NCBI RefSeq assembly: GCF_944327115.1
Contig: NZ_CALVGS010000100.1
Coordinates: 1 to 38,848 of the forward strand
Direction: 5' to 3'
From: an uncultured Traorella sp.
GTDB lineage: Bacteria; Bacillota_I; Bacilli_A; Erysipelotrichales; Erysipelotrichaceae
DNA: 38,848 bases
Below, piece after piece: positions 1 through 38,848 of the stretch. A program made the translations under genes and the position numbers. Under the pieces are notes generated by a model. The model saw only the letters and a program-made list of their open reading frames with translations. It had not been told where the DNA came from and searched no databases. How positions within the stretch are numbered: the first letter of the stretch is position 1; every line of letters starts with the position of its first letter.

Positions 1-33
1 TGTCAAGTATTTTAACTTTCCAGCAAATAAATC

Positions 34-62
34 TTGCCTATTGTTGGGGTTTGTGGTAAACT
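34..62 (+). promoter_or_regulatory. Vegetative promoter of yceD-rpmF
   Basis: A -35 box TTGCCT (34-39) and a -10 box TAAACT (57-62) are separated by 17 bases. A TG one base before the -10 gives an extended -10. Transcription would start near 69, leaving a short leader with the ribosome site before the TTG at 91. This argues against the in-frame TTG at 34 as the gene start, because that codon is part of the -35 box. Confidence 0.65.
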
Positions 63-90
63 ACTTACGTTAAGCAACGAGGTGATTTCT

Positions 91-600
91 TTGAAGTGGA
101 CGAAAAGTGAATTACTCCAGGCTGAAAACAACACGATTGAGTTTGATGAAATGATTGAATTCAATGAAGCTGATTTGAAGAAGGTAAGCCACTTAAGGAA
201 GTTAAAGGATGTTGAGGTATCAGGTGATATTCATTATGATGTTTCTACTGAACTGGCGATTGCCAATATTCATGTGAGAGGGATCATGGTGGTGCCCTGC
301 AGCATTTCTTTGGAAGATGTGGAAGTGGAGTTTGATACATCTTCAAGTGAAGTTTATTCATTTGAAAAGAATCCTCAGGATGTGGATGTTCATGAAACAA
401 AGAAAGATACCGTCGAGTTGTATCCGGCAATTTTCCAGCTGATTGTAATGGAGATTCCTTACAAGGTTGTAAAAGAAGGGGTCAAGTATCCCAAGGGAAA
501 AGGCTGGGAGGTTGTAAGCGAGGAGGAATTCAATTCATCTAAAAAAGATGAAATCGATCCTCGGTTAGCAAAACTAAAGGATTTCAAGATAGAGGAATAG
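91..600 (+). CDS. yceD: YceD family protein (DUF177), upstream of L32
   Basis: A 169-residue acidic protein of the YceD/DUF177 family, which in many bacteria is encoded directly before rpmF and has been linked to 23S rRNA or ribosome metabolism; its exact role in Firmicutes is not settled. The start is the TTG at 91, with the ribosome site GAGGTG six bases upstream, giving the N-terminus MKWTKSELLQ that suits the family. The conserved Pro-Cys turn in the middle is visible (VVPCSISLEDVEVEF). The C-terminal tail, ending DPRLAKLKDF, is also typical. It is followed after 16 bases by rpmF and almost certainly co-transcribed. An in-frame upstream TTG at 34 is rejected because it overlaps the promoter. 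Confidence 0.85.
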   Translation: MKWTKSELLQAENNTIEFDEMIEFNEADLKKVSHLRKLKDVEVSGDIHYDVSTELAIANIHVRGIMVVPCSISLEDVEVEFDTSSSEVYSFEKNPQDVDVHETKKDTVELYPAIFQLIVMEIPYKVVKEGVKYPKGKGWEVVSEEEFNSSKKDEIDPRLAKLKDFKIEE

Positions 601-616
601 GTGAGGAGGTAGCAAG

Positions 617-784
617 ATGGCTGTTCAACAAAGACGTAACTCTAAAACTAGAAAAGCTAAACGTAGAACTCACTACAAGTTAGCGGCACCTACATTGGTA
701 AAATGTCCTAACTGTGGAGCATTCAAGAGAACTCACAGAGTTTGTGGAGAGTGCGGTTACTACGATGGTGTAAAAGTTGCCTAA
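617..784 (+). CDS. rpmF: 50S ribosomal protein L32, zinc-binding form
   Basis: A 55-residue ribosomal protein beginning [20 protein letters not shown], the hallmark N-terminus of L32. Four cysteines at about residues 30, 33, 43 and 46 (CPNC and CGEC) form the zinc ribbon, so this is the zinc-containing version and not a zinc-independent paralogue. The start is fixed by GAGGAGGT about seven bases upstream. It follows yceD in the conserved yceD-rpmF order and is closed by an intrinsic terminator right after the stop. It is below the length at which routine ORF lists stop, but its identity is clear. Confidence 0.97.
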
Positions 785-786
785 GA

Positions 787-807
787 AGAGTCGATGACTC
801 TTTTTTT
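787..807 (+). terminator. Intrinsic terminator of yceD-rpmF
   Basis: Stem AGAGTC, loop GAT, stem GACTCT, followed by a run of seven T. It starts three bases after the rpmF stop codon. Confidence 0.85.
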
Positions 808-823
808 ATTTTGTGTAGTGTTG

Positions 824-829
824 TATAAT
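824..829 (+). promoter_or_regulatory. -10 box of the murT-gatD promoter
   Basis: A perfect TATAAT, 16 bases before the murT ATG. No good -35 box is visible because the upstream sequence is the T-run of the preceding terminator. The predicted transcript would start near 836, almost at the ribosome site AGAGGTG, so the leader would be only about 10 bases. Confidence 0.5.
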
Positions 830-845
830 CACAAAGAGGTGTTTT

Positions 846-2141
846 ATGAAACTGTTGCTGATCAAAGGAATTCATTTTCTGTTGTCGCTGATGGGAAGAG
901 GGGGCTCTTTACCGGGGACGATTGCGTTGAAGATGGATGCAGATATATTAAAAAAATTTAAGATGCCTGAGAAGGTCATCATGGTTACGGGAACGAACGG
1001 GAAAACAACGACGAGCAATCTGATCGTGGAATCATTTGCTAAGGCAGGATATCGTGTCATTGGCAACCGTAAGGGTGATAATCTTAAAGAGGGTATTGTT
1101 ACTTTGTTGTGTACCCATTCCTCTTTGCGATATGAGGTGCAGGCAGATGTCGTGGTGCTTGAAGTGGATGAACTGACGGTCATGCGTGTTTTCAAGGACC
1201 TTGGGGTCACAACTTTTGTTGTGAATAACTTTTTCCGCGATCAATTGGATCGTGCAGGAGAAATGGAAACGATCGTGCGACGTATTGAGTCTGTGTTAGA
1301 TGATTATGAGGGACATTTGATTTTAAATGCTAATGACCCTAATGTCGTACGTCTGGCGGATCGTGCTAAAAAAGCAGATATTCATTATTATGGCGTAGGC
1401 AAAAATGCAGTATCATCAGAAACGAGCAATGAAGCCAGTGAGGGAAAATTCTGCCCACGCTGTGGACGGCCGTTGCATTATGATTATTATCAGTATTCAC
1501 ATATTGGTAAGTTTGCCTGTGAATGTGGGTTTGGTAAGAATGACATTGAATATTTTGTAGATGCGATTGATTATGAGAATGAAACCTTTACGATGAATCA
1601 GAAGACATATCATTCATTTCAAAATGCCATTTATGCGATTTATAACTGTGCGGCAGTTTTGTGCTGTATGGGTGTCAATGGTGTTTCTGATGAATGTGCG
1701 AATGAAGTCTTTAAAACTTTCACGATGCATAAAGGACGCAATGAATTGTTTGATTTAAATGGCAAGTGCCTGTTGAATCTGGTGAAAAATCCAACAGGTG
1801 CCAATGAAGTAATGAAGGCGATCATGAAAAATCATGAAGATAAAAATATCATGATCATTTTGAATGACCATGATCAGGATGGACGTGATGTTTCGTGGAT
1901 CTGGGATGCTCACTTTGATCTTTTGATTGATGAGCATACGAAAAGAATTTTATGCAGTGGTACACGAGCCTATGATATTGCCTTGCGTATGAAATATGAA
2001 GGTTATGAGAATATTGAGGTCTATGAACATGTTGAGGATGGTATCATTCGATTGAAAGAATTGAAAGAAGATGCCTATGTGATCGCTACTTATACTGCCT
2101 TGCAGTCAACACGTTCAATCATAAGGAGGCATGCATCATGA
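846..2141 (+). CDS. murT: Lipid II isoglutaminyl synthase, MurT subunit
   Basis: The ligase subunit of the MurT-GatD complex, which amidates the alpha-carboxyl of D-Glu in lipid II stem peptides to D-isoglutamine using ammonia from GatD. At 431 residues it has the usual length. A Mur-ligase P-loop GTNGKTTTSN is at about residues 49-58. A zinc-ribbon insertion has cysteines near 203, 206, 225 and 227. The C-terminal DUF1727 part carries DGRDVSWIWD (about 345-354), whose Asp348 corresponds to the catalytic Asp known from staphylococcal MurT. The ribosome site AAAGAGGTG precedes the ATG. It overlaps gatD by the ATGA tetranucleotide, the arrangement expected for two subunits made in equal amounts. 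Confidence 0.95.
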   Translation: MKLLLIKGIHFLLSLMGRGGSLPGTIALKMDADILKKFKMPEKVIMVTGTNGKTTTSNLIVESFAKAGYRVIGNRKGDNLKEGIVTLLCTHSSLRYEVQADVVVLEVDELTVMRVFKDLGVTTFVVNNFFRDQLDRAGEMETIVRRIESVLDDYEGHLILNANDPNVVRLADRAKKADIHYYGVGKNAVSSETSNEASEGKFCPRCGRPLHYDYYQYSHIGKFACECGFGKNDIEYFVDAIDYENETFTMNQKTYHSFQNAIYAIYNCAAVLCCMGVNGVSDECANEVFKTFTMHKGRNELFDLNGKCLLNLVKNPTGANEVMKAIMKNHEDKNIMIILNDHDQDGRDVSWIWDAHFDLLIDEHTKRILCSGTRAYDIALRMKYEGYENIEVYEHVEDGIIRLKELKEDAYVIATYTALQSTRSIIRRHAS

Positions 2142-2869
2142 ATCTGAAAATATGCTGGATGTATCATGATCTGATGGATCTGTATGGTGATAAGGGGAAT
2201 GTTCAAGTGCTGAAGATTCGTGCCCAGAAGCGTCATATTGAATGCATCGTAGATACATGCTCACTCAAAGAAGAGAAGGATCTAAGTAATTATGACTTAT
2301 TGTTTATCGGTGGCGGTGCCGATAAGGAGCAAAGCCTTTTGGTAGAGGATCTGTTGAGTCGTAAAGAGAATATTCAAAAGGCCATGGATGAGGGAAGCTT
2401 TGTTCTTTTGATTTGTGGCGGTTATCAGTTGTTTGGCAAGTATTATTTGGATGGCGATGGCAATAAGATCGAAGGGCTTGGTTTTTTTGATTATTATACT
2501 GAAAGTGCTTCACGTGATGTCCGCTGTATTGGTAATATTGCAATCGAAGCAGATGTGGAAGGGGAGAAATTTAAGGCCGTGGGTTTTGAAAATCATGGCG
2601 GTCAGACGAAAAATGTTTCGACACCTTTCGGCAGGGTGCTTAGCGGTCAGGGAAATAGCTTTGGCTGTGGCTTTGAAGGCTTTTATAACGGGTCTGTCTT
2701 AGGTACTTATATGCATGGTCCTTTATTGCCTAAAAACCCTCAGATTGCTGATTTGATCCTTCGTAAAGCTTTGAAGAAGCGTTATGGCGATGTGAAGCTG
2801 GAACAGTTAGATGATACGCTGGAAAATAAAGCCAGAGAGGTAATGTTAACAAGGATTTTAAAAGCTTAA
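2138..2869 (+). CDS. gatD: Lipid II isoglutaminyl synthase, glutaminase subunit GatD
   Basis: A class I glutamine amidotransferase of 243 residues that hydrolyses glutamine and passes ammonia to MurT for lipid II amidation. The nucleophile Cys93 lies in LLICGGYQLFG, and the partner His193 lies in GTYMHGPLL; these match Cys94 and His189 of the staphylococcal enzyme. FENHGG at about 150-155 is the usual substrate-loop motif. The protein starts in a 4-base overlap with murT and is followed seven bases after its stop by an intrinsic terminator, so murT-gatD is a two-gene operon. Amidated stem peptides are preferred by many Gram-positive PBPs, which suits the wall cluster that follows. Confidence 0.95.
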   Translation: MNLKICWMYHDLMDLYGDKGNVQVLKIRAQKRHIECIVDTCSLKEEKDLSNYDLLFIGGGADKEQSLLVEDLLSRKENIQKAMDEGSFVLLICGGYQLFGKYYLDGDGNKIEGLGFFDYYTESASRDVRCIGNIAIEADVEGEKFKAVGFENHGGQTKNVSTPFGRVLSGQGNSFGCGFEGFYNGSVLGTYMHGPLLPKNPQIADLILRKALKKRYGDVKLEQLDDTLENKAREVMLTRILKA

Positions 2870-2875
2870 TGATGA

Positions 2876-2905
2876 AAGATCGGGAGAAAAATCCGGTCTT
2901 TTTTT
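2876..2905 (+). terminator. Intrinsic terminator of murT-gatD
   Basis: AAGATCGG pairs with CCGGTCTT (one T-G wobble) around a 9-base loop, and the stem runs into seven T. Confidence 0.85.
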
Positions 2906-2942
2906 ATGGCTTTTCATATCCAATTTTTACTTAAATTAACAC

Positions 2943-2975
2943 AAAGCGTCTAGCAAGCGTGCTTGACGCTTTTTT
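2943..2975 (+). terminator. Second terminator-like hairpin before mraZ
   Basis: AAAGCGTC pairs with GACGCTTT, with an inner AAGC-GT-GCTT stem and a TAGC bulge, followed by TTTTTT. It sits about 40 bases after the murT-gatD terminator with no gene in between. It is either a back-up terminator or the remnant of a lost gene. Confidence 0.55.
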
Positions 2976-3020
2976 AGAATGTATTTGTTTTTCTTTTAAT
3001 TAATTTTATGAAAAAAAGAC

Positions 3021-3049
3021 TATACAATTTCATGCATTTCTTTTATAAT
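3021..3049 (+). promoter_or_regulatory. Promoter of the mraZ division operon
   Basis: A perfect -10 TATAAT at 3044-3049 stands 17 bases from a weak -35, TATACA at 3021-3026. The start would be near 3056, inside the MraZ box array. The weak -35 fits a regulated promoter. Confidence 0.6.
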
Positions 3050-3084
3050 AGTGGTATAAAGTAGCGCAAAGTGGTAGAAAGTGG
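3050..3084 (+). promoter_or_regulatory. MraZ operator: four AGTGG-type boxes at 10-bp spacing
   Basis: The pentamer AGTGG occurs at 3050-3054, as the variant AGTAG at 3060-3064, and again at 3070-3074 and 3080-3084. The last three copies extend to AAAGTRG. Known MraZ operators are direct repeats of a TGGG or GTGG-like half site spaced by one helical turn, which this matches. The array begins directly after the -10 box and ends inside the mraZ ribosome site, so bound MraZ would block both transcription start and its own expression. Confidence 0.75.
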
Positions 3085-3092
3085 GTGATGAT

Positions 3093-3524
3093 ATGTTCAT
3101 GGGTGAGTATTCTCACAACCTTGATGCGAAGGGAAGACTGATTATTCCGGCTCGTTTCCGCAGCGAACTGAAGGATGGACTGATTCTCACTCAGGGACTG
3201 GATGGATGCTTGACACTTTATACCAGTGAAGCATGGGAAAAGATTTATGCCCAGCTTCAGACTTTGCCGACTACGAAATCACAGGCCCGTGCGTTTGTCC
3301 GCATTCTGACAAGCAAGGCATGTGAGGTGGAGATTGATTCGCAGGGACGTATTTTGATTCCTGCCAATCTGATCAGACAGGCAAACATCAAAAAGGAATG
3401 TGTTGTGGTAGGTGCCGGCAGCAAGGTTGAAATTTGGGCCAAGGATGTTTGGGAAGAGTATATGTCAAACAGTGAGGAAAGCTTTGAGGAATTGGCTGAA
3501 AGCTTAACGGAATTTATGCTATGA
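3093..3524 (+). CDS. mraZ: Division/cell wall cluster regulator MraZ
   Basis: A 143-residue AbrB-fold DNA-binding protein with two SpoVT/AbrB-like repeats, the first gene of the division and wall cluster. Family members form ring-shaped oligomers that bind direct repeats upstream of their own gene. The first repeat shows the conserved start MFMGEYSHNLDAKGRLIIPARF; the second carries EVEIDSQGRILIP near residues 85-97. ATG 3093 is preferred over the in-frame GTG at 3081 because family members begin with MFMGEY and because the GTG lies inside the last operator box and ribosome site. It ends in an ATGA overlap with rsmH. Confidence 0.95.
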   Translation: MFMGEYSHNLDAKGRLIIPARFRSELKDGLILTQGLDGCLTLYTSEAWEKIYAQLQTLPTTKSQARAFVRILTSKACEVEIDSQGRILIPANLIRQANIKKECVVVGAGSKVEIWAKDVWEEYMSNSEESFEELAESLTEFML

Positions 3525-4453
3525 AACATGTAAGTGTATTATTGGATGAATGTATTGAAGGCTTAAATATCAAAGTGGATGGCATCTATGTGGATGGTAC
3601 GCTCGGAAGAGGCGGTCATTCCGCAGAAATCCTGAAACGAATTCCTAAAGGACAGCTGATCTGTTTTGATAAGGATGCAGCAGCCATTGAAGAGAGTCGT
3701 GAGCGATTATTGAAGATCGGAACGAATTTTACTCTGATACATAACGGCTTTAAGCATTTAAAAGAAGAACTTGAAAAGTTACACATTCAGGGCATTGATG
3801 GCTTGCTTCTTGACCTGGGTGTCAGCTCACCGCAGTTTGATGAGGCTGGGCGTGGTTTTTCCTATCGCTATGATGCGCCATTAGATATGAGGATGGACCA
3901 GAGCCAGTCACTGAGTGCCGCAACTGTGGTCAATGAGTATTCCTATGAAGAACTGTGCCGGGTATTTCTTCGCTATGGAGAAGATCCCTTTGCGAAACAG
4001 GTAGCCCGTAAGATCGAACAGCGACGTGCTGAAAAACCGATCAAAACAACATTTGAATTGGTCGATTGCATCAAAGCTGCTTATCCGGCAAAAGTGCTCA
4101 ATAAAAAAGGACATCCGGCAAAAAAGATTTTTCAGGCGATTCGTATTGAAGTAAATGATGAGCTTCATGAGCTTGAAATCTGTTTGGAAGAGGCCTGTGA
4201 ATGTTTACATACAGGCGGCCGGATTTGTGTGATCAGCTTTCATTCATTGGAAGATCGTATCGTGAAAGATACATTTCGGCGTAAAAGCAGTGCAGAGGAT
4301 GTCGATAAGCGTATCCCATTAAAAGCAAGTGAAATCAAACAGGCTGATTTTCGTTGTATAAACCGTAAGCCGATTACGGCAAGTGAAGAGGAATTAGCGG
4401 TGAATAACCGTTCTCATTCCGCTAAATTAAGAATATTGGAAAGGGTGAAATAA
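3521..4453 (+). CDS. rsmH: 16S rRNA m4C1402 methyltransferase
   Basis: RsmH (MraW) uses S-adenosylmethionine to N4-methylate C1402 in the decoding centre of 16S rRNA. The 310-residue length is standard. The start MKHVSVLLDE, the SAM-binding DGTLGRGGHSAEIL at about 25-38 and the LLLDLGVSSPQFD motif near 95-107 are conserved. The C-terminal RNA-contact region with NNRSHSAKLRILE is also conserved. It overlaps mraZ by four bases and is followed by ftsL after a single base, so it belongs to the mraZ operon. Confidence 0.97.
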   Translation: MKHVSVLLDECIEGLNIKVDGIYVDGTLGRGGHSAEILKRIPKGQLICFDKDAAAIEESRERLLKIGTNFTLIHNGFKHLKEELEKLHIQGIDGLLLDLGVSSPQFDEAGRGFSYRYDAPLDMRMDQSQSLSAATVVNEYSYEELCRVFLRYGEDPFAKQVARKIEQRRAEKPIKTTFELVDCIKAAYPAKVLNKKGHPAKKIFQAIRIEVNDELHELEICLEEACECLHTGGRICVISFHSLEDRIVKDTFRRKSSAEDVDKRIPLKASEIKQADFRCINRKPITASEEELAVNNRSHSAKLRILERVK

Positions 4454-4454
4454 G

Positions 4455-4760
4455 ATGGCTAAGATCGTTAAGAAAAAAAGAAAGTTGAAAATGCAGAATC
4501 TTCTCAGTGTTGTTTTTGCTCTGAGCCTTTTAGCGTATCTTGGGTCAACCTTTGTCGTACGTTCCATGAATGTGTCTTTGAATTATGAACTGACACAGCT
4601 GAACAACGAGAATGAACAGAAACAAAAGGAATTAGATACATTGCGTCTTGAGGTAGCAAGATATACAGAAAGAGATTATCTGATGTCGATCTGTGCTGCC
4701 AGTGGTGTAGACTTAAATTATGATGCAAATCGTATTACATATATCGATGAAAAAGAATAG
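4455..4760 (+). CDS. ftsL: FtsL-like cell division protein
   Basis: A 101-residue bitopic membrane protein with a strongly basic cytoplasmic N-terminus (MAKIVKKKRKLKMQ). One membrane helix lies at about residues 14-36, followed by an extracellular coiled coil (about 40-70) rich in Leu, Glu and Gln. Size, topology and position between rsmH and a class B PBP identify it as FtsL, which joins the divisome subcomplex that activates septal synthesis. Sequence conservation in this family is very low, so the assignment rests on topology and neighbourhood. DivIC-like proteins look similar but sit elsewhere. Confidence 0.85.
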   Translation: MAKIVKKKRKLKMQNLLSVVFALSLLAYLGSTFVVRSMNVSLNYELTQLNNENEQKQKELDTLRLEVARYTERDYLMSICAASGVDLNYDANRITYIDEKE

Positions 4761-4772
4761 TGAGTGATTTGA

Positions 4773-7001
4773 ATGAAAAAAAATATAACTAATATTAAAA
4801 TAATCGTTATTTTTCTAGTATTAGTTTTAATTGGAGGCATTATATCATTTAATGTCTTTTTCACTACCATCAGCGGCGTTCATTTACGAAGCGGTATCAA
4901 CGTGCTGGAAAAAAAGGCAGGTTCTCAGGAAAAGGTAGAAGTCATTCAGGCTAGAAGAGGAACGATTCGGGATCGTAACGGCAGTGCAATTGCACAGAAC
5001 AGCGATACATATACGATCGTTGCAATTTTGGATAAAAATCGTCAAGGTAACTATGCTTATGTGGAAGATCGGCAGTTTACCGCTGAAGCATTGGCACCGA
5101 TTTTAGGTATGGATGTGGATCAGATCCTAAATTATCTGAATCTTCAGGATAGTGGTCAATATCAGACATATTTGGGAGATAAGGGAAGAAATCTGACACA
5201 GGAGCAAAAGGATGCGATCGATGCTATCGTTTATACACCGGATCCAAATAAAAAGACAACGGGACTTCCGGGCATAGAATTTGAAAAGACGGTATCGAGG
5301 GTCTATACGCCCGGACGATTTGCTTCTACGTTATTAGGGTTTGCCAGCTATGATTCACAGAAGCAGCGTTTAGTAGGACAGGTAGGTATCGAGGCTTATC
5401 TGGATGATTATTTAAAGGGAACGGATGGCAAGGCTGTTTCACAGAAGGATGCCAATGGTTATTCACTTCCGGGAACGACTCGTATTACCGAAGTAGCGAT
5501 CAACGGCAGCGATGTATATCTCACGATCGATAAAGATATTCAGGAAGCGCTTGAGGACTGTTTGCAGAAAACGATTGAGAATAATGATGCGGAAAATGCA
5601 TGGGCGATCGTCATGGAGGTTGAAACCGGTAAGATACTGGCTTATGGCGGTTATCCTACCTATGATCTGAATTCACGTGAAGATCCGGTTTATACGGATA
5701 TGCCGAGCATGTTTACTTTTGAACCGGGCTCGGTCATCAAGCCGTTTACTTATGCGATTGCCATGGAAGAAGGGGTCTATCGCGGTTCTGATACGGTAGA
5801 AACAGGACGCTTCTGTATTGGCTATAATGACGATTATACGGAAATCTATCGAAAGGAAGGGCCTTGTTCGCTGGAGGGCAATATCAATGACGGTTATCGT
5901 CCCGGATGGGGTACGATTACCTTTGATGAAGGTTTGGTGCGTTCTTCCAACACATGTATTGCGACTCTGTTGACAAGTTACCTGAAAACAGATGTATTCT
6001 GGGAATATTTGGATCGCCTGGGCTTTTTCAAGCAGACAGGTGTCGAAGGATTATCCATGTCTGAAGAAACGGGTATCAAAAATAATACCTATGCGATCGA
6101 CCGTTTAAATTTTGGTTATGGACAGGGATCCAGTATTACGGCCTTACAGCTCGTACAGGCATATACGGCAATCTTTAATGACGGTTATGAGGTCAAGCCT
6201 TATTATATTGACAAAATCGTAGATGCGAATAACAATGTCGTTTATGAAGGTGACACCACTTATGTGCATACGGATGAAGAGGGCAATCCGCAGCGTATAT
6301 TCTCTACTGAAACAACTCAGAAGGTCATGGAGCTGATGAAGCAGGTCATTCAGGATCCGGAAAAGGGAACCGGTTATTCTTACAATATCGAAGGACTTGA
6401 TATGATCGGTAAGACAGGTACCGGAGAAATCGCTGTGAATGGTTCATATGGAAAATCTCTTTATACCTCAAACATCATGGCAGCAGCTCCTAGTGATGAT
6501 CCAAAGATCATGGTTTACTATGGCTTCCAGTCTTCTCATGTAGGTGATTTTGATAAGAGTTTCTATCAGAATCTCTTTACTGTTGCGTATGAGGCAGCAG
6601 GTATCCGCTCTACTGAAACGACAAATACCGAAACCAATTATGATAACTGGCAGGAATATTCAATGCCGGCCTTAAAAAATCATACGATGGATTATGTCAA
6701 TCAGAAGATTTCTGAAATGAATGTTCATCCGGTATATATCGGTGATGGTACGACGGTAACGGATCAGTATCCGAATGCCAATGATTCGGTAACGACAAAT
6801 CAGAATGTATTCATCAAAACAAATTCAGTCAATATAAGCATGCCGAATATGATCAATTGGTCATATAAGGATGTGATGATCTATAAACAGATAAGCGGAC
6901 TTAACATTATCTGTAATGGCAGCGGTACGGTTGTCAGTCAAAGCGTGACGGAGAATACGGCTGTTACTTCGGATACTGAAATTGTGATACAGCTTGAATG
7001 A
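4773..7001 (+). CDS. pbpB: Class B penicillin-binding protein with PASTA repeats (PBP2B-like)
   Basis: A 742-residue septal transpeptidase that cross-links peptidoglycan during division. In order it has a short cytoplasmic tail, a membrane anchor (about 9-30), a PBP dimerisation domain (about 55-240), a transpeptidase domain (about 270-590) and two C-terminal PASTA-like modules (about 640-742). The three active-site motifs are present: Ser320-Val-Ile-Lys323, Ser391-Ser-Asn393 and Lys547-Thr-Gly549. It follows ftsL, its usual divisome partner. The start is ATG 4773 after a weak GTGAGTGAT site. The operon that begins at mraZ ends here with a strong terminator that begins at the stop codon. Confidence 0.92.
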   Translation: MKKNITNIKIIVIFLVLVLIGGIISFNVFFTTISGVHLRSGINVLEKKAGSQEKVEVIQARRGTIRDRNGSAIAQNSDTYTIVAILDKNRQGNYAYVEDRQFTAEALAPILGMDVDQILNYLNLQDSGQYQTYLGDKGRNLTQEQKDAIDAIVYTPDPNKKTTGLPGIEFEKTVSRVYTPGRFASTLLGFASYDSQKQRLVGQVGIEAYLDDYLKGTDGKAVSQKDANGYSLPGTTRITEVAINGSDVYLTIDKDIQEALEDCLQKTIENNDAENAWAIVMEVETGKILAYGGYPTYDLNSREDPVYTDMPSMFTFEPGSVIKPFTYAIAMEEGVYRGSDTVETGRFCIGYNDDYTEIYRKEGPCSLEGNINDGYRPGWGTITFDEGLVRSSNTCIATLLTSYLKTDVFWEYLDRLGFFKQTGVEGLSMSEETGIKNNTYAIDRLNFGYGQGSSITALQLVQAYTAIFNDGYEVKPYYIDKIVDANNNVVYEGDTTYVHTDEEGNPQRIFSTETTQKVMELMKQVIQDPEKGTGYSYNIEGLDMIGKTGTGEIAVNGSYGKSLYTSNIMAAAPSDDPKIMVYYGFQSSHVGDFDKSFYQNLFTVAYEAAGIRSTETTNTETNYDNWQEYSMPALKNHTMDYVNQKISEMNVHPVYIGDGTTVTDQYPNANDSVTTNQNVFIKTNSVNISMPNMINWSYKDVMIYKQISGLNIICNGSGTVVSQSVTENTAVTSDTEIVIQLE

Positions 7002-7028
7002 ATCCCATGGAATCCATGGGATTTTTTT
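7002..7028 (+). terminator. Strong intrinsic terminator after pbpB
   Basis: A perfect 9-bp stem, ATCCCATGG with CCATGGGAT around the triloop AAT, runs into seven T. It closes the mraZ-rsmH-ftsL-pbpB operon inside what is usually a continuous wall cluster. Confidence 0.92.
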
Positions 7029-7066
7029 CGAAATAAAATGGTTTTTCGTGGGATTTTTTGAGGGAT

Positions 7067-7096
7067 TTGCTTTTATGCCTGTTTTTTGTGTATAAT
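7067..7096 (+). promoter_or_regulatory. Promoter of the lipoprotein gene
   Basis: TTGCTT (7067-7072) and TATAAT (7091-7096) are spaced by 18 bases, about 25 bases before the ATG at 7122. Confidence 0.65.
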
Positions 7097-7121
7097 AATG
7101 TGGACTAAGGGAGGAGTAAGT

Positions 7122-7955
7122 ATGAACCTTAAACGTTTTGGACTGATTCTTTCGCTTTTTTTATTGATTACTGCTTGTTCACAGCCACAGGATCAGGCAT
7201 TGGATCTGGAAACATTAAATCAGCAACTTCCTTATTTAGCGGAAGATACCTTTGATATTTCGAATGTTCTTTCAAGTGTGGAATACGGAAAAGACAATAT
7301 ATTTGAAAATTTGACTGATGTCTATGATTATGAGTATGAAGAAGTGTTGGGAATTAACCCTGATAATGTTATTCAGGGAACGGTTCGTATTTCACCGACA
7401 AGTGCACAGATGTATATGGTGTTCAAGCCTGTCAGCGGGCGTGAGGAGGCCTTGAAGCAGGAACTGATGGATTATGTCAGCCACCGTATTTTAATTGCTG
7501 ATAATGATGATGATAAAAAACTGCTTGAAAATGCACTGATCGAACAAAATGAAGATTTTACCGCACTGATCGTGTCAAATGATAATCAGGAAGTGCTTGA
7601 TCGAATTAAAAATGCGAAAGCAACGCTTTTTGGTGTTTTGACACCTGCCGAGGATGCTGATCTGGAAACCTATGGTTTAAATCGAACGATCGTCAGTGCA
7701 TATGCGATTCAAAAGCCGGTGCTGACAAGTGCTAGGACCTATCTGATTGTAAAGTCGGTTGAAGGACATGAGGATGAGGTTCGGGAAGCTTTAAATTCAT
7801 ATTTAAAGCGATTGGAAACGGACTATGCTTCGATGCCGCAGGAAGAAGAGCTGGTGAAGAATGCGATGGTAACAGAACTGGACGGATATCAGATCATTAT
7901 CATCTCAAAAGATAATAAAAGAGTATTTGAAGCAATCAAGACCTATTTACAGTAG
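7122..7955 (+). CDS. Lipoprotein with two DUF4358-like repeats
   Basis: A 277-residue secreted lipoprotein of unknown function. The signal peptide ends in the lipobox LITAC (Cys19). The rest appears to be two copies of one module, about 40-165 and 166-277. Each has a stretch about a GREEALKQEL- or GHEDEVREAL-type helix, followed about 50 residues later by a beta strand with VSNDNQEV or ISKDNKRV. The second copy resembles the DUF4358 family (MPQEEELVKNAMV). ATG 7122 is chosen because it has GGGAGGAG upstream and starts a proper signal peptide. The gene stands alone, with its own promoter and terminator, between two PBP genes. A wall-related role is only guilt by association. Confidence 0.75.
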   Translation: MNLKRFGLILSLFLLITACSQPQDQALDLETLNQQLPYLAEDTFDISNVLSSVEYGKDNIFENLTDVYDYEYEEVLGINPDNVIQGTVRISPTSAQMYMVFKPVSGREEALKQELMDYVSHRILIADNDDDKKLLENALIEQNEDFTALIVSNDNQEVLDRIKNAKATLFGVLTPAEDADLETYGLNRTIVSAYAIQKPVLTSARTYLIVKSVEGHEDEVREALNSYLKRLETDYASMPQEEELVKNAMVTELDGYQIIIISKDNKRVFEAIKTYLQ

Positions 7956-7972
7956 GTCTTTTTCTTTTTTTT
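7938..7972 (+). terminator. Terminator overlapping the lipoprotein stop codon
   Basis: AAGACCTA pairs perfectly with TAGGTCTT around a 7-base loop, followed by a T-rich tract. The stop codon TAG is the first three bases of the descending arm. Confidence 0.85.
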
Positions 7973-7976
7973 ATAT

Positions 7977-7982
7977 CATAAT
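7977..7982 (+). promoter_or_regulatory. Possible -10 box for the SpoVD-like gene, leaderless
   Basis: CATAAT, within TATCATAAT, ends exactly 7 bases before the ATG at 7990, so a transcript would begin at or next to the start codon. There is no convincing -35 because the T-run of the preceding terminator lies there. Confidence 0.35.
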
Positions 7983-7989
7983 ATGAAGC

Positions 7990-9894
7990 ATGCAAAGAGA
8001 AATGAACTTAAAAAGAATGCGTCTTGTACGAGTTGTCATTGGAGCTGTTTTCTTATTGATCTGTTTCAAGCTCATGTATGAACAGCTTTTTCATCATGCG
8101 ACGATTTTAGAAAGAGCGGAGAATCTTTGGCAGCGTGATTTTAAGATATCCGGGAAAAGAGGCACGATTTATAGCAGTGATCAGAAGGTACTTGCCGTTA
8201 ATATGCCCAGTACCAGCGTGATGGCAGTGCCTTTGATGATCAAGGATACCGCTCATACCGCAAAAGTGCTCAGTGAGATCTTAGAATGCGATGAAGCAGC
8301 TTTATTAGCAAAATTAGAGAAGCGGGTATCCACGCAAAAATTGCAGCCGGAAGGCAGGAATATCAGTGATGAACAGCGAAATAAGATCATGGAAGCTGAT
8401 TTGGAAGGGATCATTCTCGTTCAGGATTCAAAGCGTTATTATCCGAACAAAGCCTATCTTTCACAGGTCATAGGTTTTTGTGGGATCGATCATCAGGGAC
8501 TGAGCGGACTTGAATTGGAATATGATGAATATTTAAAAGCCGAAAGCGGTGATTTGAAAATATCCTTTGATGCCAAGGGGAATTTGTTGGCACTGGAAGA
8601 GGAGGTCGTTCATTATGGGTATGGAAATGATCTCATTTTAAGTATTGATTCCACGATCCAGTCGATCGTAGAGCGGGAAATGAATCTGATGATGCTGAAA
8701 TACCAGCCGACAAGCGCTTTGGCCATTGCGATGGATCCTAATACCGGCGCTATTTTGGCGATGGTCAGCAAGCCTGATTTTGATCCGAATGAATATCAGA
8801 ATTATGATATTGAAACCTTGAATCGGAATTTACCGATCTGGATGTCCTTTGAACCGGGTTCTACCTTTAAAAGCATTACTTTTGCCAGCGCACTTGAAGA
8901 AAAGTGCTTTGATATGTATAAAGATACGTATTATGACCGGGGTTATGAGATCGTAGAGGGGGCACGTATCAAATCGTGGAAGGCGGGCGGTCATGGCCAG
9001 CAGACATTTCTTGAGGTATTAGAAAACTCAAGCAATCCGGGCTTTGTGGAGATCAGCCGCCGTCTTGGAAAAGAGCGATTATATGAATATGTCATGAATT
9101 TTGGCTTTGGTAAGAAAACAGGGATTGATCTTCCGGGAGAAAGCAGCGGCATCATGTTTGATTATGATGTCATGGGACCCGTAGAAACAGCCACTGTTGC
9201 TTTTGGCCAGGGGATCAGTGCGACACCTTTACAGCTGGTACGGGCATTTAGTGCTGTCATCAACGGGGGTACGCTTTATAAGCCTTATATCGTTTCCTCC
9301 ATCGCAAATCCTTTGACAGGTGAAATATTGTATGAGAAACAGCCAGAAAGCCAGGGAACGGTCATTTCTGAAGAAACGAGTGCTCTGATGCGGATTGCGT
9401 TAGAGAGTGTCGTAGCGAATGGCGGCGGTAAGAATTCCTATATCTATGGCTATAAGATCGGCGGTAAGACCGGTACGGCGCAAAAGGCTGTCAATGGTGC
9501 CTACTTAAGCAATGAATATGTACTTTCTTTTTTAAGTGCTGCTTCCATGGATGATCCGAAGATCGTCATTTATGTGGCCTGTGATTCCCCGCAGAATAAT
9601 ATCCAATATGGCGGTACGGTAGTAGCACCTGTCGTCAGAAATATGTATGAAGATATATTGCCTTATTTAGAAATAGAAAAAGCTGAAATGCAGATTCCTA
9701 AAAAAACGACGTGGCTGGATCCGAAAATGATCCAAGTGGAAGATTTTATCGGAATGTCCAAAGAAGATTGTATTCAAGAGGGATTGGAATTTGAAATCAT
9801 TGGTGATGGCGATAAGGTCGTCGAACAATATCCCTCAGCCAGAACATATCTTCAGGAAAACGGAAAGGTGGTGTTAGTATGCCTCGACAGTTAA
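7990..9894 (+). CDS. Class B penicillin-binding protein, SpoVD-like
   Basis: A 634-residue transpeptidase. It has a basic N-terminus, one membrane helix (about 12-30), a PBP dimer domain (about 45-210), a transpeptidase domain (about 240-570) and a single C-terminal PASTA module (about 580-634). The active-site motifs are Ser291-Thr-Phe-Lys294, Ser347-Ser-Asn349 and Lys493-Thr-Gly495. This architecture matches SpoVD or FtsI. With the other class B PBP just upstream, the pair mirrors the pbpB-spoVD pair of Bacillus. No ribosome site precedes ATG 7990 or the alternative ATG 8002 (MNLKRMRL), and a -10 box lies 7 bases upstream, so a leaderless start is proposed. Its 3' end overlaps murE by 16 bases. 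The division or spore role cannot be told from sequence. Confidence 0.88.
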   Translation: MQREMNLKRMRLVRVVIGAVFLLICFKLMYEQLFHHATILERAENLWQRDFKISGKRGTIYSSDQKVLAVNMPSTSVMAVPLMIKDTAHTAKVLSEILECDEAALLAKLEKRVSTQKLQPEGRNISDEQRNKIMEADLEGIILVQDSKRYYPNKAYLSQVIGFCGIDHQGLSGLELEYDEYLKAESGDLKISFDAKGNLLALEEEVVHYGYGNDLILSIDSTIQSIVEREMNLMMLKYQPTSALAIAMDPNTGAILAMVSKPDFDPNEYQNYDIETLNRNLPIWMSFEPGSTFKSITFASALEEKCFDMYKDTYYDRGYEIVEGARIKSWKAGGHGQQTFLEVLENSSNPGFVEISRRLGKERLYEYVMNFGFGKKTGIDLPGESSGIMFDYDVMGPVETATVAFGQGISATPLQLVRAFSAVINGGTLYKPYIVSSIANPLTGEILYEKQPESQGTVISEETSALMRIALESVVANGGGKNSYIYGYKIGGKTGTAQKAVNGAYLSNEYVLSFLSAASMDDPKIVIYVACDSPQNNIQYGGTVVAPVVRNMYEDILPYLEIEKAEMQIPKKTTWLDPKMIQVEDFIGMSKEDCIQEGLEFEIIGDGDKVVEQYPSARTYLQENGKVVLVCLDS

Positions 9895-11213
9895 AAGAAT
9901 GTCTGCAGGCCATTGGTCTGGATAGCGAAGAACAGCGGCTGATTTATAATGTCAGCCATGATTCAAGGGAATGTGATGAAAACAGTATTTATGCAGGTGA
10001 CCGGTATCGAGAAGATGCTTTGGCAAGAAAGGCTTATGTGGTTGAGGAAAGATATCTGGGGGAGCTGCTGCGCTTTTTCTATGATGATCCCAGTGCCCAT
10101 TATTTTGTCATCGGAGTTACAGGGACCAATGGCAAGACCAGCGTGACCCATTTTCTCAAGCAGATGCTGACGATGCTGGGGTATCGCTGTATTCGCTTGG
10201 GAACCCAAGTGAATGAATTTGAAGAAAAGCTGGTGGAAAGCGATAATACGACGATGAATGTGATGGATAATTTAAAAGTTTTTTTAAAATATCGTGATAA
10301 GATCGACTGTATCATCATGGAAGCCTCTTCACATGCCATTGAGGAAAATCGTTTGGCGTTTATCCGTTTTGATCGTATCATTTATACCAATATTACTCCT
10401 GAGCATCTTGATTATCATCTTACCTTTACGCATTATCAGTATTCGAAGTTTAAGCTGCGGTTTTATTTGAAGCAAAAAGGTAAGATATTGATTCACTATG
10501 ATCAGTTGAATCTGCGGCGCATGCTTCAATTTGAAAGAGAAAGGGTCATACCTTATGGTATAAAAGGCCGTTTCCAGCTGAGAAAACAAGCCGGTTCATT
10601 GCATGAATGTCATTTTTCTGCCCAAGGAGTTGATTTTGTGGCATATCTGGCAGGTGAACATACGATCATGAATCTTGGTGCTGTCTTAGCATGTTTAAAA
10701 AGCATGGATATCGAGCTTGAACGCTGTGTTCCTCTGATATCACGATTAAGGCCGGTTGACGGACGGATGGAGATCTTTGAATTGGCCTTGCGCAGCATCG
10801 TGATCGATTATGCGCATACGCCGGATTCATTGGCAGCGGTATGCATGTTTTTAAAGAAGCATGCGGAAAAACGGCTGATCTGTGTGTTTGGGTGCGGGGG
10901 TGAAAGAGATCATAAAAAGCGGGCACCTATGGCTTTGATCGCTGCTTCTGTATGTGATGAGGTAATCGTTACGGAGGATAATAGCCGCAATGAGCCTTTC
11001 GAGGATATCGTGAAGGATATGAGGCTGGAGCGTTTTCATAATGTCACGGTCATTGAAAAAAGAGAAGAGGCGGTTCGTAAAGCATTTGTCTTATCAAAGT
11101 TCAATGATATAATATTGTTGGCGGGCAAAGGAAATGAACAATTTTTGATTGCCAAGGGAGTTAAAACTCCTTATAATGATAAGGCATGTATATGCCAGTG
11201 TGAAAGAGGTTGA
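9879..11213 (+). CDS. murE: UDP-MurNAc-dipeptide:diamino acid ligase (MurE family)
   Basis: An ATP-dependent Mur ligase that adds the third amino acid to UDP-MurNAc-L-Ala-D-Glu. At 444 residues it is shorter than typical MurE (about 480-500); the shortening is partly in the N-terminal UDP-binding domain, where DSR at 28-30 is kept but the loop after it is compact. The P-loop GTNGKTS is at 82-88, HxxY-type motifs follow, and the lysine expected to be carbamylated is about Lys190 (HYQYSKFKL). The residue-selecting motif, DNPR in meso-diaminopimelate enzymes, reads DNSR at 367-370. The Arg that contacts meso-DAP is kept but the Pro is Ser. GGAAAGGTGG precedes the ATG. It overlaps the PBP gene and is followed by mraY after four bases. 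Confidence 0.88.
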   Translation: MPRQLKECLQAIGLDSEEQRLIYNVSHDSRECDENSIYAGDRYREDALARKAYVVEERYLGELLRFFYDDPSAHYFVIGVTGTNGKTSVTHFLKQMLTMLGYRCIRLGTQVNEFEEKLVESDNTTMNVMDNLKVFLKYRDKIDCIIMEASSHAIEENRLAFIRFDRIIYTNITPEHLDYHLTFTHYQYSKFKLRFYLKQKGKILIHYDQLNLRRMLQFERERVIPYGIKGRFQLRKQAGSLHECHFSAQGVDFVAYLAGEHTIMNLGAVLACLKSMDIELERCVPLISRLRPVDGRMEIFELALRSIVIDYAHTPDSLAAVCMFLKKHAEKRLICVFGCGGERDHKKRAPMALIAASVCDEVIVTEDNSRNEPFEDIVKDMRLERFHNVTVIEKREEAVRKAFVLSKFNDIILLAGKGNEQFLIAKGVKTPYNDKACICQCERG

Positions 11214-11217
11214 ATTT

Positions 11218-12177
11218 ATGCAGATATTTATATTAGCTTTGGTCATAAGTCTTGTAGTGTCTTTGGGAATCTATCCTTTGGTGATTCCCTTTCTACATAA
11301 AATTAAATTCGGACAGAGCATCCGTCAGGATGGCCCGCAAAGCCATCTTAAAAAGAAAGGTACGCCGACCATGGGAGGCTTTGTCTTTGTGCTGGTACCG
11401 ATAGCGGTGTTAGCTTTATTGATGCCGCAGGCACTTTTAAACACAAAGATACAGATCGTGATTATTTCTTATGTGGGTTACTCTCTGATCGGTTTTATTG
11501 ATGATTTCCTGATCGGTGTGAAAAAGAATAATGACGGGTTATCGCCATCGGCAAAGTTTTTGATGCAGACTATTTTGGCTGTTATCATCTTCTTTATGTA
11601 TCGCAATGTTTCTTCAACGGGAATTTTGATTCCGTTTACGCATCTTGAAATTAATTTGGGATGGTTCTATTTCGTGCTGATCTTGGTCATGTTTACGGCA
11701 GAAAGCAATGCCGTGAATCTGACGGATGGTCTGGATGGTTTAAGCAGCGGCTGTGTATTGATCGCACTGGCACCGTTTATCTTATTTTCGATCACTCAGG
11801 GGGAATATGGATTAGCGGTCTTCCTGATGGCAGTTTTCGGTAGCCTGCTGGCATATTTGAAGAACAACTTCTTTCCGGCTAAGATATTTATGGGTGATAC
11901 CGGAAGCTTGGCTTTAGGAGGCTTGCTGGCTGCGGTAGCGATGGTTTTGAAGCAGGAGATCCTTCTGGTAGTCATCGGTGGTATCTTTGTGTTAGAAGTA
12001 GTAAGCGTGATCATTCAGGTGACTTCTTTTAAGCTGACAAGGAAAAGAGTTTTTAGAATGGCTCCTTTGCATCACCATTTTGAATTAGGCGGCATGAATG
12101 AAAAGCAGGTCGTGTTGATGTTTTGGTGCATTGAGGCTGTCTTTGCGTGTGTGGGTTATCTGATGGGGGTCCTGTGA
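11218..12177 (+). CDS. mraY: Phospho-MurNAc-pentapeptide transferase MraY
   Basis: An integral membrane enzyme of 319 residues and about ten helices. It transfers phospho-MurNAc-pentapeptide from UDP to undecaprenyl phosphate, giving lipid I. The catalytic motifs are present: Asp95-Asp96 (GFIDDFLIG), NLTDGLDGL with Asp170 and Asp173, MGDTGS with Asp227, and the PLHHHFE loop with His285-287. ATG 11218 is chosen because AGAGGTTGA precedes it and the membrane helix begins at once. An open frame extends upstream into murE but has no ribosome site. It is followed one base after its stop by murD. Confidence 0.97.
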   Translation: MQIFILALVISLVVSLGIYPLVIPFLHKIKFGQSIRQDGPQSHLKKKGTPTMGGFVFVLVPIAVLALLMPQALLNTKIQIVIISYVGYSLIGFIDDFLIGVKKNNDGLSPSAKFLMQTILAVIIFFMYRNVSSTGILIPFTHLEINLGWFYFVLILVMFTAESNAVNLTDGLDGLSSGCVLIALAPFILFSITQGEYGLAVFLMAVFGSLLAYLKNNFFPAKIFMGDTGSLALGGLLAAVAMVLKQEILLVVIGGIFVLEVVSVIIQVTSFKLTRKRVFRMAPLHHHFELGGMNEKQVVLMFWCIEAVFACVGYLMGVL

Positions 12178-12178
12178 T

Positions 12179-13489
12179 ATGAAAAAGGTATTAGTGATCG
12201 GAGCGGCTAAAAGCGGTATTGCGGCAGCCAGACTATTAAAGCGTCATGGCTATGAGGTCATCTTGACGGATCAAAGAGAAATCAAAGAAAAAAAAGAATT
12301 GGAAAAGACCGGAATAACTGTTTATGATCAGGGACATCCCGAAGAATTGAAAAATACGACGTATGAATTTGTCGTAAAAAATCCGGGAATTCGTTACAAT
12401 GTGGATATCATTGATTATTTTGTCAGAAATCATATGAAGATCTATACGGAAATTGAGATTGCTTATCGCTATGCGAAAAAATTCCATTACGGTGCCGTAA
12501 CGGGTACGAATGGCAAGACAACGATCACAAGCATGCTTTATGCCTGCCTGAAAATGAATCACAGGGCTTTGGCCGCCGGAAATATCGGTACGCCTTTAAG
12601 TGAGATCGTTTTGGAACATGAGGATGAAGAAAAAGATATTGCCCTTGAGTTAAGCAATTTCCAGCTTTTGGGAATTGAATGCTTTCGTCCTGAAGTGAGC
12701 GTTGTCTGTAATCTGGCTCCGGATCATCTGGATTATATGCCGACGCTGGAATCTTATTATGCATCTAAGATGCGTATTGCCATGAATCAAAAAGAAGATG
12801 ACTGGTTTTTACGGAATGTGGATGATGAAACCGTGATGCATTATGCAAAGGATATTCAATGTGAGATCATTGATTTTTCATTGAAGCGCCGGGATGTGGA
12901 TCTCTATGTATCAAATGGGGAAGCTTTTTTGAGAGGAAAGCATCTGTTTTATGTGAAAGATCTTAAGGTCGTAGGTGAGCATAACGTCAGCAATGCCATG
13001 ATTGCGGCGGCCATGGCCATCAAGATGGGGGTTTCTTATGAGGATGTCGAAAAGGCCTTAAAAGAATTTAAAGGAATCGAACATCGTATTGAATATATCG
13101 GTGAAAAAGACGGTATTTCTTTCTATAATGATTCGAAGGCGACCAATACACAGGCTGCCTGCATTGCTTTGGCGTCTTTTGAAAAGAATATCCTGCTGCT
13201 TGCGGGAGGCAAGGATAAGGGCATCAGTTTTGATGAGATGCATGATTATGATGATCGGGTGAAGCATGCGTTTACCTTTGGCCAGACCAGGGAAAAGCTT
13301 GCTCGTGAATTTAGTCATTCAACGGTGTGTGAAACGATGCAGGAGGCACTTGAAAAGGCCTTTGAAACGGCACAAGCGGGTGATGTGATCCTGCTTTCGC
13401 CTGCTTGCAGCAGCTATGATCAGTTTGATAATTATGAACAGCGTGGGGATTTATTCCGTAATGCCTGTTTAAGGATCATTCATGCGTAG
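12179..13489 (+). CDS. murD: UDP-MurNAc-L-alanine:D-glutamate ligase MurD
   Basis: A 436-residue cytoplasmic ligase that adds D-glutamate to UDP-MurNAc-L-alanine. The N-terminal Rossmann part begins MKKVLVIGAAKSGIAAA. The central ATPase domain has VTGTNGKTT (about 107-115) and ELSNFQL. A YYASKMRI segment carries the lysine that is carbamylated in this family, and the C-terminal domain includes FYNDSKATN and LSPACSSYDQF, all conserved in MurD. Length is normal. Its last eight bases are shared with the start of the next gene, so expression of that membrane protein is probably coupled to murD. Confidence 0.97.
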   Translation: MKKVLVIGAAKSGIAAARLLKRHGYEVILTDQREIKEKKELEKTGITVYDQGHPEELKNTTYEFVVKNPGIRYNVDIIDYFVRNHMKIYTEIEIAYRYAKKFHYGAVTGTNGKTTITSMLYACLKMNHRALAAGNIGTPLSEIVLEHEDEEKDIALELSNFQLLGIECFRPEVSVVCNLAPDHLDYMPTLESYYASKMRIAMNQKEDDWFLRNVDDETVMHYAKDIQCEIIDFSLKRRDVDLYVSNGEAFLRGKHLFYVKDLKVVGEHNVSNAMIAAAMAIKMGVSYEDVEKALKEFKGIEHRIEYIGEKDGISFYNDSKATNTQAACIALASFEKNILLLAGGKDKGISFDEMHDYDDRVKHAFTFGQTREKLAREFSHSTVCETMQEALEKAFETAQAGDVILLSPACSSYDQFDNYEQRGDLFRNACLRIIHA

Positions 13490-14066
13490 GGTCTTTCGCC
13501 TGATCTCAGGCTCGCTCATCATGGGCAGCGGTATTGCGATTGCCATGAAGGGAGGCTTTGGAGTTGATCCGATGGCTCTTTTCTGGGAAGGTATTCATCT
13601 TCAAAGCGGAATGAGCTATGGGATGGCGAATCTTGTGGTAAGTGCAGTCATCATCCTGATGCTTTTATTTATTGATCGGACGCAGCTGGGAATCGGTACG
13701 CTTGTCAATTCTGTATTGGTTTCTTTGTCAATGGACCTGTTAAGTTCATTGTTACTGTTTGAAAGTGATGTCTTTTTTATCCGTTTCTTGTTGCTGATGA
13801 CAGGACTGGTGCTTTTGGCGGGAGGTATCGTTTACTATGGCAGTGCTGATTTTGGCAGGGGTGCCTTTGATGGTCTTGTGTTTGGGATCGTCAATAAGAC
13901 TTCGTATTCAATAAGGCTCGTGCGCTCGTCCATTGATCTGCTGCTTGTGATCATGGGAATCGCGTTAGGGGCTTCTTTGAATCTCGGTCCGGTGGTCAGC
14001 GTGCTTTCATTGGGTTTTCTGATGCAGATTTTTCATACGCTGCTGCGACAAATTGATGAAAAATAG
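13482..14066 (+). CDS. YczE/YyaS/YitT-family membrane protein
   Basis: A 194-residue integral membrane protein with about five or six hydrophobic helices. It resembles the YczE/YyaS group (KGGFGVDPMALFWEGI near the N-terminus, DFGRGAFDGLVFG in the second half). The molecular function of this family is unknown; some members are suspected transporters. It starts inside murD (8-base overlap ATGCGTAG) with no intervening terminator, so it is the last gene of the murE-mraY-murD unit. In most Firmicutes this position in the cluster is held by ftsW, murG or ftsQ, so the neighbourhood is unusual. No recognised catalytic residue. Confidence 0.75.
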   Translation: MRRVFRLISGSLIMGSGIAIAMKGGFGVDPMALFWEGIHLQSGMSYGMANLVVSAVIILMLLFIDRTQLGIGTLVNSVLVSLSMDLLSSLLLFESDVFFIRFLLLMTGLVLLAGGIVYYGSADFGRGAFDGLVFGIVNKTSYSIRLVRSSIDLLLVIMGIALGASLNLGPVVSVLSLGFLMQIFHTLLRQIDEK

Positions 14067-14075
14067 GTTTGAGTG

Positions 14076-14104
14076 TTGAGAAACATGGCTTTTTCTAGTA
14101 TAAT
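14076..14104 (+). promoter_or_regulatory. Strong promoter of the pyrH-frr operon
   Basis: TTGAGA (14076-14081) and a perfect TATAAT (14099-14104) are spaced by exactly 17 bases, 32 bases before the pyrH ATG. Confidence 0.85.
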
Positions 14105-14136
14105 AAAAAAGGTTAGAATAAGTCAGGAGAACAATT

Positions 14137-14841
14137 ATGTATAAAAGAGTCTTATTGAAGCTAAGCGGAGAAGCCCTCTCTTCCAAAGGGCATGCGTTCG
14201 ATCCGCAGGTGCTGCGCAAGCTGGCGCAGGAAATTAAAGAGGTACATGATACGGGAATAGAGCTGGCGATCGTTGTCGGTGGCGGTAACTTTATTCGCGG
14301 CAAGGTGTGCGAGGAAATGGGACTGGAAAGAACACAGGCTGATAATATGGGAATGCTGGCTACGGTCATCAATGCGTTAGCCGTTCAGAATGCCTTGGAA
14401 CAGATCGGTGTTCCGACAAGAGTCCAGACAGCCATTTCGATGAATAAGGTGGCAGAGCCTTATATATTGAGAAAGTGCCTGCGTCATCTTGAAAAGGGAA
14501 GGGTCGTCATATTCGGTGCCGGTACGGGAAATCCTTATTTCTCAACGGATACGACAGCGGCCTTAAGAGCCAGTGAGATCAAGGCTGATGTCATTTTGAT
14601 GGCTAAAAACGGTGTGGATGGTGTTTACAGCGCCGATCCGAAAGTGGTAAGCGATGCGGTCAAATATGAGAAGCTGACCTATCTGGAGCTGATCAACAAG
14701 AATCTTCATGTGATGGATGTTACAGCGACAAGCATGTGTATGGATAATAATGTCGATTTGATCGTATTCAATATGAATAAAGAAGGAAATATATTAAAAG
14801 CAGTGAAAGGAGAAGTTGATGGAACGACCATCAGCAAGTGA
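14137..14841 (+). CDS. pyrH: Uridylate kinase
   Basis: A bacterial-type UMP kinase (amino acid kinase fold, hexameric) converting UMP and ATP to UDP. At 234 residues it is of normal length. The phosphate-binding start [10 protein letters not shown] (5-14), the GGGNFIRG glycine-rich loop (about 48-55), the [11 protein letters not shown] motif (about 129-139) and the [13 protein letters not shown] segment are all conserved. TCAGGAGAA precedes the ATG. It begins the pyrH-frr pair and overlaps frr by 23 bases. Downstream, uppS-cdsA-dxr-rseP follow a weak terminator, the classical order in Firmicutes. Confidence 0.97.
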
Positions 14842-15391
14842 GAGTATGCAACAGACATTAGATCAGGCAAGAGAAAAAATGAACAAGGCAATTGATACCT
14901 TACAGAGTCATTTGGCTCAGATTCGTACAGGACGTGCCAATCCTAACATTCTGGAAAGAGTGGAGGTTGAATATTACGGAAGTCCGACTCCGTTGAATCA
15001 GATGGCTTCCATCAGCGTCGTTGAAGGTCGTCAGCTGGTGATAAAACCTTATGATAAGACGATCTTAAAAGATGTCGAAAAGGCGATCAATGCCGCTAAT
15101 ATCGGTCTTACACCGATGAATGACGGTGATGTGATTCGTCTGAACGTTCCTCAGCTGACAGAGGAAACGCGTCGTGAGCTCAGCAAAGATGCCGGCAAGG
15201 TAGGCGAGGATGCCAAGGTGGCGATCCGTAATATCCGCCGTGAAGCCAATGACAGCATCAAGAAGAATAAAGAGCTGACAGAGGATGAAGTTAAACGCGC
15301 GAATGAGAAGGTACAGAAGCTGACCGATGAATTCACCAAGAAGGTGGATGAAATCGTTGCTGAAAAATCAAAAGAAATCATGTCAATTTAA
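14819..15391 (+). CDS. frr: Ribosome recycling factor
   Basis: A 190-residue protein that splits post-termination ribosomes with EF-G. The conserved [13 protein letters not shown] (family signature IRTGRA) is about residues 34-46, and the helical bundle closes with [19 protein letters not shown] 14819 is chosen because AAGGAG stands six bases upstream, inside the pyrH 3' end. An internal ATG at 14846 would give the more usual 181-residue length but has only a weak GAGAG site. Translation is likely coupled to pyrH through the 23-base overlap. Confidence 0.95.
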
Positions 15392-15395
15392 AAAT

Positions 15396-15420
15396 ACCCA
15401 CACCATGTGGGTTTTGCTTT
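15396..15420 (+). terminator. Weak terminator or attenuator between frr and uppS
   Basis: ACCCACA pairs with TGTGGGT around the loop CCA, followed by the imperfect tract TTTGCTTT. The interrupted T-run suggests partial read-through into uppS, which has no clear promoter of its own. Confidence 0.65.
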
Positions 15421-15434
15421 AAGGAGGAAAGGCC

Positions 15435-16133
15435 ATGTCACTTGAATATCCTGAACATATTGCTATTATCATGGATGGTAATGGGCGATGGGCCAAGGCT
15501 CAGCATAAACCGCGTACTGCCGGTCATTTGGCGGGCAGCGAAAATGTGCGTCGCATTGCTTTGCATGCTAACAGAAATCATGTCAAAAGCTTGACGCTTT
15601 ATGCTTTTTCAACTGAAAATTGGGCACGCCCGGAGGAAGAAAAGAATTATCTTTTTAAACTGCCGGCGATGTTTTTCAAAAAATATATCGAAGAATTGAA
15701 AAGAGAAAATATTCGTGTTACCTATATTGGTGAAATCGAGCGTTTTCCGAAAAATACGGCACGCATCATATTGGATGCTGTCGAACAGACAGCCGGGAAT
15801 ACGGGGCTGAATCTTTGTCTGGCCGTGAATTACGGAGGACGCAGGGAAATCGTACTGGCTGCCCGAAAAGCAGCTGAAAAGCTTCAAAATAAGGAAATAT
15901 CTGAAATTGATGAAGATACCCTTGCTGCCTGTCTGATGAGTGAAACAAGTGATGTTGATCTTTTGATCAGAACAAGCGGTGAAATCAGGGTGAGCAATTT
16001 TTTGTTATGGCAGATTGCCTATGCGGAAATGATCTTTGTTCCATGTGCTTGGCCGGATTTTGATGAAAATCAGTTTGATGCATGCATCGAGGAATTTCAT
16101 CATCGCAATCGTCGTTTTGGAGGTTTGAAATGA
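15435..16133 (+). CDS. uppS: Undecaprenyl diphosphate synthase
   Basis: A cis-prenyltransferase of 232 residues that extends farnesyl diphosphate with isopentenyl diphosphate to undecaprenyl diphosphate, the precursor of the wall lipid carrier. HIAIIMDGNGRWA carries the catalytic Asp14. SLTLYAFSTENW, NYGGRREI and RTSGEIRVSNFLLWQ (the C-terminal substrate motif) are intact. AAGGAGGAAAG precedes the ATG. It overlaps cdsA by ATGA and heads the lipid block uppS-cdsA-dxr-rseP. Its product feeds MraY encoded upstream. Confidence 0.97.
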   Translation: MSLEYPEHIAIIMDGNGRWAKAQHKPRTAGHLAGSENVRRIALHANRNHVKSLTLYAFSTENWARPEEEKNYLFKLPAMFFKKYIEELKRENIRVTYIGEIERFPKNTARIILDAVEQTAGNTGLNLCLAVNYGGRREIVLAARKAAEKLQNKEISEIDEDTLAACLMSETSDVDLLIRTSGEIRVSNFLLWQIAYAEMIFVPCAWPDFDENQFDACIEEFHHRNRRFGGLK

Positions 16134-16894
16134 AAACTCGTATATTGACCATGATCGCCATATTGGCCGTCGTCATTCCTTGTCTGATATTTGGCGGTAT
16201 CTATATGGAAGGACTCATTTTATTTATCGTGGCCGGCGGTACTTATGAATTTTCAAAACTGGCGGATGATCGTCTTCCTTTGTCATTTGTCATGATACTG
16301 ATCTTATTGGAGTGGATCGGTCTGTATATCCCATCCAGGCTTGTATTTGCCTATGTGGGTGTCATTGATCTTTTTCTGTTGGCCCTGCCTGTATGGCATG
16401 TGCGTTTTACACCTAAGGACTCCTTCATCTGCATGAGCTTTATTTCCTTTTTTATTCTTGTGGGAAATGCTGTGCAGGAGATTTATGCACTGGGGCCACG
16501 TTATATGACACTGATCATCGTGGCTACTTACAGCTGTGATTCATTTGCTTATTTATGTGGGCGTTTTTTCGGAAAACATAAGCTGAATGAGCGAATCTCA
16601 CCTAAGAAAACGATTGAGGGAAGCGTTGGCGGATGGGTGTTCGGATTTTTATTTTCCTTGTTATTTTGGAAATTATTCATGTATGAGAAAGAATTCTTGC
16701 TTGTGCTTCTGGCAGGAATCTTCTGTCCGATTTTTGGACAGATCGGCGATCTTGCCTTTTCTGCGATCAAGCGTTGTTACAACATCAAGGATTTTGGAAA
16801 TCTTCTGCCGGGACATGGCGGTATTTTAGATCGGGTAGATTCCTTGCTGTTTAATCTGGTTTGTTTTTATTTTCTGATGATGGTGGTACTATGA
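16130..16894 (+). CDS. cdsA: Phosphatidate cytidylyltransferase
   Basis: A membrane enzyme of 254 residues with about eight helices, converting phosphatidic acid and CTP to CDP-diacylglycerol, the branch point of phospholipid synthesis. The C-terminal family signature is complete: SAIKR, then KDFGNLLPGHGG and LDRVDS. The ATG at 16130 is preferred over a longer in-frame ATG at 16082 because GGAGG lies upstream, the ATGA overlap with uppS is typical here, and the first membrane helix then starts immediately. It overlaps dxr by ATGA. Confidence 0.95.
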   Translation: MKTRILTMIAILAVVIPCLIFGGIYMEGLILFIVAGGTYEFSKLADDRLPLSFVMILILLEWIGLYIPSRLVFAYVGVIDLFLLALPVWHVRFTPKDSFICMSFISFFILVGNAVQEIYALGPRYMTLIIVATYSCDSFAYLCGRFFGKHKLNERISPKKTIEGSVGGWVFGFLFSLLFWKLFMYEKEFLLVLLAGIFCPIFGQIGDLAFSAIKRCYNIKDFGNLLPGHGGILDRVDSLLFNLVCFYFLMMVVL

Positions 16895-18045
16895 AAAAAA
16901 TAATTTTGTTGGGTGCCAGTGGCTCTATTGGGACCCAGACGCTGGATGTGATCGGGCATCATCCCGATCACTATGAGCTGATTGCCTTCAGTGTAGGCAA
17001 AAGAATTGAAGCAGTGCATAAGATACTGGCAAAATGGCCGGTAAAATATGTCTGTGTCGGCAGCTATGAAGATCAGAAGCTGCTTGAAAAGCAGTATCCA
17101 CAGGTGCATTTCACAAGTGGTGATGAAGGCCTTTTGGAGCTTGTAAGCTTAGAGGAAGGTGACTGGGTGGTCAATGCCTTGGTGGGGTTTGTCGGATTAA
17201 GACCTACCTTATGCGCGATCGAACATCATAAAAATATTGCTTTGGCCAATAAGGAAACCCTGGTCGTCGGCGGAAGATTTGTCCGCGAGTCGATCGAGAA
17301 ATATCAGGTGCAGCTCACACCGATCGACAGTGAGCATTCTGCTATTTTTCAATGTCTTCAGGGAGTGCGGCGCAGTGATGTCGACAGGCTGATCATTACT
17401 GCCAGCGGCGGAAGCTTCCGCGATAAAAAACGTGATGAATTAGCAAACGTAACCGTAAAAGAAGCTCTTTCGCATCCAAACTGGCAGATGGGAGCTAAGA
17501 TTACGATCGATAGCGCAACCTTGATGAATAAAGGCTTTGAGGTCATTGAAGCTCATTATTTGTTTGATATGGATTATGATCATATTGATGTTCTGATTCA
17601 TCGTGAAAGTATCATCCATTCTTTGATACAGACAAGGGATACGGCACTTTTGGCACAGATGGGAACGGCAGATATGCGTTTGCCGATACAATATGCGCTC
17701 AGTTATCCGAATCGTGATGAACTGGTCAACGGAGAAGTTTGTGATCTGAGTGCCATCCATGCCCTTCATTTTGAAAAAGTGGATGTCGAACGTTTTCCTT
17801 TATTAAAAACAGCTTATGATTGCGGAAGAAAAGAGGGCAATGCCTGTGCTGTTTTAAATGCAGCCAATGAGGTAGCTGTTGGTGCCTTTTTAGAAGGAAG
17901 GATCGCATTTTTGGATATAGAGAAGCTGATCATGAAAGCCTTAGAAAATATTGAATATAAGAGTGATGCATCTTTAGAAGATATTTATAAAACAGATACT
18001 TATACAAGAGCTTATGTAAATGATTTACTGAAAGGTGGATTTTAA
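16891..18045 (+). CDS. dxr: 1-deoxy-D-xylulose 5-phosphate reductoisomerase
   Basis: Dxr converts DXP to 2-C-methyl-D-erythritol 4-phosphate with NADPH, the committed step of the MEP isoprenoid pathway that supplies UppS. From ATG 16891 it has 384 residues. The NADPH fold opens with ILLGASGSIGTQTLDVI (5-21). PIDSEHSAIFQ carries metal-binding Asp and Glu. ITASGGSFRD and HPNWQMGAKITIDSATLMNKG are the substrate loop and Dxr signature. The upstream in-frame ATG at 16861 lies inside cdsA and is not preferred. Its stop shares one base with the rseP start codon (TAATG). Confidence 0.97.
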   Translation: MKKIILLGASGSIGTQTLDVIGHHPDHYELIAFSVGKRIEAVHKILAKWPVKYVCVGSYEDQKLLEKQYPQVHFTSGDEGLLELVSLEEGDWVVNALVGFVGLRPTLCAIEHHKNIALANKETLVVGGRFVRESIEKYQVQLTPIDSEHSAIFQCLQGVRRSDVDRLIITASGGSFRDKKRDELANVTVKEALSHPNWQMGAKITIDSATLMNKGFEVIEAHYLFDMDYDHIDVLIHRESIIHSLIQTRDTALLAQMGTADMRLPIQYALSYPNRDELVNGEVCDLSAIHALHFEKVDVERFPLLKTAYDCGRKEGNACAVLNAANEVAVGAFLEGRIAFLDIEKLIMKALENIEYKSDASLEDIYKTDTYTRAYVNDLLKGGF

Positions 18046-19100
18046 TGGATATACTTATATCGTTTATCGTTTTTGTGGTCGTCTTGTCGATCATTATCAT
18101 CATTCATGAATTGGGACATTTGATTGCGGCGAAAAAATTCGGTGTTTATTGTTCTGAATTTTCGATCGGTATGGGACCTGCCATTTATCAATATAAAAAA
18201 TCAGAAACGACGATCTCAATTCGTGCTTTACCGCTGGGAGGCTATGTGCAGATGGCAGGTGAAGAAGGCAGTGATATTGAGGGAATACCTTTTGAGAGAA
18301 CGATCAATGGCATCAAGACGTGGAAACAGGTCGTGGTCATGGCTGCGGGAGCAACGCTGAATATTTTATTGGCTTTTGCGATCTTTATTGGTGTTGTCAT
18401 GGCTCGTGGCTATGTGAGTGCCCCTTCTGATCCGGTCGTCGGTTCAGTCGTAGAAAATTCACCGGCAGCAACGGTAGGTATGATGGAAGGCGATCGTATC
18501 GTAAAGATGGTGCTTCCGGATGGTGAAGAAATAATTCCGGAAACCTTTGATGATCTGGTTAACGGGATGAGCAATTACACAGGCGGCAGCGTGATATATA
18601 CGATCGAACGCGGCTCAGAAACGATCAATTTTGTCGTGGAACCGCAATATGATGAAACGTTGCAGCGTTATCTGGTCGGTTTTAATTCACAGCCAAAGGT
18701 AAGAGCCATTGCCTGGTATGAATCCTTTTATTACGGAGCTGAAATGCTGTTTGAGATGATGGGTCAGATCATCCAGGCCTTTGGCAATTTGATCCGCGGT
18801 GTAGGACTGCAGGATGTCAGTGGTCCGATCGGTATCTATCAGGCGACCAGTCAGGTTGCTTCAGAAGGGCTGAATGCCTTGATCTTGTGGGTAGGCCTGC
18901 TTTCATTGAATATCGGTATCTTTAATTTATTTCCGATTCCGATACTTGATGGTGGAAGGATCATTATCGTTATCATTGAAAAGCTCATCGGGCGACGCAT
19001 ATCTGAAAAGATACAGACAGCGATCATGTTGGCTGGTTTGGCATTGATCGTCCTGCTGATGGTATTTGCGACTGCCAATGATATCGGACGATTGTTTTAA
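18045..19100 (+). CDS. rseP: RseP-type site-2 intramembrane metalloprotease
   Basis: A 351-residue M50 protease that cuts membrane-embedded regulators and remnant signal peptides (RasP in Bacillus). The zinc motif is in the first helix: His21-Glu22-Leu-Gly-His25. A PDZ domain lies in the middle (about 130-215). The third zinc ligand lies in NLFPIPILDGGR near residue 295. Membrane helices at both ends give the usual topology with the active site facing the cytoplasm. It overlaps dxr by one base and is closed by a terminator beginning at its stop codon, so it ends the pyrH-rseP block. Confidence 0.95.
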   Translation: MDILISFIVFVVVLSIIIIIHELGHLIAAKKFGVYCSEFSIGMGPAIYQYKKSETTISIRALPLGGYVQMAGEEGSDIEGIPFERTINGIKTWKQVVVMAAGATLNILLAFAIFIGVVMARGYVSAPSDPVVGSVVENSPAATVGMMEGDRIVKMVLPDGEEIIPETFDDLVNGMSNYTGGSVIYTIERGSETINFVVEPQYDETLQRYLVGFNSQPKVRAIAWYESFYYGAEMLFEMMGQIIQAFGNLIRGVGLQDVSGPIGIYQATSQVASEGLNALILWVGLLSLNIGIFNLFPIPILDGGRIIIVIIEKLIGRRISEKIQTAIMLAGLALIVLLMVFATANDIGRLF

Positions 19101-19124
19101 GGACATATTTTTGTCCTTTTTTTT
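19099..19124 (+). terminator. Intrinsic terminator after rseP
   Basis: AAGGACA pairs with TGTCCTT around TATTTT, followed by a long T-run. It includes the rseP stop and directly abuts the next promoter. Confidence 0.9.
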
Positions 19125-19125
19125 G

Positions 19126-19134
19126 TGCTATAAT
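19126..19134 (+). promoter_or_regulatory. Extended -10 promoter of the NAD(P)HX repair gene
   Basis: TGCTATAAT is a perfect extended -10. No good -35 is available because the terminator T-run occupies that position. The ATG is 19 bases downstream with GTGAGGTGG in between. Confidence 0.65.
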
Positions 19135-19153
19135 AAAAAAGTGAGGTGGTAGT

Positions 19154-20551
19154 ATGCTGATTGCCAGTCGGGCACAGATGAAAAAGATCGATGAGGTCTT
19201 GCTTGAAAATCATATGATTGAGGAGCTGGTGGATAAAGCCGCAGCATGTGTATTGGAAGAAATTTCAGATGAAGATCATATTTGTATCGTATGCGGAAAA
19301 GGCAATAACGGTGCCGATGGCTATGCCTTGGCATTAAAGCTTTCAAAGATGAATAAGAAGGTAGGGGTCATTGCCTGCAAGCATGATCATTTAAGTCAGG
19401 CATGTAATTATTATCATCAGCAGTGCCTTGAGAAAGGGCTGCTGGCAGAGGAAGAAGAAATGTATCGCAGCAAGCTGATCATTGATGCGATTTTTGGTTT
19501 TGGCTGTCATTCAAATCCATCAGGGACAGAAGGTGACATGATACAGAAAATGAATGCTTCTTCAATACCCATCATTTCTGTCGATGTGCCAAGCGGGATG
19601 GAGAGTGACAGCGGAACGTGCTTTGAAAACTGCATCCAAGCAACTAAAACTATTACTTTTTTTGCCTTTAAACTGGGATTTTTTCATCCGGATGCGAAAA
19701 GACATACCGGTGAAGTCATCATCAAACGGTTACAGGTTGAAGATTTTTCAGATAAAATTCAGCTTTGTGAAAGTCTTGATACGATTACTTTTAAAAAGAA
19801 AAGCTATGACGGGCATAAATATACTTACGGAAGAAGCTTTCTGATTTGTGGCAGCAATAAATATCAGGGGGCTGCCTTGCTTAGCACCAAGGCATCTGTT
19901 TATACCGGCTGTGGTCTTACCTGTCTTTGTTCTGAACCCAGTGTGCTGAGCGCTGCTTCATTGGCTGTTCCCGAAGCCATTCATGCGACCTTTGATCAGC
20001 TTTCGTTGATGGAAGGCTATCAGGCAGCCCTGATCGGCTGTGGTTTGGATGGCGGGGAAGAATTATTAAAATATGTACTTCAGCATACCATGATGCCGCT
20101 TGTTATTGATGCCGGTGCTTTAAACGTTCTTGCTTCACATCTGGACTGGCTGGATGGCAGACGTCCTATCATATTAACGCCCCATCTGGGTGAATTTCAA
20201 CGACTTTGTCCAAATATGGAAGATCCTACGATGAGTGCCATTGAATTTGCGCAGAAGTACCGGGTCATCGTCGTTTTGAAAGGTCCGCGTACCCTAATTA
20301 CAGATGGTCATCATAGCTATCGCTGCATGAGCGGCAATGGTGCTATGGCAAGCGGAGGAAGCGGTGATGTGCTTTCAGGCATCATCGTCAGTCTTTTGGC
20401 CCAAGGATATGATCCGTTGCAAAGTGCCTGTAAGGGTGTTTATCTGCATGGTGCGATCGGGGATTTATGTGCACAAAAGATGCATACGGTGTTGCCATCA
20501 AAGATCATCGAAGAAATCCCTTTGATGATGAAGAAATTTGAGAATGTGTAA
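19154..20551 (+). CDS. nnr: Bifunctional NAD(P)H-hydrate epimerase/dehydratase
   Basis: A 465-residue metabolite-repair enzyme that restores NAD(P)H damaged by hydration. The N-terminal half (about 1-205) is the epimerase, with GKGNNGADGYALA and SVDVPSGMESDSG. The C-terminal half (about 215-465) is the ADP- or ATP-dependent dehydratase, with GRSFLICGSNKYQGAALL and the nucleotide motif MASGGSGDVLSGII. Both active sites look complete. It has its own promoter and lies between two membrane/wall genes without overlapping either. The short linker and fused order match the YjeF-type proteins of many bacteria. Confidence 0.93.
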   Translation: MLIASRAQMKKIDEVLLENHMIEELVDKAAACVLEEISDEDHICIVCGKGNNGADGYALALKLSKMNKKVGVIACKHDHLSQACNYYHQQCLEKGLLAEEEEMYRSKLIIDAIFGFGCHSNPSGTEGDMIQKMNASSIPIISVDVPSGMESDSGTCFENCIQATKTITFFAFKLGFFHPDAKRHTGEVIIKRLQVEDFSDKIQLCESLDTITFKKKSYDGHKYTYGRSFLICGSNKYQGAALLSTKASVYTGCGLTCLCSEPSVLSAASLAVPEAIHATFDQLSLMEGYQAALIGCGLDGGEELLKYVLQHTMMPLVIDAGALNVLASHLDWLDGRRPIILTPHLGEFQRLCPNMEDPTMSAIEFAQKYRVIVVLKGPRTLITDGHHSYRCMSGNGAMASGGSGDVLSGIIVSLLAQGYDPLQSACKGVYLHGAIGDLCAQKMHTVLPSKIIEEIPLMMKKFENV

Positions 20552-20584
20552 AATTATGGTTTTTGATGTATTTATATAAAATTG

Positions 20585-20593
20585 TGCTATAAT
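20585..20593 (+). promoter_or_regulatory. Extended -10 promoter of the LCP gene
   Basis: TGCTATAAT, the same nonamer as upstream of the previous gene, 28 bases before the ATG. A possible -35, TTGATG at 20563-20568, is spaced 19 bases away. Confidence 0.65.
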
Positions 20594-20621
20594 AAAAACG
20601 TTTTGAATAGAGGTAGAAATT

Positions 20622-22064
20622 ATGAGTAAAAGTAAATCCAAAAAACCGCAGAAAAATACTCTTGAAATTATTTTTTCCGCTGTTTTCTTACTTATAAGCA
20701 TTATCTTTCTGATACTGCTGTATCTTATGGACAAGCTTCCTTTCATGTATTATGCAGTGATTGCGATCGTTGTACTTATCATTGTTTTGATATTTATCAG
20801 CCTGCAGATGTCCGGAAAAATTCATAAGACGAATAAGACCCTAGGGAAGATCATCATGACCATTCTCAGCGGCATCATGATCTTTGGAAGCGTATATATC
20901 TACAAAACAAATTCAGCAATTAAAAGTATTGTTGCCAGCAATACCGATAAAATTGAGATCAGCGTCATTGTCATGAATGACAGCCCGATTGAATCGATCG
21001 AAGATCTTTCACAGACGATAGGAAATATCAATGTAGGCGATTATAGCTATATTGAAAAAGCATTGGATGAAATCAGAGAAGTAAATTCATCCTTTAACAT
21101 TCAGGACTATGTTTCCTTTGATCGTTTTGCTGATGCTTTATATAATGGAGATGTGGAAGCGATTATTCTTAATGAAGCTTTCAGAAGTCAATTTGATGAG
21201 AATCATCCTGATTTCTCAACAGAAACCAGAGTTATCAAAAGCTATGTCTATGAAGAGGAACAAAAAGATATTTCATTGAATGTTGATGTGACCTCTGAAC
21301 CATTTACGGTTTATATTACAGGTATCGATCAGAGCGGCAGTATTTCTACGGTAGGCCGAAGTGATGTCAATAAGGTCATGACCGTCAATCCAACGACACA
21401 TCAGATCTTTATCGTTGATATTCCCAGAGATTATTATATTCCGCAGGTATGTCAGGCGAATCAGTTAGACAAGTTGACACATACGGGAATCTTCGGTGTC
21501 GACTGTACGGTCGAATCGGTGTCAAATTATATGGGCATTGATATTAACTATTATATACGTATTAATTTTTCATCACTGGAAAAGATCGTTGATGCCTTAG
21601 GCGGCATCGAAGTGAATAGTGAATATGCTTTCAGTGCCGGCGGTTATACGTTTAACCAGGGCATCAATTATCTCAATGGAGCACAGGCCTTAGCTTTCTC
21701 TAGAGAGCGTTATTCTTTCGGTGGCGGTGATAATGTTCGTATTGCCAACCAGACAAGGGTATTGATCGGTATGATCGATAAAGTGACATCACCTGCTATC
21801 ATTACAAATTATCTTTCGTTTTTGGATGCCATCAGTGGTACCTTCCAGACAAATATGAGTGAAGACGAAATCAATGCATTGATCAAGATGCAGCTCAATG
21901 ACATGCGTGGCTGGACGATTACTTCAGATGCTTTAAGCGGTACGGGAGGAACGGACTGGACACCTGCCAATGGTTTCAATGCCTATGTCATGTATCCGGA
22001 CGGAACTTCTCTTGAAAGAGTATTAGGAGAAATCAGGGCCGTCAAAGAGGGAAGCAGTGAATAA
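20622..22064 (+). CDS. LytR-CpsA-Psr family glycopolymer ligase
   Basis: A 480-residue membrane protein. Three helices (about 14-36, 41-61 and 75-95) are followed by an extracellular accessory region (about 100-220) and an LCP catalytic domain (about 230-420). The LCP signatures are present: ITGIDQSG with the conserved Asp, SDVNKVMTVNP, VDIPRDYYIP, DKLTHTG and FSRERYSFGGGDNVRIANQ with the arginines that bind the lipid diphosphate. LCP enzymes move teichoic acid-like or capsular polymers from undecaprenyl diphosphate to peptidoglycan, so it uses the lipid carrier made by UppS. No polymer gene lies nearby to tell the substrate. The three-helix N-terminus resembles the CpsA subgroup. Confidence 0.92.
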   Translation: MSKSKSKKPQKNTLEIIFSAVFLLISIIFLILLYLMDKLPFMYYAVIAIVVLIIVLIFISLQMSGKIHKTNKTLGKIIMTILSGIMIFGSVYIYKTNSAIKSIVASNTDKIEISVIVMNDSPIESIEDLSQTIGNINVGDYSYIEKALDEIREVNSSFNIQDYVSFDRFADALYNGDVEAIILNEAFRSQFDENHPDFSTETRVIKSYVYEEEQKDISLNVDVTSEPFTVYITGIDQSGSISTVGRSDVNKVMTVNPTTHQIFIVDIPRDYYIPQVCQANQLDKLTHTGIFGVDCTVESVSNYMGIDINYYIRINFSSLEKIVDALGGIEVNSEYAFSAGGYTFNQGINYLNGAQALAFSRERYSFGGGDNVRIANQTRVLIGMIDKVTSPAIITNYLSFLDAISGTFQTNMSEDEINALIKMQLNDMRGWTITSDALSGTGGTDWTPANGFNAYVMYPDGTSLERVLGEIRAVKEGSSE

Positions 22065-22092
22065 AGACTCTCGATGAGGGTCTTTTCTCTTG
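22063..22092 (+). terminator. Terminator overlapping the LCP stop codon
   Basis: AAAGACTCTC pairs with GAGGGTCTTT (one T-G wobble) around GAT, followed by a T-rich tract. The stem begins inside the TAA stop. Confidence 0.8.
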
Positions 22093-22117
22093 AAAAAACG
22101 GCTGGATTTGTTAGAAT
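22090..22117 (+). promoter_or_regulatory. Promoter of dacF-like gene, predicted leaderless
   Basis: TTGAAA (22090-22095) and TAGAAT (22112-22117) are spaced by 16 bases. The -10 ends exactly 7 bases before the ATG at 22125, so the transcript should begin at the start codon. No ribosome site is present before that ATG. Confidence 0.6.
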
Positions 22118-22124
22118 AGAAATT

Positions 22125-23099
22125 ATGAAAAATCTAATCGAGTTTTTACGTAATCTCTCAGTGGTGCTTGTTATAGCTTTTGTGACGGTAGCTGCAGCTT
22201 CGCTGATACCTGTTGAAAAGGCAAAAGGCAGCGATACCTTTTTATATGCCCTAAGTGCAGATCTTTCCCATATCCATAGCCAATATGCCTTGTTAGAGGA
22301 GATGGAAAGCGGAAAGATATTAGCCTCAAAAAATATGCAGGATGCGATTTATCCGGCCTCTATGACAAAGATGATGACTGCCATCGTCATCATTGAACAT
22401 GTAGAAGATCTTAATGAAAAAATCATCATACCTGAAGATATCTATCCATATTTATATGAACAGGATGCTTCGGTTGCCGGTTTTCAGGCTTATGATGAAG
22501 TGCCGATCATCGATCTTCTCTATGGGATCCTTCTTCCTTCAGGAGCCGAATGTTCGATCACCTTGGCTAATTATATAGCCGGAAGTGAAGAAGCTTTTGC
22601 ACAGCTGATGAATGAAAAAGCACAGGAATTGAATATGAATCATACGCATTTTGTAAATTCAACAGGACTTCATGATGATGCACAGATGACAACCCTGGAA
22701 GATTTAGCTTATCTTGTGCGATATGCCTTAAAAAATGAAACATTCAAACAAATATTTACTTCCTCTGAATATCTTTCGCAGCCAACGCAAAGTCATCCTC
22801 AGGGACTTTTCATGAGAAGCACCATAAATCGTATCATAATCGAAAAAGAGAATCGTGTAGATTTTTTAGGTGGCAAGACAGGTTATACCGGAGAAGCCGG
22901 ACAATGCATGGCCAGCTTTGCTGAGGTGGATGGTAATGAGTATCTGTTGATCACAGCCAAAGCGGATGGGGCTGCGGTATCCATGCCATATCATATGATA
23001 GATGCCGAAAGCATTTATGAGCAGATCGGTATTTATAAGGCTTATTATGAAGATATGCATGTTGATGAGAAACCTGTTTCTTCTTTACATGAAAAATAA
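22125..23099 (+). CDS. Serine-type D-Ala-D-Ala carboxypeptidase (DacF/DacA-like)
   Basis: A 324-residue S11-family enzyme that trims the terminal D-Ala from peptidoglycan stem peptides. An N-terminal hydrophobic segment (about 10-30) serves as signal peptide or anchor. The motifs are Ser79-Met-Thr-Lys82 (nucleophile and base) and GGKTGYTGEAG (KTG). The second motif, usually SGN, reads Ser139-Gly-Ala; some S11 members share this change. ATG 22125 is chosen because it begins the signal peptide and sits 7 bases after a -10. The longer in-frame start at 22074 lies inside the terminator hairpin and promoter. No C-terminal amphipathic anchor domain is evident, so it is shorter than DacA. Confidence 0.88.
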   Translation: MKNLIEFLRNLSVVLVIAFVTVAAASLIPVEKAKGSDTFLYALSADLSHIHSQYALLEEMESGKILASKNMQDAIYPASMTKMMTAIVIIEHVEDLNEKIIIPEDIYPYLYEQDASVAGFQAYDEVPIIDLLYGILLPSGAECSITLANYIAGSEEAFAQLMNEKAQELNMNHTHFVNSTGLHDDAQMTTLEDLAYLVRYALKNETFKQIFTSSEYLSQPTQSHPQGLFMRSTINRIIIEKENRVDFLGGKTGYTGEAGQCMASFAEVDGNEYLLITAKADGAAVSMPYHMIDAESIYEQIGIYKAYYEDMHVDEKPVSSLHEK

Positions 23100-23120
23100 C
23101 GACGCAATGTCGTTATTTTT
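23092..23120. terminator. Bidirectional terminator between convergent genes
   Basis: AAAAATAACGAC pairs perfectly over 12 bases with GTCGTTATTTTT around GCAAT. It has a T-run on both strands, serving the carboxypeptidase gene (+) and the MerR-membrane protein pair (-). Confidence 0.9.
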
Positions 23121-23121
23121 A

Positions 23122-23367
23122 TTATTTATTGAATAGCAGCATCCAAGCACAAACGATCAAAAGAGCTAACAGCAGTAATAAACATAGCTTAGCCGGAAGG
23201 TTTCCGAATTTATGTGCGATCTTTCCTATAAGATGCTGATCGCTCAATTGCTGATAATCTTTCTTCATAGCGTAATAAACAAAAGCAATGATTGCCAAAA
23301 CACCTAAAACTGCTCCAAAGATCTGTTTGCTGACAAACGTTGAAAAAAGACCTAAAATACCTTTCAT
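23122..23367 (-). CDS. Small two-helix membrane protein of unknown function
   Basis: An 81-residue protein not recognised as a member of a named family. Two hydrophobic helices (about 15-33 and 58-78) flank a polar basic segment (KKDYQQLSDQHLIGKIAHKF), predicting a hairpin with an internal or external loop. AAAGGAGGATTCA before the ATG is an excellent ribosome site, and the reading frame ends just before a strong terminator, so it is probably a real gene. It starts 21 bases after the MerR-type regulator ends, on the same strand, and is likely co-transcribed with it. A role in stress sensing or membrane protection would be a guess. Confidence 0.7.
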   Translation of the reverse strand: MKGILGLFSTFVSKQIFGAVLGVLAIIAFVYYAMKKDYQQLSDQHLIGKIAHKFGNLPAKLCLLLLLALLIVCAWMLLFNK

Positions 23368-23388
23368 TGAATCCTCCTTTATGTAACC

Positions 23389-23781
23389 TTATTTGCGAAT
23401 AAGATTGCTTACATAGGGACGTTTTCCCGAAAGAATTTCATCGTAGAAATTTTGTTTCCAATCGATGTAAGCCACGCTTTCTTCTAATTCCTGAATTGCG
23501 ATACGTAAGGCTTCCTGCTTTTTCGCAAGCATTTCTTTACGTTTTGGAATCGTAGGTTCACCTTCAAGGCAAAGCTGCAGATATTCTTTCATTTCCTGTA
23601 TGCTCATACCGCATTTTTTTAGACATACAAGATCTTTGATCCATTTGATATCCTGTTCATCAAAGATCCGGCGGTTATTTTCATCGCGTTTGACATTGGG
23701 AACAAGGCCGCAATTACAATAATATTTGAGTGCCTGATAGGTCATATTGGTTTTTTTACAAGTCTGCATCATCGTGTACAT
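23389..23781 (-). CDS. MerR-family regulator, AdhR/NmlR type
   Basis: A 130-residue transcription factor with an N-terminal winged helix (MYTMMQTCKKTNMTYQALKYY, then GLVPNVKRDENNRRIF) and a C-terminal dimerisation helix ending in the DWKQNFYDE-type segment of the carbonyl/nitrosative stress subgroup. Cys53 in DLVCLKKCGMSI matches the single conserved cysteine that senses aldehydes in AdhR and NmlR. Further cysteines are at 8, 22, 24, 57 and 71. ATG 23781 is chosen for its GGAGGT site seven bases upstream; an in-frame TTG further upstream is itself part of that site. It is divergent from the ferredoxin-alcohol dehydrogenase operon, which it probably controls. Confidence 0.88.
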   Translation of the reverse strand: MYTMMQTCKKTNMTYQALKYYCNCGLVPNVKRDENNRRIFDEQDIKWIKDLVCLKKCGMSIQEMKEYLQLCLEGEPTIPKRKEMLAKKQEALRIAIQELEESVAYIDWKQNFYDEILSGKRPYVSNLIRK

Positions 23782-23825
23782 GTTATCTACCTCCAAAAAA
23801 AATTAAATTTTTTTTCAAAAAACAC

Positions 23826-23890
23826 TTGACCGATAGTAACAACCGGTAATTATAATCGATTGTAGTTATCGATAGTACCTATCGGATTAT
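23826..23890 (+). promoter_or_regulatory. MerR-type promoter region with 19-bp spacers and a palindrome
   Basis: TTGACC (23826-23831) and TATAAT (23851-23856) are 19 bases apart, the over-long spacer typical of MerR-activated promoters; the spacer holds an ACCG/CGGT dyad. A second candidate uses TTGTAG (23860-23865) and GATTAT (23885-23890), again with a 19-base spacer. Its spacer contains the perfect inverted repeat CGATAG-TAC-CTATCG (23870-23884). CGATAGTA recurs at 23831-23838 and 23870-23877. The region separates the regulator from its proposed targets. Confidence 0.7.
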
Positions 23891-23936
23891 AGCACGAAGA
23901 TAACTGTCAGACAAGGAAAAAAGAAAGGAGATTGAC

Positions 23937-24707
23937 ATGTTATTTTATTTTACAGGTACGGGAAACAGTTTATATGTTGCGAAAAAGATCGAAGAAGCAC
24001 CTATCAGCATTCCACAGATCATGCGACAGGATTCACTCGAATTTAGTGATGAAAGCATTGGTATCGTAGCACCAATCTATGGACATGAAGTACCGCCGAT
24101 GGTGAAAGATTTTATGAAGTCAGCTGTCTTTCATACCGATTATTTCTATATGATCTTAACTTATGGTAATCGGCATGGAGGAGCGGCTGAGCTGGCAAAA
24201 CAGCTATGTGATGAATGTGGCATCAAAGTAGATTACATTCATATGGTATTGATGGTCGACAACTGGCTGCCAAGCTTTGATATGAGCGAACAAAAGAAGC
24301 TCGATAAAAAAGTAGATGAACAACTGGCAGTGCTCTTACATGATCTTAAGATTCACAAACGAGAAATTTCACCGGTAAATGATCAAGATCGTGCAGCCCA
24401 TCAGCAGTTTCTGGAAAATCAAAAGAAGGTACCTGAAGAAGTGTGGCAGCATTTTATTCAGATCAAGGACAACTGTATCGGCTGTGGTATCTGTGAAAAG
24501 GTATGTCCATCTTCATCCATTCATGTAATTGATGGAAAAGCGGTTTATCATTTTAATCATTGCCAGACTTGTCTGGCATGTGCGCATGCCTGTCCGCAAA
24601 AAGCAATCGGACTGTCCATTCCGGAGAAAAATCCGCAAGAGCGTTATCGTAATGAGCATATTTCGTTACAGGAAATCATTCAATCAAATTCACAAGTCAA
24701 TCGTTAA
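23937..24707 (+). CDS. EFR1-type flavodoxin-ferredoxin protein
   Basis: A 256-residue redox protein fusing a flavodoxin-like FMN domain (about 1-150) to two [4Fe-4S] clusters of bacterial ferredoxin type. The FMN loop is FTGTGNSLYVAKK (5-17). Cluster cysteines are 180, 183, 186, 190 and 209, 212, 215, 219. The EFR1 group is found beside many anaerobe oxidoreductases; its partner and reaction are not established. AAAGGAGATTG precedes the ATG. The next gene begins 12 bases downstream, an alcohol dehydrogenase, so the pair may channel electrons in an aldehyde or redox stress response controlled by the divergent MerR regulator. Confidence 0.85.
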   Translation: MLFYFTGTGNSLYVAKKIEEAPISIPQIMRQDSLEFSDESIGIVAPIYGHEVPPMVKDFMKSAVFHTDYFYMILTYGNRHGGAAELAKQLCDECGIKVDYIHMVLMVDNWLPSFDMSEQKKLDKKVDEQLAVLLHDLKIHKREISPVNDQDRAAHQQFLENQKKVPEEVWQHFIQIKDNCIGCGICEKVCPSSSIHVIDGKAVYHFNHCQTCLACAHACPQKAIGLSIPEKNPQERYRNEHISLQEIIQSNSQVNR

Positions 24708-24719
24708 GGAGGAATCACG

Positions 24720-25865
24720 ATGAATACATTTACATTTACTTATCCAACAAAGGTTTATTTTGGTGAGAAGGTTGCCGCTGAGGCTTTAAAAGGAGAATTA
24801 TCAAAGGTCGGAAAGACAGTCATGCTGGCATATGGCGGCGGGTCGATCATGAAAAATGGCATTTATGATGAAATCAAAATACTTTTGACAGACGCAAATA
24901 AAGAGGTCGTGGAATTATCAGGCATCATGCCGAATCCGACATATACCAAAGTTCAGGAAGGAGCACGGCTGGTTCGTGAACATCAGGTTGATTTTATTTT
25001 AGCGGTAGGCGGCGGATCTGTCATTGACTGTTGTAAAGTGGTATCGGCTCAGGCAAAAGTGGAGGAAGATATCTGGGAAATGGAATATGTATCCGGTAAA
25101 TTTCCAACACAGGGCATTCCTATGGGCGCTGTGGTAACAGCTTCCGGTACGGGTGCTGAAATGAACAGCGGTGCTGTTATTACTTATGAAGAGAAGATGT
25201 GGAAAGGACCGATCGTTGGTACTGCTGTTTCATTTGCGATCCTTGATCCGGCATATACGGCTTCAGTTCCATCCATGCAGGTGCTTTCAGGAGCCTTTGA
25301 TACATTGAGCCATGCCATGGAAACCTATTTAGGAAATTCAGATGCAGACAATGTATCCGATGATGTAGCCTTGGCTATCATGCGCAATACGGTTATCAAT
25401 ATGCGCCGCCTTTTGGTGGATATCAATGATATGCAGGCTCGTGGTAATCTGATGTGGGATTCTGCCATGGCAGAAAACGGTATTCTAAAAGTAGGACGTC
25501 TTACAGATTTTCAAGCGCATCAGATCGAACATCAGCTCGGTGCCTATACAGATTGTAACCATGGACAAGGCTTAGCTGTCATTCATCCGGTTTACTATCG
25601 CCATATCTTAAAAGATGCGCAAGAGAAATTTACCCGTTTTGCGAGAGAGGTATTTGGAAAAGAAAGTGCTGAAGAAGGACTGGATGCCTTAAGTGATTTC
25701 ATCAAAGAATGTCATTTGCCAACAAAGCTTGGTGAATTAAGATCCAAAGTAGAAATTACACCGGAAATTCTTCGCAAGGTAGCAGACAGCTGTAATATCA
25801 TCAAATGCAATCCGCGTGAACTGAGTCGTGATGAAGTTTATGGGATCCTATTGGAGTGCATGTAG
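24720..25865 (+). CDS. Iron-type alcohol dehydrogenase, YqhD-like aldehyde reductase
   Basis: A 381-residue group III alcohol dehydrogenase. The nucleotide motif GGGSVID (about 97-103) and the metal ligands Asp194, His198, His267 and His281 fall at the same positions as the zinc ligands of E. coli YqhD, an NADPH-dependent reductase of short aldehydes. The length and the N-terminal TFTYPTKVYFGE also fit the YqhD/BdhA subgroup. It sits directly behind the ferredoxin gene and AGGAGG precedes its ATG. In Bacillus the AdhR regulator controls an alcohol dehydrogenase in response to aldehydes, so the same logic is likely. Cofactor (NADH or NADPH) cannot be read with certainty. Confidence 0.93.
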   Translation: MNTFTFTYPTKVYFGEKVAAEALKGELSKVGKTVMLAYGGGSIMKNGIYDEIKILLTDANKEVVELSGIMPNPTYTKVQEGARLVREHQVDFILAVGGGSVIDCCKVVSAQAKVEEDIWEMEYVSGKFPTQGIPMGAVVTASGTGAEMNSGAVITYEEKMWKGPIVGTAVSFAILDPAYTASVPSMQVLSGAFDTLSHAMETYLGNSDADNVSDDVALAIMRNTVINMRRLLVDINDMQARGNLMWDSAMAENGILKVGRLTDFQAHQIEHQLGAYTDCNHGQGLAVIHPVYYRHILKDAQEKFTRFAREVFGKESAEEGLDALSDFIKECHLPTKLGELRSKVEITPEILRKVADSCNIIKCNPRELSRDEVYGILLECM

Positions 25866-25926
25866 AAAATATTATAAAAAGTTTTACTTAGATTAGAAAT
25901 GAGTGGGCTGATAGAAAGGAGCTGTC

Positions 25927-26601
25927 ATGAAAAAACTTAATGGATTATTACTTACTGCTTTTATGTTATTTGCACTTGCTGCATGTGGCAGCCAGGGCAA
26001 TCAAGATACACCGGTCAATGATGAACCGGCTGTGCAACAGCCTGCAGCTTCAGTGGGAGATAGCAATGTATTGATCGTTTATTTTTCAGTAATGGAAGAT
26101 GATGGTGTTGATACTGTTGGCGGTGCCAGCCGTGTTGCGGTTAATGGTGAATTAATGGGAAATAATGAATATATTGCGGCATTGATCCAACAGGAAACAG
26201 GTGGTGATCTCTTCCGTATTGAAACGCAGCAGGAATATCCGACAACGCATAAACCTTTATTAGAATTTGCACATCAAGAAGGAAATGAAAATGCCCGTCC
26301 GGCATTAGCCACTGAACTTGCTGATCTTGAGAATTATGATACGATTTTCTTAGGATATCCGATCTGGAATGCAGATTTACCAATGTCTGTATATACATTT
26401 TTAGAAAGCTATGATTTTAGTGGTAAGACAATCGTGCCATTTACGGTACACGGCGGCAGCGGGTTTGCAGGAACGATCCAGGTGATCGCCAGCCTTGAAC
26501 CAAATGCAACGGTTGTGGAAGACGGACTCTCCATTTCACGAAATAATGTCAGTGATGTCCAAAGTGATGTAACTGCTTGGGTGGAGGGGTTGAATCGCTG
26601 A
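25927..26601 (+). CDS. Flavodoxin-fold lipoprotein
   Basis: A 224-residue exported lipoprotein. The signal peptide ends in the lipobox LAAC (Cys20), and a short disordered linker (about 21-45) leads to a flavodoxin-like domain with the first strand VLIVYFSV. The central YDTIFLGYPIWNADLP loop is typical of FMN-binding flavodoxins of the Flavodoxin_4 group. It would sit on the outer face of the membrane. GAAAGGAGCTG precedes the ATG, 61 bases after the dehydrogenase gene with no terminator between, so it probably belongs to the same operon. An extracellular flavin carrier near an intracellular ferredoxin and dehydrogenase suggests an electron-export or quinone-handling role, not proven. Confidence 0.85.
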   Translation: MKKLNGLLLTAFMLFALAACGSQGNQDTPVNDEPAVQQPAASVGDSNVLIVYFSVMEDDGVDTVGGASRVAVNGELMGNNEYIAALIQQETGGDLFRIETQQEYPTTHKPLLEFAHQEGNENARPALATELADLENYDTIFLGYPIWNADLPMSVYTFLESYDFSGKTIVPFTVHGGSGFAGTIQVIASLEPNATVVEDGLSISRNNVSDVQSDVTAWVEGLNR

Positions 26602-26646
26602 TTATTTTGGTCCTGAATCTCATAACCCGTACCATTTGTATATAAT

Positions 26647-26678
26647 CAAAAAAAGTCCTGAAAACAGGACTTATTTTA
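26647..26678 (-). terminator. Terminator of the tRNA-Thr gene
   Basis: On the - strand AAGTCCTG pairs perfectly with CAGGACTT around TTTT, then seven T follow. It may also stop + strand transcripts, where the following tract is ATTTTATT. Confidence 0.85.
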
Positions 26679-26682
26679 TTAC

Positions 26683-26758
26683 TGGTGCCGGCTATGAGAT
26701 TCGAACTCACAACCTCCGCCTTACCATGGCGTTGCTCTACCGTTGGAGCTAAGTCGGC
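26683..26758 (-). tRNA. tRNA-Thr(GGU), CCA encoded
   Basis: A 76-base tRNA with all arms. The acceptor GCCGACT pairs with AGCCGGC, and the D arm is GCTC/GAGC. The anticodon loop ATGGTAA gives anticodon GGU (threonine, codons ACC and ACU). The T arm is GTGAG with TTCGAAT, and CCA is encoded. Three departures from the usual cloverleaf are seen: an A5-C68 mismatch in the acceptor, an A27-G43 mismatch in the anticodon stem, and C at position 14 where A is nearly invariant. The promoter (-10 on the - strand at 26767-26772) and the terminator are both in place, so it is expressed as a single-gene unit. Confidence 0.92.
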
Positions 26759-26766
26759 ATGTGATT

Positions 26767-26795
26767 ATTATAACGTATTTGCAAACTTTTGAAAA
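26767..26795 (-). promoter_or_regulatory. Promoter of tRNA-Thr, interleaved with the ybaK promoter
   Basis: On the - strand TTTTCA (26790-26795) and a perfect TATAAT (26767-26772) are spaced 17 bases. The predicted start is about two bases before the mature tRNA. It overlaps the -35 box of the divergent ybaK promoter. Confidence 0.65.
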
Positions 26796-26807
26796 GATGT
26801 TTATAAT
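26779..26807 (+). promoter_or_regulatory. Promoter of ybaK, predicted leaderless
   Basis: TTGCAA (26779-26784) and TATAAT (26802-26807) are spaced by exactly 17 bases. The -10 ends 7 bases before the ATG at 26815, so transcription should begin at the start codon. No ribosome site exists in front of it. Confidence 0.75.
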
Positions 26808-26814
26808 ACTTTAT

Positions 26815-27288
26815 ATGAAAAATATCAAGACAAATGCGATGCGTCAGTTAGACGCCCAAAAAATCAAATATGAAGTTTATACTTATGATGCAGAAGATGG
26901 AAAAATTGATGGCTTGAGAGTTGCGCAAAAATGTTATCAGGATGTCAGGATGGTTTATAAGACGTTGGTGGCTCGTTCTGCTTCAAATAAGATTTATGTC
27001 TTTGTCGTAAATGTTGCGGATGAACTGGATTTGAAGAAATGTGCCAAAGCGGTTCATGAAAAAAGTATCGCAATGGTTCATGTCAATGAACTTTTAGGAC
27101 TGACGGGCTATGTGCGAGGTGGCTGTTCACCGATCGGCATGAAGAAAAAATACCCTGTTATCTTAAGTGATACTGCCGCTTCTCTTGATTCAATCATTTT
27201 CAGCGGCGGTAAGATTGGCTGTCAGATCCACTGTTCAGTAAATGATTTTATGAAAGTGACACAAGCTTTCATGGCTTGTATTATATGA
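26815..27288 (+). CDS. ybaK: Cys-tRNA(Pro) deacylase, YbaK/EbsC family
   Basis: A 157-residue editing enzyme that hydrolyses Cys-tRNA(Pro) made in error by prolyl-tRNA synthetase. MVYKTLVA (with the conserved Lys49) and the GYVRGGCSPIGMKKK loop are family signatures, and the length matches free-standing YbaK. The ATG at 26815 is preferred to a longer in-frame start at 26743, because that one lies inside the tRNA gene and promoter. The gene begins 7 bases after a consensus -10, so its mRNA is probably leaderless. The PPC-domain gene follows after 14 bases. Confidence 0.93.
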   Translation: MKNIKTNAMRQLDAQKIKYEVYTYDAEDGKIDGLRVAQKCYQDVRMVYKTLVARSASNKIYVFVVNVADELDLKKCAKAVHEKSIAMVHVNELLGLTGYVRGGCSPIGMKKKYPVILSDTAASLDSIIFSGGKIGCQIHCSVNDFMKVTQAFMACII

Positions 27289-27302
27289 AAGGATGAGTCT
27301 GT

Positions 27303-27701
27303 ATGAAAACACATGCATTTCGTTTGATCTATGGATCAGATTTAAAGAAAAGCATTGAAGACTATATCAAGGCACATCATATTGAAGCAGGATATGTGGC
27401 TTGTTGTGTGGGTTGTGTGTATGAAGCGTCTTTTCGCTTGGCAGATGGCAAGACACTCTTTCATGATGTCAATCATTATGAAATCGTTTCGCTCATGGGT
27501 ACGCTTTCGAAAGACGGTGTGCATTTGCATATTTCTTTAAGCGGTGATGACGGACATACGATTGGCGGACATCTGATGAGTGGTACACTTATCAATACGA
27601 CGGCGGAAATTATTCTTCATGAATTGGATGAATTTGAATTTTCACGTGAATTTGATGAGAAAACCGGCTATGATGAAATTGTCATGAAGGCAAAACACTA
27701 G
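27303..27701 (+). CDS. PPC (DUF296) domain protein
   Basis: A 132-residue single-domain protein of the PPC/DUF296 family, with GYVACCVGCVYEASFR near 30-45 and the conserved HLHISLSGDDGHTIGGHLMSG at about 74-94. In plants this domain is fused to AT-hooks; the bacterial stand-alone forms have no agreed function, although a trimeric, possibly metal-binding fold is known. The histidines in the HLH-GGHL core could bind a metal. AAAGGATGAG precedes the ATG. It is translated from the same transcript as ybaK, and the next gene has its own promoter. Confidence 0.85.
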   Translation: MKTHAFRLIYGSDLKKSIEDYIKAHHIEAGYVACCVGCVYEASFRLADGKTLFHDVNHYEIVSLMGTLSKDGVHLHISLSGDDGHTIGGHLMSGTLINTTAEIILHELDEFEFSREFDEKTGYDEIVMKAKH

Positions 27702-27717
27702 CATTTTAAAAGGTATA

Positions 27718-27726
27718 TGATATACT
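27718..27726 (+). promoter_or_regulatory. Extended -10 promoter of trxA
   Basis: TGATATACT is an extended -10, 25 bases before the trxA ATG. The -35 region has no good match. Confidence 0.55.
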
Positions 27727-27751
27727 AGAATCATCAAAAGGAGGATGTACA

Positions 27752-28060
27752 ATGAGAATTGTAAACAAGGAAGAATTTGAATCAATCAAAAATAATGGCA
27801 TTGTATTTGTCGATTTCTACGCTGACTGGTGCGGACCATGCAAGATGGTAGCTCCGGTGCTTGAAGAGCTTTCGATGGAGTATGAGGGACAGATCAATTT
27901 TGTCAAGGTCAACGTTGATCAGGAAGGTGAACTTGCTGGTGAATACGGGGTTATGTCGATTCCAAACCTGGTTTTGATGAAAGATGGCAAGGTTGTAAAA
28001 CAGGCTGTCGGATATCAGCCAAAACCTGCTATCAAAGCAATGATTGATGCGGTTCTGTAA
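27752..28060 (+). CDS. trxA: Thioredoxin
   Basis: A 102-residue classical thioredoxin that reduces protein disulphides in the cytoplasm. The active site WCGPC holds the cysteine pair Cys27/Cys30, preceded by VDFYADW. The cis-proline loop SIPNLVLMKDG and the KFxxxxGxxxK-like C-terminus (VKQAVGYQPK) complete the fold. AAAGGAGG precedes the ATG. It stands alone with its own promoter and terminator. No thioredoxin reductase gene is in the window. Confidence 0.97.
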   Translation: MRIVNKEEFESIKNNGIVFVDFYADWCGPCKMVAPVLEELSMEYEGQINFVKVNVDQEGELAGEYGVMSIPNLVLMKDGKVVKQAVGYQPKPAIKAMIDAVL

Positions 28061-28062
28061 AT

Positions 28063-28087
28063 AAAGGCTTTGCGATAAGCCTTTTTT
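28063..28087 (+). terminator. Intrinsic terminator after trxA
   Basis: AAAGGCTT pairs with AAGCCTTT around TGCGAT and runs into a T tract, three bases after the stop codon. Confidence 0.9.
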
Positions 28088-28090
28088 CTT

Positions 28091-28119
28091 TTGATGATTG
28101 ATGATAGTTGTGGTATGAT
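28091..28119 (+). promoter_or_regulatory. Promoter of the ABC-F gene
   Basis: TTGATG (28091-28096) and TATGAT (28114-28119) have 17-base spacing, with TGG making an extended -10. The leader is only about 9 bases and contains GGTGAT as ribosome site. Confidence 0.65.
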
Positions 28120-28134
28120 GAAAACGGTGATGTT

Positions 28135-29892
28135 ATGTTGATAAGTGCAAGTGAAATAAGTAAGTATCATAATGAGAAATGTATCTTGGATAAGGTTTCC
28201 TTTTCAATCGAAGAAAATGATAAGATAGCACTGATTGGTGTGAATGGTGTCGGTAAGAGCACCTTTTTAAAGATCTTAGCGGGTAAGGAAAATTATGAAG
28301 GAAAGATGATCTGTAAGAGTGATCTTCAAATTTCATATCTTGCACAAGAGGATGATTTTGACGATCATCATACGATTTTTCAGGTCGTACATGAGAGAGC
28401 ACCAAAATGTGAGGATTTTGAAATTCGTTCTGTCCTTACAAAATTAAAAATAGAGGATATGGATAAGAAGATCGGTACTTGCTCAGGAGGACAGCGTAAG
28501 AGAATTGCTTTGGGAGTGGCTCTTTTAAAGCCTTGTGATCTTTTGCTGCTGGATGAACCGACCAATCATTTGGATAATGAGATGATCGAATGGCTGGAAA
28601 AATATCTGATCAAGATGAACCGTACCTTAGTGATGGTTACGCATGATCGTTATTTCTTAGAAAGGATCGTTCATAAGATCATTGAGATCGATCGTTCTAA
28701 AATTTATGAATATCAGGCGAATTATTCTGCCTTTCTTGAGTTGAAGCAGCAAAGGGAAGAAGCAGCGCTTGCCAATGAGCGCAAACGAAATGCTTTTTTG
28801 CGAGTGGAGCTGGAGTGGATCCGTTCCAATGCACAGGCACGAAGCACGAAGAGCAAGGAGCGTATCGCTCGTTTTGAAAAGCTATCAGGCATTGAAAAAA
28901 TTAAACAGACGGGCAAGGTTGAACTGATCCACACTTCTTCTCGCCTTGGCAAAAAAACGATCGAGATCGATCATTTAGGCATGAGCATCAACAATACGAC
29001 GCTTTTTTCTGATTTTTCCTATCATTTAAAGCGCAATGATCGCATAGGGATCATCGGTGATAACGGCTGCGGGAAAAGCACGCTTTTAAATCTGATTGCA
29101 GGTGATCTGACACCGACGAGCGGGAATATTGAAATAGGAGAAACGGTAAGGATCGGGTATTTTAAACAGGGAAGCGATGATCTGGATGATGCTAAGATTG
29201 TCAGAGATGTGATCATGGAGGTCAGTGATGATCTTGTGACGGATGAAGGACGGTTAAGTGCTAAAGCGATGCTGGAAAGATTTTTATTCGATTCTCATTT
29301 ACAGTATTCACGCGTCGGTTATCTCAGTGGCGGAGAGAAAAGAAGATTGTATCTTTTAAAAGTGCTGATGTCTGCTCCAAATGTATTGCTGCTGGATGAG
29401 CCGACCAATGATCTGGATATCCAGACGTTAAATGTCTTGGAAGATTACCTGGATCATTTTAATGGTGCTGTTATGGTAGTATCCCATGATCGTTATTTTC
29501 TGGACCGCTGCTGTGATTACATTTTTGCTTTTGAAGATAAAACGATCCGCTCTTATATCGGTACCTATTCTGATTATTATAGCCGGCATTCAAAAAATGA
29601 GAAAGTCGTAAAAGAAAAGAAATCGTATAGTGAGATCAAAAAGCAGCAGCGAATGAATCAGCCATACCTTTCAAGTAAGGATAAAAAAGAGCTGGAAGGA
29701 ATGGAGGAAGCTTTGAAGCAGCTTGAGAAAATGCTTCAGGATATTGATGAAGCAATGAATGAAACACAGGATTTTGTAAGGATCGGTGAACTTTCTAAAA
29801 AAAGAAGTGAGATAGAAGAAGAAATTGAGAAGAAAAATGAGCGCTGGCTTGAACTGTTGGAAATTGAAGAAGCGATTGCTTTGAATAAGTAA
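28135..29892 (+). CDS. ABC-F family ATPase (Uup-like)
   Basis: A 585-residue soluble protein with two ABC domains and no membrane helices. Domain 1 has Walker A GVNGVGKST (Lys41), signature CSGGQRKR and Walker B LLLLDEPTNHL. Domain 2 has GDNGCGKST, LSGGEKRR and VLLLDEPTNDL. The linker between the domains is rich in charged helices, and a C-terminal coiled coil (about 505-580) follows, as in Uup and related ABC-F proteins. These act on ribosomes or on DNA-linked processes; some give antibiotic resistance, but nothing here shows this is one of them. ATG 28135 is chosen for its position after GGTGAT and the promoter. Confidence 0.92.
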   Translation: MLISASEISKYHNEKCILDKVSFSIEENDKIALIGVNGVGKSTFLKILAGKENYEGKMICKSDLQISYLAQEDDFDDHHTIFQVVHERAPKCEDFEIRSVLTKLKIEDMDKKIGTCSGGQRKRIALGVALLKPCDLLLLDEPTNHLDNEMIEWLEKYLIKMNRTLVMVTHDRYFLERIVHKIIEIDRSKIYEYQANYSAFLELKQQREEAALANERKRNAFLRVELEWIRSNAQARSTKSKERIARFEKLSGIEKIKQTGKVELIHTSSRLGKKTIEIDHLGMSINNTTLFSDFSYHLKRNDRIGIIGDNGCGKSTLLNLIAGDLTPTSGNIEIGETVRIGYFKQGSDDLDDAKIVRDVIMEVSDDLVTDEGRLSAKAMLERFLFDSHLQYSRVGYLSGGEKRRLYLLKVLMSAPNVLLLDEPTNDLDIQTLNVLEDYLDHFNGAVMVVSHDRYFLDRCCDYIFAFEDKTIRSYIGTYSDYYSRHSKNEKVVKEKKSYSEIKKQQRMNQPYLSSKDKKELEGMEEALKQLEKMLQDIDEAMNETQDFVRIGELSKKRSEIEEEIEKKNERWLELLEIEEAIALNK

Positions 29893-29900
29893 GTTTTTTT

Positions 29901-29925
29901 AGGACGGTATTGCCGTCTTTTTTTT
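29901..29925 (+). terminator. Intrinsic terminator of the ABC-F gene
   Basis: GACGG pairs with CCGTC around TATTG, followed by eight or more T. Confidence 0.85.
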
Positions 29926-29941
29926 GTCAGGATGAAAAAAA

Positions 29942-29957
29942 GTTTAAAATATTAAAC
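29942..29957 (+). promoter_or_regulatory. Upstream operator of the polyamine regulator
   Basis: GTTTAA-AATA-TTAAAC is a perfect inverted repeat that ends 18 bases before the -35 box. It shares the GTTTA...TAAAC half sites with the downstream operator, so it is probably bound by the same XRE-cupin protein. Confidence 0.55.
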
Positions 29958-29975
29958 AAAAAATTTAAAATAGTG

Positions 29976-30003
29976 TTGCATTTATTTGAAAATTCTGTAT
30001 AAT
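29976..30003 (+). promoter_or_regulatory. Promoter of the regulator-potABCD operon
   Basis: TTGCAT (29976-29981) and TATAAT (29998-30003) are spaced by 16 bases. Transcription would start near 30010, giving a leader of about 54 bases that contains the downstream operator. Confidence 0.8.
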
Positions 30004-30029
30004 AACATTGGTTTGATTAAGAAAACAAA

Positions 30030-30050
30030 TTGTTTAGTATCACTAAACAA
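30030..30050 (+). promoter_or_regulatory. Main operator of the polyamine operon
   Basis: TTGTTTAG-TATCA-CTAAACAA is a perfect 8-base inverted repeat between the transcription start and the ribosome site of the regulator gene. It has the position and symmetry expected for an autoregulatory XRE operator. Confidence 0.75.
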
Positions 30051-30063
30051 GAAGGGAGGGGCT

Positions 30064-30597
30064 ATGGATATTGGTCAGAAAATTAAACGATTAAGGACGA
30101 AAAACGGATTGACATTGGAGGAGCTGGCTAGCCGCAGCGAGCTTACCAAAGGGTTTTTGAGCCAAGTGGAAAGAAATCTGACATCCCCCTCTATCGCAAC
30201 CTTGAACGATATACTGGAGGCTTTAGGTACGACGCTGGCGGCATTCTTCAAAGAGGAACAGGAAGAAAAAAGCGTATTTACCAAGGAGGATTATTTTGTT
30301 GATGAGCGTGACGGCTGTATCATTAACTGGATCGTGCCCAATGCTCAGAAAAATGAAATGGAGCCGATTCTTCTTGAACTTGAAACAGGAGGCGAAAGCC
30401 AACGGCTTGATCCGCATGATGGGGAAGAATTCGGGTTTGTTCTCAGCGGACGTGTCATCCTAGTAGATGGGGATAAAGAAATTACTGTGCGTAAGGGAGA
30501 AACCTTCTATATCAAGGGCTTGAATCCCCATTATCTCAAGAATGTGAGCAGTGCACCTGCCAAAGTGCTGTGGATTACGACGCCACCGCTATTTTAG
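30064..30597 (+). CDS. XRE-family regulator with cupin domain (PuuR-like)
   Basis: A 177-residue regulator with an N-terminal helix-turn-helix (about 4-60: KIKRLRTKNGLTLEELASRS, then TKGFLSQVERNLTSPSIATL) joined to a C-terminal cupin (about 105-175, with DPHDGEEFGFVLSGRV and GETFYIKGLNPHY). Family members of this shape next to pot genes sense polyamines. ATG 30064 is chosen because GGGAGGGGCT precedes it; the longer open frame runs through the promoter and operator. It is 12 bases before potA, and no terminator lies between, so the regulator and the transporter form one operon under the two GTTTA-TAAAC operators. Confidence 0.92.
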   Translation: MDIGQKIKRLRTKNGLTLEELASRSELTKGFLSQVERNLTSPSIATLNDILEALGTTLAAFFKEEQEEKSVFTKEDYFVDERDGCIINWIVPNAQKNEMEPILLELETGGESQRLDPHDGEEFGFVLSGRVILVDGDKEITVRKGETFYIKGLNPHYLKNVSSAPAKVLWITTPPLF

Positions 30598-30609
30598 GAG
30601 GAATAGAAT

Positions 30610-32184
30610 ATGAAACCTTTAATTCAATTTAAAAACATTGTCAAAGAATTTGACGGTCAGATCGTTCTCAAGGGAATCAATCTGGATATTTATGAAAACG
30701 AATTTGTAACGCTTTTAGGACCCAGCGGATGTGGGAAAACAACACTTTTAAGAATTTTAGGAGGTTTTTTGGATCAGACGCAGGGTGAGGTTTATTTTGA
30801 CGGACAGGAAATTACCAATGTACCTGCTTATCGTCGTGAAGTGAATACGGTCTTTCAGAAATATGCTTTATTTCCGCATATGGATGTATTTGACAATGTT
30901 GCTTTCGGTCTGAAGATCAAAAAGATTTCGAAGGATATCATCGAGCAGAAGGTCAATCGAATGCTGAAACTGGTGAATCTGGAAGAATATGCACATCGTG
31001 ACGTTAAAGAGATGAGCGGCGGCCAGCAGCAGCGAGTAGCGATCGCACGTGCACTAGTCAATGAACCGAAGGTTTTGCTTTTGGATGAACCTTTAGGAGC
31101 ATTGGATTTAAAATTAAGAAAAGAGATGCAGAAAGAACTGAAACGCATTCAGCAGGAAGTCGGCATTACCTTCATTTTTGTTACGCATGATCAGGAAGAA
31201 GCCTTGACCATGTCAGATAAGATCGTGGTCATGAAAGAGGGTGAGATCCAGCAGGTGGGAACACCAACGGATATCTACAATGAACCTGTCAATGAATATG
31301 TAGCTAACTTTATCGGGGAAAGCAATATTATTGAAGGGGTCATGTTAAAAGATTATCAGGTCATGTTTGAGGATAAGAAGTTTGAATGTGTCGATTTTGG
31401 ATTTAAGGAAAATGAAAAAGTCGATGTGGTCATACGACCGGAAGATTTGGATATCGTGCCAAAATCTAAAGGTAAATTGAAGGGAATTGTCAAATCTGTA
31501 TTGTTTAAAGGCGTTCACTATGAGATCGTTGTTGAAACGCGTCCGGGAACGAGCATTACGGTAACGATGGATGTGAAAGATGACAAGCCGGTAGTCAATG
31601 AGAGTGCCAAAGAGCTCATGAGCGCTAATAATTTCAACCTTGATATCGAAGATGTCAAGGAACTGACCGATGCGGAGATCATAGCCCGTGCTGATGCACA
31701 GGCATGGAGCAGTGAAACTGATGAACTGATTTCGATCGTCAAGGTTTCCCATGATATCCAGCCGCACAAGGGAACATATCCGGTGACCTTTACGACAGCT
31801 GCCGGAACGAGCTGCACGGTCAATATGATCGTCAAGGATCAGAACCGTGTGGAATCAAAAGAATATGCAGAGGAAATCTTTGCTGAAGATTTCTTTAAGA
31901 AAGTGGATGAGATTCAAGATTCAGTTGCGTTAGAAACTGATTTAAAGATCTGGGCAAATGCTCAGGCGTGGGATTTAGATGAAGATATACCGGTTGAAAT
32001 TACGACGGTTGACTATGATTTTGACCCTGAAAATATTACACCGGGCCAGTATCAGGTAACCTTTAAGACAACGGGGTATGAATATAAGGTTCATACAACG
32101 GATTATGCGGAAGTTGATACGATGGTGGGCTTATCTTTTAATCCGGAAGATATTCACATCATGAGTAAGGAAACATTCTCATGA
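30610..32184 (+). CDS. potA: Spermidine/putrescine ABC transporter ATPase with a large TOBE insertion
   Basis: The ATPase of the polyamine importer. The nucleotide domain (about 1-240) is intact: Walker [10 protein letters not shown] (37-45), Q-loop [10 protein letters not shown], signature MSGGQQQR (135-142), Walker [13 protein letters not shown] and the H-loop His193. It is 524 residues, about 150 more than usual. The extra length lies inside the TOBE domain, which starts at about 265 ([12 protein letters not shown]) and resumes at 490-524 ([12 protein letters not shown], then [12 protein letters not shown]). Between them two copies of a module of about 86-91 residues repeat GTS, AQAW and GxYxVTF motifs, resembling Ig-like repeats of surface proteins. 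The frame is unbroken. It overlaps potB by ATGA. Confidence 0.93.
31546..32076 (+). repeat. Tandem duplication of an Ig-like module inside potA
   Basis: Unit 1 spans about residues 313-398 and unit 2 about 399-489 of PotA. Aligned landmarks are [13 protein letters not shown] with [13 protein letters not shown] (shift 86), DAQAW with NAQAW (shift 88) and GTYPVTFTT with GQYQVTFKT (shift 91). Identity is moderate, so the duplication is old. The last strand of each unit looks like the TOBE strand it follows, suggesting growth by copying part of the TOBE domain or capture of a similar fold. Confidence 0.75.
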
Positions 32185-33020
32185 AAAAGTTTGCGAGAAT
32201 GGCCTATCCATACGCAATCTGGGCAATCGTCATGATCGTTTTGCCAATGCTGATGATCTTGTTTTATGCTTTCAGCACACAAGGCAATGATGTCGTTCAG
32301 GTGCGTTTGACGCTGGATAATTTCATCTATTTTCTAACAGAGCCGGTACTTTTGAAGGTATTGGCAACTTCGTTTAAGATTGCTTTGATCACAACGGTGA
32401 TCTGTGTTTTGATCGGCTATCCGGCAGCTTATTTCATGGCGAAGCTGGGTAATAAGTATCAGAATTTAATGATGCTGCTGATTACTCTTCCGACATGGAT
32501 CAATATGCTGGTTCGAACCTATGCGTGGTTAGGAATGCTTCAAAGCGGAGGCTTGTTTGATACGGTTTTAGGATATTTGGGTATTGGACCTAAACAGATG
32601 ATCGGTACGGAAGGTGCGGTGATCTTTGTCATGGTCTATAACTTTCTGCCTTTTATGATCCTGCAGATCTATTCACAGCTGATCAAGATGGATACAAGCT
32701 ATCTGGAGGCGGCTGCCGATCTGGGAGCCGATCGGGTCCAATCTTTCTGGCGAGTGACTTTTCCGCTTTCGCTTCCGGGAGTGATCAGTGGTATTACTTT
32801 GGTATTCCTGCCGGCTGCTTCTACGTTTCAGATCTCACAGTTGATCGGACAGGGAAGCGTGCAGCTGATCGGTAATGTGATTGAAAACTACTTCCTGACA
32901 ACAGGTGACTGGAATAAAGGAAGTGCCATTTCGCTGATCATGGCGGTTATCATTATCATCAGTATGTATCTGACAAAGAAGGCCGATAAGGAATCGGCAG
33001 GAAAAAGGAGGGCAGTATGA
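32181..33020 (+). CDS. potB: Polyamine ABC transporter permease PotB
   Basis: A 279-residue inner-membrane permease with about six helices. The EAA loop that contacts PotA is [26 protein letters not shown] at about residues 175-200, in the standard place. The N-terminus [25 protein letters not shown] matches PotB proteins. It overlaps potA and potC by ATGA on both sides, so the three are translated together. It would form the membrane channel with PotC. Confidence 0.96.
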
Positions 33021-33799
33021 AAAAAATATTTTCAAAATTCTATTTAGCTCTCATTCTGATATTCTTCTATCTGCCTATTTTATATACGATTATTTTTTCT
33101 TTCAATGATTCCCGTTCCCTGACCGTATTCAAGGGTTTCTCATTGCAATGGTATGAGCGGATGTTCAATGATCGCAATATGATGCAGGCGATCTGGTACA
33201 CCTTTGTCATTGCTATTCTGGCAACGATCATTTCAACGATCGTAGGAACGATTGCTTCGATCGGTCTTTCTAAATCAAGAAAGGCATTGCAGCTGGCAAT
33301 CGAACAGGTTAATAATCTTTCGGTCATGAATCCGGAAATCGTGACGGCCATCGGTCTGTTAATGCTGTTTTCAAGCTTTAGGGTCATTGAAAAGGGATTT
33401 CTTACGCTTTTGCTGGCACATATCGCATTCTGTATCCCCTATGTCATGCTTTCGGTATCGCCTAAGCTGAGATCTCTTGATCCCAATCTTGCGGAAGCGG
33501 CCCTTGATCTGGGGGCGACTCCTTGGCAGGCGCTTACAAAGGTTATCGTGCCGCAAATACTTCCGGGTATCGTATCAGGTGCATTGATTGCTTTTACGAT
33601 GTCCATTGATGATTTTGTGATCAGTTATTTTGTCACCGGAAACGGTGTCAGCAATATTTCGATTCTTGTCTATTCGATGTCGAAAAGAATCAATCCATCG
33701 ATCAATGCTGTCAGTACGCTGGTAATCATCATCATTACGGTTGTTCTGATACTCGTCAATATTGTTCCAATGCTAAGAAAGAAAAAGGAGGTTGCATGA
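33017..33799 (+). CDS. potC: Polyamine ABC transporter permease PotC
   Basis: A 260-residue permease with six predicted helices and the EAA loop LAEAALDLGATPWQAL at about 156-171. The second half, ALIAFTMSIDDFVISYFVTG, carries the conserved IDDFVISYF segment of PotC. Ribosome site GGAGGGCAGT lies in the end of potB. Coupled by ATGA overlaps to potB and potD. Confidence 0.96.
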   Translation: MKKIFSKFYLALILIFFYLPILYTIIFSFNDSRSLTVFKGFSLQWYERMFNDRNMMQAIWYTFVIAILATIISTIVGTIASIGLSKSRKALQLAIEQVNNLSVMNPEIVTAIGLLMLFSSFRVIEKGFLTLLLAHIAFCIPYVMLSVSPKLRSLDPNLAEAALDLGATPWQALTKVIVPQILPGIVSGALIAFTMSIDDFVISYFVTGNGVSNISILVYSMSKRINPSINAVSTLVIIIITVVLILVNIVPMLRKKKEVA

Positions 33800-34866
33800 A
33801 CATGAAAAAGTTATTTACTGTAATTGGTGCGCTGTCACTACTCGTGTTGAGCGGCTGCTCAAACACTCCTTCAAATTCTGATAGTGAATATCAGGGGCAG
33901 ACGTTGAAGGTATTTAACTGGGGAGAATATATCGAACCAAGCGTTATTTCAGATTTTGAGGATCAATTTGGGGTAACGGTCGTCTATGAAACATTCTTAT
34001 CCAATGAAGCAATGTACACGAAGGTTCAGACAGGGGAAACATATGATGTCATTGTTCCAAGTGATTACATGATCGAAAGAATGATTCAGGAGGATATGCT
34101 TCAGGAATTGGATCTGACAAAGATCCCGAATATCGAAAATCTTGCCGAGGGTGTAAAAAATCTGCCATATGATCCTGATAATACGTATTCTGTTCCTTAT
34201 TTCTGGGGAAGCGTCGGTATCGTTTATAATAAAAATAATGTAGACATCAATGATTTGGAAAATGAAGGCTGGGCTATTTTCCAAGATACAGATTATGCCG
34301 GCAGGATCTATATGTATGATTCTGAGCGTGACTCCTTCATGATTGCTTTCAAATCTTTAGGATATTCAATGAATACGAGTGATGAAAATGAAATTCAGGA
34401 TGCTTATGACTGGCTGGTTCAGATCAATGATACGATGTCACCTGCTTATGTAACGGATGAAGTTATCGATGCAATGTCATCCGGTCAGAAGGATCTGGCA
34501 GTAGTTTATTCAGGTGATGCAGTAACGATCCTTATGGAAAATGAAGAAATGGCTTACTATTGTCCAACAGAGGGAACAAATCTTTGGAGCGATGCGATGG
34601 TAATTCCTAAGAATGCTCAAAATCCTGATCTGGCTCATGAATTTATTAACTTTATCCTGAGTTATGACGCTTCTTATGCAAATTCTGAATATGCAGGCTA
34701 TGCATCAAGCAATGCTGAAGTGCTGGAGGAATTAAGCGAAGGAGAATTTGCAGGAAATGATGCTTATATTCCAAGAAGCAATTATGATAAAGATGAGGTC
34801 TTTGTTTACAACAAGGAATTGACTGCTAAGCTGTCAGAGCTTTGGGTAAAAGTAAAAGCTCACTAA
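33796..34866 (+). CDS. potD: Polyamine-binding lipoprotein PotD
   Basis: A 356-residue substrate-binding lipoprotein that captures spermidine or putrescine outside the membrane and delivers it to PotBC. The signal peptide ends in the lipobox LSGC (Cys21). VFNWGEYIEPSVISDFE and PYFWGSVGIVYNK are typical binding-fold segments with the aromatic residues that stack on polyamines. Two starts are possible: ATG 33796 (ATGA overlap with potC, AGGAGG four bases away) and ATG 33802 (10 bases away); the true one is uncertain but changes only two residues. The operon ends at a strong terminator. Confidence 0.95.
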   Translation: MNMKKLFTVIGALSLLVLSGCSNTPSNSDSEYQGQTLKVFNWGEYIEPSVISDFEDQFGVTVVYETFLSNEAMYTKVQTGETYDVIVPSDYMIERMIQEDMLQELDLTKIPNIENLAEGVKNLPYDPDNTYSVPYFWGSVGIVYNKNNVDINDLENEGWAIFQDTDYAGRIYMYDSERDSFMIAFKSLGYSMNTSDENEIQDAYDWLVQINDTMSPAYVTDEVIDAMSSGQKDLAVVYSGDAVTILMENEEMAYYCPTEGTNLWSDAMVIPKNAQNPDLAHEFINFILSYDASYANSEYAGYASSNAEVLEELSEGEFAGNDAYIPRSNYDKDEVFVYNKELTAKLSELWVKVKAH

Positions 34867-34870
34867 TATT

Positions 34871-34899
34871 AAAAGAAGATGATCGCGTCATCTTCTTTT
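34871..34899. terminator. Bidirectional terminator between potD and trpA
   Basis: AAAAGAAGATGA pairs with TCATCTTCTTTT around TCGCG, followed by T on the + strand; on the - strand the tract is TTTTAATATT. The trpA stop codon (34888-34890) lies in the stem. Confidence 0.85.
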
Positions 34900-35622
34900 T
34901 TTTAGGTATTGAAGCATGTCTTGGAGATTGCTGATCTGTTTATATGATGCGGAGCCATATTTTTCGAGCAGTTCAATGATCAATGTATCAATCATGATTC
35001 CATCAAAGGAACCGGTTTGAGGGATATCCCTGATCGAATCTGATTGCAGGACACATGGAAGCGTACTGTTTTGATGGACCATAGCGGCTATTTTTTCAGC
35101 ATCGATCGTAGAAGGCGTATATACAAAGCCATCAGCATCTTTTATAATGGCTTGAATGCGTGAAGCGGGGGCATTGACGATCATTGATATGAGATCAATG
35201 CCATATTTTCGGCATAGCGGTTGAAATTCTTCTTTTTCTTCATAAGGTATGTCAGAAAGAATGAGACCGTTTATATCAATTTCTTTACAGGCAGCCAGAA
35301 AGCTTTCAATACCGTAATTAAAAACGATATTTGCATAGGTCTTGAAAATAAGAGGAATTTTGATTTCAACACGCAGCTTTCGTACAAATTCAATGATCTG
35401 ATCAACACTAAGCTTATTTTTTAAAGCACGAAGATATGACTGTTGGATCATGTATCCTTCTGCCGTAGGATCGGCAAAGGGAATGCCTAATATGATGATA
35501 TCAGCACCATGGGATATAACTGCTTCGATCATTTTCCTTGTTGTTTCCAGATCGGGGTCACCACAGGTAATAAAAACGATCATAGCTTTTTTATCATTGA
35601 AAACTTCACCGAGCTTATTCAT
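34888..35622 (-). CDS. trpA: Tryptophan synthase alpha subunit, predicted catalytically dead
   Basis: A 244-residue TIM-barrel protein clearly of the TrpA family ([46 protein letters not shown]). Normal TrpA cleaves indole-3-glycerol phosphate to indole. Here the two catalytic acids are gone: the residue equal to Glu49 is Ile44, and that equal to Asp60 is Glu55. The GVTG loop is replaced by STID, and the phosphate-binding GSA is DTL ([11 protein letters not shown]). Asp51, equal to the Asp56 that salt-bridges to TrpB, is kept. It overlaps trpB by 8 bases (ATGAATAA), with AAAGGAGAG upstream. It probably activates TrpB but cannot make indole. Confidence 0.88.
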
Positions 35623-36805
35623 AAATCATCTCTCCTTTATAACGGGCAATTGCGGCACAATCTTTATCACCTCTGCCGGATATCGTGACAACGACAATCT
35701 TGTCCTTAGACATCTTAGGAACGATTTTTAAGGCATAAGCTACGGCATGAGCAGATTCGATAGCGGGGATGATACCTTCTGTTTTTGCCAGATATTCAAA
35801 GGCATTGACAGCTTCATCATCTGTAATGGCAACATATTCACCACGATGGATATCATGGAGATAAGCATGTTCAGGTCCGACTCCCGGATAATCAAGTCCC
35901 GCAGAAATGGAATAGACAGGAGCGATCTGACCGTATTGATCCTGACAAAAATAGGATTTCATCCCATGGAAGATACCTAATTTTCCACAAGAAAGAGTTG
36001 CGGCTGTTTCAAAGGTATCAATACCTCTGCCGGCAGCCTCACAGCCAATGAGCCGTACATTTTTATCATTGATAAAATGATAAAAGCTGCCTATCGCATT
36101 GGAACCGCCGCCTACACAGGCGATAACGGCATCGGGAAGCCTTCCTTCTTTTTCAAGCAGCTGTTTTTTGATTTCTTTGGAAATCACCGCCTGAAAATCA
36201 CGTACGATCGTCGGGAAAGGATGAGGACCCATCACGGAGCCAAGACAATAGTGAGCTGTTTCAAGATGAGCGCTCCATTCACGCATGGCTGCAGAAACGG
36301 CATCCTTCAGAGTGGCCGTACCGCTTGTTACTGGTACTACTTGGGCACCTAAAAGCTTCATGCGATAGACATTAAGTGCCTGTCGCTTCGTATCTTCTTC
36401 ACCCATAAAAACAATGCATTTCATTCCCATCAAGGCCGCAGCAGTTGCAGTCGCAACACCATGCTGACCGGCACCTGTTTCGGCAATCAGACAGCTTTTA
36501 CCCATCTTTTTAGCTAATAAAGCCTGACCAAGTACATTGTTGATCTTATGAGCTCCGGTATGATTTAGATCTTCTCGTTTAAGATAAACCTTGGCACCAT
36601 TTAAATCTTGGGTCATTTTTTTCGCAAAATACAGCCTTGAAGGTCTTCCTGCATATTCATTCAATAATTCATTTAGTTCTTGGATGAAAGCAGGATCATT
36701 TTTAAAATGATCATAAGCTTTTTCAAGCTCAATGAGGGCATTCATCAATGTTTCAGGAACATACTGTCCGCCATGAATGCCGAAACGTCCATTTACATTT
36801 GTCAT
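35615..36805 (-). CDS. trpB: Tryptophan synthase beta subunit
   Basis: A 396-residue PLP enzyme that joins indole and L-serine to tryptophan. Lys87 (HTGAHKINN) is the PLP lysine, Glu109 (AETGAGQHG) the catalytic acid, GGGSNAIG the phosphate cup, and SGRGDKD the C-terminal serine motif. Lys167, partner of the alpha-subunit Asp, is present ([10 protein letters not shown]). All positions match the Salmonella numbering, so this is a standard TrpB1. AAAGGATG precedes the ATG at 36805. It is the first gene after a tryptophan T-box leader and is followed at once by trpA. No other trp biosynthesis gene is in the window. Confidence 0.97.
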
Positions 36806-36861
36806 CTTCTACATCCTTTCTAAGACATTTGTCTTTTTATACGACTTATGTCAAAGAATAT

Positions 36862-36898
36862 AAAAAGTCCCTGACAGAAATCGTAATCTGTCAAGGAC
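36862..36898 (-). terminator. T-box terminator hairpin of the trpBA leader
   Basis: On the - strand GTCCTTGACAGA pairs with TCTGTCAGGGAC, then TTTTT. Its ascending arm contains the CGTCCTT that would pair with the T-box sequence in the antiterminator, the usual switch. Confidence 0.9.
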
Positions 36899-37146
36899 GA
36901 ATAATTACTATCCGCGGTGCCACCTTGAATTCATAGGAAAACCTATGCGCTTAGCAGGATACCATCATATCCCCGGCAACTGACGCATGCCAACGCGTTG
37001 CAGAATACTCTGTGTAAAAACACATTTGACTGCACCCTCCGCGGTCCATTTGACAACTTGTTTCTAACCTGATTCGCAGCATCGCAGGCTCTCTGTATAG
37101 GCATCATTGCCGTTATCTCCGCTTCAACGGTTTATATATCTGATTT
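36862..37146 (-). promoter_or_regulatory. Tryptophan T-box riboswitch leader
   Basis: The T-box sequence AAGGTGGCACCGCGG lies at 36912-36926. Its UGGC would pair with the GCCA end of uncharged tRNA-Trp, whose discriminator is G. Stem I is recognisable, with the AGAGAGCC element, and the specifier codon UGG (tryptophan) followed by A is at 37046-37048. A terminator hairpin stands before trpB. Uncharged tRNA-Trp should switch on trpB-trpA. Confidence 0.95.
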
Positions 37147-37152
37147 AGGCGT

Positions 37153-37181
37153 ATTGTACCACTATAATAAATATTAATCAA
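37153..37181 (-). promoter_or_regulatory. Promoter of the trpBA operon
   Basis: On the - strand TTGATT (37176-37181) and TACAAT (37153-37158) are spaced by 17 bases, with TGG before the -10. Transcription would start near 37146. Confidence 0.8.
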
Positions 37182-37219
37182 GAGAATGTATAAAAGATTT
37201 TTTTTGAACCCTTTCATTA

Positions 37220-37532
37220 TCATGATCTGCTTTTATATAGATCCATTTCAGCCTTGTACCGAATATCATCAAATTTCATGCTTATGCTTTTGAATATATA
37301 AAAGGTTTCGATGTATTTTATTGAATTGTCATAATCTGATCATGCAAACTGAATACCATCAGCTGATATTTCATAATCGTTTCATAGAGAAGATAAGGGA
37401 ATAAGGTTATTGAACCATTTCACAGGATGAAAGATGCCAACATAAAGTCTTGATCCGTCCTTATCGTCTTTCATGACCTGTGAATCTGTCGGATAAATCT
37501 ATGTATTCTTTAATGACTGTATAAAATTTCAT
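37220..37532 (-). pseudogene. Decayed ToxN/AbiQ-like type III toxin gene
   Basis: No intact frame, but a ruined gene can be read. An ATG at 37532, with AAGGA eight bases upstream, starts MKFYTVIKEYIDLSDRF, like the first residues of ToxN and AbiQ RNases. A frameshift near 37470 leads into KDDKDGSRLYVGIFHPV and then NNLIPLSS, which match the family's R-x-YVG and PL(S/T)S motifs. The spacing between YID and YVG (26 residues) is nearly that of AbiQ. After two in-frame stops, FDDIRYKAEMDLYKSRS resembles the family's C-terminal helix. About 104 codons remain of about 170-180. A terminator stands just upstream, as in type III systems. The family call is by eye and moderate. Confidence 0.45.
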
Positions 37533-37553
37533 AATATTTTTCCTTAAACATAA

Positions 37554-37585
37554 TAAAAAAACACAAATCAATATGAATCTGTGTT
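37554..37585 (-). terminator. Terminator upstream of the decayed toxin gene
   Basis: On the - strand AACACAGATT pairs with GATTTGTGTT around CATATT, followed by seven T. It lies 22 bases before the toxin start, where type III systems place the terminator that separates antitoxin RNA from toxin. Confidence 0.8.
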
Positions 37586-37701
37586 CTTTGCAGTTAAGCC
37601 GCTCCATATACCGTTATAGTCACTAAGTATGTATGGACAGTATCACTTTTGTTACTCAGCAGGTCATCGTGATACTATCTAATGTCATTATATCAAATTA
37701 T
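37586..37701 (-). other. Non-coding stretch with promoter and hairpin, possible antitoxin RNA remnant
   Basis: An extended -10 TGATATAAT on the - strand at 37688-37696 follows the end of the membrane protein gene. The transcript would hold GATAGTATCAC pairing over 11 bases with GTGATACTGTC, and end at the terminator at 37554-37585. This is the layout of a type III antitoxin, but no clear tandem repeat is seen. It also contains the conserved element found again at 38775. Confidence 0.35.
37657..37679 (-). repeat. Conserved 23-bp element, copy A
   Basis: On the - strand TAGTATCACGATGACCTGCT is followed by GAG. It matches copy B at 21 of 23 positions. In one frame it reads SITMTC and then a stop. 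Confidence 0.7.
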
Positions 37702-38553
37702 TTATTCTAAGAGATTATTCAAATAAAGCAATATTTTTTCTTTGTCATTTTGATCTATTTGAGGGTTGCTGGAATGCTCTGAAGTAAAGGAATCTGTATA
37801 TAGATAAATTTTATAAAATTGATTCTCGTAAGAGAAGTGAATACGATAATATGGCTTATAAGTTTCTTTTGGACTATCAGGGATTTTATACTGATATACT
37901 TGTAATTGCATTCCTTTTACTTTCCATTCCTCTTTTGTCATAGGTTCTTCTTCTTTTTTGAGCGTAATAAGCTCTTTAAGAATATTTCTTTTGGAGAAAA
38001 TATCATCTGATGAAATATATATATAAGCTCCGAATTGATCATCATCAATATATACTGCTGTATCAAGACAAGATATGATATCCGAAGCAGAGTTGGTAAG
38101 TGAATCATGTTTTTCTATGGTACATCTTCCATTATCAAAACGTAAAGGATACTTTGCCTGTATGTTTTCCGTATCAACATTAACGCTTACGATGTTTGTA
38201 TAATCAAAGAATATCCAGGTAAAGAGGAAAATGAAAATTGTTAATAATACATTTGTTTTCTTTTTATGAGCAGTTTTAATAAATGATGCGATGATCACAG
38301 CAATCATTACAAATAAACTGTAATAAAAGTAAAAAGGATTCAAATAATGATTTTCGTAACCCTCTACAAGAGATCCCAAAATCATAAAAATACTTAGTAT
38401 AGGTAAAATCCATCCAAATATTTTCCTATTTTTTATGCACAGTCTTGCTTGAAAAACAGCTAATATAATGACTGGCAAGATTGCGATACATATAATTACA
38501 AAAAGTATGAAAAATCGAAGAAAATAATTATTTATTCCAAGCATATCAAACAT
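37702..38553 (-). CDS. Membrane protein of unknown function with extracellular domain
   Basis: A 283-residue protein not recognised. Four hydrophobic helices are predicted (about 10-35, 44-62, 74-93 and 101-120), followed by a soluble C-terminal domain of about 155 residues rich in Asp, Tyr and Lys that begins near VNVDTENIQAKYPLRF. The ATG at 38553 is preferred because AAAAGGGGGAG precedes it; a TTG 18 bases upstream would include that site. Codon use is more AT-rich than in the main operons, suggesting accessory DNA. It is bracketed by two copies of a short conserved element, and traces of a similar C-terminus lie at the window edge, so it may be one member of a paralogue array. Confidence 0.7.
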   Translation of the reverse strand: MFDMLGINNYFLRFFILFVIICIAILPVIILAVFQARLCIKNRKIFGWILPILSIFMILGSLVEGYENHYLNPFYFYYSLFVMIAVIIASFIKTAHKKKTNVLLTIFIFLFTWIFFDYTNIVSVNVDTENIQAKYPLRFDNGRCTIEKHDSLTNSASDIISCLDTAVYIDDDQFGAYIYISSDDIFSKRNILKELITLKKEEEPMTKEEWKVKGMQLQVYQYKIPDSPKETYKPYYRIHFSYENQFYKIYLYTDSFTSEHSSNPQIDQNDKEKILLYLNNLLE

Positions 38554-38848
38554 ATTGCTCCCCCTTTTCAATCAGATTAGCCATTCATATATACATAACC
38601 ACATGCGGGTATTAAAGCTGTTTTGTCACCGTTTGTACTTTCAGAATAAGAGATACTTTTTGATATCTAAACAATATTCTGCGATGATGTCATGCTCCTT
38701 TGAAGCTATTGTGTACCCTTTATCAAATTTTAAAATTCAGATTATAATAGATAAAAAATATAGATACTTTCTTTGCTCAGCAGGACATAGTGATACTACA
38801 AATTATTCTGAATCTTTTCATTAATGCAGTCTTATCTTTTATTCTGTA
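38554..38848. other. AT-rich intergenic stretch at the window end
   Basis: No intact gene is supported. On the - strand a short open stretch (DKGYTIASKEHDIIAEYC...) at about 38650-38725 looks protein-like but has no start and ends in TGA; it may be a gene remnant. A -10-like TATTATAAT is near 38740. The conserved element copy B is at 38775-38797. An ORF on the + strand here has no ribosome site and no recognisable content. Confidence 0.5.
38775..38797 (-). repeat. Conserved 23-bp element, copy B
   Basis: On the - strand TAGTATCACTATGTCCTGCT is followed by GAG, identical to copy A except at two positions. In the corresponding frame it reads SITMSC and then a stop; that frame is open to the window edge. 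Confidence 0.7.

Follow-up and report, generated by a model that had tools for sequence, protein, structure and literature searches.

We found a small module in which a MerR-type switch, a carbonyl reductase and an outside flavodoxin appear, from their sequences, to occur together in several related bacteria. It was recognized in the window, by which we mean the whole 38,848-nucleotide stretch of DNA analysed, from an uncultured Traorella sp. All parts of the locus belong to families known to Pfam or NCBIfam, except for an 81-amino-acid membrane protein. What appears to be new is the association of an NmlR/AdhR-like switch, a YqhD-type or aldo-keto reductase (AKR) and an exported Flavodoxin_4 protein, which we did not find in the literature searched. 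We found no paper that links YqhD to flavodoxin, MerR and aldo-keto reductase, and a search on lipoprotein flavodoxins in Erysipelotrichaceae gave nothing relevant. On balance we favour, if only modestly, the explanation that an NmlR/AdhR-like electrophile sensor controls both cytosolic aldehyde reduction and an extracytosolic flavin carrier.

The five open reading frames of the preliminary description are all present where it had placed them, according to the window's open reading frames and family profile searches. They form a minus-strand pair, encoding the 81-amino-acid protein and the MerR regulator, and a plus-strand operon, encoding an EFR1 protein, a YqhD-type iron-containing alcohol dehydrogenase (Fe-ADH) and a lipoprotein flavodoxin. 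The promoter with its operator, the two terminators and the tRNA gene are additions to the preliminary description. The features are:

23092-23120, terminator that bounds the unit
23122-23367, minus strand, 81-amino-acid protein, downstream of MerR; no Pfam or NCBIfam match
23389-23781, minus strand, MerR-family regulator, NmlR/AdhR-like (PF13411; conserved Cys53, Cys57, Cys22 and Cys71)
23826-23856, plus strand, MerR-type promoter TTGACC-19 bp-TATAAT, with the operator CGATAGTAACAACCG at 23831-23845
23869-23890, second dyad CGATAGTACCTATCG, from the sequence
23937-24707, plus strand, EFR1 fusion of a flavodoxin-like domain and a 2[4Fe-4S] ferredoxin (NF038196)
24720-25865, plus strand, YqhD-type iron-containing alcohol dehydrogenase/aldehyde reductase (PF00465, PF25137, metal ligands)
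25927-26601, plus strand, lipoprotein flavodoxin, Flavodoxin_4 of the PRK06934 type (PF12682, NF005389, lipobox)
26110-26130, plus strand, ApbE-motif-like heptapeptide DTVGGAS, residues 62-68 (alignment with exported relatives)
26653-26672, plus strand, intrinsic terminator-like stem-loop at the operon end
26683-26758, tRNA-Thr, which bounds the unit

An operator close to CGGTAGTNACTACCG lies inside the promoter spacer at 12 of 14 loci with an orthologue of the MerR gene (the window copy and 13 relatives, from two families, with 49.6-100% identity). Eleven of these sites came from an upstream scan and the twelfth, situated just before the YqhD gene of locus L086, from a pattern search. The spacer is 19 bp at every operator locus and the promoter is TTGACC-19 bp-TATAAT or close to it, an arrangement typical of MerR activators. 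When 1163 upstream regions from the same loci were scanned, genes other than MerR scored at most 19, compared with 22-24 for most true sites; the weakest true sites (L183, L240, L091 and L086) scored 19-20. The exact operator occurs in 5 of 395 genomes of the class, in every case next to this MerR; a reversed control gave 0. We rejected a genome-wide regulon, because the window genome has a single site at up to two mismatches and two-mismatch matches elsewhere are at control level. The second dyad, CGATAGTACCTATCG, lies on the minus strand between a poor -35 and TACAAT with a 19-bp spacer; it scored 17 in the scan, with 3 mismatches, and is a possible autoregulatory promoter of the MerR gene. 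Past the -10 of the operator promoter is a conserved ATTGTA (TACAAT on the other strand), which may serve as the -10 of the MerR gene itself.

At 7 of the 12 loci the operator drives a gene for a carbonyl reductase of either the YqhD or the aldo-keto type, although these and the following locus counts are not independent events because related sequences share ancestry. The first gene is an aldo-keto reductase in L207, L088, L210 and L090, and YqhD in L085 and L086; in the window, EFR1 comes first and YqhD second. At three loci (L087, which has an Fe-ADH downstream, L089 and L091) a histidine phosphatase is first, and at two (L183 and L240) a Flavodoxin_4 gene. Flavodoxin_4 adjoins the operator at 5 of the 12 loci: L183, L240, the window, and L207 and L210, in both of which a lipoprotein Flavodoxin_4 comes after the reductase. 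Four of these five proteins have a lipobox or a membrane-spanning N-terminus, the latter in the case of the L240 flavodoxin; the L183 flavodoxin was called as a short ORF and has no visible signal.

Relatives of YqhD (E ≤ 1e-100) were found in 26 of the 316 genomes of the order. Flavodoxin_4 lies within 5 kb at 12 of 29 such loci, window included, compared with a chance expectation of about 0.4, which is our own estimate from position alone if each genome has some three Flavodoxin_4 genes. Other families within 5 kb are aldo-keto reductases (11 loci), FMN_red (8), LysR (6) and RibD_C (5) and, more rarely, EFR1 (4), MerR (4) and DUF4405 (3), again with the window included. The gene neighbourhoods show two recurrent linkages, one between MerR and carbonyl reductases and the other between YqhD and Flavodoxin_4. 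A search of genome contigs for related loci gave only three distant relatives.

The Fe-ADH matches PF00465 (132 bits) and PF25137 (97 bits). As the preliminary description claimed, its metal ligands D194, H198, H267 and H281 are at exactly the positions found in YqhD of E. coli, an NADPH aldehyde reductase that has the same Fe-ADH domains. Its 217.5 bits against the YqhD equivalog PRK15138 fall under the 645 cut-off, and by that model it is a relative, not an orthologue. The window gene also differs from E. coli YqhD in that it adjoins a MerR gene; the neighbouring regulator of E. coli YqhD is the AraC-type YqhC. The flavodoxin-ferredoxin fusion was likewise correctly recognized: it passes NF038196, the EFR1 family (189 bits; cut-off 75), sharing with it a flavodoxin-like N-terminus and two 4Fe-4S motifs of the form CxxCxxCxxxCP, namely CIGCGICEKVCP and CQTCLACAHACP at residues 180 and 209. 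The function of this family is not established. We saw no signal peptide in the EFR1 sequence, and a literature search under the name EFR1 found nothing. At three loci, L085, L094 and L098, relatives of EFR1 have AKR/YqhD genes around them, and only in the window do EFR1, YqhD and an exported flavodoxin lie directly under one MerR promoter.

The proposed lipoprotein flavodoxin scores 77.8 bits against PF12682 (cut-off 24) and 227 bits against NF005389 (PRK06934; cut-off 172). Its N-terminus, MKKLNGLLLTAFMLFALAAC, is a hydrophobic lipoprotein signal with an LAAC lipobox at Cys20, in agreement with the original reading. AlphaFold2 predicts a flavodoxin fold (pLDDT 79, pTM 0.75), and the best PDB matches are 4ici, 3klb and 4j8p. 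Between strand 48-52 and helix 79-91 of the model is an insertion, a low-confidence loop (63-66 below 50) that is absent from all three of these structures in the alignment.

Extracytosolic Flavodoxin_4 proteins with an ApbE motif in this strand 1-helix 1 insertion were described by Huang et al. in 2024, who showed ApbE-dependent flavinylation experimentally for two of them and reported clusters of Flavodoxin_4 with DUF4405 cytochromes (PMC11334425). The consensus of the ApbE flavinylation motif is D-x-x-[ST]-G-A-[ST] (PMC12052999). Exported relatives of the window protein have D-x-S-S-S-A-S in the insertion, and DTVGGAS aligns with it. The window heptapeptide keeps the D, Gly5, Ala6 and the acceptor Ser68, but has Gly instead of Ser/Thr at position 4, which puts it one residue off the consensus. 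Among the Flavodoxin_4 proteins that could be parsed, 18 of the 52 that are exported carry the ApbE motif, compared with 0 of the 15 that are cytosolic (Fisher p=0.007; 31 of 98 Flavodoxin_4 sequences were not parsable), so export is not always joined to the motif.

The window protein resembles the class of Huang et al. in its fold, export signal, insertion and motif-like heptapeptide ending in Ser, and also in its setting, a genome with an ApbE and a DUF4405 cytochrome (PMC11334425). Unlike that class, it has the motif DTVGGAS, belongs to a MerR-controlled reductase operon and is not encoded beside apbE: the only ApbE that the genome encodes lies on a different contig (C44). The genome also has five FMN_bind matches and one DUF4405 cytochrome, which shares its contig with a second lipoprotein flavodoxin. 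The idea that the exported flavodoxin is of an unknown kind must be given up, and we dropped a new kind of exported ApbE-motif flavodoxin as a candidate: the class is already published and experimentally tested (PMC11334425), although the motif in the window is imperfect.

The role of the flavodoxin also bears on the main alternative to our explanation, namely that the operon serves a conventional electrophile response and that the YqhD-type reductase alone matters. EFR1 and the flavodoxin would then be variable accessories, with FMN held non-covalently or not at all. The conserved core is indeed MerR, operator and reductase, around which EFR1 and the flavodoxin vary; the DTVGGAS motif is degenerate; and in L085 and L086 the gene next to YqhD does not encode a flavodoxin. 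However, a Flavodoxin_4 gene that lies near YqhD at 12 of 29 loci, and that the operator drives directly in L183 and L240, is too frequent for a passenger. We regard this alternative as a serious possibility, though not a probable one.

The regulator matches PF13411 (MerR_1) with 46.8 bits. NmlR (NF041849) is its best profile, but the 69.6 bits are far below the equivalog cut-off of 175, and the inducer may therefore differ. Residues 7-116 align to profile positions 6-115, which brings Cys53 to position 52. This is the AdhR/NmlR cysteine to which the preliminary description referred (AdhR Cys52, NmlR Cys54); the site is needed for the response to formaldehyde. In the alignment of the 14 orthologues, Cys22, Cys53, Cys57 and Cys71 are invariant. 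Known regulons of NmlR and AdhR are adhC-estD in Neisseria and Haemophilus and adhA-yraC-yraA in Bacillus subtilis. The window system is similar in that its MerR has the cysteine at the same profile position, adjoins a carbonyl-detoxifying dehydrogenase and has a promoter with a 19-bp spacer. It differs in its targets, where the zinc enzymes AdhC/AdhA are replaced by a YqhD-type Fe-ADH (or AKR) together with EFR1 and an exported flavodoxin, in the additional invariant Cys57, Cys22 and Cys71, and in its low NmlR score.

Given that the pair Cys53/Cys57 is conserved, disulphide or metal sensing may also fit. In this second alternative, the signal is disulphide, metal or oxidative stress instead of carbonyls; the dithiol would be triggered by diamide, a quinone or a soft metal, and the role of the redox proteins would be to rebalance electrons. 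Four cysteines are invariant here, whereas NmlR/AdhR are described as sensing through one; this is in line with the alternative, as is the weak similarity of the regulator to the CueR/ZntR profiles. By contrast, the first targets are mostly AKR or YqhD carbonyl reductases, and no profile fits the regulator better than NmlR. We therefore consider this alternative unlikely.

The order of all five genes, whose conservation in other genomes had been put forward as a check, is not conserved: among the loci compared, it occurs in the window species only. The 81-amino-acid protein, which was read as two membrane helices, has a relative, among the same loci, solely in the sister species G004 (L083, 79%); it is genus-restricted and probably not part of the MerR module. 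In G004, the flanks are in the window order, with CpsA-like, DacA, the 81-amino-acid protein, MerR (90% identical), tRNA, YbaK, PCC and thioredoxin, but the three plus-strand genes and the operator are missing; DNA similarity ends at window position 23822 and restarts at 26649. A five-gene module is therefore rejected. What is supported in the initial interpretation is that a thiol-type MerR controls a carbonyl reductase (7 loci) and, with it, an exported flavodoxin (Flavodoxin_4 at 5).

The state of G004, where the MerR gene and flanks persist without the cassette, could also mean that the plus-strand genes were recently gained beside an orphan MerR with no functional tie to it, but this is very improbable: in G+C content the three genes (0.40-0.43) are like their flanks (0.41), leading us to reject a recent foreign origin, and loss in G004 is simpler because the cassette starts with an operator shared by MerR orthologues of other genera and families.

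Under the explanation that we favour, the MerR protein would respond through Cys53, perhaps together with Cys57, to an electrophile that reacts with thiols, probably an aldehyde or a quinone, and would activate the single 19-bp-spacer promoter. The YqhD-type enzyme would clear cytosolic carbonyls as an NAD(P)H aldehyde reductase, and EFR1 would carry electrons in the cytosol. The lipid-anchored flavodoxin would itself be reduced on the outer side of the membrane, possibly by the DUF4405 cytochrome encoded elsewhere in the genome, and would pass the electrons to an external electrophile or acceptor; it probably holds FMN by ApbE attachment at Ser68. In this scheme, we infer the inducer, the activation, the covalent FMN, the electron donor and the substrate. 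A more far-reaching possibility, which we hold to be unlikely, is that one electrophile-sensing switch couples cytosolic aldehyde reduction to export of a covalently flavinylated flavodoxin, such that carbonyls or quinones are detoxified on both sides of the membrane with electrons from a DUF4405-type cytochrome.

The 2024 description of flavinylated extracytosolic flavodoxins (PMC11334425) left their physiological role unsettled. With a thiol-type MerR operator over a carbonyl reductase and such a flavodoxin, electrophile stress becomes a specific condition, open to experiment, in which the flavodoxin should be produced. In addition, an operator near CGGTAGTNACTACCG within a TTGACC-19-TATAAT promoter allows the regulon to be predicted in related members of the order.

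At locus L083 of the sister species G004 (8017-8406), the MerR gene is retained with 90% identity, and both the operator and its target operon are absent. Contig G054:C47 (L084) carries an EFR1 relative interrupted by stop codons (12834-13105), and no 19-bp-spacer operator can be recognised for the MerR orthologue on this contig. At three further loci (L087, L089 and L091), the gene driven by the MerR operator codes for a histidine phosphatase and is present in L087 as two tandem copies. This phosphatase is not obviously a carbonyl enzyme.

The MerR-operator Flavodoxin_4 proteins of L207, L210, L240 and L183 share another conserved insertion, around EEENSAIVVDGEVLGNTQ, which lacks the ApbE flavinylation motif. 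In the lipoprotein flavodoxins of L208, L211, L212, L214 and L216, P-S replaces A-S at the end of the motif region (e.g., SSPS), and it is possible that flavinylation is altered or lost in these proteins. L092 (G054:C16) and L182/L240 (G075:C172) hold clusters of many Flavodoxin_4 paralogues that surround a single YqhD and a DUF4405 cytochrome. The paralogues in these clusters are exported with the SSAS motif, exported without it, or short.

Four related genomes (G028, G024, G003 and G034) each have approximately 20-31 FMN_bind matches, many of them within proteins of roughly 600 amino acids. These numbers suggest expansions of extracytosolic flavin reductases in the same family.
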